This document shows positions 1 to 64,000 of a stretch of DNA of 64,000 nucleotides, one piece after another. Source of the stretch: Sorangium aterium (GTDB lineage: Bacteria; Myxococcota_A; Polyangia; Polyangiales; Polyangiaceae); the NCBI RefSeq assembly GCF_028368935.1, contig NZ_JAQNDK010000002.1, forward strand, positions 434,001-498,000. Reading direction: 5' to 3'. Positions within the stretch are counted from its first letter, which is position 1, and every line of letters begins with the position of its first letter. Made by a program: the position numbers and the translations under genes. Under the pieces are notes generated by a model. It searched no databases. It was not told the origin of the DNA and saw only the letters and a list, made by a program, of their open reading frames with translations.

Positions 1-161
1 GCGAGGAGATCCTCCAGAAGATCTGGGGGATCGAGGCCGGACCGTCGAACCGCACGGTCGACAACTTCATCGTCAAGCTGCGCAAGAAGATCGAGCGCTC
101 GCCCGACAAGCCGGAGCACATCCTCACGGTCTACGGCTTCGGTTACAAGCTCGCTCCCTGA
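1..161 (+). CDS. Response regulator, OmpR/PhoB type, C-terminal end (partial)
   Basis: Only the last ~53 codons are in the window; the reading frame begins at base 3 and stops with TGA at 159-161. The piece is the second half of a winged-helix DNA-binding domain: a recognition-helix region ([15 protein letters not shown]) followed by the beta-hairpin wing ([12 protein letters not shown]), a typical end for OmpR/PhoB proteins. The receiver domain lies upstream of the window, so the signal and partner kinase cannot be seen. Its last 19 bases overlap the end of the convergent gene on the other strand. Confidence 0.9.
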
Positions 162-1075
162 CGGAGCGGCAGGACGTTGCGGAGGTCGCAAGGCACCGTC
201 ACCGCGGCGTCGGTGATGCGCTTCGGATCTAGCTCTTCGATGCGCGCCCCCTCGCGGATCTGACGCGCCTCGAGGCGCAGCCGGACGAGGCCCGGGCTGC
301 CCGTCTCGCCTGCGTACCCGACCACGTCGCCCGCGTCGAGGCGCGCGCCCGCCACGACGCCAGGGCCAGGGCGATCGAGGTGGCCATGGAGAAGGACGTA
401 CCTGCGCACGCGATCCCCGTCGCGCACGTCGTGCGCCGTGGCCACCGTGATGCCGGACAGCGCGCCGACGAAGATGACCTCGGCCTTCCCATACTGGCCC
501 TCGAGCCTGAGCGCTGCCACCCGCTCGCCGCGCGTCGCGGCGATGTCGATCCCGCCGAGCCACGACGGCGGCTCGGGCCGCGCGGCGCCGATCGCGGCGA
601 CGAAGCCCGCTGCAGGCAGCGTTCCCGCCCCGGCCGGAGCGTCCTCGACAAGGAGGAACCCCGGCGGCCCGTCCGGCGCGCCGATCGGGAACGTGTACGC
701 GGCGGCGCTCGCCGGACGTTCCGGGCGGCGGGGGATGTGCTCGTGGGCCTGGCTGCGCGTGCCCGCTCCAGCGGGACGCGGGCTGGCAGGGTCAGAGAGC
801 GACGCCGCGCCGCCTTCGGGGAGCGGCGCGCCCGGAGCAGGCAGCGGGACGCAGGCGGCGCCCTCCGGCACGGTGCGCGGGCCGCAGAGCGCCGCCGCGC
901 CCGCGGCGCCGCGCGCTGCGGCCGCCGGAGGGACGACCGCGGGCGGCGGCGGCTCGGGATCGTCGATGCCGCCGAGCGCAAGGACGAGCGCCGACGCCGC
1001 GGCGCCGCGCACGAGCGGGGAAGGGGAGACCGCTGCCCTCGTCGGGCGGGCTTGCAATGAGCCGGACACACGCAT
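143..1075 (-). CDS. Secreted protein with degenerate LytM/M23-like domain
   Basis: 310 aa from an ATG. Residues ~20-37 form an Ala/Leu-rich hydrophobic stretch that could be a signal peptide or anchor, followed by a long Pro/Ala-rich linker. Residues ~170-290 resemble an M23 (LytM) fold: GGIDIAA, then LHGHLDR (H232) and paired G-x-V-x-x-G turns. M23 enzymes bind zinc through an HxxxD-type site and a final HxH. Here the first His position is not His and the last motif reads RLRLE instead of HLHFE, so hydrolase activity is unlikely. It may act as a LytM-like scaffold or activator at the cell wall, which is inference. Its 3' end overlaps the response regulator gene by 19 bp on the opposite strand. 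Confidence 0.65.
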
Positions 1076-1282
1076 GCCACGAACGGTCTACCGCATCGCG
1101 CGCGGCGGGCGAGCTCGATGCAGCGGCGGCGCGCTCGTCCCGCCCGGCCTGCGCGCGGCGGCCCCGGCGTGGGCGGCGCCGGGCACGCGCGGCCGCGCCC
1201 GCCGTGGACGGGAATTCGCGAGGAACAGGCCCTTGTTGCCTGCCGGCTTGCGGAGGCGACGCGCTGTTGATAGCTCCTCTTC

Positions 1283-1960
1283 GTGCAAAATCGTCAAGCC
1301 ATCGAGACGACCCTGAACAAGCTGTTCGACGCGGAGCGCACGGCTCGCCGGCTCCACGAAGACCTGACGGCCACGCCCGGCGATGGGCTGCTGGATGTCC
1401 TCACGGACGCCATCGCGGCCGCGACGCGCGAGAACGACGAGGACGAGGCGGCGCTCCGGCTGGTGCGTATCGCGTCGCTGCTCGGCGAGCACGAGGGTCC
1501 GCGCGCGCTCGACGCGCTCATCGATGTGCTCGCGTCGGAGCACCCCGAGGCGCGCCAGGCGGCGGGCGAGGAGATCGAAACGCTGGCCTACGATCGGTTC
1601 AAGGAGGTCGCGCAGGCGATCGAGCGCGCGCTGAAGCGGCTGCCGGTGGGCTCGTCGGCGCTCCCGGAGCTGCCGTACCTCATCGCCGAGGTGCCGGAGC
1701 CGGGCGTGCCGAAGCTGCTCAGCCAGTTCCTGAGCCACAAGGATCCGGACGCGGTCGCGGCGGCGATCGAGACGCTCGTCGAGATCGGTGACCCGGCGCA
1801 TGCGCCGCTCATCCAGCCGCTGCTCGACGACAAGCGCACGGTCGAGCTCGCGGACGACGGCGGCGACGACGCGACGTCGGAGGTCACGATCGGCGAGCTC
1901 GCCGAAGAGGCGCTCAGCCTCCTCGCGCCCTACGACGACGAGGAGGACGGGGTCGCCTGA
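1283..1960 (+). CDS. HEAT-repeat protein
   Basis: 225 aa, GTG start at 1283; no in-frame ATG lies near and no strong Shine-Dalgarno is seen, so the start is moderately sure. The protein is acidic and all-helical, with HEAT-type units such as GPRALDALIDVLASEHPEAR and DPAHAPLIQPLLDD. HEAT repeats usually give a curved protein-binding surface; no catalytic motif is visible. The stop (1958-1960) overlaps the ATG of the following methyltransferase gene by one base, so the two are probably translated together. The substrate or partner cannot be named from sequence. Confidence 0.8.
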   Translation: MQNRQAIETTLNKLFDAERTARRLHEDLTATPGDGLLDVLTDAIAAATRENDEDEAALRLVRIASLLGEHEGPRALDALIDVLASEHPEARQAAGEEIETLAYDRFKEVAQAIERALKRLPVGSSALPELPYLIAEVPEPGVPKLLSQFLSHKDPDAVAAAIETLVEIGDPAHAPLIQPLLDDKRTVELADDGGDDATSEVTIGELAEEALSLLAPYDDEEDGVA

Positions 1961-2787
1961 TGATCGGCCCGCCGCTGAGCGCGGCGGACGCCGTGTTGTT
2001 CGAGCACGCGGTCGTCCCGCGCTACCTCTCGTTCTTCGCCTCGCTGGCGGTCGAGATGCTGCTGCCCTCCGAGGCGGCGCGCATCGTCCACCTCGGCTGC
2101 AGGAGCGGCTTCCCCGACGCGATCGTGGCGGACAAGCTGCCCGGCGCGACCCTCGTGGGCGTCGACGGCTCCGCCGCCGCGCTCGAGCTCGCGCGCGACA
2201 AGGCCGCGCTGTTCTCCGGGATGAACGCGAGCTACATGCTCGCCGACGCCCTGCCGACGCCGCTGCCCGACGCGAGCTTCTCCCACGCGTTCACGCTGCA
2301 CCCGGTCTGCCGTCCGGACGAGCGGGCGCAGCTCCTCGCCGAGCTGCGCCGGGTCCTGGTCCCCGGCGGCCAGGCGCTCATCGCGCTGCCGTTGCGCGGC
2401 TCGTTCCCGGAGATCGCCGACATCGCTCGGGAGTGCGCGCTCAAGCAAGACCTCTCGGAGCTCGGCGCCGCGGTGGACGCCGCCGCCGTCAGCCGCCCCA
2501 CGATCGAGACCATCGCCGAGGAGATCGAGGGCGCGGGGCTCGACGAGGTCGAGGTCGACGTCCAGCTCATCGCCGTGTCGTTCGAGAGCGGGCGTGAGTT
2601 CCTCGAGGATCCCATCTCGAGGTTGATGGTGATCCCCGAGTCGACGGCGATGCTCGACGTCGAGCCGCAGATCATCGACTCGATGCTCAAGTACCTGCAC
2701 CACGCGGTCTCGAAGTACTGGTCCGAAGGGGTCTTCGAGCTGACCGTGAACGTCGGGTGCGTGAGCGCTCGGCGCCCGCTGGGCTGA
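1960..2787 (+). CDS. SAM-dependent methyltransferase, class I
   Basis: 275 aa. A Rossmann-type methyltransferase core is visible: motif I as VHLGCRSGF (residues ~43-51, a variant of the usual E/DxGxGxG), an acidic residue ending strand 2 (GVDGS), a motif near ADALPTPLPDASF, and the post-motif LRRVLVPGGQALIALP that is characteristic of type 11 methyltransferases. The C-terminal ~90 residues are an extra acidic alpha/beta region. Substrate unknown. The ATG overlaps the HEAT-protein stop (TGATG), suggesting a two-gene operon in which the HEAT protein could present the substrate (inference). Confidence 0.85.
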   Translation: MIGPPLSAADAVLFEHAVVPRYLSFFASLAVEMLLPSEAARIVHLGCRSGFPDAIVADKLPGATLVGVDGSAAALELARDKAALFSGMNASYMLADALPTPLPDASFSHAFTLHPVCRPDERAQLLAELRRVLVPGGQALIALPLRGSFPEIADIARECALKQDLSELGAAVDAAAVSRPTIETIAEEIEGAGLDEVEVDVQLIAVSFESGREFLEDPISRLMVIPESTAMLDVEPQIIDSMLKYLHHAVSKYWSEGVFELTVNVGCVSARRPLG

Positions 2788-2850
2788 CGATCGCCTGACG
2801 ACGGCTGACGATCGAGCGAGGGGCGCTGGTCGCGCGGAGCGCGGCCTGCG

Positions 2851-3135
2851 CTAGCGCTCGCGCCCGCCGCCGCGGAGCCCGAGCTCGTCGAGCCCGGCGA
2901 GCGCCGCGAGCGAGACCGGGTGGTACGGCGGCCGCGGGGTGATCGGCTTCCGGGCGTCGCCCCCGCGCTCCTCGATGAGCCGCGCGCAGAGCGCGAGGCA
3001 CCACTTGCCCTGGCACCAGCCGGTGCCGAAGCCCGTGTAGCGCTTGACGGACTCGATGTCCTTGTAGCCACGATCCATCGCGGCCTCGAGCTCGTGCAGC
3101 GTCACGTCCTCGCAGCGGCAGACGAGCGTCTTCAT
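2851..3135 (-). CDS. BFD-like [2Fe-2S] binding protein
   Basis: 94 aa. The four cysteines of the BFD-type [2Fe-2S] fold are present as C6-x-C8 and C41-x4-C46, with the expected helical spacer ([19 protein letters not shown]). Such domains act alone as bacterioferritin-associated ferredoxins or as subunits of flavin oxidoreductases such as HcnA- or opine-dehydrogenase-like complexes. The C-terminal ~40 residues ([17 protein letters not shown]) match the tail seen in oxidoreductase-linked versions more than in true Bfd. The start lies 4 bp downstream of the queD stop, so it is probably co-transcribed with queD; a functional link is not obvious. Confidence 0.85.
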
Positions 3136-3139
3136 CGAC

Positions 3140-3541
3140 CTAGTCGCCCTCGTACTCGCAGCGGGCGTCGCAGGTCTCGAAGATGGTGACCCGGTTCAAG
3201 GACGGCAGCGACGGCGCGAGGCGGCTCCAGATCCACCGGGCGAGCACCTCGCTCGTCGGGTTCTCCAGCCCGGGGACCTCGTTCAGGTAGTGGTGATCGA
3301 GCAGGTCGTGGAGGGGAGCCCAGGCCTCGTAGAGGTGGCTGTAATCGATGAACCACCCCGTCTCCTCGTTCACCGGGCCGCGGATCGCGACCTCGACCTT
3401 GAAGCTGTGACCGTGGAGGCGCGCGCACTTGTGCCCCTGCGGAACCCTGGGAAGGCGGTGGGCGGCCTCGAAGCGGAACTCGTGTACGAGACGGACGTTC
3501 ATCGGAGCAGCGGTCATGGGGCGGCCGCCGTGGGGCGTCAA
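3140..3541 (-). CDS. queD: 6-carboxytetrahydropterin synthase (QueD family)
   Basis: 133 aa, the normal size for this family. It makes 6-carboxy-5,6,7,8-tetrahydropterin from 7,8-dihydroneopterin triphosphate on the way to queuosine and other 7-deazapurines. Zinc ligands H28, H43 and H45 (FEAAHRLP and RLHGHSF) are present, as are the catalytic Cys of GHKC (C39) and the conserved Glu in IFETCDA. Other queuosine genes are not in the window. An internal start at MTAAPMNV is possible because the first 8 residues are not conserved-looking. Eukaryote-type PTPS is an alternative assignment, but the GHKC arrangement favours QueD. Confidence 0.88.
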
Positions 3542-3616
3542 CGTCCCGCGGCCTCGCGAGGGGCGGTGCGAGGTACGGGGTTCCCTCGAGGCGCTCGAGC
3601 GACTATACCCCCGGCC

Positions 3617-3757
3617 ATGCCGCAGAAGCCCGCAGTGAGAGCCAAGAAGAAGCGTCGCGACACGAAGCGCCTGGCGAACTGGCGCGCCAAGAAGGAGCTG
3701 CAGAGCGCCCAGGGAACGCCGGCCGAGCCGGCCGCCGCCGCGCGATCCGGCAGCTGA
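3617..3757 (+). CDS. Small, very basic hypothetical protein (46 aa)
   Basis: A 46-aa reading frame starting MPQKPAVRAKKKRRDTK and ending in an Ala/Gly tail. The first half is Lys/Arg-rich, as in small ribosomal or nucleic-acid-binding proteins, but I do not recognise the family. The longer open frame upstream is the antisense shadow of queD, so the ATG at 3617 is the natural start. It ends just before a perfect 24-bp palindrome and converges on the next gene. The Lys codons (AAG) and compact composition suggest it is real, but it could be a chance frame. Confidence 0.5.
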   Translation: MPQKPAVRAKKKRRDTKRLANWRAKKELQSAQGTPAEPAAAARSGS

Positions 3758-3762
3758 GCCGC

Positions 3763-3786
3763 GAGCACCGGCCGCGGCCGGTGCTC
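3763..3786. terminator. Perfect 24-bp palindrome between convergent genes
   Basis: The 12-base arm gagcaccggccg is followed directly by its exact reverse complement. It lies between the stop of the small basic gene (3757) and the stop of the minus-strand GAF gene (3785-3787). There is no T-run, as is common in GC-rich genomes. It is probably a bidirectional terminator; the role is inferred from position. Confidence 0.55.
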
Positions 3787-5362
3787 AGCTCGCCGGCTCG
3801 TCCTCTTCGTTGTCGTCCGGCCCCGGCGACGCCGGTCCCCTGCGCCGCGCCGCGCGAACGGTCGCGACCTCGGCCCTGGACGGGTTGATCACGAGGAAGC
3901 CATGGTCTGCGTCGAGGAGCGCGACGTCTCCCGGCGATGCCCAGCGGAACGCCCCCGCCACATCCACGATCGACGGCACTTCCAGCAGCTGGAGGAGCAC
4001 GAGCGAGCGCGGCCCGGACCGGTCGCTGAGCGCGACGCCCACCGGGTGGGCCCGGGCGGAGATCAGGAGGTCGAAGACCGTCAGCTGGTCTCCCACGAGG
4101 ACCGCCTTCGACGGGAGCTCGGCCCGGGCGTCCGGGGTCGCCAGCATCAGGATCGCATCGCAGAGATCCTCGATGTCGCGGGCGCGATCCTGCAAGAACG
4201 GGTCGCCGACGATCCCGTTGGCGGCCCGCGCCACCTCGCGAGCGACCGTCCCGAGCGCCTGCGCGACGTTGCGCCCGCTGGCCGTGAGCTCGAAGGCGCG
4301 CGCGCGCAGGCGGCCGTCGCCGATCATCAGGAGGTAGGTCGAGAGGAACGCCGCCTCCTGCGCGAGCCCTCGCTTCGCCGCGCGGGCGTTGAGGTCGAGG
4401 AGCGCCTTCTCCGCGATGTCGAAAGCGAACCGCAGGAGCTTCGGATCGCCGCTGCCCTGCCGCGCGCCGAGCGATGAGGTCGCCGGCCGCCGCAGGGCCG
4501 CGATGGCGCCGAGCGCGCGCCCCGCGACGACGGGCAACCCCGGCAGCGTGACCTTGCGCGTGCCGCCGCCCGTGCGCCGCCGCCGCTCGCGGAGCTCGTC
4601 GAGCACCTGCGCGTGGCGCGCGCCGGCCGCGATCGGCGCGGTCAGCGCCATGACGAGCTCGACGTCGCGCGCCGTGAAGGCGCGATCGCCCGCCCGCTGC
4701 ACGACCAGGGCGCCGAGCGGGCGGCCGCTGCCGAGGATGGGCGCCGCGAGGAAGACCGGGAAGCGCTCTTCCCGGAGCTCGGGGAACGCCCGGTAGCGCT
4801 CGTGCTCGGTCGCCTGGACGACCGAGATCGGCCGCAGGCACTCGACCGCCATGCCCGTGATGCCCTGGCCGACCGAGAGCCGCACCGTGCCGCGCGCCTC
4901 GCGCGGAAAGCCGACGTTGCCGCGCAGCACCAGCTCGTCGCCGTCGCCCTCGAGGAGGTACAGCGAGGCCACGTCGGCGCCGAGGATCGCGGCGATCCGC
5001 TGCGGCGCCTCGTCGAGGAGGAGCGAGAGCGGCATCGGCTTCGCCACGAAGGCGAGGTACTCGATCACGAGATCCAGGCGCTCATCGCGGCGCACCTGGA
5101 TCCTCGCGGAGGCGACCGACGGCGGCGCGCCCTCGTCGTCGGTATCCGCGGCGCGGGCCGAGCTGCGGGCCGGGTCGCTCGAGACGGACGCGTCCTCCTC
5201 GTCGGGGCCGGGCCCGTCCAGCGCGCGGTCCGGGAAGCTGTCCCGTGAGCCTTCCACGTCGGACGGCGTCGCGGACGGGCTCGCGATCGCTTCGAGCTCC
5301 GTGGGCGGATGGGTCGCCTTCGGATCGGTGCGCGACGACATGCCATGATCGCTATCACACAC
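3785..5362 (-). CDS. GAF protein with PtsI-like but catalytically dead phosphotransferase module
   Basis: 525 aa. An acidic, low-complexity N-terminus (1-90) is followed by a GAF sensor domain (~95-255), then regions like PEP-utilising enzymes: a swivel start (LPGLPVVAGRALG, ~273), an all-helical HPr-binding-like part (~310-408, with DPFLQDRARDIEDL) and a mobile domain (~415-495). This is the order of PtsP (nitrogen-PTS enzyme I), but the PEP/pyruvate barrel is absent. The phospho-accepting His expected in TSHxAI aligns with Arg452 in SGPRSLVLL, so phosphotransfer is not expected. It may be a sensor that binds a PTS partner (inference). GTG at 5362 or ATG at 5341 are both possible starts; neither has a clear ribosome site. 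Confidence 0.7.
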   Translation of the reverse strand: MCDSDHGMSSRTDPKATHPPTELEAIASPSATPSDVEGSRDSFPDRALDGPGPDEEDASVSSDPARSSARAADTDDEGAPPSVASARIQVRRDERLDLVIEYLAFVAKPMPLSLLLDEAPQRIAAILGADVASLYLLEGDGDELVLRGNVGFPREARGTVRLSVGQGITGMAVECLRPISVVQATEHERYRAFPELREERFPVFLAAPILGSGRPLGALVVQRAGDRAFTARDVELVMALTAPIAAGARHAQVLDELRERRRRTGGGTRKVTLPGLPVVAGRALGAIAALRRPATSSLGARQGSGDPKLLRFAFDIAEKALLDLNARAAKRGLAQEAAFLSTYLLMIGDGRLRARAFELTASGRNVAQALGTVAREVARAANGIVGDPFLQDRARDIEDLCDAILMLATPDARAELPSKAVLVGDQLTVFDLLISARAHPVGVALSDRSGPRSLVLLQLLEVPSIVDVAGAFRWASPGDVALLDADHGFLVINPSRAEVATVRAARRRGPASPGPDDNEEDEPAS

Positions 5363-5489
5363 CGTCGCTCGAGCGCACCTTGCTCCCGCCGCCTCCGGAC
5401 CGCGGCGCGGTCTGGACGGCGCGGCCGCGCGGTGTGCGCGCTCGCTGCGAGCCGCCCGCGCGGCGAGAGCGCGGGTGGGCAGCCGGAGG

Positions 5490-6614
5490 TCAGGGCGTCC
5501 GCAGGTCGACGGGTCCGTCGAGGGGCGGGCGCTGCATCCACCCGAGCGCAGAGAGCCGCGCGCGCGGGGCTGCCGCGGCCGCCGCGCGCGTGAGCGGCCC
5601 GGCTCCGCCCGCGCCGATCGCGGTGATCGCGCCGCGGATCGGCGCGAGCAGCGCCGGCGCGGCCTCGGCGCTGCTCGCCGCCACGTGGACCACGCGCGCC
5701 GCGGGCGGCAGCAGCAGCGATCGCGGCGCCGGATCCAGGCCGACCCCGTGCCCTCGACCTTCCCAGAACGAGCCCACGGCCTCGAGCGTGGCCCGGTACA
5801 TGGTCACCTCCGCGCGGGCGGCGCCGTCGAGCGGCCCGCGCGGGACGCGCGCGCCCAGCTCTTCGAGCGCCTCGTGCAGGGCGCGCGCGAGCGCCTCCGC
5901 GCGCTCGGCCGGGCCTTCCACCAGCACGAAGCGCGGCGACAGGCAGCCGCGCTGATCGAACGGCGCGACGTCCGCCGCGATGTCCCGCGCCGCCTCGGCG
6001 AGGTTCGCGCTCAGGCCGACGACGGCGAGCCCCAGGCCGGCGCCATGCCCGCGCACGAGCACGCCCGGGCCGACCTGGGCCCGCAGTGTGGCCACGGTCT
6101 GGTCCGAGCCGTAGACGTGCAGCTCGGCGCCCGGCAGATCCCCGGGGCCGCCCTCACCGGCCGCCGGCGCCCCGGCGTCCCCGAGCGCGATGTCCGCGAC
6201 CAGCGCGATGGTCCCGCCTGCGCGGCGGAAACCTTCGTCGGCCTGCAGCGCGCGCACGAGGAGCTCCGCGACGACGGGATCGCGGCGGGACGGGCGCACG
6301 ACGACCTCCGGCGCTGTCGCCGCCGCGACGGCGATGGCCCGCAGCGGCGCCGTGCAGACGTTGGCCGCCAGGACCACGTGGCAGCGGCGCGCGCGCCCCG
6401 AGGCCGCCACGAGCGCGTCGAGCTCGCGATCGCTCGGCGCGATCTCGAGGTGGCGGCCGAGCGCGAGCTCCACGCCCTCCTGCGAGAGGCCGCTCGTGGA
6501 AGGCAGCCGCTGGCGCGCCTCCTCGCCCAGCGGATCGCGCGCGTCCGCGATCCGCGCCGCCGCGGCGACGGCGCGCTCGACCCGGCGGCGCCGCGCCGCG
6601 CCGTCGTCCATCAT
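5490..6614 (-). CDS. LuxC-like acyl-CoA/acyl-protein reductase
   Basis: 374 aa. LuxC proteins reduce an acyl thioester with NADPH to a free aldehyde. The nucleophile motif FDQRGCLSP (C224) matches the LuxC active-site pattern. Other aldehyde-dehydrogenase-like segments are visible: AANVCTAPLRA, VVVRPSRRDP and VYGSDQTVA. The protein is shorter than classical LuxC (~480 aa), mainly at the N-terminus. The ATG overlaps the LuxE stop by one base (TGATG), so acyl activation and reduction are almost certainly coupled. No luxA, luxB or luxD is beside it, so light production is not suggested. A much longer open frame covers this gene, but its upstream part is a shadow of the LuxE-like gene. Confidence 0.8.
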   Translation of the reverse strand: MMDDGAARRRRVERAVAAAARIADARDPLGEEARQRLPSTSGLSQEGVELALGRHLEIAPSDRELDALVAASGRARRCHVVLAANVCTAPLRAIAVAAATAPEVVVRPSRRDPVVAELLVRALQADEGFRRAGGTIALVADIALGDAGAPAAGEGGPGDLPGAELHVYGSDQTVATLRAQVGPGVLVRGHGAGLGLAVVGLSANLAEAARDIAADVAPFDQRGCLSPRFVLVEGPAERAEALARALHEALEELGARVPRGPLDGAARAEVTMYRATLEAVGSFWEGRGHGVGLDPAPRSLLLPPAARVVHVAASSAEAAPALLAPIRGAITAIGAGGAGPLTRAAAAAAPRARLSALGWMQRPPLDGPVDLRTP

Positions 6615-7807
6615 CACGGGCCGCCGCCGAGCATCTGGTCCATCGCGATCGAGCAGCCGCGCGGCGGCGCCCCGGACGCGCGGCCCAGGAGCTCGACGCC
6701 CTCCGCGGTGACGCGCACGCGGTCGGCGGTCTGGATGGCGACCGCCGAGTCGACGTTCGCGAGATCGACGATCCGCGCGAGCCCGATCGCGCCCGCAGGG
6801 AGCGGCGCGAGCGTCTCGGGGTCCACCGCGGTGACGCGCGTCCAGGGGGGCGCGAGGTACAGCCCTGGCGCCGCGCGCGGTGCGCCGGCGAGCGCCGCCG
6901 CGAGCGTGCCCTCGTAGAGCTGGCTGGAGAGCTCGGTCATGCCGTACTCGCTCACCACATGCGAGAGGGGCACGCCCAGCGCCCGCGCGATCGACGCCCG
7001 CAGCTCCTCCGCGGGCACCTCGCGCGAGCGGCCCTTGTAGCCGCCGGTCTGCATGACCCGGCTCCCTTCGGGCAGCAGCGCCGCGCCCTCGGGCAGCTTC
7101 GCCTCGATCAGGTGCACGAAAGCGAACGATGTTCCGAGCACGAGCGCCGGCTCGCCCGAGGCGCGCGCCTCGGCGCACGCGCGGGCGAACCCTGCGGCGT
7201 CGAGCTCGCCGCCGCGAACGTGCCAGCTCGCCGGCCCCGAGAGGCGCGCCGCGAAGCGGTCGATCATGAACCCGAGCGACGAGTCCGGCGCCTCGTCGAG
7301 CGGCGGCGCGAGGACGATCGCCCGGAGCCGCGCGCCGTCGGGCCACAGCAGGCGCTCCCCCCACGCGAGCGCGGCCAGCTCGTACGTGGCGGTCGTGCGG
7401 AACGGGTGCTCGCCGCGGGACGCCGCGCCGAGGGAGGTCCCGCTCGTGCGGAAGACGCGCTCGTCCGCCTCCGGCGGGTGGGCCGCGACGCGCGCGAACC
7501 GGAACACGTCGCACGGCACAGCGGGGATCTGCGCCGCGAGATCCATCGCGGCGACGTCCGCGCCGCGCGCCTCGAAGAGGCGGGCGACCGGCGCGCAATG
7601 CGCGGCCTGGTGCCGGGCGAGGGCGAGCGCGAGCGCATCGAAGGTCTCCGGCAGCGCCCCGCGCTCGCCCTGGTCCTGCGGAGGAGAGGCTCCCGCCGCT
7701 CGGCCGGCGCCTGTCGAGCCCGCCCCGTCCACGCGGAGCGACGCCTCGATGAACGCCCGCGCGCGGCGGTGCAGCGCCTCGCTCTGGTCTATCGGTCCCA
7801 CGGGCAC
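6614..7807 (-). CDS. LuxE-like acyl-protein synthetase
   Basis: 397 aa, GTG start at 7807 with no clear ribosome site. LuxE enzymes adenylate a carboxylic acid with ATP and carry the acyl group on a C-terminal Cys before passing it to LuxC. Visible motifs are FRTSGTS (residues 119-125, nucleotide loop), GGYKGRSRE, SEYGMTELSSQLYE and the C-terminal PRGCSIAMDQML, whose C385 fits the acyl-accepting Cys. It sits between a class III aminotransferase gene (42 bp upstream) and LuxC (1-bp overlap). The acid substrate cannot be read from the sequence; fatty acids are usual for the family. Confidence 0.85.
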   Translation of the reverse strand: MPVGPIDQSEALHRRARAFIEASLRVDGAGSTGAGRAAGASPPQDQGERGALPETFDALALALARHQAAHCAPVARLFEARGADVAAMDLAAQIPAVPCDVFRFARVAAHPPEADERVFRTSGTSLGAASRGEHPFRTTATYELAALAWGERLLWPDGARLRAIVLAPPLDEAPDSSLGFMIDRFAARLSGPASWHVRGGELDAAGFARACAEARASGEPALVLGTSFAFVHLIEAKLPEGAALLPEGSRVMQTGGYKGRSREVPAEELRASIARALGVPLSHVVSEYGMTELSSQLYEGTLAAALAGAPRAAPGLYLAPPWTRVTAVDPETLAPLPAGAIGLARIVDLANVDSAVAIQTADRVRVTAEGVELLGRASGAPPRGCSIAMDQMLGGGP

Positions 7808-7849
7808 CGGGATAGCACGCGCGTCCTGCTCCGCTCGCGCGCTAGGCCG

Positions 7850-9211
7850 TCAACACGCGCGCAGCACGCGGGCGAGCGCCCCGGCCGCGGCCGAGAGCAG
7901 CGCTTCGGGGATGGTGAGCGCCGGCGTCAGCGTCAGCGTCTCGCCGCGCACCCCGCCCGTGAGGACCAGGTACCCTTCCGCCAGCATCCCGCGCAGGGCC
8001 CGGAGCCCGAGCTCGGCGCTCTCGAGCTCGACGCCGACCATGAGCCCCGCGCCCCGCACGTCGACGACGCCCGCCCTGCGTGGGAGCGCCTCCCGCAGCA
8101 TCGCCTGGAAGCGAGCGCCCACGTCGCGCGAGCGCGCGGCCAGCCGGCCTTCGCCGAGGGCGTCGAGCGTCGCGAGCGCGGCGCTCGACGCGAGGGGCGA
8201 TCCGGAGTGCGTCGAGGTGTGGACCACCTCGCCCTCGCGCGCCCACGCCCGCATGATCGGCTCGGGCGCCACGCACGCGGAGATGGGCAGCCCGCCGCCG
8301 AGCCCCTTGCCGAAGCAGAGGATATCGACCGGCGCCCCGAGCTCTCCTGTGCGCGTCATCGCCCCCGATCGACCGAGGCCGGTCCAGATCTCGTCCGCGA
8401 TCACGAGCGCCCCGTGCCGGTGCGCCGCTTCGCAGACCGCGTGCAGGAACGCGTCGGGCGGGACGACGCAGCCGCCCCGCCCGAGGATCGGCTCGAGGAG
8501 GACCGCGCCGACGTCGCCCCCGCGCAGCGCGAGCTCGACGGCGTCGACCGAGCGCGCGGCGCCCGCCTCGTCGCGCGGGTAGGGCGCGAACGTCACGCGC
8601 CGGTTGAGCTGCTCCGCGAAGGGCGCCCTGTAGCTCTCGCGCAGCCCGCACGCCGCGAGCGGCGCGTACCCGAGCCCGTGGTACGCGCCCTCGAACGCGA
8701 CGAGCCCAGGCCGTCCGGTCGAGAGCGCCGCCGTCTTGACGGCCGCGGTGATCGCGTCGCTGCCGCTCTGGCCGAGCAGCGCCATGGGCGAGGGCCCGGG
8801 GTGCAGCGCCGTGAGGCGCTCCAGCAGGGCGATCTTCACGTCGGCCGAGTACACGTCGCCGAGCGCGAGGGTCAGCCGCGACAGCTGCTCCTCCGCCGCG
8901 CGCCGCACCGGCGCCGCCGCGTGGCCGAGCAGCAGCGCGCCGAAGCCGGCGCACAGGTCGACGTACCGGTTCCCGTCGACGTCGCAGACGTTCGCGCCGC
9001 GCCCGTGCGACAGCACGATCGGCAGCATGTCGGCGCCGCTCTTCTGCGCCCGCGCCTCGCGCCGCCGGCCGAACGCCGGGCACTCGACGCGCTCGAGCCG
9101 CTCGAGGGCGCTCCGCGACAGGGGACCAGGCGGCGGCGACAGGATCGCGGGCAGCTCAGCGCCGCTGCCCGCGTCCGGCGCCGCCGGCAGCGGCAGATCG
9201 CTGTTCGGCAT
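7850..9211 (-). CDS. Class III PLP-dependent aminotransferase
   Basis: 453 aa, ATG at 9211 preceded by a good GGAGG site. Fold-type I class III features: VDLCAGFGALLLGH, substrate/cofactor loop LGQSGSDAITAAVK (~146-159), IADEIWTGLGRSG with D273, and the Schiff-base Lys in CFGKGLGGG (K302). Members move amino groups onto omega-aldehydes or ketones (ornithine, GABA, diamine and related aminotransferases). Its place just upstream of acyl-activating and acyl-reducing genes suggests that it aminates the aldehyde made by the LuxC-like enzyme; this is inference. It could instead supply an amino-acid substrate for the pathway. Confidence 0.85.
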   Translation of the reverse strand: MPNSDLPLPAAPDAGSGAELPAILSPPPGPLSRSALERLERVECPAFGRRREARAQKSGADMLPIVLSHGRGANVCDVDGNRYVDLCAGFGALLLGHAAAPVRRAAEEQLSRLTLALGDVYSADVKIALLERLTALHPGPSPMALLGQSGSDAITAAVKTAALSTGRPGLVAFEGAYHGLGYAPLAACGLRESYRAPFAEQLNRRVTFAPYPRDEAGAARSVDAVELALRGGDVGAVLLEPILGRGGCVVPPDAFLHAVCEAAHRHGALVIADEIWTGLGRSGAMTRTGELGAPVDILCFGKGLGGGLPISACVAPEPIMRAWAREGEVVHTSTHSGSPLASSAALATLDALGEGRLAARSRDVGARFQAMLREALPRRAGVVDVRGAGLMVGVELESAELGLRALRGMLAEGYLVLTGGVRGETLTLTPALTIPEALLSAAAGALARVLRAC

Positions 9212-9255
9212 CGTCCTTACCTCCGCCGGAACCTAGCGCGCCCGCGGGCGGCTGC

Positions 9256-10155
<900 letters not shown>

Positions 10156-10396
10156 GCGCGCTCAGCCCAACCCGTCGTGCGACCTAGCCTCGACATCGTT
10201 CGAGCTCTTCCCGAGACGGAACCTACCCGGGCGTGGCTCTTCGGTCGCGATGCAACGGTTCGATATGCCCTAGCTCGCCCAACGTCAAAGCGTACTGACA
10301 TGCCCCGACTCCCGTCAAGACGGCCATCCGGGCGGAGCCGTCTTCAGTGCTTCCTCCGCCTTCCCGACCCGACAACGGCCTACGTCGCCTTCTGCG

Positions 10397-10445
10397 CTCG
10401 GTCGTGTCGGTCGTGTCGGTTGCGTCGGTTGCGTCCGTTGCGCCC
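10397..10445. repeat. Short tandem repeats, ~10-bp period
   Basis: About five imperfect units of the type gtgtcggtc / gcgtcggttg stand head to tail. The period near 10 bp matches one DNA turn. Function is unknown; slippage-generated sequence is the simplest explanation. Confidence 0.7.
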
Positions 10446-10849
10446 TTCCACGTTCTCGGCTTGTTCCCCGCACGCCGTCCGCCCCCTCGCCGCTGTTCGC
10501 TGCCGCTCACGCCGCGCCGCACCGCAGGTGCTCGCCGATGCGCCTTGTGGGGCGCTGTGCGCTGTTATCGCAGTTGACGCCCCATCTCTTTCCTCTTGTA
10601 CAGCCCGAGCTGCCGAGGACGCGGGTCTCTCTATGCGTTTCCCGAGCGCGCCGCCACCCGTCCGGCGAGCGATTGAGCCGGCAAGGGAGGGAATGGTTTG
10701 CTGGAACACGATGTGTCTGTTCGCCTGGCATGTCCGCGTTCTGCGGGGACGAGGCTCTGTGAGTTCTGCCTCAAAACGAGGGCGCATCACAACGCTGAAC
10801 TGAGCGAAGCGGAACGCAGCGGACCGGAACCGAGCGAAGCGGCACGGAA

Positions 10850-10923
10850 CGGAGCGGAACCGGAGCGGAGCGGAACCGGAGCGGAGCGGAACCGGAGCGG
10901 AGCGGAACCGAGCGGAGCGGAAC
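10850..10923. repeat. 16-bp tandem repeat block
   Basis: Three exact copies of cggagcggagcggaac occupy 10861-10876, 10877-10892 and 10893-10908, followed by a 15-base copy with one base missing (10909-10923). Related degenerate units of the gagcgaagcgg / ggcgcggaac type extend the block on both sides, to about 10797 and 10985. No array-like spacers are present, so this is not a CRISPR. Confidence 0.9.
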
Positions 10924-11412
10924 CCAGCGAAGCCGAGCAGAACGTCGCGAGCGGCGCGGAACGGCGCGGAACGGCGCGGAGCCGGAGCGGGGCCGCGTGG
11001 ACCGCGTGCGCTGCACGCCGCGCGTGCTGCGACCCCGCAGCGCAGAGGCCTCCCGCCAGCGTTGCCGGTCAGTTGACTTGGCACACAGGGTGCGTAGGAT
11101 AGACCTGCGTCGCGGCGGAGACCTTCCCCCCCCAGGTCCGTCGCGGCGTTTTTCTTTTCAGGCTGCCGTGCCCATCTCCAGGCCGCGGCACGGCAGCGCG
11201 CTTCCTGCCTTGGATGGCTCCAGGAGCAGCTCGTTCCTCCGCCAGCCGCAACGCTCCGTCAATGCTGGAACCGGCCACGGCGGGAAGGCGTCGCTGCGCC
11301 CGCTGCGGAGAAAGGCGCCGAGAGGCCGACCCCCATCACGAAGCCGGGATCGACGGCGCGATCCCTGACGCGCAGGCGCGGGCGTGAGGGGTGGACACCG
11401 CGCTGGCGTCGA

Positions 11413-12198
11413 TCAGGCGAGCGACGACAGCGTCGCGCGCAGCTCGCCGCCGTCGAATACCCAGAGCTCGCCCGGTCGTCCCGTGGTCCAGGTCTCGTTC
11501 GCGGTGAGCGGGCTCGTCGCGACCACCGCGATCCGATCCTTCGGGGTCGTGACGGCCGAGAAGTCGACGCGGACATCGTCGTCCAGGAGCGTCGCGATGC
11601 CGAAGGGGGCCTTGCGGATGATGTGACAGAGCCGGGTTGCGCAGCGGGCGAAGAGGTGGCGCCCGTCGCCGAGCAGGAAGTTGAACGTCCCGTCCTGGCC
11701 TAGCTCGCCGCCGAGCGCCGCGATCGCCTCCCAGAGCTCGCTGGGCCGGCGAGGATAGCCGGGGAACGAGCTGCGGAGCCCCTCCAGCAGGTAACAGAAG
11801 GCGTGCTCGCTGTCGGTCGTTCCGATGGGGTTGAAGCGGCCCAGCGCGCGGCGCCGGACGCGAGGGAGCGTGCCGTTGTGCGCGAAGACCCAGTGGCGTC
11901 CCCAGAGCTCGCGCACGAACGGGTGCGTGTTGGCGAGGAGGACATCGCCGCGGGTGCGGCGCCGGATGTGGCCGATCGCGAGCAGCGTCTTGATGGGCGT
12001 CTCGCTGAGGAATCGCGCCAGCGGGCTCTCCGCGGCGGGGCTCGGATCGAGGAACACGCGCGCGGCGCGCCCCTCGAAGAACGCGAGGCCCCAACCGTCA
12101 GCGTGGGGACCTGTGCGGCCGCCCCGGTGCCGGAGGCCGTTGAACGAAAAGACGATGTCTGTGGGGACGTTGCACTCCATCCCGAGGAGCTCGCACAT
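11413..12198 (-). CDS. Class II glutamine amidotransferase, YafJ-like
   Basis: 261 aa beginning MCELLGMECN, so Cys2 becomes the N-terminal nucleophile after Met removal, as in Ntn-type glutaminase domains. Supporting motifs are RHRGGRTGPHADGWG, AIGHIRRRTRGD, WVFAHNGTLP and TDSEHAFCYLL. The protein is a stand-alone glutaminase domain of the YafJ/EgtC-like group, which releases ammonia from gamma-glutamyl compounds or cleaves gamma-glutamyl amides. EgtC partners (EgtB, EgtD) are not nearby, so an ergothioneine role is not supported. It is 78 bp downstream of hemE on the same strand. Confidence 0.85.
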   Translation of the reverse strand: MCELLGMECNVPTDIVFSFNGLRHRGGRTGPHADGWGLAFFEGRAARVFLDPSPAAESPLARFLSETPIKTLLAIGHIRRRTRGDVLLANTHPFVRELWGRHWVFAHNGTLPRVRRRALGRFNPIGTTDSEHAFCYLLEGLRSSFPGYPRRPSELWEAIAALGGELGQDGTFNFLLGDGRHLFARCATRLCHIIRKAPFGIATLLDDDVRVDFSAVTTPKDRIAVVATSPLTANETWTTGRPGELWVFDGGELRATLSSLA

Positions 12199-12276
12199 GC
12201 TCGCGGGTGGACCATATCACCCCCGGAGGGGGTCTGAGATCCGATCCCGATCGATGCCGCGGCGCGATGCGCGGCG

Positions 12277-13365
12277 TCAGCGCGCCGGCTCGCCCTGGAG
12301 CGACGCGCGCGGGATGGAGTGGACGAGATCGATGACCGCCTTGACCGTATCGACCGGCGTCTCGGGGATGATGCCGTGGCCGAGGTTGAAGATGTGCCCG
12401 GCGCGGCCGCCCGCCTCCGCGAGCACCGCGCGCGCGCGGCGCTCGGCGACGGCGCGCGGCGCGCAGAGCAGCAGCGGGTCGAGGTTGCCCTGCACCGCGC
12501 GATCGTACCCGATGCGCTGCCACGCCTTGTCGAGCGGCGTGCGCCAGTCGACGCCGATCACCGTGCCGCCGGCGTCGCGCTGCGCCTCCAGGAGCGCCCC
12601 TGTGTTCGTACCGAAGTGGATGACCGGGACCCCCGTCGCCTCGAGGTCGCGGAGGATGTGCCGCACGTGCGGCTGCACGTGCTCGCGGTAGTCGTCGATC
12701 GAGAGCGAGCCGACCCACGAGTCGAACAGCTGCACCGCCTGGGCGCCCGCGGCGACCTGCGCGCGCAACAGGCGGCGGACGACCTCCGAGATCTTGCCCA
12801 TCAGCGCCGACCACGCCTCGGGGTCGCTCCACATCAGCTGCTTCGTGAGCCGGTAGTCGCTCGACTTGCCCCCCTCGACGAGGTAGCTCGCCATGGTGAA
12901 CGGCGCGCCGGCGAAGCCGATGAGCGGCGTCTTGCCGTCCAGCTCCTTGCGGATGAGGCGCACGGCGTCGAGCACGTAGCCGAGGCCCTCCTCGGGCTCG
13001 AACACCCGCAGCCGCTCGATGCCGGCCCGATCGCGCACGGGCTCGTGGATCACCGGGCCCTCGCCCTTCGCGAACTCGAAGGGGGCGCCCATCGGCTCGA
13101 GCGGCAGGAGGATGTCGGCGAAGAGGATCGCCGCGTCCATCCCGAGCCGCAGCGGCTGGAGCGTCACCTCGAGCGCGAGCTCGGGCGTCTTGCAGATCTC
13201 GAGGAGCGTGTACTTCTTCCTGAGCTCCCGGTACTCGGCCATGTACCGGCCGGCCTGGCGCATGAACCACACGGGCGTGACATCGGTCGGCTCACGCCGG
13301 CAGGCGCGCAGGAAGCGATCGTGCATGGAAGGCTCCAGGAGGGGGTCGACGGGACGCCCCTTCAT
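12277..13365 (-). CDS. hemE: Uroporphyrinogen decarboxylase
   Basis: 362 aa, full length. HemE removes four carboxyl groups from uroporphyrinogen III to give coproporphyrinogen III in haem synthesis, in the cytosol. The signature WFMRQAGRY near the N-terminus supplies the Arg residues that hold the substrate carboxylates; the catalytic Asp is in AAILFADILLPLE, and GFAGAPFTMASYL and FNLGHGIIPETP are typical. The ATG at 13365 adds 13 residues relative to the internal MHDRF; either may be used. Other haem genes are not adjacent. Confidence 0.96.
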   Translation of the reverse strand: MKGRPVDPLLEPSMHDRFLRACRREPTDVTPVWFMRQAGRYMAEYRELRKKYTLLEICKTPELALEVTLQPLRLGMDAAILFADILLPLEPMGAPFEFAKGEGPVIHEPVRDRAGIERLRVFEPEEGLGYVLDAVRLIRKELDGKTPLIGFAGAPFTMASYLVEGGKSSDYRLTKQLMWSDPEAWSALMGKISEVVRRLLRAQVAAGAQAVQLFDSWVGSLSIDDYREHVQPHVRHILRDLEATGVPVIHFGTNTGALLEAQRDAGGTVIGVDWRTPLDKAWQRIGYDRAVQGNLDPLLLCAPRAVAERRARAVLAEAGGRAGHIFNLGHGIIPETPVDTVKAVIDLVHSIPRASLQGEPAR

Positions 13366-13509
13366 GTCCGTTCAGCCATCGCCCGGCAATGGGTTTCAGC
13401 CCATCGCTCGCGCGCGGCTCGCCGGGAGCGCGGCGCGGCCGGGCCCGAGGCGGCCCGTCGAGGGGGCGGACCCAAGCGTCGGCTCCCTCGCCGTGTAGAC
13501 TAGGAGCCT

Positions 13510-14127
13510 ATGGCGCGTCCCTCCAGACCTCCCGGCTTTGACATGACGTACAGGCCCGAGAAGCGCATCGCGTTCGGGCCGCCGCTGAAGGAGCGCCTCC
13601 CGGCGCTGCTTTACCTGACCTTCGCCCTCGGCGTCTCGGGGGTGATCTTCTATGGCCAGAACGCTCCCTCGAGCTCCCGGCTCTTCCAGTACGTCGTCGA
13701 GGGCGATCGCCACCGGCTCGTCTCCTCCAGCGTTTGCGCCATCGTCCTGTGCGTGAGCGCGGTGGCGATGGTGCTACGCGAGCAGATGCGGGGGGTCGTC
13801 GTGCACCCGGACGGGATCGAGCTGCGCGAGCTGCTCACCTTCGGCGTGCCGCGCGTGCGGCGCTTCGCCTGGTCGCAGATCGACCGGATGGCGGTGCCCT
13901 CCGCGCAGGCGCGCGCCGGCGGCGCGGCGGCGGTCGGCGGGAGCGTGCCGGCGAGCAACATCCGGCTCGATCTCTGGGATGGGTCCCGCACCTGGCTGCC
14001 GGACGTCGGAGACAAGATCGCGCTGTCGGTGATGCTGGAGCGGGTCGCCCTGGCGCGGGCGATCCCGGTCGAGGGGGGAACCGGGCTGATGGACGACCTC
14101 GGGAACCCCCTTCAGGACGACGGCTGA
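13510..14127 (+). CDS. Membrane protein with PH-like cytosolic domain, unknown function
   Basis: 205 aa. Two hydrophobic segments (~30-50, ALLYLTFALGVSGVIFYG, and ~70-90, VSSSVCAIVLCVSAVAMVL) are followed by a soluble part whose pattern RGVVVHPDGIELRELLTFGVPRVRRFAWSQID resembles bacterial PH-like (YdbS/DUF-type) membrane domains. The end is Ala/Gly-rich, then a short acidic tail. No catalytic residues are seen. It starts divergently from hemE and converges with the M20 hydrolase gene with only 6 bp between the stops. Confidence 0.7.
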   Translation: MARPSRPPGFDMTYRPEKRIAFGPPLKERLPALLYLTFALGVSGVIFYGQNAPSSSRLFQYVVEGDRHRLVSSSVCAIVLCVSAVAMVLREQMRGVVVHPDGIELRELLTFGVPRVRRFAWSQIDRMAVPSAQARAGGAAAVGGSVPASNIRLDLWDGSRTWLPDVGDKIALSVMLERVALARAIPVEGGTGLMDDLGNPLQDDG

Positions 14128-14133
14128 ACAGGC

Positions 14134-15321
14134 CTAGCGCGCGCTCGCCCCGGCCTTCCGCTGCGCGAACTCCTCGCGCACGCCCTGCCGCAGCTCGGGG
14201 TCGAGCAGGAGATCCGCGCACGTCATCGCCATGGCCTTGGCGGCGATCAGCATCGAGTCCTGGCCGGCGGGGCTCGCGGCGCGCGCGGCGAACGCGTGCT
14301 GGTGGCAGGTCGTCTCTCCCTTGCCGCAGATCGCGATCCACGGGTGGATGGCGGGGAGCGCGTGGGACACGTCGCCCATGTCGGTCGAGCCGGTGCCGAC
14401 GGCGGGGTCCATCTCGATCGGCGAGCGGCCGAGGGCGCGCAGGTGCTCGCCGAAGCGGCGCGCCATCTTCCGGTTGTTGACCATGTTCTTGTAGCCGCCC
14501 TGATCGACGAGCGTGAGCTCGACCCCGCTCGCCATGGCCGCACCGCGGGCGCAGCGCTCCACGATCGCCCGCACGCGGGCGAGCTCCTCGGTGTCGAGGG
14601 CGCGGACCGAGAACTCGGCGACGGCGAGCTCCGGGATGATGTTGACCGCCTGACCGCCGTTCTTGATGAACCCGTGCACCCGGACGCCATCGCGGAAGTG
14701 GACGCGCTGGCCGTCGATCAGCCGGAAGGTGTCGAGGCAGGCCGTGAGCGCGCTGCTCCCGTCCCACGGCGCGAGCGCCGCGTGCGACGGCTTGCCGTGG
14801 AACTGGAGCTCGAGCCAGACGCTGGCCAGCGTGTCGTGCGCGAGCAGGTCGCGGTCGAACGGGTGGAACATCATCGCGGCGTCGACGCCCTCGAAGGCGC
14901 CCGCCTCGAGCAGCCTGATCTTGCCGCCGCCCCCCTCCTCGGCGGGCGTCCCGACCAGATCGATGGTGCCGGCCACGGCGTCCTTCTGCCGCGCCAGCGC
15001 GAGGAACGCGCCGAGCGCCCCCGCCGCGATCAGGTTGTGCCCGCAGGCGTGGCCGATCTCAGGGAGCGCGTCGTACTCGGCCAGGATGGCGAGGTGAGGC
15101 CCCCCGCCGCGCCCGATGCGCGCGCGCAGCGAGGTGGGCATGCCGGCGAGCCCGCGCTCGACCTGGATGCCGCGGCTCTCGACGGCCTCGGCGAGCCAGG
15201 CCGCGGCCCTGTGCTCCTCGAACCGGAGCTCCGGGTGCGCGTGGATGCGCGCGGCGATCTCGCGGAGATCCGGGGAGAGGTCGTCGATGTCACGCTGGAT
15301 GCGGCTCGGGTCGAGGCTCAT
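14134..15321 (-). CDS. M20-family amidohydrolase (AbgB/HipO-like)
   Basis: 395 aa from the ATG of MSLDPSRIQ; the longer open frame upstream has no gene-like sequence. The zinc-dependent M20D core is clear: HPELRFEEHRAA, HACGHN (metal ligands), a Glu-rich GTPAEEGGGGK with the general base Glu, and a dimerisation lid after VWLELQFHGKPSHAA. GSTDMGDVSHALPAIHPWI near the end matches p-aminobenzoyl-glutamate or N-acyl amino-acid hydrolases. It should cleave an amide bond in an N-acyl amino acid or folate breakdown product. There is no transporter nearby to suggest the substrate. Confidence 0.88.
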   Translation of the reverse strand: MSLDPSRIQRDIDDLSPDLREIAARIHAHPELRFEEHRAAAWLAEAVESRGIQVERGLAGMPTSLRARIGRGGGPHLAILAEYDALPEIGHACGHNLIAAGALGAFLALARQKDAVAGTIDLVGTPAEEGGGGKIRLLEAGAFEGVDAAMMFHPFDRDLLAHDTLASVWLELQFHGKPSHAALAPWDGSSALTACLDTFRLIDGQRVHFRDGVRVHGFIKNGGQAVNIIPELAVAEFSVRALDTEELARVRAIVERCARGAAMASGVELTLVDQGGYKNMVNNRKMARRFGEHLRALGRSPIEMDPAVGTGSTDMGDVSHALPAIHPWIAICGKGETTCHQHAFAARAASPAGQDSMLIAAKAMAMTCADLLLDPELRQGVREEFAQRKAGASAR

Positions 15322-15500
15322 AGGGGCGAGCGATACTACTCTGGATCCGCGCGGCTCGCCCGGGCCATGGTGGCGCTGGCGGAGGAGCTCCGCCGCCGCC
15401 CCGTGGTCACGTTCGCGCGTTCGCGTGTTCCCTCGTTCGCACATCGGCACCCCGCGCGCCGCCACGCTGTCGGGACTTCTCACGGACCCAGGACCCTCGA

Positions 15501-16652
15501 ATGCACGGACCGCGCTGTTCTCCGCTCCTCTTCTTACCCCGCTTACCCCGCTTCCCCTTCCTCGCGGCGGCGCTCGCGCTCGCTGCCTGCGACGCGTCCC
15601 CACGCGCCCGCCAGGAGGCCGGGCCGGCCGCCGCGAGCGTGGCGCCGCTGCCGGCTCAGTCCGCTCCAGCGCAGGCCGGGCCCGCCCGCGTCGCGGTCGA
15701 GGCGAGGGCGATGGGCACGAGCCTGCTCCTCGCCGCCTACACGAGCGAGGCGATGGATGAGGCGGCGATCAGGGTCCGGCTGGACAAGGCGATCGCCGAG
15801 ATCCGCAGGCTCGAGGGGCTCATGACGACCTGGCGGCCGGACAGCGAGCTGTCACGGGTCAACGCGGCGGCCGGGAAGAGCGCGGTGGAGGTGAGCCCGG
15901 AGTCGCTCGCCGTGATCGAGAAGAGCCTCTGGATCAGCGAGCGCTCCGAGGGCGTCTTCGACGTCACCTTCGAGGCGATGCACGGGCTCTGGAAGTTCGA
16001 CGAGGACATCGACGACAACGTGCCGCACAAGGAAGACGTCGAGCGGGCGCGCGCGCTCATCGATCACAGGCAGATCAAGATCGATCGCGCGCGGCGCACG
16101 GTGATGCTCGGAAAGCCCGGGATGCGGATGAGCCTCGGCGGGATCGCGAAGGGCTACGCCGTCGACGCCGCGGCGCGGGTGCTGCGGGGGGAGGGGCTGA
16201 CGTCGTTCTTCGTGCAGGCCGGCGGTGACCTGTACATCGCGGGAAAGAAGCCGGACGGGTCGCCGTGGAGGGCGGGGGTGCGGGATCCGCGCGGCAAGGA
16301 CGCGAACGACTACTTCGCGATGATCGAGGTGGAGGACCACGCCTTCTCCACGGCGGGCGACTACGAGCGGAGCTTCATCAAGGACGGCAGGCGCTATCAC
16401 CACATCATCGATCCGCGGACCGGCTTCCCGGCGTCGGAGAGCCGGAGCGTGACCATCTGGGCAAAGGACGCGCTGACCGCGGACGCCGTCGACGATGCGG
16501 TGTTCATCCTGGGGGCCGAGAAGGGGCTCGCGCTCGTCGAGTCGATCGAGGACTGCGGCGCCGTGATCGTCGACCGGAACAACAAGGTGTGGGTGTCGAA
16601 GCGGCTGGAAGGAAAGGCCGAGGTGCTCCGCCAGCCGACCGATGGGCTGTAG
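15501..16652 (+). CDS. apbE: FAD:protein FMN transferase (ApbE), lipoprotein
   Basis: 383 aa. A signal peptide ends in a lipobox (LALAAC, Cys30), so the enzyme should be membrane-tethered outside the cytoplasm. ApbE transfers FMN from FAD onto Thr/Ser of flavoproteins such as Nqr/Rnf subunits. Recognisable parts: EARAMGTSLLL, GGIAKGYAVDAAARVL, FVQAGGDLYIAGKK, FSTAGDYERSF and HHIIDPRTGFPA, with the metal-binding residues near DALTADAVDDAVFILG. No Nqr, Rnf or other obvious flavoprotein target lies nearby. A long hairpin follows the stop. Confidence 0.93.
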   Translation: MHGPRCSPLLFLPRLPRFPFLAAALALAACDASPRARQEAGPAAASVAPLPAQSAPAQAGPARVAVEARAMGTSLLLAAYTSEAMDEAAIRVRLDKAIAEIRRLEGLMTTWRPDSELSRVNAAAGKSAVEVSPESLAVIEKSLWISERSEGVFDVTFEAMHGLWKFDEDIDDNVPHKEDVERARALIDHRQIKIDRARRTVMLGKPGMRMSLGGIAKGYAVDAAARVLRGEGLTSFFVQAGGDLYIAGKKPDGSPWRAGVRDPRGKDANDYFAMIEVEDHAFSTAGDYERSFIKDGRRYHHIIDPRTGFPASESRSVTIWAKDALTADAVDDAVFILGAEKGLALVESIEDCGAVIVDRNNKVWVSKRLEGKAEVLRQPTDGL

Positions 16653-16705
16653 GTGGGGCTTACGCGGGGGACGCGCTGCCCGGACAGGGTACTGGCCCAA
16701 TTTGA

Positions 16706-16752
16706 ACAGGGAGGCGGGGAGAAAAACTTAGTAACTCTCCCCGTCTCCCTGT
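16706..16752. terminator. Long hairpin, repeat family B copy 1, between convergent genes
   Basis: Arms of 17 bases (16706-16722 and 16736-16752) pair with a single G-T wobble around a 13-base loop. It lies between the stops of apbE (+) and the nuclease-like gene (-), fitting a bidirectional terminator. A near copy of the core (ggagacggggaga / tccccgtctccctg) lies at 38334-38377, so this is also a dispersed repeat. Confidence 0.7.
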
Positions 16753-16790
16753 GATCTTTCTCGGGCAAAGTCGACCGATGCGCGGGCGTT

Positions 16791-17666
16791 TCAGCCTTCG
16801 AAGAGCTCGTCCAGCGTTTTGGCGGTGAGGATCCGCTCGGCCCATACCGCGAGCCGCTCCCCGGACGCAGCGAGGACCTGCTCCCGCCTCGCCTCGGGCA
16901 CTTCTCCGAACCGCGCCCGGAGCTGGCGCAGCAGCACGGCTCGCTGGCCCTCGTCGAGCCCCGCGCGCCGCCCCTCATCGAGCGCCGCCTTTCGCTCGCG
17001 GGCCTTGATGGCCTCGATTTCAGGGTTGCCCTTGCGCTCCAGCGCGCGGACGACCTCGCGCTCGGCCGCCGCGCCGTCGAGCAACGCGCGGACGGGGACC
17101 GGACGGACCAAGCACGGATCCTCGATCGTCGCGTCAGGCGCGAGCAGCACGAACCGCCCCTCGGCCGCCGACCACTCGGCGACCTCATCACGCTTGACGA
17201 AGATGACGAAGACGCGGCGCACGCCTCGGGCGACGAGATCCTCGGCCTTCTCGCGCGCGTCCTGCATCGACTGCTCGTTGACGATCTCGAACGAGAGCTC
17301 CTCCAGATACCGGCGTCCCGTCGCCGGATCGAGCCCTGCCCTGCGGATGGAGAGGTCGGTGGCGAAATCCGAGCCCTCGGCGACGCGGGTGATGAGATCG
17401 GCCGCGCCGATGTAGCCGGGCCGAAGGTGCGGCGCGATCAGGAAATCCAGCCGCACCTGCTGCTCGGCGTGCGGCTCGAGCGCCGGCGCCGCGACGACCT
17501 TGCGCCCGCGGATCCGCTCGTCGCGCGTCACCTCGGGCGCCACGAGGTGCTCATCGACGGCCGGGAAATGCGCCCGCTGCGGCTCCGCGGGCGGGAGCCT
17601 CACCGCCGCGCCGCCCCGGGCGGCCGGGGCGAGCAGGAGCGCGGCACCGGTCGGCTTGGGATCCAT
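16791..17666 (-). CDS. Uma2-like PD-(D/E)XK nuclease-fold protein
   Basis: 291 aa from the ATG of MDPKPTGAALL; the longer open frame includes 31 unlikely residues. The middle part (~60-190) shows a restriction-nuclease-like strand pattern: VRLDFLIAPHL, GSDFATDLSIRR (candidate Asp), ELSFEIVNEQS (candidate Glu) and VFVIFVKRDE. The C-terminal ~90 residues are charged helices (KARERKAALDEGRRAG) ending in AKTLDELFEG, as in several transposase- or nuclease-associated cyanobacterial and myxobacterial proteins. Function is unproven for this expanded group. A smaller relative lies at 39031-39621. Confidence 0.65.
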   Translation of the reverse strand: MDPKPTGAALLLAPAARGGAAVRLPPAEPQRAHFPAVDEHLVAPEVTRDERIRGRKVVAAPALEPHAEQQVRLDFLIAPHLRPGYIGAADLITRVAEGSDFATDLSIRRAGLDPATGRRYLEELSFEIVNEQSMQDAREKAEDLVARGVRRVFVIFVKRDEVAEWSAAEGRFVLLAPDATIEDPCLVRPVPVRALLDGAAAEREVVRALERKGNPEIEAIKARERKAALDEGRRAGLDEGQRAVLLRQLRARFGEVPEARREQVLAASGERLAVWAERILTAKTLDELFEG

Positions 17667-17774
17667 GCGGACAAGGCTAGCACGAAGGCTGCGAGCTTCG
17701 CCCCCGGGCCAGTGCGCGCCGCAGGGCCGCTCCCAGCGCGAGCAGCGCCGCGCCGTCACCGCCGCTCGCTGCCC

Positions 17775-18563
17775 TCACCGCCCCTTGTAGACCGGCTTCC
17801 GCTTCTCGGCGAACGCGCGCAGCGCCTCCAGCCGATCCTCGCTGCGCAGCGTCTCGTCGTAGTGGACCCGCTCGATCTCGAGCCCGAGCGAGAGCGGCAC
17901 GTCATAGCCGTCGTCGATCGCCCCGAGCGCCGCGGCCTGCGCGACGGGCGCGCCGCTCGCGATCGGCTCGATCCACGCGATCGCGTCGTCGACCACCGGC
18001 GTCCCTTCGGGCGATACCCGGTTCACGAGGCCCCAGGAGAGCGCCTCGGGCGCGGTGAGCTTCCTGCCGAGCAGGATCATCTCCTTCGCCCGCGCCTCGC
18101 CGACGACCCGCGGCAGACGCTGCGTGCCGCCCGCGCCCGGGATGATGCCGAGCGACGTCTCCGGCAGCGCGAGCTCGGCGTGCGGCGCCGCCACCCGGAG
18201 ATCGCAGATCAGCGCGAGCTCCAGCCCCCCGCCGAAGGCGACGCCGTTGATGGCCGCGATCACCGGCTTGGGGCTCCGCGCGAGCACCCCGAGCTCCGTC
18301 CGGTACAGGCCCACCTGGCGCCGGACGTCGTCGGGGCTCATGCCCTGCCGCTCCTTGAGGTCGGCGCCGGCGCAGAACGCCTTGTCCCCGGCGCCCGTGA
18401 TCACGATCGCGCGCACCTCCGGGTCGTCCACGAGCTCGCGCCCGAGGCGGCCGAAGGTGAGCAGCGCGTCCCGGGAGAGCGCGTTGCGGCGATCCGCCCG
18501 ATCGATGGTGAGCACCGCGACCGCGCCGCGCCGGTCGAGCTTCACGGGAGGGGCTTCCGACAT
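17775..18563 (-). CDS. Enoyl-CoA hydratase/isomerase (crotonase family)
   Basis: 262 aa. Crotonase fold with the CoA/oxyanion signature INGVAFGGGLELALICDLRVA and the acid-base region LPETSLGIIPGAGGTQRLPR, where both conserved Glu are present. The C-terminal end (DRLEALRAFAEKRKPVYKGR) resembles methylglutaconyl-CoA hydratases of leucine breakdown (LiuC/AUH) more than fatty-acid FadB hydratases, but this is a judgement by eye. It lies 44 bp downstream of the M1 aminopeptidase gene on the same strand. Confidence 0.9.
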   Translation of the reverse strand: MSEAPPVKLDRRGAVAVLTIDRADRRNALSRDALLTFGRLGRELVDDPEVRAIVITGAGDKAFCAGADLKERQGMSPDDVRRQVGLYRTELGVLARSPKPVIAAINGVAFGGGLELALICDLRVAAPHAELALPETSLGIIPGAGGTQRLPRVVGEARAKEMILLGRKLTAPEALSWGLVNRVSPEGTPVVDDAIAWIEPIASGAPVAQAAALGAIDDGYDVPLSLGLEIERVHYDETLRSEDRLEALRAFAEKRKPVYKGR

Positions 18564-18607
18564 GGATCCTGCCTAATCGACCGCGGCGGCGCGGCAAAGA
18601 GGCTCGC

Positions 18608-21271
18608 TCACTTGGCGTCGGCCGCCTTCTTGGGCTTGGTGCTCGCCGCCTCGAGCTTGCCCAGCCGCGCCCTGATCTCCGCGTTGTCGCGCCGCAGCGC
18701 CTCGAGCTCGTCCCGCAGCCGATCCAGCTCGCGCTTGCCCGCCCCGCCGAGATCGCGCAGGACCTCGCGGATCCGGCGCCGCACCCGGCCGTCGAGATCG
18801 CGGTCGAGCTGCCGCTGGAGCGCGCCCCGCGACCGGCCGTCGCCGAGATCGCCCAGCGCGCGCGCGACGTCGACCCGGAGGTACGGATCCGGCTGATCGA
18901 GGAGCTCCTCGAGGAGCTCGCGCGTCCGCCGATCGCTGGAGAGCTTCGGCAACGCCATGATCGCCGCCCGCCGCCCCCGCGTCGGGACGCCGTAGCGCGT
19001 GCGAGCCGTCAGGTGCGGCACGGCGCGCTCGTCCCGCAGGTTGGCCAGCCCGTCGATCACGCCGCATCGGATGACCTCGCCCCACGAGGGGCGATCCAGG
19101 AGATCGACGAGCGTCTCGAACCCCGAGCTCTGCCGCGTGGCCCCGAGCGCCCGCGCCGCTTCGGCCTGCACCAGGTAGCTCGCGTCGCGCAGGGCGAGCT
19201 TGCCGAGGACCTCGGCCGCCTTGGCCGACCTGAAGTTGCCGAGCGCGCCCGCGACCGCCCGGCGCACCTTCGGGTGCTCCACGCCCGCGCTGCCCTCGAG
19301 CAGCGCGAACGCCGCGCTCGACTGGAGCGCGCCGAGCGCGGCCGCGGCGGCGGCGCGCACCCCCCAGAACTCGTTCGCGTCGGAGAGCGACTGCCCGAGC
19401 GCCCGCGCCGTCGGCGGGTCGTCGCGCCGCGAGAGCGGCTTCGCGGCGAGCAGGCGGCCGCGCGCCGTGGGCGCGTGGGCGAGCTGCGCCCGCAGGAGAT
19501 CGCCGGGCGCGTCCACCCTGACCTCGCCCAGGATCCTGAGGTCCGGATCCACCACCACGAAGCGAGGCCGCCGCGGGAGCGGGATGACGAACGTGTGCGC
19601 CGCCTGATCCACGCGCCGCACCTCGCGCCGCGTGATGGAGCCCTTGCCCTCCGTGAAGCCGAAATCGAGCACCAGGTCGAACGCGAAGGCGGGCGGCGTC
19701 GAGGCGTCCGGCTGGAGCGCGTGCTCCCGGCTGGGCTGCCCGGCCGCCTGCGCCTGCTTCACCGTCACGGTGCACTGGTCGCCCTCGATCTCGATCTTCA
19801 CGTCGAGCTCGGGGTGACCGGCGCGGAAGACCCACTGCTCGAAGAAGCGCTCCAGCGATTTGCCGCTCACGTCCTCGAGCGCGCGGGCGAGATCCCGTGT
19901 CTCCACGACCCCCCGCGCGTGGCGCGTCAGGTAGGTGCTCACCCCGCGCCAGAAGAGCTCGTCCCCGAGCTCCCGGCGGAGCAGGTGGAGCACGAGCCCG
20001 CCCTTCTCGTAGAGGTGTCGATCGAAGACGTCGAGCGGCGCGTCGTAGTCCTGACAGACGATGGGCCGCCGGTAACGCCCGCGCGCCTCGCCAAGGTACG
20101 AGTCGAGATCGGCCTTCAGGCCGTGATCGTACTCGTCGGCGCCGAGGTGGTGCTCCCGATAGACGTGCTCCATGAACGTCGCGAATCCCTCGTTGAGCCA
20201 GCCGTGCGACCAGTCGCGGCAGGTCACGAGATCACCGAACCACTGGTGCGCGAGCTCGTGGGCGATGAGATCGTCCGACGAGATGTCGAGCGCCGCCCGC
20301 TCGTCGAGCAGGATGTGCTCGTACATCGTGGTGGCGGTCGTGTTCTCCATCCCTCCGAAGATGAAGTCGCTCACCACCACCTGCGCGTAGCGGCGGAAAG
20401 GATATTTGACGCCGAGCTTCTCGCTGAAGTGGCGGATCATGTCCGGCGTGCGCGCGAACGTGCGGCGGCCGTCCTCCTCGCGCCCCTTCGGCACGAAGTA
20501 CGCGAGCGGGACGTCGAGCGCCGCGCCGTCGATGCGGGCAAACTCGCCCGCCACGAGCGTGAACAGGTAGCTCGGGTGAGGCTCGTCCAGCCGGTAGTGA
20601 TAGACGCCCTCCTTCTGCGATCTCGCGTCGCTCTCGAGCTCGCCGTTCGACAGGCAGTACCAGCCCGGCGGAACCTGCGCGCGGAGCTCGGTCGTCTGCT
20701 TGATGTGGGGCTTGTCGATGCACGGGAAGATGTGGCGCGCGTCCTCGTCCTGACACTGCGTCCAGACCTGGCGCGGGCGATCGGGGACGTGCTCGTCCGG
20801 CTGGAGGAAGTAGATCCCCCGCCGCGGCGTCGCCCGGTACCGGACCAGGATCGACGCCTCGGCCTCGTCGAGCGGCACGGCGACGCGGAGCGTCTCGCCG
20901 TCGTACGTGTGCTCGGCCGGGTGGAACGCGCCGCTCGCCGCCTTGCCCGCGCCGCGCCTGGGCTTCGCGGCGCGCCCGGCCCCGGCGCTGATCTCGACCG
21001 CCTCGAGGTCGAAGCCGATGGCGTCGAGCGCGATCTCGCGCGCGCCGGGGTCGACGCGGACCGCGTCGAGCCGCGCCGTGCCGCGGATCGAGCGCGCCTC
21101 GACGTCGAGCGTGAGATCGAGGGCGATGTGCCGGATCGTGAAGGGGCGCGAGCGCTCGTAGACGCGCCTCGTCCCGGCCAGCGTGAAGGGGCGGGACGCG
21201 GCCGCGAACTCGGACGACGACAGCACGGAGCCGCAGGCGCAGCGCGAGTGGAGCCGGTACTCTAGGGACAT
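18608..21271 (-). CDS. M1 aminopeptidase with C-terminal HEAT repeats and coiled coil
   Basis: 887 aa from the ATG at 21271; a TTG 42 bases upstream is the alternative. The N-terminal beta domain is followed by the gluzincin catalytic domain: exopeptidase motif GGMEN at 306-310, zinc site HELAH (H338, E339, H342) and E361 of LNEGFATF. It should remove N-terminal residues from peptides. From ~600 on come HEAT-like units (LEGSAGVEHPKVRRAVAGAL; ASYLVQAEAARALGA), then a Leu-heptad coiled coil and a Lys-rich tail. No signal peptide is evident. The gene follows the homocysteine methyltransferase/MTHFR gene by 75 bp. Confidence 0.92.
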   Translation of the reverse strand: MSLEYRLHSRCACGSVLSSSEFAAASRPFTLAGTRRVYERSRPFTIRHIALDLTLDVEARSIRGTARLDAVRVDPGAREIALDAIGFDLEAVEISAGAGRAAKPRRGAGKAASGAFHPAEHTYDGETLRVAVPLDEAEASILVRYRATPRRGIYFLQPDEHVPDRPRQVWTQCQDEDARHIFPCIDKPHIKQTTELRAQVPPGWYCLSNGELESDARSQKEGVYHYRLDEPHPSYLFTLVAGEFARIDGAALDVPLAYFVPKGREEDGRRTFARTPDMIRHFSEKLGVKYPFRRYAQVVVSDFIFGGMENTTATTMYEHILLDERAALDISSDDLIAHELAHQWFGDLVTCRDWSHGWLNEGFATFMEHVYREHHLGADEYDHGLKADLDSYLGEARGRYRRPIVCQDYDAPLDVFDRHLYEKGGLVLHLLRRELGDELFWRGVSTYLTRHARGVVETRDLARALEDVSGKSLERFFEQWVFRAGHPELDVKIEIEGDQCTVTVKQAQAAGQPSREHALQPDASTPPAFAFDLVLDFGFTEGKGSITRREVRRVDQAAHTFVIPLPRRPRFVVVDPDLRILGEVRVDAPGDLLRAQLAHAPTARGRLLAAKPLSRRDDPPTARALGQSLSDANEFWGVRAAAAAALGALQSSAAFALLEGSAGVEHPKVRRAVAGALGNFRSAKAAEVLGKLALRDASYLVQAEAARALGATRQSSGFETLVDLLDRPSWGEVIRCGVIDGLANLRDERAVPHLTARTRYGVPTRGRRAAIMALPKLSSDRRTRELLEELLDQPDPYLRVDVARALGDLGDGRSRGALQRQLDRDLDGRVRRRIREVLRDLGGAGKRELDRLRDELEALRRDNAEIRARLGKLEAASTKPKKAADAK

Positions 21272-21346
21272 CTCCGCGGAGTTTCCCCGCGCGGCGCCCG
21301 GCGCTGCAAGCAAGAACTCGTGCGCGGGGGCGGGCCGCTGGTCGGA

Positions 21347-23212
21347 TCAGCCCGTCTTGAGGCCGTCGAGCACCTCGAGCGCCAGCTCGTACTTGCCGAG
21401 GGGCGGCATCAGGTAGGCCCCCTGCACCCGGTCGCGCACCGAGAAGAGCATCTCGCGGGCGATCTTCACCCCCTCCTTGCGCGCCTCGGGGCCGGCCGGC
21501 ACCTTGCGCATGCGCTCGCGGATCTCCTCGGGGATCTGCATGCCGGGCACCTCGTTGTGGAGGAACTCGGCGTTCTTGTGGCTGACCAGCGGCAGCACGC
21601 CGACGAGCACCGGCATCCCCAGGTGCTCGATGCGCCGCAGCACCTTCTCGAGCAGATCCTGGTGGAAGATCGGCTGGGTCATGATGATGTCGGCCCCCGC
21701 CGCGCGCTTCCGTTCCAAGCGCGCGATCTCCTTGTCGAGGTCCTGGGCGCCGGGCTCGAGCCCCGTGGCGAGCAGGAACGACGTCTTGCCGCCCGGGATC
21801 GGCTTGCCGGCCGGGTCGAGGCCGCGGTTCATCGTGCTCGCCATGTGGAGCAGCCCGATGGAGTCGAGATCGTAGACGGCGGTCGCCTCCGGGTAGTCGC
21901 CGACCTTCGGCGGATCGCCCGTGATGATGACGAGGTTCTTGATGCCGATCGCGTGGGCGCCGAGCAGGTGCGCCATCTGGCCGATGAGGTTCCGGTCGCG
22001 GCCGCAGACGTGCAGGATCGGCTCGATGCCGTAGCGCTGGACCAGGAGCGAGCAGAAGGCGAGGTTCGTCATCCGCGCCGTGGCGCGCGGGCCGTCGGCG
22101 ACGTTCACGACGTCGACGCCGCTGTCGATGAGCATCTTGGCGGCGCTCAGCGCGCTCTCGGGGTTCAGGCCCGGCGCCGGGTTCACCTCGACGGAGACCA
22201 CGAACTTGCCCGCGGCGATCTTCGCCGCGAGGGGGCTGCGCTCGCCGAGCGGCGTGGGCTCGAGCCCCGTGGGCGCGTCCATCGTGATCTGCGGGCGCGC
22301 GGCGGCCTCGGGCGCGGCGCCGCCCCGGAGCATGCGGGCCGACTTGGCCATCCACCGGACGTGCTCCGGCGTGGTCCCGCAGCAGCCGCCGATCATCGCC
22401 GCGCCGGCCTGGATCATGCGGCGGGCGAAGACGTCGAAGTACTCGGGCGTCGCCATGTAGAGCTGGCGGCCGTCGACCGTGCGCGGCAGGCCCGCGTTCG
22501 GCTGCACGCAGAGCGGGAGCCCCGCGGTCGCCATCCGCTCCGCCATCGCGAGCGACAGCTGCGGGCCGTCGCCGCAGTTGACGCCGAGCAGGTCGACCCC
22601 CCAGTCCCGCAGCGTCCGCGCGACGCGCTCCGGCTCGCTGCCGTCGGCCGCGACGCCGCTCGTGTCGAACGTCATCGACGCGAGGACCGGGAGCCCCGGC
22701 GCGGCCGCCCGCGCCGCGTCGATGGCGAGCTTGATCTCGTCGAGATGGCGAAATGTTTCAAGGATCAGGAGGTCCGCGCCGCCCTCGGCGAGCGCGCCGG
22801 CCTGCTCCGCGAACGTGGCGGCCGCGGCGGCGAGGTCGTCGCGCGTGGCGACGCCGGGCACGAGCCCCGTCGGGCCGATCGAGCCGGCGACGTACGCGTC
22901 GCCGCCCGCGATCTCGCGCGCGAGGCGCGCGCCCGCGAGGTTGAAGTTGCGCACCTCGTTGACGAGCCCGTACCGCTCGAGCCGGAACCTGTTCGCGCCG
23001 AAGGTGTTCGTCTCGATGACGTTCGCGCCCGCCGCGACGTACTCGGCGTGGATCTTCTTCACGAGATCGGGGCGCGCGACGTTGAGCTGCTCGAAGTTCT
23101 GGGTGACGAACACCCCGCGCTCGTAGAGCAGCGAGCCCATCGCGCCGTCGAACACGAGGGTCGAACGCCGGAGCGCGTCGAGGAACGGGGCCTCTGGTCT
23201 CGTGCGGGACAT
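21347..23212 (-). CDS. Bifunctional homocysteine S-methyltransferase / methylenetetrahydrofolate reductase
   Basis: 621 aa from the ATG of MSRTRPEAPF. The N-terminal half (~1-295) is a homocysteine methyltransferase barrel: FDGAMGSLLYERG, ETNTFGANR and the zinc Cys in GVNCGDGP and GGCCGTTPEH. The C-terminal half (~330-620) is an MTHFR barrel: VSVEVNPAPG, NLVIITGDPPKVGDYP and IMTQPIFHQDLL. Together they could make 5-methyl-THF and methylate homocysteine, as in YitJ-type proteins. The B12 and reactivation domains of full MetH are missing. It starts divergently from the outer-membrane-like gene. Confidence 0.93.
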   Translation of the reverse strand: MSRTRPEAPFLDALRRSTLVFDGAMGSLLYERGVFVTQNFEQLNVARPDLVKKIHAEYVAAGANVIETNTFGANRFRLERYGLVNEVRNFNLAGARLAREIAGGDAYVAGSIGPTGLVPGVATRDDLAAAAATFAEQAGALAEGGADLLILETFRHLDEIKLAIDAARAAAPGLPVLASMTFDTSGVAADGSEPERVARTLRDWGVDLLGVNCGDGPQLSLAMAERMATAGLPLCVQPNAGLPRTVDGRQLYMATPEYFDVFARRMIQAGAAMIGGCCGTTPEHVRWMAKSARMLRGGAAPEAAARPQITMDAPTGLEPTPLGERSPLAAKIAAGKFVVSVEVNPAPGLNPESALSAAKMLIDSGVDVVNVADGPRATARMTNLAFCSLLVQRYGIEPILHVCGRDRNLIGQMAHLLGAHAIGIKNLVIITGDPPKVGDYPEATAVYDLDSIGLLHMASTMNRGLDPAGKPIPGGKTSFLLATGLEPGAQDLDKEIARLERKRAAGADIIMTQPIFHQDLLEKVLRRIEHLGMPVLVGVLPLVSHKNAEFLHNEVPGMQIPEEIRERMRKVPAGPEARKEGVKIAREMLFSVRDRVQGAYLMPPLGKYELALEVLDGLKTG

Positions 23213-23304
23213 GGGGCGCATCGTAGGGGCGCTCCGGCTTCTCAGGAAGGGGGGGCGCGACGCGGTTGACGGCGCGGCGCGGATCTCGGTAGGCAGTTCT
23301 CGAG

Positions 23305-24183
23305 ATGAGCACGCACCGATGGCTTCGCGCATTCGCCCTGGCGGTCTCCGCCGCTGCTCCGCTCCTCGCCGCCCCCACGGCGGCGCACGCCTGGGATCCG
23401 GTGGTGCACCGCTCGGACGCCGGCGTGGATCTCTACCTGTGGAGCGCCCGCTTCTACGGCACGTCGCTCGCCGCCGTCCCCTTCGTGCAGTTCGAGCCGA
23501 CGCCGAACCTGTTCATCAACCTGAAGTTCCCGCTGGCGCTCTCGTTCGACGGCCCGGGAGACGCCGAAGATCTCGACCGCCAGTCGCGCGCCGCGCTCGG
23601 CAACCCGACGTTCACGCTCTACTACTCGGACGCGGGCCGCAAGCTCACCTGGTACGCGGGCGGCCGCGCCGGGCTGCCGCTCGGCGCGATCGACGGCCTC
23701 GACTGGCACGTGGCCAGGGGCTACAGCGCGATGGCGATGGCCTGGTACGATCTGCACCTCTGGTCGGCGAACTCGCTCCCGATCGGCGGCCTGGGCGGCA
23801 TCGAGTACCGCTTCGGAAGGTCGTTCGTGCTCCGGGCGGGCGGGGATCTCACGTTCTTCGTCCCGGTGGGGGACGGCGTCCGGCGCGGCTTCATCGACGA
23901 CTCCGACGATCTCGAGGCGGTGTTCCAGGCGAAGGTCGAGCCCGAGCTCCAGAGCCGCTCCGGCTTCGGCGGCGGCGTGGCGCTCCAGACGGTGTGGGTG
24001 CCGTCGTCGGTCTACGACGACCGGGGGCAGGTCTCGCTGCTGCCGTACTTCGTGTACGACAGCCAGAAGACCTTCTTCATGCGGGCCGGCCTGCTCCTCG
24101 CGCTGGACGAGCCGCTCGGGCCCGCGTTCGACAGGGATCGGGTCGCGTCCCTCTATCTGCAGTTCGGCGGGCACATCGACTAG
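23305..24183 (+). CDS. Secreted, outer-membrane beta-barrel-like protein
   Basis: 292 aa. A clear Sec signal peptide (MSTHRWLRAFALAVSAAA to AAHAWD, cleavage near 29) precedes alternating polar/aromatic strands (NLFINLKFPLAL, NPTFTLYYSD, KLTWYAGGRAGLP, GIEYRFGRSFVLRAGGDL, FFMRAGLLLAL), which suggest an outer-membrane barrel. It ends in YLQFGGHID. I do not recognise a specific family. The next gene starts 39 bp downstream on the same strand. Confidence 0.7.
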   Translation: MSTHRWLRAFALAVSAAAPLLAAPTAAHAWDPVVHRSDAGVDLYLWSARFYGTSLAAVPFVQFEPTPNLFINLKFPLALSFDGPGDAEDLDRQSRAALGNPTFTLYYSDAGRKLTWYAGGRAGLPLGAIDGLDWHVARGYSAMAMAWYDLHLWSANSLPIGGLGGIEYRFGRSFVLRAGGDLTFFVPVGDGVRRGFIDDSDDLEAVFQAKVEPELQSRSGFGGGVALQTVWVPSSVYDDRGQVSLLPYFVYDSQKTFFMRAGLLLALDEPLGPAFDRDRVASLYLQFGGHID

Positions 24184-24222
24184 TGCGCCGGGCGGCTGGA
24201 GAGAGCGAGAGATGAGCCGGAC

Positions 24223-24804
24223 ATGACCCGTCGCCGCGCCATCGCCTGGGGCGCCGCCGTCGTCGCCCTGCTGGCCCTCGTGCTCGTCTGGCGCAAGCTC
24301 AACCAGTTCCCGCCGGACACGACGCCCGAGGGCGCCTACCTCCGCATCGCGTACAACATCGGCGTCAGCGATGCGCGCGCGTGCTTCCCGTACCTCGAGG
24401 ACCGGGCGCAGCACGCGGCGTACACCATCCGCGACTACCGGCGGAAGGCGAGCGAGCGGATCGAGGCGAGCTACCCGGAGCCGGAGCGCGCGCGCCTGCT
24501 GGAGCAGTACCGCGCGCACGCGATGGCCGAGGACGGGGCGGACGTGTGGGTCGACATGGCCACGAAGCAGGGCTTCATCGCGCGCCTCCGTCGCGACCTG
24601 TCCGGCATCGGGAAGGTGGAGGTGACGGGCGAGCGGGCCACGGTCGAGACGGCGCGCGGCACGCGGTACCCGTTCCGGCGGCGCGACAACGGCATCTGGG
24701 GGCTCACGCTGTTCACCGCGGACCTCGTGGCCGAGGCCGAGCGGGCCGCGCGGGACTGGGACGTCGTGGAGAAGGCAGCGCTCGATTACGAGCGGGGGCG
24801 GTGA
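24223..24804 (+). CDS. Single-pass membrane-anchored hypothetical protein
   Basis: 193 aa. One N-terminal transmembrane helix (~8-23, AWGAAVVALLALVLVW) with a positive start (MTRRR) suggests an extracytoplasmic C-terminal domain. The soluble part is helical and Arg/Glu-rich, with a possible two-strand end (KVEVTGERATVETARGTRYP). No family is recognised. It is 39 bp after the barrel-like gene and stops 6 bp before the convergent lipoprotein gene. Confidence 0.65.
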   Translation: MTRRRAIAWGAAVVALLALVLVWRKLNQFPPDTTPEGAYLRIAYNIGVSDARACFPYLEDRAQHAAYTIRDYRRKASERIEASYPEPERARLLEQYRAHAMAEDGADVWVDMATKQGFIARLRRDLSGIGKVEVTGERATVETARGTRYPFRRRDNGIWGLTLFTADLVAEAERAARDWDVVEKAALDYERGR

Positions 24805-24810
24805 GGGGGG

Positions 24811-27390
24811 TCAGCGGACGAGCCGGCCGATCGCGTGGGGCCGCGCGCCGGATTGCGGGAAGTACGCGGAGCCCGACGTGAGGCTCCAGCTGTACCCGGT
24901 GAGGTCCCCGGCGTTCGCCCGGCCCGGGGAGACGGCGTAAAGACGCATGGTGCCCCTACCTGCCCCGCCGTCCGTGCTCCCGCCGCGGCAGGGCCTGGTC
25001 GGATCGGCCGGCACCCATCGCGTGTCCCCCGTGCTCGGGTCCGTGGTGCACCCGTGGGCGGTGCTCGTCGAGTCGATGACCCGGAGCGAATACTGGGTCG
25101 TGCCGGGGACGACGGGCTCGACGGCCGCGATGGCGGTCGGGGACGCGTCGACGATCGCCGTGTGTCCCGAGCCGCCGTCCGTGTAGTTGATGACCAGCAG
25201 ATCGCCAGGCAGGACGTCGCTGATCTTCGAGATCCGCTTGAAGTGGTTCCCGGCCACGACCTGACCGTACAGGTTCGTGGAGGTCGGGCTCGTGGAGCCC
25301 CACCAGCCGCGGAGGATCGAGGTCGTCAGCGTGGGATCCTCATGCAAGAGGGACAGGGTGAACAGCGACGCGCCCTGCGTGGTCCCGGTGAAGCTCGCCC
25401 AGTCGATGCTGCTCGGCGTCCCGAACCTGTTGGTGTCGGCGCTGTCGAGCACGAACGGCAGGTCGGCGGCATGCTCGACGAAAGCGCGGGCTCCCACGAG
25501 GTGAGCAGGCGGACCCTCTTGCAGCTTGATGACATGAGCTGCGCCGGCGCTGTTGCCGCGAACGCCGTCGGCCCACGTGCCGGCAATCAGCGTGTCTCCC
25601 GAGAGCGCCACACGAACCTCCCACCTGCTCCATGTGGAACTATCGACCGTGGCCTGCGGCGTCCATGCGCCGCCGATCCTGGCGAAGACCCTCGGTCCCT
25701 GTTCGCCGTCGTCACTTCCGAGGATCAACCTGTCCCCGGACATGGCGACGCTGGTGTTGCGAAACCAGCCCCCCCAGCCAGGAGCATCGACATCGCTGGA
25801 GTACAGCATGGTTTGCTGGGTCCACGCGCCCTCGCTGCGCGCGAAGACCACGGCGGCCAGCCTGTCAGGGCCATACTCATTGTAGACGATGGTGCCCACC
25901 GCCAGCGTCTCCGAGCTCAACGAGAGCGAGCCGCCGAACCTGTAGTGCGGTGTCGCTCCGGCCGGCGGGTAGAGAACGGCCTGTTCGGACCAGGCGTTGC
26001 CGGCGCGGGTAAACACGTAGACTCGACACGATGGTTTCGCTGGACCGTCGTCGCAGTCGCTGCCCATGACCGCGGTGTCGCCGTGCAGGGCGACGGCGTA
26101 GCCTTGGTTCCGGGTGTCGTGGCTGGGCGCGAGCTTGGCCTGCTGCGCCCACGCGGCGCCGCTCCGGACGAAGATCGACGCACCGCCTGGACCATAACGG
26201 TCGGGGGCCCCGACCATGATCGTATTGCCCGATATGGCGACGGCATATCCGAACCGAACGTCGCCGCCTCCGTCGTCCTGTGAGGCGAGCTTTTGCTGCT
26301 CGTGCCAGGCGCCGCCGCTGCGCGCGAACACGTACACGGCGCGGCGCTCCATTGAACGAGTGCTGTTTCCGACGACGATCGTATCTCCGTCGATGGCCAC
26401 AGAAACGCCGAAGAAATCTCCCAGCTGGCCATCGCTGGGCGTGAGCACGGCCGCCTGGGACCACGACGCGCCGTCGCGCACGAACACGTAAGCTGCTTCC
26501 GCGCCCATGGCGCCGACCACCGCGGTGTTCCCCGAGATGGCTACGGACGACCCGAAATAGTCGTCGCTCGAGGCATCGCTGGCGTAGAGCGCTTGTTGCT
26601 CCGTGGCGATGAGCGGGTCGACCTCCAGCGGATAGGTCGCGCCGGCGTCGTCCACCACGATCGAGAGCTTCGCGTCGCTCAGCTTGATCTCTGCCGGAAG
26701 CACGCTCCCGCGCGCGTCCTGGACGACGAGATCGGCGTACCGCAGCACGGCCGCGCCGGACTCGTCCACCAGCGCCACCGACTGGCCGTCCTCGGATAGT
26801 TCCGGCGAGAGATCGCCCCCGAGCGCGATCTCGAGCTCCACCCTGCCTTCGCCCTCGCGCCGGCATGGAGGCGCCGAGTCCAGGGAGAAGCCCTGCTCCA
26901 GCCCGAGGGGGCCGTTCAGGTACCACTCCGTGACGCTCAGGCCCGCGGACGGGGCTCGATGCCGTAGCTCGACGCGGTTGTTCGTCCCGCGTGGTTCGGC
27001 CGCGACGTCCAGGGGGACGAGCGCCCCCTCGCAGCCATAACGCGCGAGCTTCATCGTGAGTCGACCCGCCCTCTCCGAGCTCTCCCGGGTCACGGCGACG
27101 CCGGCCGAGGTGAACTCGGAGATGAAGCCGTGCGCCGGATTGAGAGCGCTCACCCCAGCGCGCACGGCCGACGCGTCGAGGTTTACATTGTAGTCAGAAG
27201 GCGCCTGTCTCTGAACGCTCGCGATGAACGCCGCGCGGTGCTCTGCGGACGCGGCGTCGGGTCCCTTCTGCTCGTGAGGCCCTGCTTCCTCGGCGCTGTC
27301 CGTGCTCGCTGGATCGACCTCCGCGCTGCACGACGTGACGGCGGTGATGCAAAACAAGAGTGCATGAATGGATGTTCGATGACGCGGCAT
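24811..27390 (-). CDS. Large lipoprotein with FG-GAP repeats and a CHAP/NlpC-like tail
   Basis: 859 aa from the ATG of MPRHRTSIHAL, with a lipobox ending at C21 (TAVTSC). About seven FG-GAP-type repeats (YFGSSVAISGNTAVVGA; FFGVSVAIDGDTIVVGN; RFGYAVAISGNTIMVGA) form a probable beta-propeller from ~260 to ~640. The last ~200 residues contain VLPGDLLVINYTDGGSGHTAIVD, the layout of CHAP/NlpC-P60 amidase-like domains with a possible His; the matching Cys is not obvious, so activity is uncertain. It is likely exported and surface-attached. The codon use is less GC-extreme than in neighbouring genes. Confidence 0.75.
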   Translation of the reverse strand: MPRHRTSIHALLFCITAVTSCSAEVDPASTDSAEEAGPHEQKGPDAASAEHRAAFIASVQRQAPSDYNVNLDASAVRAGVSALNPAHGFISEFTSAGVAVTRESSERAGRLTMKLARYGCEGALVPLDVAAEPRGTNNRVELRHRAPSAGLSVTEWYLNGPLGLEQGFSLDSAPPCRREGEGRVELEIALGGDLSPELSEDGQSVALVDESGAAVLRYADLVVQDARGSVLPAEIKLSDAKLSIVVDDAGATYPLEVDPLIATEQQALYASDASSDDYFGSSVAISGNTAVVGAMGAEAAYVFVRDGASWSQAAVLTPSDGQLGDFFGVSVAIDGDTIVVGNSTRSMERRAVYVFARSGGAWHEQQKLASQDDGGGDVRFGYAVAISGNTIMVGAPDRYGPGGASIFVRSGAAWAQQAKLAPSHDTRNQGYAVALHGDTAVMGSDCDDGPAKPSCRVYVFTRAGNAWSEQAVLYPPAGATPHYRFGGSLSLSSETLAVGTIVYNEYGPDRLAAVVFARSEGAWTQQTMLYSSDVDAPGWGGWFRNTSVAMSGDRLILGSDDGEQGPRVFARIGGAWTPQATVDSSTWSRWEVRVALSGDTLIAGTWADGVRGNSAGAAHVIKLQEGPPAHLVGARAFVEHAADLPFVLDSADTNRFGTPSSIDWASFTGTTQGASLFTLSLLHEDPTLTTSILRGWWGSTSPTSTNLYGQVVAGNHFKRISKISDVLPGDLLVINYTDGGSGHTAIVDASPTAIAAVEPVVPGTTQYSLRVIDSTSTAHGCTTDPSTGDTRWVPADPTRPCRGGSTDGGAGRGTMRLYAVSPGRANAGDLTGYSWSLTSGSAYFPQSGARPHAIGRLVR

Positions 27391-27757
27391 GTGGCTCTCC
27401 CTGTCGGTGATAGACCCTGACGGACCGGCGGCGTGTGCGGCGCCGGAGCCAATGACCCGAATTTGGATTGGAAGGCGGTCCACAGCGGCTCGCTGCCGTC
27501 GAGCGCCTTGCGGAGCGCGCCAGCGCACGAGCACACGCGGATGGTTAGGTCACGCGAAGGACGGTCTCGTCCTTATTCGCCGTTGTCATCGTCCTCTTCG
27601 GTTTCGCGCGTGTCAAGGAGGGCGAGCCTCGATGACGTTGAGTCGGGGCGCTGTATCGATAGGTTGTGGTGTGAAGGTGGGTCCTTCAATGCGTGGATGT
27701 CAGACAGCTATCGCGACGGCATTGAGCGACGCGCGACGCGCCGCGCGCGACGCCGGC
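27391..27757. other. Intergenic, 367 bp
   Basis: This holds the upstream region of the FG-GAP lipoprotein gene (divergent side) and the downstream end of the class V aminotransferase gene. Open frames crossing it have no gene-like features. I see no clear promoter, repeat or RNA. Confidence 0.5.
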
Positions 27758-28990
27758 TCACCCGGTCGCGATCCGCCCGAGCGCCTCGTCGGCCGACAGC
27801 AGCACCTGCTCCCACTCGTCCAGCGCGTTGGGCCAGTGCGGCGAGAAGCGCAGCACGCCGTCCGGGATCGCGCAGGCGATCCCGAGGCGGGTGAGCTCGC
27901 GGTACAGCTCGACCACCGAGGCGCCGCCCGGCGGCCTCACCCCGAGCGAGCAGCCCCGCAGCGCCGGATCTGTCGGCCGGAGGCTCTCCCAACCGCGCTC
28001 CCGGAGCGCCTCCTCGAGCGGGTCGAGGAACCGGTTCGCGTGCTCGTGGATCCGCTCGACCCCGATCTGCAGGATCAGGTCCACCGCCGCCTCCAGCCCC
28101 GCGAAGCCCGCGGCGTTGAGGTTGCCGCCCTCGACGAAGTCGGCGCGCTGCCGGATCGGCCGGTCGTACCGGAGCTTGCCCGGGCCCTGGAGCAGGAAGC
28201 TCACGGCGTCCTCGTGGCTCAGCCAGCCCGCCACCGCGGGCCGCAGCGACGGCAGGCGCTCGCGGCGGATGTACAGGAAGCCCGTGCCCTCCAGCCCCAT
28301 CAGCCACTTGTGGCCGCCGCACGCGAGGTAATCGACCCCGGCCGCCTCGACGTCCACCGGCGTCGCGCCGATCGCCTGCACGGCGTCCACGCAGAGCTCG
28401 GCGCCGTGCGCGCGGCAGAGCGCGCCGATCTCCGCGAGCGGCATCCTGAGCCCCGTCTGGAACTGCACGGCGCTCACCGCGACGAGCCGCGCCCCGCGCT
28501 CGAGCTCGCCCTCCAGCCGGGCGAGGCCCGCGCCGCTGCCGTCCGCGAAGCCGCCGAGCGGCAGGAAGACGACCTCCAGGCCGAAGATCGCGGCCGCGCG
28601 CTGCCACGGGGTCACGTTGGCCGGGAACTCCCCCTCGAAGAGGATCACCCGGTCGCGCGGCCGCCAGGGGAAGCACAGCGCGATGTCCGTGAGCCCGCGC
28701 GTCGTGCTCTGGACCAGCGCGATGTCGTCACCTGCCGTCGCCGCGCCGATGAGCCGGCCGAGCTTCTCCCGCAGGCGGAGCCGCTGCGCGTGCCACGCCG
28801 GGTACGCGGCCGCCCCCTGCGCGGCGTAGTCGTCGAGCAGCGCCGTCATCGCGAGGCGCACCGGCCGCGACGGCGGCGAGATCCCCGCGTGGTTCACGTA
28901 GACGAGCGGCGCGAGGTGAGGGAACAGCCCGCGATCGCCGAGCTTCGCGGTGAACGCCCGATCCCTATCGATTTCGGCGGTGTGTCGCAT
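27758..28990 (-). CDS. Class V PLP-dependent aminotransferase/desulfurase-like enzyme
   Basis: 410 aa. Fold-type I class V features: [14 protein letters not shown] at the N-terminus, [12 protein letters not shown] cofactor loop, [15 protein letters not shown] (Asp/Gln of the cofactor site) and the Schiff-base Lys in [10 protein letters not shown]. It resembles isopenicillin-N-epimerase-like and cysteine-desulfurase-like enzymes, but no persulfide Cys loop was recognised, so an amino-group reaction is more likely than sulfur transfer. Its start overlaps the end of the YgiQ gene by 26 bp, so the two form an operon. Confidence 0.85.
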
Positions 28991-30911
28991 CGGCAGGCTT
29001 CCCCCGGCGCTCCCCGCGGACCTTGGCGAGGTAGCGCGGCGGCGCCCCCTTCCCGGCCGCCGGCGGCACGAGGCAGTGCGGCTTCGTGCCGATGAGATCC
29101 CCGCGGCCCGCCTTGATCAAGGCCTCCCGCGCCTCGTCGTGGTGCGCCGGGTCCCAGTAGAGGAGCAGCGCCTTCTGGAGCTTCTTCTCGCGCAGGTCCT
29201 TCGCCGTGTACACAGGCTCCCGCGTGAGCGGGTCGATCCCCGTGTGGTACATGCAGGCCGCCATCGACATCGGCGTCGGGATGAAATCCTGCACCTGGCG
29301 CGGCCTCATCCCGCTCTTCTTCAGGTAGATCGCGAGGTCGACCATGTCCCGCAGCGTCGAGCCGGGGTGCCCCGAGATGAAGTAGGGCACGAGGAACTGG
29401 TTCTTGCCGGCCTCCTCGCTCGCGCACCGGAACTGCTCGGCGAAGCGCTCGTAGCTCTCGATGCCCGGCTTCTTCATCTTGTCGAGCACGTCCTTCTTGT
29501 TGTGCTCCGGGGCGACCGAGAGCTGGCCGCCCGTGTGGTGCGCGGCGAGCTCCTCGATGAACTCGGGCGACCGCTCCGCGAGGTCGTAGCGCACGCCCGA
29601 GGCGATGAAGACCTTCTTGATCCCCTGCTCCTCGCGCACCGCCTTCATCAGCTTGAGCAGCGGGCCGTGGTCGGTGTTCAGGTTCTCGCAGACCTCGGGG
29701 AAGACGCACGAGAGCCGCCGGCAGGCGTTCTCGATCGCCTCGTCCTTGCACCGCATCTGGTACATGTTCGCGGTCGGCCCGCCGAGGTCGCTGAGCACGC
29801 CGCGGAAGCCGTCCATGCGCCGCAGCGCCCGCACCTCGCGCAGGATGCTGTCGGCCGAGCGCGACTGGATCACCCGGCCCTCGTGCTCGGTGATCGAGCA
29901 GAACGTGCAGCCGCCGAAGCAGCCGCGCATCGTGACGACCGAGTGCTTCACCGTCTCGTACGCGGGGATGGGCGCGTCGTACGACCAGTGCGGCACCCGC
30001 GTGAACGGCAGGTCGTAGAGCGCGTCCATCTGGCCCGTCTCCAGCGGGAACGCGGGCGGGTTGAAGTACACCGCCTCGGCGCCGTGCGCCTGGAGCAGCG
30101 GGCGGGCGTTGCCGGGGTTCGTCTCGAACTGGAAGGCGCGTGACATCTCCGCGAAGGCGCCCTTGTCCGCGGCGACCTCCTCGTAGCTCGGGAGGATCAC
30201 CGCCTTGCCGTCGGCGACGTAGCGGGAGCCCTCGATCTGCTCCCACTCGCCCTTGCGCAGGGGGACGGCGGTGCCCCTGACGTCGCGGATCGACCGGACG
30301 GGCTCGCCGCGCCGGAGGCGATCGGCGACCTCCCAGACGGCCTTCTCGCCCATGCCGAAGATGAGCATGTCGGCCTTGGCGTCGAGCAGGACCGAGCGGC
30401 GGACCTGGTCGGACCAGTAGTCGTAGTGGGCGATGCGCCGGAGCGACGCCTCGATGCCGCCGAGGACGATGGGGACGCCGGGGAACGCCTGGCGGCAGAG
30501 GTTCGCGTAGACGATCGAGGCCCGGTTGGGGCGGAGGCCCACCTGCCCGCCCGGCGAGTACTGGTCCTCGCTGCGCACCTTCTTCTGCGCGGTGAGCTTG
30601 TTCAGCATCGAGTCGAGGTTGCCGGCGGTGACCCCGACCATGAGCCGGGGCACCCCCATCCGCAGGAGGTCGCTCGTGTCCTGGTAGCCGGGCTGCGAGA
30701 CGATGCCGACCCGGAAGCCGCGCCCCTCGAGGAAGCGGCCGATGATCGCGGCGCCGAACGCCGGGTGGTCGACGTAGGCGTCGCCGTTGACGAGCAGGAT
30801 GTCGAGCGCCTCCCAGCCCCGGGCGCGCATCTCCTCCCGGGTCGTCGGCAGGAAGGCGGTCAGGTCCCGGGGGGCGGCGCCGGCGCTTCGGCGGAGCTGG
30901 GTGAGGGGCAC
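28965..30911 (-). CDS. YgiQ-family radical SAM protein
   Basis: 648 aa. The N-terminal half is a cobalamin-binding-like domain ([29 protein letters not shown]); the radical SAM core carries [12 protein letters not shown], the CxxxCxxC cluster motif. [18 protein letters not shown] and [14 protein letters not shown] are typical of YgiQ (UPF0313). The family is widespread and its reaction is still not settled. No domain is missing. The 3' end overlaps the class V enzyme gene by 26 bp. Confidence 0.93.
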
Positions 30912-31307
30912 GGCGCCGTCACCCTACGGGCCGGAAGCGCGGGCGGCAAGGGGGCGGCCCCGGCGGGGGCGAGGGGACGGCGTGACGGCGTGACGGCGCC
31001 GGGGAGCCCCGCGGGGCCGCGGCCGAGGCCGGCGCGCGGGGGGCCGGCGGGAGGGCGCAGCCCGCGTTTTCCCGGGAGAAACGCACAAATTGCACGATAC
31101 CCGGCCAGCAGGTCACGGCTTCTGCTCACCGGCGCACCGGATCTCCGGACGCGACATGAGGGCTGCGCGCACCGCCGCGGGGAGCCGCGCGTTCCACACG
31201 GCGTCAGCCGCTGGCGAGGTCGTCAAAAAACGCTTCAAAACAAGGGGTTTTGGCGCGCGGGGGAGGGTTCCAAAACGACCCGGAAAGAGGGTTCGTAAAA
31301 ATAATAT
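30912..31307. other. Intergenic, 396 bp, AT-rich toward the sigma factor
   Basis: The last ~100 bases before the sigma-factor start are clearly poorer in G/C, with stretches such as caaaac-aagg-ggttttg (31235-31251, a 6-bp stem) and aaaaataatatg. This is a natural place for a promoter, perhaps autoregulated, but I could not fit a convincing -35/-10 pair. Confidence 0.4.
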
Positions 31308-32093
31308 GTGGAATCACGATCAGATGATGCCCTCCGCGCCAAACATCTCAGCTTCGCTGTGGTGCACGAGGTGGGCGTTCCCTTCCTTCGCGGGCTGCTC
31401 CGGGGCTTCGGCGTGGGGGCGAACGATCGCGAGGACGTGGTTTACGACGTCCTCCTCGCCGCTTACCGCAATCTGGAGACCTTCGACGCGAGCCGCCTGC
31501 TGCGCGCGTTGCAGGGGCGGCGCGACGAGGACGACTTCTTCGAGGACGACTTCGAGGACGAGGACCACGAGCCGGTGCCGCTCAGCGAGGTGCTCCCGTG
31601 GATCGGGGAGGGGCAGCCGCAGCCGCGGCGGGTGTGGGACTCGCTCTACCGGTGGCTCTACGGGATCGCGTGGCGGCAGGTCAGCCACTACCGCGACCGG
31701 GCGTATCGGCGCCGCGAGATCCCGGACGGCCTGCGGCTCATCGCCATCTCTGCCGGCGTCGACCGCCGGTCCCCTCTGGAGCAGCGGCTGGAGGCGATGG
31801 AGCGGGCCGAGGTGATCGACGCGCTGCTCGCCAGCCTCGACCCGCAGCGGCGGGTCATGCTGGTGATGCACGACATGCTGGAGATCCCGGTCGTGGACAT
31901 CGCCCGGGAGCTCCAGATCAACGAGAATACAGGGCAGAACCGGCTACGGCTGGCCCGGGAGGACTTCCGGGCGGCGGTGAAGCGGCTCGACCCGGAGCAG
32001 CGGAACGCGCTGCGCCTCGGCGACAGGCCGTTCGCCGCCGAGGCGACGACGCGCCGCCGGCCGGCCCCCCGGCGGCGCAGGCGGGGGACCTGA
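31308..32093 (+). CDS. ECF-like sigma factor with acidic insertion
   Basis: 261 aa, GTG start. Sigma region 2 is split: 2.1-2.2 (GVGANDREDVVYDVLLAAYR) and 2.3-2.4 (LYRWLYGIAWRQVSHYRDR, ~113-131) are separated by an insertion with a run of Asp/Glu at ~72-87. Region 4 follows (DALLASLDPQRRVMLVMHD, ARELQINENTGQNRLRLA). It should direct RNA polymerase to a small regulon. The C-terminus is Arg/Pro-rich. No anti-sigma gene is adjacent. The acidic insert could mask the DNA-binding face until a partner binds (inference). Confidence 0.8.
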   Translation: MESRSDDALRAKHLSFAVVHEVGVPFLRGLLRGFGVGANDREDVVYDVLLAAYRNLETFDASRLLRALQGRRDEDDFFEDDFEDEDHEPVPLSEVLPWIGEGQPQPRRVWDSLYRWLYGIAWRQVSHYRDRAYRRREIPDGLRLIAISAGVDRRSPLEQRLEAMERAEVIDALLASLDPQRRVMLVMHDMLEIPVVDIARELQINENTGQNRLRLAREDFRAAVKRLDPEQRNALRLGDRPFAAEATTRRRPAPRRRRRGT

Positions 32094-32120
32094 GCCGGCG
32101 CAGCGCGCCCTGGCCGCTCG

Positions 32121-33902
32121 TCAATAGGGGCACGCCAGCACCTCCGGCGCGCTCAGGCCATCGGTGCGCACGTCCGAGATGACGTTCTCTTCCGGATGGG
32201 AGAGCACCTGGGCGCCGGCCGGACCCGACAGCCAGCATTGCTGCTGGATGGATCGCGACTGCATCCCGCGCCAGGGCTCGCAGCGGGCCACCGCGCCGCC
32301 GTGGATCGTGACGTCGCTGGCCTCTATCCTGATACCGGGATAGGAGCCCGACGTGAAGCGCAGGGCATTGTCGAAGACGAGCAGGTTCTCCAGGATCACA
32401 TCCTCTACCCGGGTCGAGGTCGCGGGCAGCGTCGTCCGCGAGCTCACGAGCACGCCGTAGAGCGCGTTGCCCCAGGACCAGACGTCCAAGAACTCCACGC
32501 CGGCGCCAGCCTGCACGTGGACGCCATGGCCCCCGTTGTAAGCGAACTTGACCCTCTTGATCAGGATCCCCTTCGGACGTTCGTTCTCGAGGGGGCTCGC
32601 GAGCACGACGCCGGAGCCGCCGTTGTGATGAAAGTAGCTGTCCTTGACCACGACGTTGTACGGCACCGGGCTCGGGATCCCGGGCCCAGGGGAGATCTGG
32701 GTGGAGATCCAGATGCCATGCCCGCCGCTGACCGTGGTGGAGCCGTCGCCGGGATGGATCATGTTGTGGTGCACGTGGCAATTGCGCACGGTCACGTTGG
32801 CGGTGACGATCTTGATCCCGCTGGCGCTGACCGGGCCGTCGATGTTCCTGATCTCGCAGTTCTCCACGAGGATGGGCGGCGTGTCGTGGTACCCGGCGAT
32901 GGAGGACAGGTAGATGCCGCTCTTCGAGAAGCCATCCACGAGCACGTTGCGGATGACGCCCCCGGAGCCCCAGGTGAAGCCGATGCCCTCCAGGTTGCTC
33001 GGCTTGCAGGAAGGTAGCTGGGGAACGAGGGGCGAGTACCGCAGGATGACGTTCTCCACCTTGCAGTCCGAGCAGGTGTTCAGCTGGATGCCGCTGTTCG
33101 CCTTCGTGCGTGGCCCCTCCGTGATCGCGATCTGCAGATTGCGGATCCAGAGCCCCTGGACCGCGCTGATGATGGTCCCGTCCGGCTTGACGACCCTGGT
33201 GACCTGGATGGCCCCGGGGTACTGCTCCGGATTGCAGGGGATCGCCACGAGGGTCGCGGTGCTGGGATCGCCCGGGGGGGCCTCGGGAGACAGCTCCGGT
33301 CCCTCCAGGGTGAGCGCGTCATGGTGAGGCCGCAGCGGGGTGCGCAGCACGTAACGCCCGGCAGCGAAAGCCACGGTGCGCCTGCTGGCGCTCAGCGACG
33401 CCGCGCACTCGATGGCCGTCGCGATGCCCGGGCTGTCGTCGACGTTCGTGCTGCGGTCGACGGACGCGTCGGCGGAGAAGGGCCATTCCGCCGGCCTCGC
33501 CAGGTAGGGCAGGACGTCGACCACGCCGTCCGGGTCGACGGAGCCTGGCAGGCAGCAGCCTGCCCCGTCGCAAGCATTCAGGTCCTCGTGCAGCGTCCTC
33601 GTCCCCGGGCAAACGCGGCTTTCGGGGCAGAAAGGCCCCGTGCAGAGCGGCGATTGCGTCGCGTAACCGGGGCAAGCGATGCCGGTCGTCTGGTCTGCCA
33701 GGAAGGGCGGCTCGGTGTAGGGCTGATCGAGGCTGCAGAACCCCTGGGAGGACACGGCGCGCTCCTCCGGAGGAGGGTGATATCCCCAGCCCGCCTCGGA
33801 GCGGGCGGTGCTTTCCGGGGGCGGCGCCGCTCCGGCTGGAGCGGAGGCGAGCGCGAGCAGGACTCCGATCCAGATCTGCACAAACCGCTGATCCAATACC
33901 AC
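32121..33902 (-). CDS. Secreted right-handed beta-helix protein (pectate-lyase-like fold)
   Basis: 593 aa. A GTG at 33902 with an AGGAGG site five bases upstream is the best start; it gives a proper signal peptide (VLDQRFVQIWIGVLLALASA, cut near PAGA). A Cys-containing N-terminal region is followed from ~170 by beta-helix coils: LRTPLRPHHDALTLEG, GLWIRNLQIAITEG, VENVILRYSP, SGIKIVTANVTVRNCHVHHN, NVVVKDSYFHHNGGSGVVL. This fold is used by polysaccharide lyases and epimerases, but no lyase catalytic set is recognised, so the ligand is unknown. Extracellular location is likely. Confidence 0.75.
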   Translation of the reverse strand: MVLDQRFVQIWIGVLLALASAPAGAAPPPESTARSEAGWGYHPPPEERAVSSQGFCSLDQPYTEPPFLADQTTGIACPGYATQSPLCTGPFCPESRVCPGTRTLHEDLNACDGAGCCLPGSVDPDGVVDVLPYLARPAEWPFSADASVDRSTNVDDSPGIATAIECAASLSASRRTVAFAAGRYVLRTPLRPHHDALTLEGPELSPEAPPGDPSTATLVAIPCNPEQYPGAIQVTRVVKPDGTIISAVQGLWIRNLQIAITEGPRTKANSGIQLNTCSDCKVENVILRYSPLVPQLPSCKPSNLEGIGFTWGSGGVIRNVLVDGFSKSGIYLSSIAGYHDTPPILVENCEIRNIDGPVSASGIKIVTANVTVRNCHVHHNMIHPGDGSTTVSGGHGIWISTQISPGPGIPSPVPYNVVVKDSYFHHNGGSGVVLASPLENERPKGILIKRVKFAYNGGHGVHVQAGAGVEFLDVWSWGNALYGVLVSSRTTLPATSTRVEDVILENLLVFDNALRFTSGSYPGIRIEASDVTIHGGAVARCEPWRGMQSRSIQQQCWLSGPAGAQVLSHPEENVISDVRTDGLSAPEVLACPY

Positions 33903-34586
33903 ACATACCTCCTCTCGGACGAGGGTCGATCCGTCGATGTCAGTCACCACCAGGAGCAAGGAGCGAGCGCAGAAGTCGAGCGGAGCACCGCTGTGCCAGG
34001 GAGAGACTCACCTCTCCGGGGTCGCCGCGACGCGAGCACACAGACGTTCCTCCGCGTCCGGCCTGAGCGATTTTGATGAGCGGGCGCGCCGCGCGCGGCG
34101 CAGCGGCCCGCCCTGGCGGGCGCGGAGAGGGCACGTCAACGCCAGGGACGCTGGGGGCCGGGGCGCGCTGGCTCGCGGTCGACGGCTAGCGCGACAAACG
34201 GGTTGAAATCGCCAGCAAAGAGCAGGATTTCAAACCGCCAAGGCGCCAAGGACGCCAGGAGAGGGTTCTGTTCTTGGCGTCCTTGGCGCCTTGGCGGCTC
34301 ACTTCTCGCTCGATCGACGTGATCCGTGTTCTAGCGAGGCTGTCCGTGACAGTTACTTTCGAGAGCGAGTCGCCCGTCGCGCTGAACGCGCCGGAGGCAC
34401 CGCCGCACGCGCCCGCGGGGATGTGGTCGCGCCCACGATATGCCACGTGACTTGTCATGCTGAACGCCTCTGCGCAAGCGCCGTGTCCGAGCGCTTCGCG
34501 GCGTCCCGCCGAGGGCGATCGGGGGAGGAGAGCCCGCGACGGCCGGGCGAGTTTCGTGAAGGACGGGCGCGCGCCCCTGCTCGTGG
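33903..34586. other. Intergenic, 684 bp, with one long hairpin
   Basis: It contains the perfect family-A hairpin at 34235-34297. Apart from this, no gene, RNA or clear promoter was seen. Open frames crossing it are antisense extensions of the neighbouring permease region. Confidence 0.5.
34235..34297. repeat. Long perfect hairpin, repeat family A copy 1
   Basis: Two 23-base arms (34235-34257 and 34275-34297) are exact reverse complements, with a 17-base loop. The arm contains ccgccaaggcgccaaggac. Copies with the same core occur at 54303-54371 and 57611-57679. It lies between divergent-side ends of the beta-helix and permease genes and may act as a terminator or be a short non-autonomous mobile repeat. 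Confidence 0.92.
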
Positions 34587-36707
34587 TCACTCGTAGTGGA
34601 CCGACTCTGCCGCGTTGCTCCGCCCCGCGCTCCGCGCGGGATAGAGCGACGCGAAGAGCGCCACCGCCGTCGCGCCGAGCGCCGTGAACAGGCCGTACTC
34701 CGGCGGGATGCTGAGCTCGACCTCGAAGCTCGACACCGTGCGCAGCGCGCCGAGCGCCGCGGAGCCCAGCGGGATCCCGAGCAGCACGGCCAGCGCGCCG
34801 CCGAGCGCGCCCACCAGCGCGCCCTCCATCAGGACCATCCGGCGGACCTGCCCCGCCGTCATGCCGAGCACGCGGTGCAGCGCGAGCTCCCGGCGCCGCG
34901 CGTGCAGCGCCAGGACCATCTGGTTCGCCACGCCGATCGCCGCGAGCACGGTCGTGAAGCCGAGGATCATGTCGAAGATCACGAAGTCGCGGCCCGTCGC
35001 CTTCCGGCGTACGGCCTCGATCTCGGCCCCCGTCTGCATCCGGACGTCGCGCGCGCGCGGCACGTCGGCGAGGAGCTCGGCCCAGGGCGGCGTCGCAGGG
35101 CCGCCCCGCGCCGCCGCGGCGCCCGTCACCGGATCGGCGATCGCCACCGTGTGGCCGATCGCGGTCGCGTACGGGGAGATGACCGGGAAGTCGGACGCGT
35201 CGATGACCGCGTACGTGCGCAGGTTGCGGTACGCGCCGGCCGCGTGGACGTAGCCGAGCTCGTCCGTGATGCCGACGACCTCGAGGCGGCGCGCGCCGGC
35301 GCGGCCGCCCACCTCGAGCAGGTCGCCGGGGCCGACGCCGAAGCGGCGGGCCATCATCGTGGAGACGAGCGCCTTGCCCGGGCCGAAGCGGCGGGCGAGC
35401 GCGATCGGCTCGGCGCGGCCCGTGGCCTCGGCGAGCGCGAGGAGCTCGTCGGCGGGGACGGCGTAGGCGACGTTGGGCCACGGGGTGCGGCTCGAGAAGC
35501 GCGCCGCGACGAGGCGCTTCGGCAGGCGTGGGAGCAGGCGCTCGGCGTGGCCGAGCGGCTCGTCCGGGTAGAGGAACGCGTAGGGCGCGAGGGCGCGGCC
35601 GGCCCAGGCCGAGACCTCCTGCTTGAGCGCCGACGTGGCGATGTGCAGCGCGAGCAGGAGGGCGAACACCATCATCACGCCGCCGACGCTCCAGGCGAGC
35701 TCGTGGCCGCTGTGCTCGACCCGGCGCCGCAAGAGCAGCCGCTCGGCGGCCCAGCGGCGCGGCGCGAGGCGCACGGCGAGGGCGCCGAGGCGCGCGACGA
35801 GGTCCGGGACGAAGACGATGGCGGCCAGGAACGCCGCGCACGCGAGGCCCGCCTCGAGCACGAAGAAGGCGAACAGCGGGACGGACTCCCGGAAGAACGG
35901 GCGCAGCAGGCCGTAGACGAGCACCATGAAGGGCAGCGCGAGCAGCGTGACGCCGCGCATGCGCCGCCGCTGCTCGGCCCCGCCCTCGACGAAGCGCGGG
36001 CGCAGGGCGCGCGCGATGTCGAGGCGGAGCGCGTCGCGCACCGGGCGCAGCACGCCGAGCAGCGCGGTCAGGGCGCCGGTGCCGGAGACGAGCAGCATCG
36101 CGCCCCAGGGCAGGACGATGGCGTCGAGCGGGATGCGCGCGCGGCCCGTCGTCGTGATGCCCGCCTTCGCGGCGAGGTACGCGAGCGGGATCGATCCGAG
36201 CAGGCCGAGCGCCGCGCCGCCCACGCCGAGCAGCAGCGCCTCGAGGACGAAGACCGCCGCGACCTGCGGCGGCAGCGCGCCTGCGCTGCGCAGCAGGGCG
36301 ATCTCGCGGCGGCGGCGCTCGACGGCGACGTTGAAGGTGAAGAAGACGATGAGGGCGCCGACGAGGAACGCGGCGAGCGAGCCGAGGCGGATCGCGGACC
36401 GCATGATCTCGTAGTCCTCGTGGGTCTCTTCCTGGGCGTCCTCGGCGTCGATGGGCTGCCCGTCCGGGCGAAAGCCGCGCAGGGTGATGGTCTGATCGGT
36501 GAAGACGGGGAGGTCGGGGTTGGTGACGGCGCTCCTCGCCTCGACGGCGCGCGTCCCGACGTCGAGGATGAGGACGACGTTGACGGTGGCCGTGCCGAGG
36601 GCGACGCCGAGCACGGCGGCCATGGCGCCGAAGCGGTCGGCGCGCAGGTTGCGCAGGGCGAGGATCCGGACGAGCGGCTGGAAGAGGGCGCGGAGGAGGA
36701 GCAGCAT
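34587..36707 (-). CDS. ABC transporter permease, FtsX/MacB-like with two FtsX domains
   Basis: 706 aa. N-terminal TM helix (~28-48), a periplasmic part, then two FtsX-type groups of helices (~105-215 and ~585-700), each with the EIALLRSAGALP / ELALHRVLGMTAGQVRR box that touches the ATPase. This duplicated layout fits lipoprotein- or macrolide-type exporters rather than cell-division FtsX. The start follows the stop of the ATPase gene with no gap, so the two make one transporter in the inner membrane. Substrate unknown. Confidence 0.9.
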   Translation of the reverse strand: MLLLLRALFQPLVRILALRNLRADRFGAMAAVLGVALGTATVNVVLILDVGTRAVEARSAVTNPDLPVFTDQTITLRGFRPDGQPIDAEDAQEETHEDYEIMRSAIRLGSLAAFLVGALIVFFTFNVAVERRRREIALLRSAGALPPQVAAVFVLEALLLGVGGAALGLLGSIPLAYLAAKAGITTTGRARIPLDAIVLPWGAMLLVSGTGALTALLGVLRPVRDALRLDIARALRPRFVEGGAEQRRRMRGVTLLALPFMVLVYGLLRPFFRESVPLFAFFVLEAGLACAAFLAAIVFVPDLVARLGALAVRLAPRRWAAERLLLRRRVEHSGHELAWSVGGVMMVFALLLALHIATSALKQEVSAWAGRALAPYAFLYPDEPLGHAERLLPRLPKRLVAARFSSRTPWPNVAYAVPADELLALAEATGRAEPIALARRFGPGKALVSTMMARRFGVGPGDLLEVGGRAGARRLEVVGITDELGYVHAAGAYRNLRTYAVIDASDFPVISPYATAIGHTVAIADPVTGAAAARGGPATPPWAELLADVPRARDVRMQTGAEIEAVRRKATGRDFVIFDMILGFTTVLAAIGVANQMVLALHARRRELALHRVLGMTAGQVRRMVLMEGALVGALGGALAVLLGIPLGSAALGALRTVSSFEVELSIPPEYGLFTALGATAVALFASLYPARSAGRSNAAESVHYE

Positions 36708-37499
36708 TCAGATGCCGAGCTCTTTCAGCCGATCGTGGACGGCGGCCGAGGTGACGGCGGGGCCCGCGAGGGCGGCGTCGTGCAGGAGCAGGCCGTCGCG
36801 CATGAAGACGACGCGGTGGGCGCGGGCGGCGTCCTCGGCGTTGTGCGTGACGAGGAGCATGGCGCTGCCGGCGTCGCGGAGGGCGTCGGCGAGCAGCGCC
36901 ATGATGCGGCGGCCGGTCGCGACGTTGACGTTGCCTGTCGGCTCGTCGGCGAGCACGAGCGCGGGGCGGCGGACGAGGGCGCGGGCGATGGAGATGAGCT
37001 GCATCTCGCCGCCGGACATCTGCGAGGGCAGGTGCTCGGCGCGGGCGCGCATACCGACGCGATCGAGCATGCGCGACGCGGCGTCGTGGTCGGGCGCGGC
37101 GCCGTCGATGAGGTAGGGGAGGACGATGTTCTCGTAGCCGGTGAGGGTCGGGACGAGGTTGAAGAACTGGTAGACGATCCCGACGCGGCGGCGACGCAGG
37201 AGCGTCCGCCCGTGCTCGTCGAGGGCGGCCATGTCCTCGCCGAGCACGCGGATCTCGCCGCGATCGGGCGACTCGAGGCCCGCGACGCACGAGAGCAGCG
37301 TGCTCTTGCCGACGCCGGAGGGGCCCATGATCGCGCACATCTCGCCGGCGTGGATGTCGAGGTCGACGCCGCGGAGCACCTCGATGGGGGTCGCGCCGAG
37401 CGCGTGGGACTTGTGGAGGTTGCGGACGCGGAGGACGGCCTCGTCGGAGGCAGGGGTCGAGGGGGTGCTCATGGGCGTGCGCGGTGCCGGGCTCGTCAC
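36708..37499 (-). CDS. ABC transporter ATPase, LolD/MacB-like
   Basis: 263 aa. Complete nucleotide-binding domain: Walker A GPSGVGKST (~60-68), signature SQMSGGEMQ, Walker B LVLADEPTGNVN and a switch His in LLVTHNAEDA. The long, well-kept LNV-type loop after Walker B is typical of the LolD/FtsE/MacB group. It partners the two-domain permease encoded immediately downstream. The ATP-driven step probably works on a lipoprotein, lipid or peptide at the inner membrane (family knowledge). Confidence 0.93.
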   Translation of the reverse strand: MTSPAPRTPMSTPSTPASDEAVLRVRNLHKSHALGATPIEVLRGVDLDIHAGEMCAIMGPSGVGKSTLLSCVAGLESPDRGEIRVLGEDMAALDEHGRTLLRRRRVGIVYQFFNLVPTLTGYENIVLPYLIDGAAPDHDAASRMLDRVGMRARAEHLPSQMSGGEMQLISIARALVRRPALVLADEPTGNVNVATGRRIMALLADALRDAGSAMLLVTHNAEDAARAHRVVFMRDGLLLHDAALAGPAVTSAAVHDRLKELGI

Positions 37500-37556
37500 G
37501 TGCCGAGTGTCAGAACCTATTCTATCTGTGGTGTTCGGCGGTGCGCGTTCCTCCGC

Positions 37557-37898
37557 TCAGGGAGAGAACATTTCCTGAAGGACGGCCAGGATGCGCGTGA
37601 AGGTCGCCGGCGATATGCGACCAAGATGGCGGACGAGACGCTCCCGGTCGACGGTGCGAAGCTGATCGATGACGACGTGCCCGCTCTTGTTCGAGAAGCG
37701 GCACGCGACGCGAAACGGGTAAGGCTGCCCTCCCGTCGTGAGCGGCGCCACGATGACCGTGCGCAGATGCGCGTTGAGCTCGTCCGGCGAGACCACCACG
37801 CAGGGGCGCGTCTTCTGGATCTCGCTTCCGCGGGTCGGGTCCAGATCGATGAGGAAGACATCCCCGCGACGGACCGGTTTCACGCCTACCACTGCCAT
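37557..37898 (-). CDS. MazF/PemK-family toxin
   Basis: 113 aa from the ATG of MAVVGVKPVRRGDVFL; the longer open frame is not gene-like. The PemK/MazF fold is clear: RRGDVFLIDLDPTRGSEIQKTRPCVVVS, then TVIVAPLTT, VACRFSNKSGHVVIDQLRTVD and RHLGRISPATF. These are ribonucleases that cut mRNA. The catalytic Arg (near KTRPC) and Thr (PLTT) are kept. The start overlaps the antitoxin gene by 13 bp, the usual arrangement. Confidence 0.92.
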   Translation of the reverse strand: MAVVGVKPVRRGDVFLIDLDPTRGSEIQKTRPCVVVSPDELNAHLRTVIVAPLTTGGQPYPFRVACRFSNKSGHVVIDQLRTVDRERLVRHLGRISPATFTRILAVLQEMFSP

Positions 37899-38134
37899 TC
37901 GGCCTCGTCGAAGCGTGTCGGCGTGGGAGCGTCGAGCATCCGGTCGCCGTCCTCGGCGTGCGACTGCCGAGCGGCTTCCGCCCAGCCGCTTCGAGGCGAC
38001 TTTCGTGCGGCGATGATGATGGTATTGCCACGCACCTGGAGCTCGACCTCCTCGGTCAAGCCTGCTTGCTCGATGAGAGGCTTCGGGAGCCGGACTCCCT
38101 TGGAGTTGCCGATGCGGACTAGGCGGGTTTTCAT
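37886..38134 (-). CDS. MazE/AbrB-type antitoxin
   Basis: 82 aa. The first ~45 residues are a SpoVT-AbrB swapped-hairpin DNA-binding domain (RIGNSKGVRLPKPLIEQAGL, then VELQVRGNTIIIAARK). The acidic tail (EDGDRMLDAP, FDEAEWQW) fits the toxin-binding part. It should neutralise the downstream ribonuclease and repress the operon. A family-B hairpin lies upstream at 38334-38377. Confidence 0.9.
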   Translation of the reverse strand: MKTRLVRIGNSKGVRLPKPLIEQAGLTEEVELQVRGNTIIIAARKSPRSGWAEAARQSHAEDGDRMLDAPTPTRFDEAEWQW

Positions 38135-38333
38135 GTTCAGCCTGCGTGATCACAACGTACCTACCGAGGCAGGCGCCGTCAAGGCAACCCGGACTGCGCC
38201 GTTCGTGCGCCCCCGGAGGACTCGCCGATCCGTCCACGGAGCGCCGCTCGTGTAGGGCGAGGCGGGAGCGCTGCCCCTCGCGACGCCGACCTGAAGAATC
38301 CCTCGAATTTTTCGGGCAGATTCACAGAGAGGC

Positions 38334-38377
38334 CAGGAGACGGGGAGAAAAATCTCACCAATGTCCCCGTCTCCCTG
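38334..38377. repeat. Hairpin, repeat family B copy 2
   Basis: Arms caggagacggggaga (38334-38348) and tccccgtctccctg (38364-38377) pair with one extra base. The arm sequence and the aaaaa(t/c)t start of the loop match the copy at 16706-16752. It lies in the 334-bp gap between the MazE gene and a xylanase remnant; nothing else was seen there. Confidence 0.8.
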
Positions 38378-38468
38378 TTCAATCTTTCGCTAAAATGCCA
38401 ATAAAATGAGGGGATTCGCCAGGACGCCGTCAACATTTCGCGGCGCGCCTCATTCACCGACACCTGGA

Positions 38469-38945
38469 TCAGCGCGCAGACAGGGGCTGGATCTTCACGT
38501 CGGCCGCGCACAGCTCCACGTCCGCCGATGGTCCGTAGAGCTTGAGCTCGATGGTGACGGGCGCCGCGTTGAAGCCGAGGCCGAAGTTCCCCGCGAGCTC
38601 GATCCAGCGCCCGTCGGCGGCCACGATGGTGGCGAGCGAGAGGTCTCGCAGCGCTTGCCCTTCCTCGGTGATCGTCAGGGCGGCATTGACGGTCTGGCCG
38701 CCGGCGCCGCCCACGCGTATCCAGCTGGAGAACGTGAACGGGCCCCCTGCGGCGAGCGGCTCGACCAGCGCTTCCTGGCGGAGCCCGTGGCTCGTCTCGG
38801 TCCGTCCGCTCACGCAGGCTGCAGCGCCTTCGCGCTCGCTGGCGGGGCCCACGCTGAGCTCTCCGCCCGTCGGTCCGCCCAGACGTAGCTGTCGGCGGCC
38901 GGCGCGAGCGGACCCCACTTCATGGCGTTCTCTGCGGTGACGCCC
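38469..38945 (-). pseudogene. Remnant of a GH10 xylanase with CBM4/9 domain
   Basis: On the minus strand two adjacent frames give recognisable pieces of one enzyme type. Near 38945-38890 the frame reads RGVTAENAMKWGPLAPA, matching the GH10 catalytic-domain segment around ENAMKW. After a frame change near 38890-38910 another frame gives a CBM4/9-like domain (ACVSGRTETSHGLRQ, FTFSSWIRVGGAGGQ, then ADVELCAADVKIQPL) to the stop at 38469. Most of the catalytic domain, including both acid/base Glu, is gone. It is a decayed, internally deleted gene. Confidence 0.7.
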
Positions 38946-39030
38946 CGCCCGGGCCGGGCGAGGGGCGCGCAGGTTACCCGAATTGGCCTTGCCCATGACG
39001 ATGGCCGGGCGCTCACAGCGTAGCAGCCTG

Positions 39031-39621
39031 CTACTCCGCCCAGAGCACGGACAGGTCGAGCTCGATGGCCTCGAACGGCGCGACGCGAACACGCGCGGCG
39101 TCGCGGTGGACGGCCGCGGGTCCCCAGCGACGATCCGCGTCGAGCACGTGGGCCTCGAGGGTCCGCGCGATCGGGTCGACCAGCCACGCATACCGCACGC
39201 CCTCGCGCGCGTAGATAGGCATCTTCTCGTCACGGTCGACCTTCTCCGTGGATGCGCTCAGCACCTCGCAGATCCAGTCGGGAGCGAGCGCGAAATAAGC
39301 CGTCTTGGGCAGCTCGGGCATGCGCTCGGCGCGCCAGCCGGCGAGGTCGGGCACGAGCACGTCGACCTCCCCCGGCGCGTCCGGATCGGGGAAGTGGAGC
39401 TCGGGTTCGACAAGGATGCGCCAGCCTCCTGGGCCACCCCGCCCCCGCTGGAAGGGACCGAAGAGCTCCCCCTGCAGCGCGCTCTCGGCGCTCGCGTGTC
39501 GCGGTGCCGGCCGGGGGAACACGTGCAGGGTGCCGCGGATGAGCTCCGCCACCTTGTTCGGCGGGACGGCGCCGAGATCGGCGTACGTGGCGCGGCGCTG
39601 CTTCTCGGCGGGCTGGCCCAT
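39031..39621 (-). CDS. Uma2-family PD-(D/E)XK nuclease-fold protein
   Basis: 196 aa, the normal size. Characteristic parts: YADLGAVPPNKVAELIRGTL, WRILVEPELHFPDPDAPGEVD, VLVPDLAGWRAERMP (Asp of the active site), PDWICEVLSAST (Glu) and KMPIYAREGVRYAWLVDP. The family is named Uma2 and has a restriction-nuclease fold; its cellular role is not well known. It is common in multiple copies in myxobacteria and cyanobacteria. Its 3' end is near the xylanase remnant, its 5' end near the recombinase remnant. Confidence 0.88.
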   Translation of the reverse strand: MGQPAEKQRRATYADLGAVPPNKVAELIRGTLHVFPRPAPRHASAESALQGELFGPFQRGRGGPGGWRILVEPELHFPDPDAPGEVDVLVPDLAGWRAERMPELPKTAYFALAPDWICEVLSASTEKVDRDEKMPIYAREGVRYAWLVDPIARTLEAHVLDADRRWGPAAVHRDAARVRVAPFEAIELDLSVLWAE

Positions 39622-39649
39622 GGGCGAAGCCTGCCCGGGGGTGGGCGGT

Positions 39650-39875
39650 GAGGCAATGCGCTTTTTCAGCTTCGCCAGCCCGCTTCAACGTCGCCGATGA
39701 CACACGAAGTCTCCTGGCAACGTCGTGCAGCGTGAGGCCCTGCGCCCTGAGCTCCAACGTCCGCTCGACCTCGACGCGCAGAACCGGCCGCCCGATACGC
39801 ATGCCCTGGCGGCGCGCGCTCGATGCCGGCCTCCCTGCGCCAGCTCAGCCGAACGCGCTCCTGCTTTATCCCGTT
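39650..39875 (-). pseudogene. Serine recombinase (resolvase) C-terminal remnant with 2-bp deletion
   Basis: On the minus strand one frame reads IKQERVRLSWRREAGIERA and another continues MRIGRPVLRVEVERTLELRA and QGLTLHDVARRLRVSSATLKR. Put together this is the end of a resolvase: long helix, GRP linker and HTH of the Hin type. The two frames meet near 39800-39812, where restoring a missing CG would give an unbroken ERARRQGM-RIGRP. The catalytic domain is absent. Its HTH overlaps nothing essential but abuts the Uma2 gene. Confidence 0.65.
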
Positions 39876-40018
39876 GCCATCGAGCCCCCAACACTGACCG
39901 TGAGATCCAGGAATCCGGCAAGCGCCCGGGTGGTAGGATCCGGAGCCTCGGTGACGCGCACTGGCACGAGCCCCGTCGCGCCGCTCAAGCATCATCTCGA
40001 CAAGGACGTGGGGGGTCG

Positions 40019-41662
40019 ATGCGGACGATCAAGCATATCATCGCGGCGCACGCACCAGAGATCGTCAAAGCGTGGGCCAGCGAAGCGAACAGGTCAGCGG
40101 CGGCGCGGGGGCTGGCGAGCCCCGAGCTGACGAACATGATGCCCAAGTACGTGCGGTCGCTCGCGCGTGGATGGGATGGGGAGGAAGTGCACCGCGAGCG
40201 AAACGAGCTCATCGAGAGCCATATGTCCTCACGCTTGCGTGCCGGCTTCAGCCTCGAGGAGGCGCTGGAAGAGTTCGCCATCCTCGGGCGTGCGATCGTG
40301 CGCACCTGGGCCATCGCAGGCCCCGAAGAGCAGCCGAGCCTGGAGGAGATCGATCGCCTCTTCGCCGAGATCCACGCCCGTTCCGTGTTCATAGCGCAAG
40401 CGTTCCGGCAACACCTCCTGGAGGACGAGCAAACCGAGAAGCGCTACCTGCGGCTGCTCCATGACCCGTTCTTGCAGCCTTTCGGCGGAGAGGCGCCCCT
40501 GTCGCCGGGGCGTTTGAAGAAGGTCCTCGAGGTCGTCATGGAGTCGATGGACGCCGATACGGCTGCGCTGCTGTTGCACGACATCAGGACCGGGAAGCTG
40601 GAGATGGTCGCTTCGGTGGGCCTGGCCGATGAGCCGCTCGTCGAGTACGTGCGAGCCGTCGACGCATCGTCCTTCGCAGGCTCCGTCGCCTTGCAGGACT
40701 ATGCGATGTCGATGCGCGACGTGGAGACCACGCTGCTCGACGTGCCGGATAGACTCCGGCACAGCGGCATCCATTCGCTGCTCGGCATCCGTCTTCCGCC
40801 GCAGCGTTCTCTCATGGGTGTCCTGTACGTCGGCCTCCGTGGAAAGCGGACGTTCACCGCCCGTGAGACGCGGCGCATCGCGGCGGTCGGCGAGCGGCTC
40901 GCGCTCCACGTCGATAACGCCAGACTCTACACGGAGCTGCTCGAACAGCTCGATGCCCTCCGCGTCGCGCGCGAGCTACGAAGCCAGTTCGTCTCGGTCC
41001 TGGCGCACGATCTCCGCGGTCCGCTGTCGGCAGCGAGGCTGGCTGCGACGATGCTCGCCGCGCAGCCGGACGCGAGCGGGCCGGTCGTCGCGAAGCGGGT
41101 CGAGGTCGTCGTCCGCAACCTGGATCGGGCGGACCGCATGGTGACCGATCTGCTCGACGCCGATCGGATTCACGCCGGCCGGCGTCTCTCGGTCACGCTC
41201 GAGGAGTGCAACCTGAGCGAGATCGGCCGCGAGCTCGTCGACGAGCTCGCGGCCGATCACCCTGGCCGCATCGTGCTGCATGCAGACGAGGGCGTCCGAG
41301 GGATCTGGGGTGCCTCAGAGCTGCGGCGCGCGCTCTGGAACCTGATCTCGAACGCGCTGAAGTACGGCGCGAAGGACGCGCCGATCGCCGTCGCCATCAC
41401 GAAGCTGCGGGACGGCGTCGAGGTGAGCGTGCACAACGAGGGCGCGCCGATCCCGCCGGAGGCGCAAGCGACGCTGTTCGATCCGTTCACGCGCGCCGCA
41501 GGCGAGCACCGCGCGCCCGGATGGGGCCTCGGTCTGATGCTGGTACGCGCCTGCGCCGAAGCCCACGGCGGGAGCGTCCATGTGGACAGCGCCCCCGGTC
41601 GCGGTACGACGTTCACGATGCGGCTGCCGGCGGACGCGCGGCCGGCCCAGGGCTGGACGTGA
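40019..41662 (+). CDS. Sensor histidine kinase with RsbR-like N-terminus and GAF domain
   Basis: 547 aa from the ATG of MRTIKHIIAAHA; the open frame continues upstream without gene-like sequence. Residues ~1-135 are an all-helical domain like RsbRD/RsbR N-termini (stress sensing), ~160-300 a GAF domain, ~315-380 HisKA with H330 in VLAHDLRGPLS, and ~420-540 the HATPase with N in LWNLISNALKYGA, GWGLGLMLVR and GRGTTFTMRLP. It should autophosphorylate on His, but no response regulator gene is adjacent. An AT-rich patch follows. Confidence 0.92.
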   Translation: MRTIKHIIAAHAPEIVKAWASEANRSAAARGLASPELTNMMPKYVRSLARGWDGEEVHRERNELIESHMSSRLRAGFSLEEALEEFAILGRAIVRTWAIAGPEEQPSLEEIDRLFAEIHARSVFIAQAFRQHLLEDEQTEKRYLRLLHDPFLQPFGGEAPLSPGRLKKVLEVVMESMDADTAALLLHDIRTGKLEMVASVGLADEPLVEYVRAVDASSFAGSVALQDYAMSMRDVETTLLDVPDRLRHSGIHSLLGIRLPPQRSLMGVLYVGLRGKRTFTARETRRIAAVGERLALHVDNARLYTELLEQLDALRVARELRSQFVSVLAHDLRGPLSAARLAATMLAAQPDASGPVVAKRVEVVVRNLDRADRMVTDLLDADRIHAGRRLSVTLEECNLSEIGRELVDELAADHPGRIVLHADEGVRGIWGASELRRALWNLISNALKYGAKDAPIAVAITKLRDGVEVSVHNEGAPIPPEAQATLFDPFTRAAGEHRAPGWGLGLMLVRACAEAHGGSVHVDSAPGRGTTFTMRLPADARPAQGWT

Positions 41663-42041
41663 GGCGTTCTGCTCGTCTCCATCGGTTGCCTTGATCCATC
41701 GGTTGCCTTGAACAGACGACGAGCACGCCGGCTCTCGAGCCGGGGCGTGTCTTCACCGAGCGAGCACGAGCGGGCCGGTCCGATTGGCTCGATTTCTGAG
41801 AAGTTTCTCTGGATACCGGGTGATTTTAGCTTGTTCTTTGAGTTGATTCTCTGAATTTGGCTCGTGATTGTCTAGATATTAGAGAATAAACTCTGGATGA
41901 AGCCCGTGTTTATCCAGAAACTTGAGCCGATTTTCTGGATAAGATCGAGTATTGTCTTGTTTCCTGGCCAGGGTGTCTCGATGCCGAGCCACCGCGCCAC
42001 GTCGACGTGGGCCCAGCGGGCCAAGGAGCAGGCCCGCGGGA
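41663..42041. other. Intergenic, 379 bp, with AT-rich island and inverted repeat
   Basis: From about 41790 to 41950 the DNA is strikingly AT-rich (the 60 bases from 41821 have 20 G/C by count). The motif ctggat/atccag occurs four times (41809, 41893, 41912, 41935). A perfect 11-bp inverted repeat, ttatccagaaa (41910-41920) and tttctggataa (41932-41942), has an 11-base spacer. No gene is present. It could be an operator, a protein-binding site or foreign DNA. Confidence 0.75.
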
Positions 42042-43142
42042 TCAGCCGGGCGGCCGGCGGACGCGCAGGTCGACGAGGCGCGGCATCACTTCATCTTTGA
42101 AGTACGAGAACTCGCTGGCGAAGTCGATGAATCCGAGGGTGAGGCCCCGGACGCCCGTGTCACGGATGCGCCGGATCTCCTCGGCCACATGGCCCGGATC
42201 GCCGACGATCGAGCAGTGCCCGTGCGCCGCGGCGAACCGGTTCCGGAACGTGGCGTAGAATTCCGGGGAGAAGGACTGACAGTCCATCCCGAGCTGCTGC
42301 ATGAGGTGGTCGGTCGCGGGCCAGTCGGCCATCTCGCGGGAGTAATAATCGTGGTAGTCCTCGGCCTCTTTCCGGGTGGGACGACAGACGATGCAGGCCG
42401 TCGTGTAGACGTCGATGGAGCGACCCACGCGGCGCGCCGCCTCCTTGACCGTCGCGACCTCCTCCCGGCACGCCTCGGGAGAGACGAGGATATTGAACAG
42501 CAGATCGCAGTGTTCGACCGCGAAGGCCCGGCCGGCGCTGGACGTGCCCGCGTTCATGAGGGTGATCTTGCCCCGCGGCTTCGGCTCGCCGATGAGCCCG
42601 GGCAGGTCGAAGAATCTGCCCCGATGATGGCCGGGCGCGTCCGCCGTCCAGAGCGTGCGCATCACGTCGAGCCAGTCCTTCGTGTACTCGTAGCGCTCAT
42701 CGTGCTCGCGCAGGGGGATGCCGAACATCTCGAACTCTTCCCTGTCCCAGCCGCTGACGATGTTCACGCCGACGCGCCCCGGGCCGATATGATCCATCGT
42801 GGCCAGGTGCTTCGCCATGACGATGGGGTGGACGAAGGGCGTGTGCACCGTGGTGAAGACCTTGATCCGCTTCGTGATCGCGAGGATGCCCGCCGCCCAG
42901 ACGATGGGATCGAGCATGGCGCCCTGGGGGTTGGATTCACCGCCGTGGCCTTTCCAGCGCGCGAACGGGATGTGGAAATCCAGGCCCGCCGCTTCGGCTG
43001 CGAGCGCCAGGTCGCGGTTGTTCTCCCAGGTGGGATACCATCGCTCGGGGACCTTCGACATCGAGTGACCCGTACCGTTCGGGCCGAACATCCCTAGCTC
43101 CAGATGTCCGACGTCCCCCGCTGCTCCTGCGATCGGTTTCAT
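42042..43142 (-). CDS. LLM-class flavin-dependent monooxygenase
   Basis: 366 aa from the ATG at 43142, which has a good ribosome site (GGAGGGG). Luciferase-like TIM-barrel features: LELGMFGPNG, ALAAEAAGLDFHIPFARW, HTPFVHPIVMAKHLATMDHI, VNIVSGWDREEFEMFG and LMNAGTSSAGRAFA. It needs reduced FMN from a separate reductase. The long GWDREEF-type insert and Trp/His-rich sequence resemble RutA or alkanesulfonate/sulfone monooxygenases more than bacterial luciferase. The substrate is unknown and no reductase gene is next to it. Confidence 0.88.
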   Translation of the reverse strand: MKPIAGAAGDVGHLELGMFGPNGTGHSMSKVPERWYPTWENNRDLALAAEAAGLDFHIPFARWKGHGGESNPQGAMLDPIVWAAGILAITKRIKVFTTVHTPFVHPIVMAKHLATMDHIGPGRVGVNIVSGWDREEFEMFGIPLREHDERYEYTKDWLDVMRTLWTADAPGHHRGRFFDLPGLIGEPKPRGKITLMNAGTSSAGRAFAVEHCDLLFNILVSPEACREEVATVKEAARRVGRSIDVYTTACIVCRPTRKEAEDYHDYYSREMADWPATDHLMQQLGMDCQSFSPEFYATFRNRFAAAHGHCSIVGDPGHVAEEIRRIRDTGVRGLTLGFIDFASEFSYFKDEVMPRLVDLRVRRPPG

Positions 43143-43516
43143 GGATGCCCCTCCGACCCCCATCGTCTCACGCCCTGCACCACGCGCGAAAGAGGAGACA
43201 CGCGGCCGGGGGCGGCGCAGCTTGCGAGAGCACGTTGCTGGCGTGACCTGTGTTGGGCGGCCGGTATAGCGACGTTCTCGGGGTGCTCCGACGTACGCAG
43301 CTCCAGCAGACGCTCGGCAAGAGCCGATGGCTCTTCGTGCCGGGCTGATCGTCGCGGCTCGAGGATAAGGAGGAGTCCCGCGATCCAAAGGACGAATTCG
43401 CGGTGCTGATGCTGAACCGGCCGCGCACCGCAGCGCCGCCTGACGCGCGCACCGATGGGTGCGGCGTGGTACCCTGGGATGGACCCAGCGCGCCTGGTGA
43501 TCGCAGGAGGGGACCC
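43143..43516. other. Intergenic, 374 bp, between divergent genes
   Basis: This is the shared upstream region of the minus-strand flavin monooxygenase gene and the plus-strand PG_binding/cysteine-peptidase gene. No repeat, RNA or clear promoter was seen. The ribosome site gcaggagg lies just before 43517. Confidence 0.5.
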
Positions 43517-44974
43517 ATGGGGGATAACGGGAACACAGGGCTCGGCGCCCCGGAGCTCGCGTCGAACGAGGTGCTGAGAGCGGTCGCGGCGGGCGCGGCG
43601 ACGCTCGCGCAGGGGGCGCACGGCGACGGCGTGCGCGCCCTGCAAGAGGCGCTCGGCGCGATCGCGCTCGGCGACCCGATGAAGGCCGACGGCTCGTTCG
43701 GGCCGAAGACGCACGCCGCCATCGTCGCGCTGCAAGCCGCGCAGGGTTTGCCGCAGACGGGCATCGTGGACGCCGCGACGATCGCCGCCCTCGACAGGCG
43801 CATGGCGGCGCGGCGTACGGTGGCGCTCGACGAGGCCATGGCCAGGGCTGCGGGGCTCAGCCCGGAGGAGGCGGCGGCGCTCGGCCGCAAGCCGTCCGCG
43901 GTCCAGGCGTCCGCCGCGGCCTCGCGCCACGATCAGGGCTATTTCACGGACGCGAGCAGGCTCCCGCGGGTCGTGCCGGGGGCCGAGCCGGACCCGGACA
44001 CGCCGCCGCCCGCCGTGGACTCCGTCGAGGACAGGCCCGCGACTGCCGCCGCGGGCACGCTCGCCGCCGATCGGAGCGCGCGCCTCGACGAGGTCCGGCG
44101 CGCGCTCCGGGGCGACGTGCGCGCGCTGGCCGCGCTCGACAGGCTGCTCGCCGCGGGCCGGCTGCACGCGGGGGCGCTCCTGCCGAACCTAGCGACCATG
44201 GCGGGCGTCCCCCGCGATGGCAGGCTCGTGCTCGAGGGCGGCATCGATCCGCACCTCGTGCTCGCGCAGGCGATCCGGCACGTGGACAACCCGCTGCGCG
44301 TCAAGCAGGGGGCGCGGCACGGCACCTGCGGCGCGGGGACGATGGAGTACGTCCTGCTGCGCGCCGATCCGGCCGAGTTCACGCGGCTCCTCGACGGGAT
44401 CACGCGGGAGGCAGGCGAGGTGACGCTCCGCTCCGGCCGCGTGCTCAGGATGCCGCGCAACGCGATCTCGCGCGACGCCTCGGGCCGCATCGACATCGAC
44501 CGGATGTTCCAGTCGGCGCTGATGAACCACGCGACCCTGATGAGCTGGATCTTCGATTACGACAACCCCGAGGACAACGACTCGTTCTGGGCTGCTCTGG
44601 GGGGCGACTCGCGCGTGCCGCTCGGCAATTTCACGAGCCTGTTCCAGGACATCATGGGCGGCAGTTATACGAGCGTCTCGGCGCTGCTGCGCAGCGGGGC
44701 GTCCGTCGCTGACGATGTCGCTGGGGCTTTGGGGCGCGGGGAGAAGGTGCCGGTTCTCCTGAAGTGGGAGGGGGGCTATCACTGGGTCGCGGGCGAGAAG
44801 ATCGAGAGGGGGGCGGACGGCACGCCTGCGTCGGTGATCCTGCGCAATCCTGCGGGGTCGGACAGCTGCCAGGGCGTTCCGCCGCGCGCGCCGCTGCCGG
44901 AGGGGTGCGGGCGGTTTCGGATGAAGTACGCCGATTTTGCGGCGCATATCCATGGCGCGACGATCAGGGGGTGA
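43517..44974 (+). CDS. Peptidoglycan-binding protein with papain-like C-terminal domain
   Basis: 485 aa from an ATG with gcaggagg upstream. Residues ~35-95 form a PG_binding_1 domain (GDGVRALQEALGAIALGDP, DGSFGPKTHAAIVALQAAQGLP). After a Pro/Ala-rich linker comes a C39/papain-like domain with nucleophile C271 in HGTCGAGTMEYVL, H422 in GGYHWVAG and a following N444 in ILRNPAGSD, a plausible Cys-His-Asn triad. There is no signal peptide, which is unusual for a wall-binding peptidase and fits delivery by a specialised secretion system. The target bond is unknown. Confidence 0.75.
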   Translation: MGDNGNTGLGAPELASNEVLRAVAAGAATLAQGAHGDGVRALQEALGAIALGDPMKADGSFGPKTHAAIVALQAAQGLPQTGIVDAATIAALDRRMAARRTVALDEAMARAAGLSPEEAAALGRKPSAVQASAAASRHDQGYFTDASRLPRVVPGAEPDPDTPPPAVDSVEDRPATAAAGTLAADRSARLDEVRRALRGDVRALAALDRLLAAGRLHAGALLPNLATMAGVPRDGRLVLEGGIDPHLVLAQAIRHVDNPLRVKQGARHGTCGAGTMEYVLLRADPAEFTRLLDGITREAGEVTLRSGRVLRMPRNAISRDASGRIDIDRMFQSALMNHATLMSWIFDYDNPEDNDSFWAALGGDSRVPLGNFTSLFQDIMGGSYTSVSALLRSGASVADDVAGALGRGEKVPVLLKWEGGYHWVAGEKIERGADGTPASVILRNPAGSDSCQGVPPRAPLPEGCGRFRMKYADFAAHIHGATIRG

Positions 44975-45091
44975 ACCTCGCGGGGAGGGGAGCGCCACGG
45001 GGCGCTGAGTGTAGGCGGTTGGGCCGACGCGTGGATGATGTGGTGATGGCGTCGCTTTTCCAGGAGAAATGCGGATCGCGCATGGGTCTCT

Positions 45092-45483
45092 ATGTCAACC
45101 AGCGTGTGCGGCTTGGCTGTACGGTGGGACGGCGGCGAGGAGCTTGACTTTCGAATCGCGTTTGGATTTCCTAGCCCCTGCCCGTGCGCAGGCCCACCAA
45201 GGCGCCCCGCATGCTGGCCCTCGCGCACCACCTGCAGAGCCACATCGACCCGGGGCTGGCCCAAGATCGAGCTGCCGTCGCGCGCAAGCTGGGGCTGACG
45301 CGCGCCTGGGTCACGCAGATCCTCAACCTGCTCATGCTGGCGCCCGACATCCAGCAGGCCGCGCTGGTCCTCGAAGCCGTCGACGGCTTCGAGCCGGTGG
45401 CCGAGCGAACGCTGCGGGGCGTGCCTCACGCGGGCACATGGGCCGCACAGCGCACCGCGTGCGTAGCTCTGACGCGGGCCTAG
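45092..45483 (+). pseudogene. Frameshifted HTH gene of recombinase-associated type
   Basis: Frame 1 gives VRWDGGEELDFRIAFGFP and then ends in noise; from about 45180 another frame gives RRPTKAPRMLALAHHLQSH and RKLGLTRAWVTQILNLLMLAPDIQQAAL, a ParB/KorB-like HTH. The join needs a frameshift near 45165-45185. Intact genes of this type are often found next to serine recombinases. Residues after ~45430 no longer look conserved. It is immediately upstream of the GTPase operon. Confidence 0.6.
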
Positions 45484-45593
45484 TTGGCCCCGAGAGACGC
45501 TTGGCCTTTTCGACTCAGCTTGGGCCTTGTTGGCAAAGCTCGACTTCGTTACCCTGCTCGCGCGTGCAGATCCAAGCGACCAGGAGAGATCCG

Positions 45594-45806
45594 ATGATGA
45601 CGGAGCCATGGGCCGCGGTCGACGATGTCGCCAAGCACCTCAGGGTTGCGAAGGACCCCGTGTACCGTTGGATCGAGTCGCGGAACCTCCCGGCCCACAA
45701 GATCGATCGTCTCTGGAAGTTCAAGCTCTCTGAAGGTGACGCGTTGGTCCGAGCCGGACGGGCCGACGATCACGACGGTGGCGTTTATGAGAAGGGCGGG
45801 CGCTGA
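45594..45806 (+). CDS. Excisionase-like helix-turn-helix protein (first gene of the GTPase operon)
   Basis: 70 aa, ATG (ATGATG) seven bases after ggagag. The MerR/excisionase-type HTH is nearly the whole protein: WAAVDDVAKHLRVAKDPVYR and WIESRNLPAHKIDRLWKFK, followed by a polar tail. Such proteins bind DNA as recombination directionality factors or small regulators. The stop overlaps the ATG of the metallophosphoesterase gene by one base. A possible promoter, ttgttg-N17-taccct (45527-45555), is upstream but weak. Its role here is probably regulation of the operon (inference). Confidence 0.8.
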   Translation: MMTEPWAAVDDVAKHLRVAKDPVYRWIESRNLPAHKIDRLWKFKLSEGDALVRAGRADDHDGGVYEKGGR

Positions 45807-47143
45807 TGGACAAACTCGTCCTCGTACATCTCTCGGACATTCACTTTACCGGCGCGTCGGGCACCTCCGTTCACGACCTCGACTCCGAGGTGCGGAACGA
45901 GCTTCTCCGCGATGCCGCCAGAGTCACGAAGGGACTCGGCGGCGCGACGGGTGTCCTAGTGACGGGCGACATCGCGTACTCTGGCCAGCGCACCGAATAC
46001 GATCGGGCCGCGACTTGGCTCCTAGAGTTCTGCCGCGCCATCGAGTGTCCCGACGAGAGCGTGTGGGTCGTGCCCGGAAACCACGATGTCGACCGCAAGA
46101 TCGCGAACAGCAAGGTCACCAAGACACTGCACGAGAGCATCCGCGCCAAGCAGGGCCCCACGCTTGACAAAGAACTCCGAGAGATCCTCACCGATGAGAA
46201 CTCGGCGAAGGCGCTTCTTGCGCCACTCGCGGAGTACAATGCCTTCGCGGCGCGCTTCCAGTGCTCGGTCTCCGCGGCAAAGCCCTACTGGGAGCGAGAC
46301 CTCGTGCTGCCGTGCGGGACCATCATCCGACTGCGAGGCCTTTGCAGCGCCTTCGTCTCGAACGAGCACGACGCAAAGAATAACATCGTCCTCGGCCAAG
46401 CGCAGGTGAACGTTCACCGCGTCGACGGGGTCGAGTACCTCACGCTTTGCCATCACCCGCCTGACTGGCTTCAGGACCAGGACACGGTGGTCAGCCACCT
46501 CGAGTCGAAGGTCCGAATGCAGCTCTTTGGACACAAGCACTCACAGCGCGTGCAGGAGATCAACAAGACGCTCCGGGTCACCGCCGGGGCCATGCATCCA
46601 GAGCGGAACGAGAGCGGCTGGGAGCCGATGTACAACGTCATCGAGATCTCGCGGCTCGACGACCAACGGCTCGGTGTCCGTCTGTTTCAGCGGCGATGGC
46701 ACAAGGACAACCATCACTTCCTGGCCGATCAGGACAGGAACACCAACCAACCCCATCACGACTACGTCTGGCAGGACTGTCCGCGACCGGCACGCAAGGA
46801 GCCACTCGCCATCGAGGCTCCGAGGGTGACAGCAGCCGATAGCGCGATGTCGGCAGCCGTCGCCGCGAAGACGACGGCGAAGGACACCGATGCCATGCCG
46901 CCACCGAACCACGAGCGCAGGCTCACGTTCCGATTCCTCACGTTGCCGTTCCGCCACCAGATCGCCATCGCGAACAGCCTCAACGTCCTGACCGACGAGG
47001 ACCGCGCGCTGAGCGACGAAGCGCTCTTCCGCGAACTCTTTAAGCGCGCAGCAGCGAACGGGCTGCTCGCGAGGCTGTGGGAAGAGACTGAGGAGCGTCA
47101 CGCCGATCCGGCGCCCTTCAACCCTTTTGAGACCTCGAAGTAG
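45806..47143 (+). CDS. Calcineurin-like metallophosphoesterase with C-terminal helical adaptor
   Basis: 445 aa. All metal-site motifs are present: D11-x-H13 (LSDIHF), GD55 (TGDIAYSG), GNH93D, H216 (LCHHPPDW) and GH243-x-H245. This is the arrangement of class III phosphodiesterases (CpdA-like), which cut cyclic or linear nucleotides, though other phosphoesters are possible. After a low-complexity linker (~330-368), residues ~370-432 form a compact helical domain (RRLTFRFLTLPFRHQIAIA, ALSDEALFRELFKRA) that resembles the adaptor tails of GTPase-linked conflict systems. I infer that it docks on the operon's other proteins and that the enzyme is the effector. Confidence 0.85.
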   Translation: MDKLVLVHLSDIHFTGASGTSVHDLDSEVRNELLRDAARVTKGLGGATGVLVTGDIAYSGQRTEYDRAATWLLEFCRAIECPDESVWVVPGNHDVDRKIANSKVTKTLHESIRAKQGPTLDKELREILTDENSAKALLAPLAEYNAFAARFQCSVSAAKPYWERDLVLPCGTIIRLRGLCSAFVSNEHDAKNNIVLGQAQVNVHRVDGVEYLTLCHHPPDWLQDQDTVVSHLESKVRMQLFGHKHSQRVQEINKTLRVTAGAMHPERNESGWEPMYNVIEISRLDDQRLGVRLFQRRWHKDNHHFLADQDRNTNQPHHDYVWQDCPRPARKEPLAIEAPRVTAADSAMSAAVAAKTTAKDTDAMPPPNHERRLTFRFLTLPFRHQIAIANSLNVLTDEDRALSDEALFRELFKRAAANGLLARLWEETEERHADPAPFNPFETSK

Positions 47144-47160
47144 CCGGGAGAGCAGCGCAC

Positions 47161-48252
47161 ATGCACAAGAACTTTGGCGAATGGTATCGGCTGGTGGCTG
47201 TCGAACCCGACGGAGCGAAGCTCGCGAAGCGCTGGGCCGGGGTGAAGGCGTGGGCGACTGCACTTCGCAACGACGACGAGAGCGTCCTCGAGACCGTCCG
47301 CATCTTCCAAGGCCTGCCGTTGAAGGCGTCGAGGGATCCGTTCCTCGCTGTCTTTCGGCAGCAGGACCCCGCGTTCCCGCAGCGCAACGATCTTGAGCTG
47401 CAGGTGCTCGCTGGCGCATCCCTCGTCGAGTGCGTTCAGTCGGTTGGTGCCGACGGCGAAGGCTTGCACGCGGCCATCCTCGCGGGCGCTGCGCTGGAGG
47501 CTTCCAGCCTTCGCGCCAAGGAGCCTCGGCTCGATGAGATCGCGCGTGAGGTGGCTACCGGGCTGCACGTCATAACCGTCGAGCAGCGTAAACGAAGGTC
47601 GGTGAATTGTGATGTCATCCGGGAGAAGGCGGATGCCGCAGTTGAGGCGATGAAGCAGATTCCCAGCATCTCCAACTGGGATATCCTTAAGAGCGTCGTC
47701 ACGCCGATCTTTCAGGCGCTTGTTGATGCAGTCCGGGCGGCCGATGTCGAGCTGACGGACGCCGCCCAGAGCCTTCGGTCCGCCGACGAGGAGACCAACA
47801 TCCTGTGGTGGATTGAAGGTGGCTGCAGTCGCGACACGAACAAGCCCTGGTCCGCGCTCAAGGACGGCGCAGCGGTAATTGCCGGAACTGAACTCGCTGA
47901 CCTCACCGATGTGGCATTGGGGCCGCGTAATGCGTCGGCGTTCTTAGAGCGCGTGCTTTCGGAATCGACGGCAAAGAGGGAGTCGGCCTTGTCCAACTAC
48001 GTCAACGTCTTGCCCGACGAGTGGGCCCAAGAGCTGGGGAAGAGGGCCGATGAGCGCGCGCTCGATCTGACTCCGCTCAGGCTCGCCATCTTTCATCGAG
48101 GCAAAAGCGACACGGCGAGCTGGCAGCAGTACTTCGACTCGTCCAGCGGAATGAAGTCGTCCGCCCAACTGACGGCTGCTCGCGTGGCTCGTCAGGCATA
48201 CGTCGAGGCTATCCTATTGCGGACGCTGGCCGACGCCGAGACGGAGGAGTGA
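47161..48252 (+). CDS. All-helical protein of GTPase-associated system (GASH-like)
   Basis: 363 aa with a gggagag site before the ATG. No catalytic motif is visible; the sequence is helical throughout (KRWAGVKAWATALRNDDE; NDLELQVLAGASLVECV; NCDVIREKADAAVEAMKQ). Its position between the phosphoesterase and the GTPase genes matches the helical GASH proteins that accompany paired GTPases in predicted conflict systems; I base this on gene order and overall look, not on a search. The stop is one base before the next ATG. Codon use is less GC-extreme than average (34 of 60 G/C from 47581). Confidence 0.6.
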   Translation: MHKNFGEWYRLVAVEPDGAKLAKRWAGVKAWATALRNDDESVLETVRIFQGLPLKASRDPFLAVFRQQDPAFPQRNDLELQVLAGASLVECVQSVGADGEGLHAAILAGAALEASSLRAKEPRLDEIAREVATGLHVITVEQRKRRSVNCDVIREKADAAVEAMKQIPSISNWDILKSVVTPIFQALVDAVRAADVELTDAAQSLRSADEETNILWWIEGGCSRDTNKPWSALKDGAAVIAGTELADLTDVALGPRNASAFLERVLSESTAKRESALSNYVNVLPDEWAQELGKRADERALDLTPLRLAIFHRGKSDTASWQQYFDSSSGMKSSAQLTAARVARQAYVEAILLRTLADAETEE

Positions 48253-48253
48253 C

Positions 48254-49210
48254 ATGGCCGACGCAGTCGTTGCAGATGCGAAGGTGGAAGCCACCGGGTC
48301 GCCGGTCGAAGAAACGGAGCCCGAGTTCATCGACCTCTTCTCCGGCACGGTGCTCGGGGCGACCGACGCGGAGGCGATCACCCTGCGCTCGCGCACACAC
48401 CTCGTGGTATTCGCGGGAGCGGAAGGGAGCGGAAAGACGACGGTGCTGGCCTCGATCTACGAGCGCCTGAATCAGGGGCCGTTCGCTGGGTTCAGGTTCG
48501 CTGGCTCAAGGTCGCTGCCTGGATTCGAGGAGATCTGCCACCTGAACCGACTCGCCTCGGGTGGGGTCCAGCCGGACACGCAGCGAACGCGGTTGACCGA
48601 CGAGACGAAGTACTACCACCTCGTCCTGCGAGGCACGGAACCTTCGGCGGCCCGCCGCGACGTTCTCCTCTCTGCGATGTCGGGTGAGCTGTTTCGCATG
48701 GCGAAGGACTCACTGGAGGACGCTGAGCGGCTCACGTTCTTGCGGCGGGCGGACACGATCGTCGTGCTCGTTGACGGCGAGCGTCTCGCAGCCGTCGCGC
48801 AACGCACGAGCGCGCAGGCTGATGCGGCGGACATTCTGGAGAGCTTGCTCGACGCCAAACTGGTGAGCCCCAATTGTCAGGTGGAGATCGTCTTTTCCAA
48901 GCTCGATCGCATCACGGCTGCGGGAAAGGCTGCGCTCGAGTTCCTTTCCAAGACTCAGGAGAAATTCGAAGGGAAGTTCCGTGCCCGCGTTCCGAACCTC
49001 GCGTTCAAGAAGATCGCGGCGCGTCCTGCGCCTTCATCGGAGCAGGAGAACTCCGATGGTGGGCTCGCGGAGGCGTTCGTCTCATGGACGCGCGTCGCGC
49101 CGCCGGCCTCGCTAGATAAGCATCATGGTGGCCCGGCTCCCGCGCGCGACGAGCGAGAGTTCAGCAAATTCGGCTGGCGACACTTCGAGCGGACCTGGAG
49201 GGACCGGTGA
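48254..49210 (+). CDS. P-loop GTPase-like protein (double-GTPase 2 type)
   Basis: 318 aa. Walker A is GAEGSGKT at 55-62. The G3 position that should read DxxG appears as A141-M-S-G144 (LLSAMSGELF), so the usual Asp is replaced. The G4-like motif is SKLD (215-218) after VEIVFS. Hydrophobic strand TIVVLVDGE precedes it. The end is a charged helical tail. It resembles the DO-GTPase2 group in gene order and motifs. It is co-transcribed with its neighbours: one base after the preceding stop and a 4-bp overlap (GTGA) with the next gene. Confidence 0.7.
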   Translation: MADAVVADAKVEATGSPVEETEPEFIDLFSGTVLGATDAEAITLRSRTHLVVFAGAEGSGKTTVLASIYERLNQGPFAGFRFAGSRSLPGFEEICHLNRLASGGVQPDTQRTRLTDETKYYHLVLRGTEPSAARRDVLLSAMSGELFRMAKDSLEDAERLTFLRRADTIVVLVDGERLAAVAQRTSAQADAADILESLLDAKLVSPNCQVEIVFSKLDRITAAGKAALEFLSKTQEKFEGKFRARVPNLAFKKIAARPAPSSEQENSDGGLAEAFVSWTRVAPPASLDKHHGGPAPARDEREFSKFGWRHFERTWRDR

Positions 49211-50061
49211 GCAATTCGGCGAACCTCCTCTTCATCGGGTTGCCCGGTTCGGGGAAAACGACCTTTTTGGCTGCCTTGTGGCACGTGCTCTCGGACCGGA
49301 GCAGCTCGACGACGCTCAAGCTGAGGAAGCTGAGCGGCGACCGGACCTACCTCAATCAGATCACGAAGGAGTGGCGCGAGTGCTCCCAGGTGCCGCGCAC
49401 GAACCTTCAGACGGAGCAGGTCGTCGTTCTTCATCTCGACGGCGAGCGCTTCGGCGCGTTCGACCTCTCGATCCCGGACTTGGCCGGCGAAGCCTTCAAG
49501 CAGCAACTGACGGATCGGAGGATGAGCCGGCACCACAACGGGTTCGTTCAAGACGCGACGGGGGTGATGCTGTTCCTTCACCCTGATGTCCAGAAGGGCA
49601 CGCAGCTCTCGGTTGCGCGTCGACTCGAGGCCGAGCTGTCCGCAAGCCAGAAGGGAGATGCTGCGACAACCAGCACCATGGCGAACACCTGGTCTCCCGA
49701 CATGCTCCCGACCCAGGCGCAGCTCGTGGAACTCCTGCAGTTTGTCCTCGAACGCACGCAGCGAAGGCTGCGCGTCGCCGTGGTGGTGTCGGCATGGGAC
49801 CTCGTCGACCACCTCGGAGCGCCGCGGGCCTTCGTTGCACGCGAGCTTCCCTTGCTTCAGCAATTCTTGGAGGCGAACGACGATCTGTTCGAACACTCCA
49901 TTTTTGGTGTGAGCGCGCAGGGGGGCGACATCACCGTCGAGGCTAAGAAGCAGACGCTTCTCGAACTCGACGATGCGTTAAAGCGCATCAAGGTTCGGGA
50001 GGACCAGCACACCAGCCAAGACATCACGAAGCCGATCGCATGGCTTTTGAGGGGCAGGTAG
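49207..50061 (+). CDS. P-loop GTPase-like protein (double-GTPase 1 type)
   Basis: 284 aa, GTG start inside the preceding stop (GTGA). Walker A is GLPGSGKT at 11-18, right at the N-terminus; G3 is intact as D91-L-A-G94-E (SIPDLAGEAF), and the fourth motif reads SAWD (195-198). This looks like the active partner of the pair. A long helical region separates G3 and G4 (GVMLFLHPDVQKGTQLS). The stop is 3 bp before the GAP1-like gene. Paired GTPases of this kind are predicted signal-gating modules in bacterial conflict systems. Confidence 0.75.
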   Translation: MSNSANLLFIGLPGSGKTTFLAALWHVLSDRSSSTTLKLRKLSGDRTYLNQITKEWRECSQVPRTNLQTEQVVVLHLDGERFGAFDLSIPDLAGEAFKQQLTDRRMSRHHNGFVQDATGVMLFLHPDVQKGTQLSVARRLEAELSASQKGDAATTSTMANTWSPDMLPTQAQLVELLQFVLERTQRRLRVAVVVSAWDLVDHLGAPRAFVARELPLLQQFLEANDDLFEHSIFGVSAQGGDITVEAKKQTLLELDDALKRIKVREDQHTSQDITKPIAWLLRGR

Positions 50062-50064
50062 CTC

Positions 50065-52119
50065 ATGGCACCTGCGAGCATTCACCAGGCGATCCACGGA
50101 TACCGCGATGGCCACCGCCTGCTGAGCAACTCGATTCCGCTGACTGCGGAAGCGTCACGGACGATGCTCGTTCTGAGTGATATGTCCGGCCCGTCGATGC
50201 AGCCCGGTTTCGACGAGTATGTGACTGCCTATCCACTGCCTGGGACGGACCTCTTCGTTTTCGCTAGAACGTGGTACGCTCCGGAGATGCAGCGCCCCGG
50301 GTGCGTGTGGACGCATTCGCTGCTCATCCCTCGAGCGCATGTCGCCCACGTGCCGACCGCGAGCTTGCTCGGGGCGTTTCAACGTCCCCAAATCGAGGGC
50401 GTCGAGAGCGCGGCCTCGAAGCCAGTCGTGGTGGACGAGGTGACGTCCGGCGGCGCCAAACTGGACGGTTTCGCCGACAGGGGACTCGCCGCATCGATGA
50501 TCGGTGCGGTCTTGGGCCAGCCCCGTCCGGTGATCGTCGTCGCCGACACGGCGGTCCAGTTCGAAGCAGTCTTCCTGCGACTCTGGGAGGAGCTGTGGCC
50601 TGCGGAAAGGGCACGATTCTCCTTCTGCACGGGCGCACTCATGCCGCGTTCGAATGCCGGCGCGCTGCTGGACCTTCAAGCTGTCCCTCGCGCGATTCCG
50701 CCGTCGCAGTTCCGCAAGAGCGCTAGCGCTGCCCTCGTCCTCGACCTTCGCGCGCCGAGTAAGCCCGAGGCGTGGGTGGATCTGGTTCTCGATGGCGCTG
50801 TGAGAGGCGACGCAACGTTTCGCACGTGGCTTGAGGCTGCTGTCGGGGCGGATGCGGGGCGGGCCATCGTGCCGAGCGTCGCGCCAATCTTTGGCGAGTG
50901 GCACGCGCTGGGCTCCTCGGCACGACGCGTTGTCGCGAGCGTTGTGAGCGCGAAGGACATTGAGCTGGGTACTCGGAGCCGACTCGTCAGCATGGTGTTC
51001 GACCGGGTCGACACGGAGGCTGGAGCAACCGGCCGGCGTGAACTGCTTCAGGACCTCTGCGGGCATCGAGACAACGATCTCACACCGATTGCCACGATGC
51101 TCGAAGACCAGACGCGGCGGCTCTTCGAAGAAGCGCGCACCGAGGGCGTCGCACTGGTCCTCTCGCTCGTCAGCGGCGAGCTGACCGAAGTCGGAGAATG
51201 CGTGCTTCGTACTGCAGTCCTCCTGCTTGTGCCTAATGATGTGGAGGCCTTTGGAGACGCGCAGGCGCCGTTCCTGTCGACCATCGTTGGCGCGAACCCG
51301 GTTCTCGCGCAATCGTCCATCCTCTGGAAGCGAGTTGGGTCGCGAGCCATCGACGTGCTCTCGCAGCTTAGCGGCGCAAATCTGGATGACGACGCGCGTG
51401 GCGCTGTCATCGACGCGATCTTCATATCGGGGCGTGACGTGTCCATCGACGCGCTCGTCCGTTTCGGCGGCAAGGTAGCGATCACCCGAGCCCTCTCGGC
51501 CCTTGCGTCCGGTCAGCTCCAGTTTTTCTGGCAATGGCGCTCGGCGCTCTCGGCACAGCCAGATACCGTGCTCGAGTGGCTCGAGAGCTTGTCCGCTCCG
51601 TCGCTTCGCGATCTTGAGCTGGGCAGTCGCTTCGTGAGCCCGAAGGCCACGCAGGCGCGACTCGTGACGGTGTGGAAGAGCGGCGCTGCGGGGGCGGCCT
51701 CGATGGGGCCTCGTGTTGCTGCGTTCGGTTTGACGCTGGCATTCTGGGAGGGGGACGTGAGCTCGCCGCTTCTCGCGGCGTGCTTCCAGCCCACATACGA
51801 CGCTGCGAGCAACTCACGTCTCGAGTACGAGGAGTGGGATTGGCTGCGCGAACAGGCTCCTCCGACGTCCTGGTACCGCGACTGGGATCGCTGCGAGAGG
51901 CTCGCGGCCGCTCTCGCTCGTCTGCTCGAGAAGCGGAGCGCGTCGTTGGAGACCGTCTTCGGGATCGTGCACAGCCGCCCGGCCATCAGGAAGGTGGCCA
52001 CCATCCTCGACGATGACAGGGACATGCGCCCGTACCTGAAGTCGCTTCGCAAGGTTGCCGAGTCTTCTTCGACCGTCGGTACGCGTGACCAGCGGGACGC
52101 GCTGCTTGAGGACTGGTAA
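50065..52119 (+). CDS. GTPase-associated protein 1 (GAP1)-like
   Basis: 684 aa. The N-terminus SIHQAIHGYRDGHRLLSNS carries the HGYRDGHRLL motif that I associate with GAP1-N domains of GTPase-linked systems. The next ~120 residues continue a folded alpha/beta domain (YVTAYPLPGTDLFVFARTWY, GCVWTHSLLI). The remaining ~450 residues are helical, with repeated Leu/Ala patterns, and no enzyme motif. In the predicted systems this protein works with the GTPases as sensor or scaffold. It is the last gene; a 634-bp gap follows. Confidence 0.7.
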   Translation: MAPASIHQAIHGYRDGHRLLSNSIPLTAEASRTMLVLSDMSGPSMQPGFDEYVTAYPLPGTDLFVFARTWYAPEMQRPGCVWTHSLLIPRAHVAHVPTASLLGAFQRPQIEGVESAASKPVVVDEVTSGGAKLDGFADRGLAASMIGAVLGQPRPVIVVADTAVQFEAVFLRLWEELWPAERARFSFCTGALMPRSNAGALLDLQAVPRAIPPSQFRKSASAALVLDLRAPSKPEAWVDLVLDGAVRGDATFRTWLEAAVGADAGRAIVPSVAPIFGEWHALGSSARRVVASVVSAKDIELGTRSRLVSMVFDRVDTEAGATGRRELLQDLCGHRDNDLTPIATMLEDQTRRLFEEARTEGVALVLSLVSGELTEVGECVLRTAVLLLVPNDVEAFGDAQAPFLSTIVGANPVLAQSSILWKRVGSRAIDVLSQLSGANLDDDARGAVIDAIFISGRDVSIDALVRFGGKVAITRALSALASGQLQFFWQWRSALSAQPDTVLEWLESLSAPSLRDLELGSRFVSPKATQARLVTVWKSGAAGAASMGPRVAAFGLTLAFWEGDVSSPLLAACFQPTYDAASNSRLEYEEWDWLREQAPPTSWYRDWDRCERLAAALARLLEKRSASLETVFGIVHSRPAIRKVATILDDDRDMRPYLKSLRKVAESSSTVGTRDQRDALLEDW

Positions 52120-52753
52120 CCAGACGCGTCCGACGGCAGACTATTATACGCGACGGTTAATCGCCGCGTGTCTGTCCCGGCCTGCTGTTAAACGCTCTCG
52201 GCGTCTCTCGCCCCACGGGACAGAGAAGCGCGCGCGAACGGCGTCCAGAACGTCCCGCGCGGCCAACCGTCCCGCGCTCGGTGTTCTCTGCGCGAACGCT
52301 GTCCCGCTTCGCACACCGCGCCGCTGACGCGCCCGCAGGCTATAGAGTGAACGCGGCCCCCTTGATGCATTGATAAGTTGCTGATACAGCGTCACTTTCC
52401 AGAAGAATCGGGAAAATGCGACGGGGCGGGTTTCTGTGGATTTCGAGGGGGTCGGATCAGCGTCTAATCTGGCGATCGTGGATGCTAACCCCGCGAGCGC
52501 TGGTCGGTCGGGCGATTCGGTGACGCTTCCCGCGGTGCCCTCGGCGCACACGTAGGAGGCAGTGCAAGCGACCCCTCCCCGAATGCAGCCCGGACCACGC
52601 CCCCGGCGAGCCACCCGCGCCAGGCCAAGGCGCGCGCAGGCGCCGAACCATTCTCCGCGACGCTCCCCAGCGACACCACGGCGGCACCGCCGACACCACA
52701 GGGAATCGCTCTGTGTTTCCTCCCCCCCTCATCGTACCCTGCGCTCTGCGGCC
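52120..52753. other. Intergenic, 634 bp, after the GTPase operon
   Basis: The first ~280 bases hold short AT-rich patches (actattatacgcg, ggttaatcg) and no clear terminator hairpin. The rest leads to the sigma54 activator. A frame open from 52562 lacks gene-like sequence before 52754. No tRNA or attachment-site duplication was found at the operon edge. Confidence 0.5.
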
Positions 52754-54283
<1,530 letters not shown>

Positions 54284-54302
54284 CGGACGCCGCCGGCCTT
54301 TG

Positions 54303-54371
54303 AACCGCCAAGCCGCCAAGGACGCCAAGAGAATCTTGATCATCTTGGCGTCTCATGGCGCCTTGGCGGTT
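54303..54371. repeat. Long hairpin, repeat family A copy 2
   Basis: Arms of ~28 bases (54303-54330 and 54343-54371) pair with a few mismatches; the core gccaaggacgcc is shared with the copies at 34235 and 57611. It lies between the sigma54 activator and the kinase gene. Together with copy 3 it forms a direct repeat, including ~30 similar bases after the right arm. Confidence 0.9.
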
Positions 54372-54444
54372 CCCTCATTCCGGTAGGGTGGGGGAACTCT
54401 CCTGCCACCCGCTCGGGAGCTCCTCCCCGAGCGCGGCCCCCGCT

Positions 54445-57400
54445 TCACCGCGCGCCGCCGTGCGCCGCGAGCCACTCCTTCGCCGCCGTGAGCGCGCGCT
54501 TCGCGTACTCCCCCTCTTCGGCCGCATAGGCGTCGCGCGCCTGGGTCGCTAGCTCGACCGCCCGCGCCCGGTCCCGCGCCGAGGCCCAGAGCGCCCGGGC
54601 CGCGTGGAAGCGCGTATCGGCGAACTCGATCGGAGAGACGCCCTCGCCCTTCGCCGCATAGATGGCGAGCGCCCGCTCGGCGAACGGGCGCGCCTTTCCC
54701 GGCTCGCCCATGTCGTTGTGGGCGCCGGCGATCCCGGTGAGCAGCGATGCGACCGCATGCGAGCTCGGGCCCACGGCCTTCTCCTGGATCGCCGCGGCGC
54801 GCTCGAGGCGCACAAGGCCCTCGGCGTACCTCTTCTGCGCGACGAGCGTGCTCCCCAGGTTGGCGAGCGAGGAAGCCACGCTCGCGTGATCGGGGCCGAG
54901 CGCCTTCTCGCGGATCGCGAGCGATCGCTCGTAATAGGGCGTCGCCTCGGCGAACCTCTGCTGCATCTCCAGGACAGCCCCGATGTTGTTGAGGGATGCC
55001 GCCACGTCGGGGTGATCGGGGCCGAGCGCCTTCTCCCGGATGGCGAGCACCCGCTCGTGAGCACGCCTGGCCGCGTCGGTCTCGCCGAGCATGACGAGCG
55101 CATTGCCGAGGTTGTTGACGGAGGCCGCCAGGAACGGGTGATCGGGGCCGAGCGCCTTCTCCTGGATGGAGATGGCGCGCTCGATCCGGGGCAAAGCATC
55201 TCGGTATTTGCCCTGGGTGTTGAAGAGGCGACCCAGGCTGTTGAGCGTGAGCGCGACGCTCGGATGAGAGGCGCCCAGCGTCTCCTCTCGGATGGCGAGC
55301 GCTCGGGTGTAGGCGCGCTCCGCGTCGTCGAACTTCTCGCGGTGGAGGAGGACGGTGCCCAGGCGGCTCCACGTCGCCGCGACCTCGGGATGGTTCGGAC
55401 CAAGGGCCTTCTCGAGGCCGGCCAGGGCGCGCTCCACATGCTGCGCTGCCTCGCCGTACTTCCCCTGCTCGTCGAGGACGCTGCCCAGCGTGCCGAGCAG
55501 CCGCGCGCTCGCCAGCGTGTCGCCCCCCGTCCGCTCGACCGCGCCCTCGGCGGCCAGCTGCAGCGCGAGCGCGTCGGCGTGCCGGCCCTCCAGGTAGCCG
55601 ATCACGTAGATGAGCTGGGGCCATGCCTCCGCCGCGAGGGCGTCGTCCCTGGCCCGCGCTGCCGCGCGCAGCGCCTCGCGGAGCGCCGCCTCCGCGGCCG
55701 GGGCGTCGTGAGCGTCCCGCGCCGCGCGCCCGAGCATCAGGAGCGCCTCCGCCTCGATCGGGGCATGGTCCGCCGCGCGGGCCTCGTCGGCGAGCGGCCG
55801 CATGAGCGCGAGCGCCTCGCCGAACTTGCCGGCTTCGTCGAGGGCCCTGGCCTCGGCAAGGCGGCCCCGCAGCGCGTCGATGCGGGCCCGCGCCGCGGCG
55901 TCCGCAGGCGGCGGGACCGCCGCGGTCAGCGCGCCCGCGTCCGCGCAGCGCTCGAGGCCGGGGAGCGCGAGCGATGCCTCGATCGATCGATCGAGCACCT
56001 CGGCATCCGCTCCGTGCGCGAAGAGCGCCGTGAGCGCCCCCATCTCCTGGCGGCGGCGCTCCAGGCACAGCGTCCGGAGATCGAGGAGCCCGGCCGACTG
56101 ATCGCCCCTCACATGCGTGGCCTCGCACGAGTCGGCGTACATCGCGACCCACGCGCGCGCCCGCTCGCCCAGCGCCTTCTCCACGCGCCGGTACGTGTCC
56201 TCCGCGTACGGCCGCCCGGTGCCGGCGAACGCTGCCCGCACCTTGGCCATCGTCGCCTCGTCCCAGACGCCCGCGAGCCTCGCCTCGCCGCCCTTGCAGA
56301 GCCTGTCCGCAGGCTGCCGCGCGAACGCGAACACGAGGAGGCCCGCGAGCGCGAGCCCCGACGCCGCGACGAGCCCCCGCCTCCACGCCGCCGCCGGATC
56401 CTTTGCGAGGTCGGCGAGCAGCGCGTCCATGTCGGGGTATCGCGCGTCCCGGTCGACGGAGAGGCCGCGCTCGAGACAGCGGCGGATCCGCGCCGGCATC
56501 TCGGCCCCTCGCGGCGGCTCTCGCACCCGCCCGAGCGTCACGTTCTCGCGCAGCTCGTCGTAGGTCGTGCCGGCGAACGGGCGCTCGCCCGCGAGCGCCT
56601 CCCATAGCGACACGCAGAACGCATACTGATCGGCCCGCGCATCCGCGGCCTCTCGCCGGTGCTGCTCCGGCGCCATGTAGACCGGCGTCCCCAAGAACGA
56701 GCCCGAACGCGTGAGCGCGGCCTCTATCCCCGCCTCCGCGGGGCCGCTGACGGCCTCGCCCTCGGCGAGCCCCGCGAGCCCGAAATCGGTGACGCGCACG
56801 CGGCCGTCGGCGCCGACAAGGACGTTGTCGGGCTTGAAATCGCGGTGCACGAGGCCCGCGTGGTGCACCTGCGACAGCCCTTTGCCCGCCTGGAGGAAGG
56901 CCGCCACGACCTCTGACGCGGGCCGCCGCTTCTCGACGCAGAACGCGCGCAGCGTCCGGCCGTCGACGTGCTCCATCACCACGCGCACCTGCCCGCCCGA
57001 GGCGTCGACCTCGTGCACCGTGACGACGTTGGGGTGCTTGATCCTCGCCATGGCCTGCGCCTCGCGGACGAGCCGCGCGAGGGCCGTCGCCGCGCCCGAG
57101 CGCCCCAGCACCTCGGGCCGCAGCACCTTGATCGCCACGTCGCGGCCGAGCACGTGATCGCGCGCCCGCACCACCACGCCCATGCCGCCCTCGCCGAGGC
57201 GATCGAGCACCTCGAACCGGCCGAGCTTCGTCCCCGGGCGCAGATCGAGCGATGCATCGGCCCCGGGCGGCACCGGAGGCTCGGACGCTTGCCCGTCCGG
57301 GACGACAATCGTGCTTGCCAACGGATCGATGGTGACGCTCGAGGACGTGTGCTCGTCGCGGGAGGTCGAGCGGCTCGACGGGGGCTCCTCGGTGGTCGCG

Positions 57401-57498
57401 GAGCGCGACCGCGGCTCCTCCGAGAGCAGCGCGTCGCAGCGGGTGCAACGCGGGTTGAACGGAGAGTTCTCCGCGCTGCACCCCGGGCAGATGATCAC
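54445..57498 (-). CDS. Ser/Thr protein kinase with zinc ribbon, TM helix and TPR repeats
   Basis: 1017 aa from a GTG at 57498; upstream codons of the open frame come from the hairpin repeat, so they are not coding. A zinc ribbon (C4-x2-C7, C18-x2-C21) is followed by a Ser/Thr kinase: GEGGMGVV (~102-109), K124, HRDFKPDN (D220) and DFGL (D238). A TM helix lies near ~385-405 (GLVAASGLALAGLLVFAFA). The outer part has about eight TPR_12-type repeats (LGPDHPDVAASLNNIGAV; AIREKALGPDH). Kinase inside, TPRs outside is a common myxobacterial design. The target is unknown; an FHA protein at 9.3-10.2 kb could read such signals (inference). Confidence 0.93.
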   Translation of the reverse strand: MIICPGCSAENSPFNPRCTRCDALLSEEPRSRSATTEEPPSSRSTSRDEHTSSSVTIDPLASTIVVPDGQASEPPVPPGADASLDLRPGTKLGRFEVLDRLGEGGMGVVVRARDHVLGRDVAIKVLRPEVLGRSGAATALARLVREAQAMARIKHPNVVTVHEVDASGGQVRVVMEHVDGRTLRAFCVEKRRPASEVVAAFLQAGKGLSQVHHAGLVHRDFKPDNVLVGADGRVRVTDFGLAGLAEGEAVSGPAEAGIEAALTRSGSFLGTPVYMAPEQHRREAADARADQYAFCVSLWEALAGERPFAGTTYDELRENVTLGRVREPPRGAEMPARIRRCLERGLSVDRDARYPDMDALLADLAKDPAAAWRRGLVAASGLALAGLLVFAFARQPADRLCKGGEARLAGVWDEATMAKVRAAFAGTGRPYAEDTYRRVEKALGERARAWVAMYADSCEATHVRGDQSAGLLDLRTLCLERRRQEMGALTALFAHGADAEVLDRSIEASLALPGLERCADAGALTAAVPPPADAAARARIDALRGRLAEARALDEAGKFGEALALMRPLADEARAADHAPIEAEALLMLGRAARDAHDAPAAEAALREALRAAARARDDALAAEAWPQLIYVIGYLEGRHADALALQLAAEGAVERTGGDTLASARLLGTLGSVLDEQGKYGEAAQHVERALAGLEKALGPNHPEVAATWSRLGTVLLHREKFDDAERAYTRALAIREETLGASHPSVALTLNSLGRLFNTQGKYRDALPRIERAISIQEKALGPDHPFLAASVNNLGNALVMLGETDAARRAHERVLAIREKALGPDHPDVAASLNNIGAVLEMQQRFAEATPYYERSLAIREKALGPDHASVASSLANLGSTLVAQKRYAEGLVRLERAAAIQEKAVGPSSHAVASLLTGIAGAHNDMGEPGKARPFAERALAIYAAKGEGVSPIEFADTRFHAARALWASARDRARAVELATQARDAYAAEEGEYAKRALTAAKEWLAAHGGAR

Positions 57499-57610
57499 GC
57501 TCTCGCCCAGGCTCACAGGACGCTGTGTAGCATGCCGCGTCGCGGCCTGCGGTCCCTGCGTCACCCTCTCCAGGGTGGTGGGGTACTTTGACTGAAGGCG
57601 CGGTCTTTTG

Positions 57611-57679
57611 AGCCGCCAAGGCGCCAAGGACGCCAAGAAAATATCAATAATCTTGGCGTCTCATGGCGCCTTGGCGGTT
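57611..57679. repeat. Long hairpin, repeat family A copy 3
   Basis: Left arm 57611-57638 and right arm 57651-57679 pair closely. It matches copy 2 in the same orientation, and the downstream ~30 bases (ggcggttcc, then cc/cgg-rich) are also similar. It sits upstream of the kinase gene start. Confidence 0.9.
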
Positions 57680-57710
57680 CCATCATCCCGGCGGGGCGGG
57701 GGAGAGGCGG

Positions 57711-58019
57711 CTACCAGCAGGTCGGCTGACCCTGACAGCAACCGGGCTCCCCGGGCTCGCAGGTCTGCTCGTCGCACTCCGCCATGCAGGCATCGCGCTC
57801 GGCGGCGCACGACTCGTAGTCTTCGCCCCACTGGACGCAGAGCATGAAGAACTTGGCGCACTGGCCCTTGCAGTTGAGCAACTCCTGGCTCGCCTCGCCC
57901 ACGTCGCCGCCCGGGGACGGCTCCTCGGCGACCTCGACCTGACAGCCGAACAGGGCGAAGCTCGCCAGCAGCGACGCGAGAAGGACGGACATGGATCGTT
58001 GGGTGACGCGAGTGAACAT
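57711..58019 (-). CDS. Small Cys-rich lipoprotein
   Basis: 102 aa with gaggag before the ATG. Signal peptide and lipobox (LASFALFGC, C26), a short acidic linker, then nine Cys in the mature part (NCKGQCAKFFMLC, SCAAERDACMAEC, CEPGEPGCCQGQPTCW). Extracellular disulfide-rich domain of unknown function; proteins of this style are common in myxobacteria. The next gene upstream, also small and exported, starts 355 bp away. Confidence 0.75.
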   Translation of the reverse strand: MFTRVTQRSMSVLLASLLASFALFGCQVEVAEEPSPGGDVGEASQELLNCKGQCAKFFMLCVQWGEDYESCAAERDACMAECDEQTCEPGEPGCCQGQPTCW

Positions 58020-58164
58020 GCGACTCTCCTCGATGGTGACCGGACAGGTGGAACAGCGATCTCGTTGAACTCGGCAGGAGCCCACGGCGAGCGGCCCTTG
58101 CTCTCTGCGAGCCACGTGCTCGCCAGAGGGCCGGCGCAGGCCGCGCGACGGCCCTTCGCGGCGG

Positions 58165-58374
58165 TCATTCGCAACGGCAGCGAGGCGGCGGCCCCAGGGT
58201 GCACACGAGCTTTTCACCGGGCAGGCAGATGGGCGCGGCCAGCGGCATCGGCTCGGCGTGGCTCTCGTCGGCGGCCTCGACCACCGCGCCTTCGCTCGAT
58301 CCGGGCATGGCGGGGTCGGCATCACCGGCGTGCGCGAGCGGCAGCAAGAACGCGGCGAAGAACAGGTGCTTCAT
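58165..58374 (-). CDS. Small exported Cys-containing protein
   Basis: 69 aa with aaggag before the ATG. Signal peptide (MKHLFFAAFLLPLAHA) followed by an acidic linker and a C-terminal Cys cluster (PICLPGEKLVCTLGPPPRCRC). No family recognised. Encoded on the same strand as the Cys-rich lipoprotein, with which it may be related in role only by looks. Confidence 0.6.
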   Translation of the reverse strand: MKHLFFAAFLLPLAHAGDADPAMPGSSEGAVVEAADESHAEPMPLAAPICLPGEKLVCTLGPPPRCRCE

Positions 58375-58711
58375 GGTCAACTCCTTCGGGTTGTTGGTCG
58401 TCTCCACGCCGGCGAGCCGCCCTCTGCGCGTCGACCCGCGCGCAACGTGCACGGCGCGGTGGTCGAAGCGGCGTTGAAGCGGCGTTGTCGGCGAGAAACG
58501 AAGCGTCCGGCGAAAGGTTTTGCAGACGCCATGCCACCGCGAGCGCGCCGGGCGTCTGCCGGCGAGGTCCCGCGTTTGCGCCGAAAACGAGGCCTATCCC
58601 TCCCCGGATCTCCGGCGCTGAGCACGCGGCTGGAGAGCGCCCTGTCTCTCTGGAGGAGACACCTGTTCCTCGCGGAGAGCAGCCCGCCGGCTCGGGGCGA
58701 ACAGCCGCGAC

Positions 58712-59047
58712 GTGAACACATCGAGCAGCAGCGGCGGTGGCACGACCACGCATGCCGCGATCGCGTGGGCCTCGAACTTCCGCGGACCGCTGCCGGTGAC
58801 GGGCGAGTCGTCACGACCGCAGTGGGAGTTTTTCGACTCCGCGCCGGGCGGGCTCTCCGTGACCTTCAGCGCCGCCGGTACGCCTTACGTCTACGGCAAG
58901 CAGTGCATCTCGGTCACCGCGGCTACCCCGCTCCGATCCTCACCGCCAAGGAGGAGTCCGTGGTCGAGGACGACGAGTGCTGGGGGCCGATGGTGTTACT
59001 CCTGCAAGAGCGTCGATAGCCCCTACTGCTCGACCGGGGTCCAGTAG
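58712..59047 (+). pseudogene. Possible frameshifted Cys-rich secreted protein
   Basis: Pieces in two frames look related: LSVTFSAAGTPYVYGKQCIS in one, PILTAKEESVVEDDECWG in another, then RWCYSCKSVDSPYCSTGVQ back in the first. A change at the G-run near 58982-58986 would join DDECWG to RWCYSC. This suggests a decayed extracellular gene, but it may be chance. The rest of the 58375-59071 gap holds nothing else that I can support. Confidence 0.35.
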
Positions 59048-59071
59048 CCGCGGGCGGTCATCGAGTCGCGT

Positions 59072-60559
59072 TCAGAACACGAACTTGAGGTGTCCGCCCA
59101 CGGTCGCGAGCACGAGCGAGTACTCCCCGTTGCCGAGGTCGTAATCCGAGCCGGTCACCGTGCGCGGCAGGATGCCCTGCACGCGGACGTCGCCCGAGAG
59201 CGACACGCGATCGCTGAGCTTCAAGACACCCCCGACGTCCCCGATCAGCCGGTGGTTGTCGGGCGAGGCCACGTCGATCGTGCTGTCCGGCGAGGCCGCC
59301 GACTGGTACCCGACCGACGCCGTCGCCAGAAACGCCTCGCTCAGCTTGTACTTGGCGCCGATCTCCGCCCACACCGTGTCGTTCCACCTGCGCGGCAGCG
59401 TCACGGTGACACGATCGGTGATACCGAGCTTCGGCTGGGCGAGATCCGGAGACGAGGCCTCGACGACGAACGCCTCGATGTCCGAATAGAGCACGTACGA
59501 GAGGAGCCCATCGAGGCTGAGTTTGTCGTTCACCCGGTAGCCGACGCCGACGGTGAGCCGCTTGGGGAGCGTGAACGAGAGCTCCGCGTCGCCCTCGACA
59601 AGCGGCTTGTAACGCAGGCCCTGCTCGGCGAGGTCCTGCGTGAAGAACGGGTGGTTCATGTCGATGGCGAACTTGCCCTTGTACCGCATCGCGGCGCTGT
59701 GCTGGTACGTGAGGCCGAAGCGGAGATCCTTGTTGGGATTGAAGGCGAGCCCGAGGTGGAACGAGGCGCCGTGCGACAGGGCCTCCTTGATCGAGATGGA
59801 GCGCGCCAGGACGTCGAGCTCGCGCAGCTCGGACGGCGTGCTCGGGCCGAAGTCGTTGTCCTGCTTGAGGTAGTCGAGGCCGTCGTGGAACTCCTTGAGG
59901 CTCCCGAAGTCCTGCACCTTCGAGAGCTCGGCCAGGCCGCTGACATAGGACACGCCGGCGCCGAGCGAGACCTGGTCGGTCAGCTTGAGCCCCGCGGCCG
60001 CCGTGAGCGACGTCGACACGATGAACGCCTGCCGCAGCTGCCAGCGCTGCGCGCCGTCCGGGAAGCTGAGCGCCGCGGCATAGGGGACATACAGGCCGAC
60101 GCCCACCGTGAGGCGGTTCGGCAGGACCGGGATCGCCAGGAAGGCGTTGCCCGTCGGCGCGATCGGCGTCGTCGACACCTCCTCGGCGCGGCCGCGCTTG
60201 CTCGCGTCGACGTTCGCCGGATCGAGCGGGAGCTTGAACTGGAGGGTGTCCGGCGTCTGGTACGTGCCGCGCCGCTCGCGCTGGTAGGTGGCATGGCCGA
60301 CGATGAGGCCCGCGCCCAGGACGAGCTCCGGCCGCTGGACCCCCGCGAGCTCGGCCGGGTTCCAGTAGACGGCCGCGGCGTCGGACGTCGTGGGGCCCGA
60401 GAGGCCGCTCGTCACCCAGGGCGCGTCGATGCCCGAGGCGTGCGCATCCCGCGCCGTCAGGCAGGCGAGGCCTGTCGCGAGCGAGAGCGCGGCGAGTTCA
60501 CGTCGTGTTCGTTGACGCGCACGGGCGCGGGGCCGCGAGGGCGGCAGAGCTCCTTGCAT
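59072..60559 (-). CDS. FadL/OmpP1-type outer membrane protein
   Basis: 495 aa from the ATG of MQGALPPSRP. Signal peptide (~20-42, ending AHASG) and the FadL-type start SGIDAPWVTSGLSGPTTSDA, AAVYWNPAELAG, then 14-strand-like barrel segments (NRLTVGVGLYVPYAAAL, DLRFGLTYQHSAAMRYKG, LTVGVGYRVNDKLSLDGLLS). The end LVLATVGGHLKFVF has a C-terminal Phe. FadL proteins take up hydrophobic compounds across the outer membrane. It is 29 bp downstream of the two-lipoprotein cluster, so it is probably in the same operon. Confidence 0.88.
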   Translation of the reverse strand: MQGALPPSRPRARARQRTRRELAALSLATGLACLTARDAHASGIDAPWVTSGLSGPTTSDAAAVYWNPAELAGVQRPELVLGAGLIVGHATYQRERRGTYQTPDTLQFKLPLDPANVDASKRGRAEEVSTTPIAPTGNAFLAIPVLPNRLTVGVGLYVPYAAALSFPDGAQRWQLRQAFIVSTSLTAAAGLKLTDQVSLGAGVSYVSGLAELSKVQDFGSLKEFHDGLDYLKQDNDFGPSTPSELRELDVLARSISIKEALSHGASFHLGLAFNPNKDLRFGLTYQHSAAMRYKGKFAIDMNHPFFTQDLAEQGLRYKPLVEGDAELSFTLPKRLTVGVGYRVNDKLSLDGLLSYVLYSDIEAFVVEASSPDLAQPKLGITDRVTVTLPRRWNDTVWAEIGAKYKLSEAFLATASVGYQSAASPDSTIDVASPDNHRLIGDVGGVLKLSDRVSLSGDVRVQGILPRTVTGSDYDLGNGEYSLVLATVGGHLKFVF

Positions 60560-60588
60560 GAGACGGGTCCTCACGGTGGGGGGGCCGA

Positions 60589-62415
60589 TCACTGGATCCG
60601 GGTGAGGGTGAGCGAGAGGCGATGGGGGCTCGGCTTGTCGCCGACCTCGATCTCGTAGCGGTGCCCCTCGTCGTCCGCGAAGTACAGCGTATCTCCTGCC
60701 TTGACCTCCACCTTCTCGTGGAGCGCGTCGCCGTCGATCTCCTCGGTCGTCGACACCTTCTTCTCGAGCGCGGGGTCGGAGAAGAAGCCAGGGCTCTCGT
60801 AGGCATAGTCGCGCACGCGCACGCCGTCCGCGTCCTTGCGGATGTCGTCGGGCGCGACGAAGTAGAGGTAATCCCGCTGGCCGGCGACGCCGCTCTCGGT
60901 GCTCGGCTGATAGAGATAGAAGTCCGCGTCGCCGGCGGCGTTGTCGTTGAGCTCGAGCGCCATGTCCTTGAGGACCGCCGGATCGCTCGCGAGGTTCTTC
61001 TTGATGCTCGCGACGAGATCCTCGGTCTTCACGCCGACCGGCACGTCGCGCAGGGTCACCTCGAGGTCGGCCTCCCCCTCGGCGAGGCCGCCGTCGTGGA
61101 GCCGCGCCTGGGCGACGTCCAGGAGGATGTCCCAGAAGTAGGACGGCGCCGGAGGCGGGTCTTCCAGGACGACGCTCTGGTCGACGCTGATCTCGGTCCA
61201 TCCGCTCTCGTCGATGCAGACCTTCACGGCCTCGAAGTCGCTCATCGAGGTGCCCGCGGGCCCGTAGCTCGAGCAGTGATCCTTGATCTTGGCGGCCCTG
61301 AGCTCACCCGCGCGGGCGAGGATGTGCTCGAACTCCCAGAGCGGCTGTTCCCACACGGGCGAATTGCCGCGCGGCGCGGGCTCCCGGCTCGTGCCGCCCG
61401 GCAGGAGCATCGCGCTCTCGGGGATGGCCAGCGTCAGCTCGCCGATGCTCAGGTTCCTGGCGAGGTTGTCCAGAACGAGCCAGTCGTCCTGGCTGAAGTC
61501 GAACAGGGTGTCGATCTGGCCGGGCGTGCTGTTGACGCTCGCGACATCGGCCATCGTGGCGTCGACCCCCTTGTACGGCAGGGCGTTGACGTCGACGCGG
61601 ACCGTCATCGTGAAGTCGTCGAGGGCCGCCTTCACCCCCGAAGCGGCCTTGATGAAGCCGGGGTGCTTCGCGCCGTCCGGGTCGCCCGGATCGAGCGGCG
61701 TCGGGCCGAACTGCGCGGCGAGGCCGGCAAAGTCCGTGACGACGTCGTAGAGCGTGACGGGGATGGAGTGCGGCGCGACGGGGTAGACGCCGTCCGGGTG
61801 CTCGTCGTCGACCGGCCCTCTCCGGTGCTGGGTGTTCGGGTGAGTGCTGACGAGGTTCTCCAGGACGGCCTGCGAGGTGATCTGGACGGGGATGAGCCGC
61901 TCGTTGCCAGCCGCGCCCGTGAGGTCCGAGAGGATCTTCGACGTCGAGAGCCCGACGGCGTTGCCGACCCCGAGCAGGCCCTCGAGGCTCGTGCCGCTGA
62001 GGTCGGCGTTCTCCGGCGTCATGTTCAGGAGCCCGACGAGGTTCCGCGACGCGGGCGAGAGCGCCGCAACCTCCGCGGGGGGCATGTACATGACCTTGAG
62101 CAGCGCGTTCTCGATGAGCGTCGAGATGTCGAGATCGAGCAGCCATATCCCTTCGAGGGTGGGCCGCGGGATGGCCTTGAGCTCGTCGAGCGTGAGCGTC
62201 TTGGCGAAGCGCCTCGCGTCGAACCGCAGGAACTCGAGCGTGAGCGTGCGGCTCTCGCGCACGCCGAGCGCCGGCGGGGGCGGCGGCTGCTCCACCGTGA
62301 CGGCCTCGACGCAGCCGGGCAGCGCAAAGGAGAGCGCGGCGGCGAGCAGGGGGCCGAGCCGGGAGAGCCGGCGGACGGCGGGGGCGGCGGGGCGGGTGCA
62401 GTCTCGCGCTTCCAT
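60589..62415 (-). CDS. Lipoprotein, paralogue of the next upstream gene
   Basis: 608 aa, lipobox ALPGC (C35). The mature part has no known catalytic motif. It is paralogous to the following gene: both have a LVxLLxMTPxNA segment, a WxxLLxDVAQ segment and the end DYLYFVAPDDIR, YAYESPGFFSDP, DTLYFADDEGHRYE. The repeated regions suggest a conserved extracellular beta-rich fold. ATG is 2 bp after the upstream stop. The role is probably linked to the FadL-type protein encoded next (inference). Confidence 0.75.
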   Translation of the reverse strand: MEARDCTRPAAPAVRRLSRLGPLLAAALSFALPGCVEAVTVEQPPPPPALGVRESRTLTLEFLRFDARRFAKTLTLDELKAIPRPTLEGIWLLDLDISTLIENALLKVMYMPPAEVAALSPASRNLVGLLNMTPENADLSGTSLEGLLGVGNAVGLSTSKILSDLTGAAGNERLIPVQITSQAVLENLVSTHPNTQHRRGPVDDEHPDGVYPVAPHSIPVTLYDVVTDFAGLAAQFGPTPLDPGDPDGAKHPGFIKAASGVKAALDDFTMTVRVDVNALPYKGVDATMADVASVNSTPGQIDTLFDFSQDDWLVLDNLARNLSIGELTLAIPESAMLLPGGTSREPAPRGNSPVWEQPLWEFEHILARAGELRAAKIKDHCSSYGPAGTSMSDFEAVKVCIDESGWTEISVDQSVVLEDPPPAPSYFWDILLDVAQARLHDGGLAEGEADLEVTLRDVPVGVKTEDLVASIKKNLASDPAVLKDMALELNDNAAGDADFYLYQPSTESGVAGQRDYLYFVAPDDIRKDADGVRVRDYAYESPGFFSDPALEKKVSTTEEIDGDALHEKVEVKAGDTLYFADDEGHRYEIEVGDKPSPHRLSLTLTRIQ

Positions 62416-62417
62416 GA

Positions 62418-64000
62418 TCAGAGCTTCTCCACGTCGGCGGTGATCTCCACCGGATCGTCGCTCTCGGGCACGTAGAAGCGGACCTCGTAGACGGCGCCCT
62501 CGTCGTCCTTCATGTACAGCGTGGTCTCGCCCGGCGGCAGCCTGTATTTCTCGTGCGTCGTGTCGTCGACGCCGTCGAGCTCCTTGCTGGAGACCTTGCT
62601 CGCCTCGCTGAGGTCCGGGCTCGTGAAGAAGCCGGGACGTTCGTAGGTGTAGGCGCGAGGGGCCTCCGAGCTTTGATCCGAAGGCCGGAGGTCGTCCTCG
62701 GCGACGAAGAACAAGGTGGGCGCGCCGTCGGGCGCGCCGCGGCCGTAGAAGAAGTCGAGCCCGTCGTTGTTGACCCAGTAACGGCCCAGGATGATGTCCG
62801 CGATCTGCTTGGCCTGGCTCTGCAGGGTCGGGCGGAGGTCGGCCACGATCTCGTCGGCGGTAAGGCCGATGCCGACGTTGTGGAGCGCGAAGACCGGCTG
62901 GGCGGCGCCTTCCGGGATCTCGGGGCTGCCGTCGCCGGTCGGGTCGTGGATGGCGACCTGCGCTACATCGGCGAGCAGCTCCCAGAAGAACTGCGGACCT
63001 GGTACCTCGGGCGGTGGATCGGGCGGAAATGAGATGTTGCCGAGGAAGACAGACCAGCCGGGCGGATTGCCTCCCTGGCCGATGTTCACGCCGAGCCGGC
63101 ACGTCCCGCCGGCCCTCCAGTAACACCCCGAATAAGGGACGCGATCGCGGTGCGTGAGGTAACCCGCCGTGCCGACGATCGACTCGAGCAGGTAGGGAGG
63201 GACGGACCAAATATGATCGGTGCCGACGGGGGTATCCGGGGAGTTGGTCTTGCAGTCCGGGTTCATGTCGCCGTCGCAAGGCGGCACTGCGGACGGGAAC
63301 TCGCGGAGCGAGATCCGCAAGTCCACAATCGGTGCCGGTGCGATGCCGTTGATCTGGAGCTTGTCGGGATCATTGAAGTCGAACTGCAGCGGCGCGTCGC
63401 CGTCGCGCAGGAACATGTCGCCGCCCCCCTTCGAGAGGTCGACCCCGGCGACCCTGCGCAAACCCGACTCGGCGACGACACGCATCTGGAAATCGGGTAG
63501 GAGGACATCGCTCCTGGTGGTGAATTCCTCGTCATCGGGGACGAGCACGCCAGGGTGGTCTCCGGACGGGCCGAGCTTCTGGGAGAGCGGCTGAAGATCG
63601 AACAGGGCTTCGTAGAGGGTGACAGGCATCCTTACGCCGTCCGCCGCGGGGATGGCAGGGTGCGTGCCGAGCAGCTGCCGCTGGAGAGCGCTGATGAGCT
63701 TGTCCATCGGCACGAGCGGCGCCGTCCGGTTGCGCGCGGTCGAGGGGGGCGGCTCGACGCTCAGATCGACATTGACGGTGTCGGCGAGGACATCGGCGAA
63801 GTCGAACACGAAGGAGCCGGGGTTCTCCTCGAAGAAATTCCTCAGATCCTCGAGCCGCGTCCCCGTCACAACGGCGTTGGCGGGCGTCATGCTGAGCAGC
63901 CGGACGAGCGCGAACTCCGGGGAGGTCCGCCACTCTGGCCCGAAGCTGCGGCCGAGCTCGGTGAGCGAGCAGTTGTGGCCGGGATCCGCGCTGTTGTTCC
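62418..64000 (-). CDS. Paralogous lipoprotein-like protein (partial, runs off the window)
   Basis: The frame is open up to base 64000, and the residues just inside the edge (PGHNCSLTELGRSF, PEFALVRLLSMTPANA) already match the middle of the neighbouring paralogue, so the true start is outside. 527 codons are visible, ending in EITADVEKL. Shared C-terminal features: TLFFVAEDDLRPSD, YTYERPGFFTSP, THEKYRLPPGETTLYM. The signal peptide cannot be seen. First gene of the probable three-gene operon with the other lipoprotein and FadL-like protein. Confidence 0.75.
   Translation of the reverse strand, partial: NNSADPGHNCSLTELGRSFGPEWRTSPEFALVRLLSMTPANAVVTGTRLEDLRNFFEENPGSFVFDFADVLADTVNVDLSVEPPPSTARNRTAPLVPMDKLISALQRQLLGTHPAIPAADGVRMPVTLYEALFDLQPLSQKLGPSGDHPGVLVPDDEEFTTRSDVLLPDFQMRVVAESGLRRVAGVDLSKGGGDMFLRDGDAPLQFDFNDPDKLQINGIAPAPIVDLRISLREFPSAVPPCDGDMNPDCKTNSPDTPVGTDHIWSVPPYLLESIVGTAGYLTHRDRVPYSGCYWRAGGTCRLGVNIGQGGNPPGWSVFLGNISFPPDPPPEVPGPQFFWELLADVAQVAIHDPTGDGSPEIPEGAAQPVFALHNVGIGLTADEIVADLRPTLQSQAKQIADIILGRYWVNNDGLDFFYGRGAPDGAPTLFFVAEDDLRPSDQSSEAPRAYTYERPGFFTSPDLSEASKVSSKELDGVDDTTHEKYRLPPGETTLYMKDDEGAVYEVRFYVPESDDPVEITADVEKL

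Follow-up and report, generated by a model that had tools for sequence, protein, structure and literature searches.

An aminotransferase-LuxE-LuxC operon of Myxococcota as a probable route from 7-carboxy-7-deazaguanine to preQ1 in place of QueC and QueF

What acid would be the substrate of three adjoining genes whose products look able to activate a carboxylate, reduce it and aminate the aldehyde? The window, by which we mean the whole stretch of 64,000 nucleotides of DNA that was analysed from Sorangium aterium, a bacterium of soil, holds such a trio on its reverse strand. The genome from which the window comes measures 13.5 Mb, and the same-genus relatives are Sorangium. The genes and their active-site codons are:

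7850 to 9211, reverse strand, start at 9211: class III aminotransferase (AT), 453 aa; PF00202 (Aminotran_3), Pfam E 3e-77
about 8306-8308, reverse strand: codon of AT Lys302, catalytic (PLP); invariant in 24 relatives
6614 to 7807, reverse strand, start at 7807: LuxE-like protein, 397 aa, GTG start; PF04443, Pfam E 1e-8
about 6653-6655, reverse strand: codon of LuxE Cys385, acyl-accepting, motif RGCS; invariant in relatives and aligned to the LuxE Cys of 7xc6
5490 to 6614, reverse strand, start at 6614: short LuxC-like protein, 374 aa; PF05893, Pfam E 1e-19
about 5943-5945, reverse strand: codon of LuxC Cys224, catalytic, motif DQRGCLSP; invariant in relatives and aligned to the LuxC Cys of 7xc6

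The tight cluster described in a preliminary description is exact, and coordinates, Pfam families and the conserved Lys and Cys residues agree: AT and LuxE are 42 bp apart, LuxE and LuxC overlap by 1 bp (TGATG), and GC3 is 0.93-0.96 across the three genes. The acyl-Cys motif of LuxE and the nucleophile Cys of LuxC, also noted there, are borne out by the invariance of Cys385 and Cys224, which, like that of Lys302, was judged over 23-24 relatives. All three Pfam matches exceed the curated cut-off. By sequence the LuxE and LuxC family matches are genuine yet divergent; the NCBIfam Lux equivalogs NF052244 and NF052251 are not reached (24.7 bits where 550 are required, and 23.2 where 750 are), and the LuxC falls about 100 aa short of the 477-residue Lux LuxC. 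In the NCBIfam comparison AT resembles PigE. The predicted structure of LuxC (pLDDT 92) has an aldehyde dehydrogenase fold, with the LuxC of 7xc6, a solved complex of LuxC and LuxE, as its top PDB match. The LuxE model (pLDDT 86.5) is nearest to PaaK, a phenylacetate-CoA ligase, then to ClxA, whose structure holds aminohydroxybenzoic acid and its adenylate, and then to a phenazine biosynthesis protein. The modelled LuxE thus appears to keep company with enzymes that activate aromatic acids, which fits a purine-like acid substrate though it does not prove one. The conversion of an acid to a primary amine, as first proposed for this locus, is well supported by families, active sites and gene order, and is probably what the trio does; the fatty amine, lipid or natural product named as its purpose is unsupported.

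Do homologous clusters regularly lack the aminotransferase, a pattern held beforehand to weaken its link to the Lux-type genes? AT is nearly always present: on named GTDB contigs, 67 of 80 related LuxE loci have AT-LuxE-LuxC on one strand in this order, and in most of the other 13 LuxE lies near a contig end. An arrangement that recurs to this extent is not due to chance. The same order is also kept within the Polyangiales and in many other Myxococcota families, with a recurrent 4-bp overlap of AT and LuxE. LuxC matches were found in 170 of the 184 genomes of the order Polyangiales, and LuxE profile matches in 303 of 379 genomes drawn from across the phylum Myxococcota; no phage or viral copies of LuxE were found. 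The flanks, on the other hand, vary from clade to clade. A fourth gene that would use the amine had been suggested as an object of search, and when the flanks from 40+ families were compared all against all, no conserved one emerged; SUF, HPPK, metallophosphatase, Rrf2 and sigma factor candidates proved to be clade-specific, unrelated neighbours. Constant order amid changing flanks therefore marks the trio as an old, self-sufficient unit, a mostly single-copy, near-universal core operon unlike a natural-product cluster. Several further class III aminotransferases are encoded in the Sorangium genome, and the idea that AT is a missing ArgD, HemL or BioA was dropped once the queuosine test described below succeeded.

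Which core pathway, then, might need an acid turned into an amine? Two genes downstream of luxC bear on this question:

3785 to 5362, reverse strand: gene between luxC and queD, with a GAF domain and a PEP-utilisers N-terminal domain (Pfam)
3140 to 3541, reverse strand, likely ATG near 3502: queD, 6-carboxytetrahydropterin synthase; NCBIfam TIGR03367, 104.1 bits, cut-off 89.25

Few tRNA modifications have been studied as thoroughly as queuosine, a base whose building block is preQ1. The distance from luxC to queD is 1.95 kb, and this proximity led us to test whether the trio converts the carboxylate of 7-carboxy-7-deazaguanine (CDG) to the aminomethyl group of preQ1. If it does, QueD, QueE, TGT and QueA should be present in trio genomes, and QueC and QueF absent; a strong QueF match was set at E < 1e-15 and a canonical QueC at E < 1e-50. 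In the window's Sorangium genome QueD lies in the window itself, QueE is at G000:C6 (TIGR04349, E 3.5e-82), QueA and TGT are adjacent at G000:C4, and profile search found neither QueC nor QueF. The upstream and downstream que genes are thus present and the two between them absent, as a preQ1-forming role of the trio predicts.

The same pattern extends over the phylum. TGT is present in 79 of 80 Myxococcota genomes; for QueA, searched in almost the same set of 80, no genome is without a match. Both are in every LuxE-bearing genome tested. QueE is found in 76 of 80 genomes, including 51 of the 53 with LuxE, and for representatives NCBIfam bore out the identity; QueD is present in the trio genomes checked. 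A strong QueF match occurs in 1/53 genomes with LuxE as against 20/27 without, and canonical QueC in 1/72 with a strong LuxE match as against 51/82 without, in two sets. The corresponding Fisher p values, 4.7e-12 for QueF and 7.7e-18 for QueC, ignore the relatedness of the genomes. The lone QueF match among LuxE genomes (G208, E 1e-16) has FLGVANQPDY in place of the TCVCPMTGQPDF of true QueF, which marks it as a paralog that lacks the catalytic Cys. Where AT stands beside LuxE, none of 44 tested genomes has an intact QueF and none of 51 has a canonical QueC. A divergent QueC-like protein in G146 scores 58.8 bits against a cut-off of 150.3. In the sister orders and the families f39, f45 and f50, which are without the trio, QueC is found at E < 1e-60, and QueF, where it was tested, is mostly present at E < 1e-19. 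The genomes with neither LuxE nor QueC come mostly from families that otherwise have LuxE, and many of the assemblies are incomplete; ten fairly complete genomes also have neither. One genome (G300) has LuxE, LuxC and canonical QueC, with no AT adjoining, and three others (G222, G314 and G392) have QueC and lack both QueF and LuxE, so that QueF can be absent for other reasons. Trio genomes have a pathway gap exactly between CDG and preQ1.

How much of this could be shared ancestry? On a tree built from QueA and TGT of 74 genomes, LuxE requires at least 8 changes and QueC at least 6. The LuxE-bearing, QueC-less Polyangiales stand beside orders with QueC, and family f29, likewise with LuxE and without QueC, beside the QueC-bearing families f25 and f45. 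Among the five supported independent contrasts in LuxE, QueC is absent on the side with LuxE in three, on the other side in none, and does not differ in two (sign test, p 0.25). The pattern is consistent, with events too few for significance alone, and phylogeny by itself could produce the association because only five supported independent pairs differ in LuxE. The case rests mainly on how well the trio's chemistry fits the conversion that is missing.

We consider it quite probable that the trio converts CDG to preQ1 and replaces QueC and QueF: the missing conversion is that of an acid to an aminomethyl group, and these three types of enzyme fit it. CDG as substrate, the cofactors and the order of steps are what we infer. 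The QueD product serves as the substrate of QueE, which gives CDG. LuxE would adenylate CDG with ATP and take the acyl group onto Cys385; transfer to Cys224 of LuxC and reduction, presumably with NADPH, would yield 7-formyl-7-deazaguanine, and AT, with PLP on Lys302 and presumably glutamate or a similar donor, would aminate this aldehyde, giving the aminomethyl group of preQ1 (7-aminomethyl-7-deazaguanine). The preQ1 would then enter tRNA through TGT and be processed by QueA. In the published descriptions CDG goes to preQ0 by the 7-cyano-7-deazaguanine synthase QueC and preQ0 to preQ1 by the preQ0 reductase QueF (PMC13329287, PMC11130926); these are the two steps that the trio would replace, and no nitrile would be formed, preQ0 being bypassed. 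The proposed start, CDG, the end, preQ1, and the place between QueE and TGT are common to both systems. The trio is unrelated in sequence to QueC and QueF, and its amino group would come from transamination, whereas QueC and QueF use ammonia and then nitrile reduction. No trio protein shows homology to QueC (PF06508) or QueF (PF14489) in a Pfam search; the relation is most likely one of functional replacement, and we claim no family membership.

The preliminary description placed the operon in fatty-amine, lipid or natural-product metabolism, LuxE and LuxC reducing a fatty or other carboxylic acid and AT aminating the aldehyde. Would that account for the findings? The LuxE and LuxC are homologous to those of the Lux fatty acid reductase (7xc6), with an acyl-Cys in both and the same course from acid to aldehyde. 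In the trio, however, LuxD and luciferase are lacking, AT is added, the LuxC is shorter and the scores are far below the Lux equivalog cut-offs, and the substrate is probably not a fatty acid. TamA/TamH of tambjamine synthesis, a fused adenylation-ACP plus transaminase-reductase pair, turn fatty acids into amines (PMC9594044), and in these enzymes and in PigE of prodigiosin synthesis activation, reduction and transamination follow in series; the trio's class III aminotransferase is PigE-like. Their domains are fused, though, they act on an ACP-bound thioester with a thioester reductase domain in place of a LuxC, and they work on fatty substrates in secondary metabolism. The distribution of the trio is that of a near-universal core operon, unlike that of a secondary-metabolite cluster, and it mirrors the absence of QueC and QueF, a mutual exclusion that a fatty amine would leave as coincidence. 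The trio neighbourhoods compared hold no conserved downstream enzyme or lipid gene, and the LuxE model is nearest to aromatic-acid ligases. Elsewhere, on plasmids of Azospirillum, Pantoea, Priestia and Lactiplantibacillus, a LuxE 30-36% identical to that of the trio adjoins a LuxC, with a short-chain dehydrogenase, and often a transporter, where the trio has AT. These sets suggest a conversion of acid to alcohol, and because such relatives sit with a dehydrogenase and transporter, this branch of LuxE-LuxC need not use fatty acids. A fatty-amine role is, on balance, improbable.

One might think instead that the trio has some other small-molecule role, that QueC and QueF were lost through import of preQ0, preQ1 or queuine, and that the association is inherited history. 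Salvage of preQ1 or preQ0 is common in bacteria (PMC11130926), and the independent switches are few. The salvagers described in that work lack QueD and QueE as well as QueC and QueF, whereas here QueE is almost everywhere and QueD is in the genomes checked. Salvage would also leave unexplained why an acid-to-amine operon is in exactly these genomes, and why queD or queE should stand beside it; we think it a poor prospect. A variant that is compatible with the CDG-to-preQ1 route, and in our judgement unlikely though somewhat less so, confines the route strictly to LuxE and LuxC, with another or an unlinked aminotransferase in some lineages. Family f29 speaks for it, having LuxE and LuxC side by side, no adjacent AT, and neither QueC nor QueF. 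Against it, AT adjoins LuxE in nearly all other lineages, often with the 4-bp overlap, and an unlinked orthologous AT in f29 would suit the three-enzyme route as well.

If trio genomes do form preQ1 in this way, then much of the Myxococcota likely has a second, non-homologous and nitrile-free queuosine route, by which QueC and QueF have been displaced several times. Our search, with subscription literature and preprints outside it, found no paper in which LuxE is connected to queuosine or to aminotransferases of myxobacteria, and no earlier description of the conversion of CDG to preQ1 by a Lux-type trio. Such a route would account for the retention of queuosine in a large bacterial group that is without QueC and QueF; bacteria with the trio would make no preQ0, and a purine-like base would join fatty acids among the substrates of Lux-type reductases. 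Hundreds of genomes in which these genes stand as LuxE/LuxC and 'acetylornithine aminotransferase family' would have their annotation corrected.

Linkage of que genes to the trio is confined to few lineages. No preQ1 riboswitch was matched by Rfam in seven sources. The GAF/PEP-utilisers gene between luxC and queD stays a neighbour of the trio in only some members of the same family, and probably has no part in trio function. A QueE-like match next to the trio of Polyangium proved to be no more than a distantly related radical SAM protein and was left out of the counts. Minicystis and G071, like the Sorangium window, have queD downstream of the trio. Upstream of AT, the f10 family member G064 carries queE at a distance of 3.0 kb, and G474 carries a TGT fragment, beside masked sequence, at 1.5 kb. 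The trio-less genome G358 has an operon queC-queE-queD; the trio-bearing G181 has queE-queD without queC.

Three of the compared Myxococcota genomes (G222, G314 and G392) were found to encode QueC, QueA and TGT, with neither QueF nor LuxE; these genomes may reach preQ1 by some other route, or carry a QueF that has diverged. Divergent relatives of the queuosine enzymes occur elsewhere:

L239:3513-4964, minus strand: divergent QueC-like protein of the trio-bearing genome G146
L242:3153-3740, minus strand: QueF paralog of genome G208
G000:C1:1394480-1395481: second, divergent QueA-like protein in the window's own genome (E about 1e-50)

The QueC-like protein, which scores 58.8 bits versus a cut-off of 150.3, may have a different function. 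The QueF paralog has GVANQPDY in place of the catalytic Cys motif CPMTGQPDF and is probably not a nitrile reductase. The extra QueA-like protein, present in many relatives as well, is in addition to the TGT-adjoining QueA.

Two neighbours of the trio were noted in the window:

9256-10155, minus strand: FHA-GGDEF protein, its gene lying upstream of the aminotransferase gene with 44 bp between the two
3785-5362, minus strand: protein with a GAF domain and a PEP-utiliser N-terminal domain

The former gene is kept beside the aminotransferase gene at most Polyangiaceae loci, and not outside that family. The latter protein has an unusual domain set, the PEP-utiliser N-terminal domain being fused to GAF without the remainder of enzyme I.

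LuxE-LuxC pairs accompanied by a short-chain dehydrogenase lie on plasmids of Azospirillum, Pantoea, Lactiplantibacillus and Priestia (loci L204, L205, L207 and L208), at several loci also alongside an ABC transporter or SLC23-type permease. Possibly these sets form an acid-to-alcohol salvage system, with a small heterocyclic acid as substrate.
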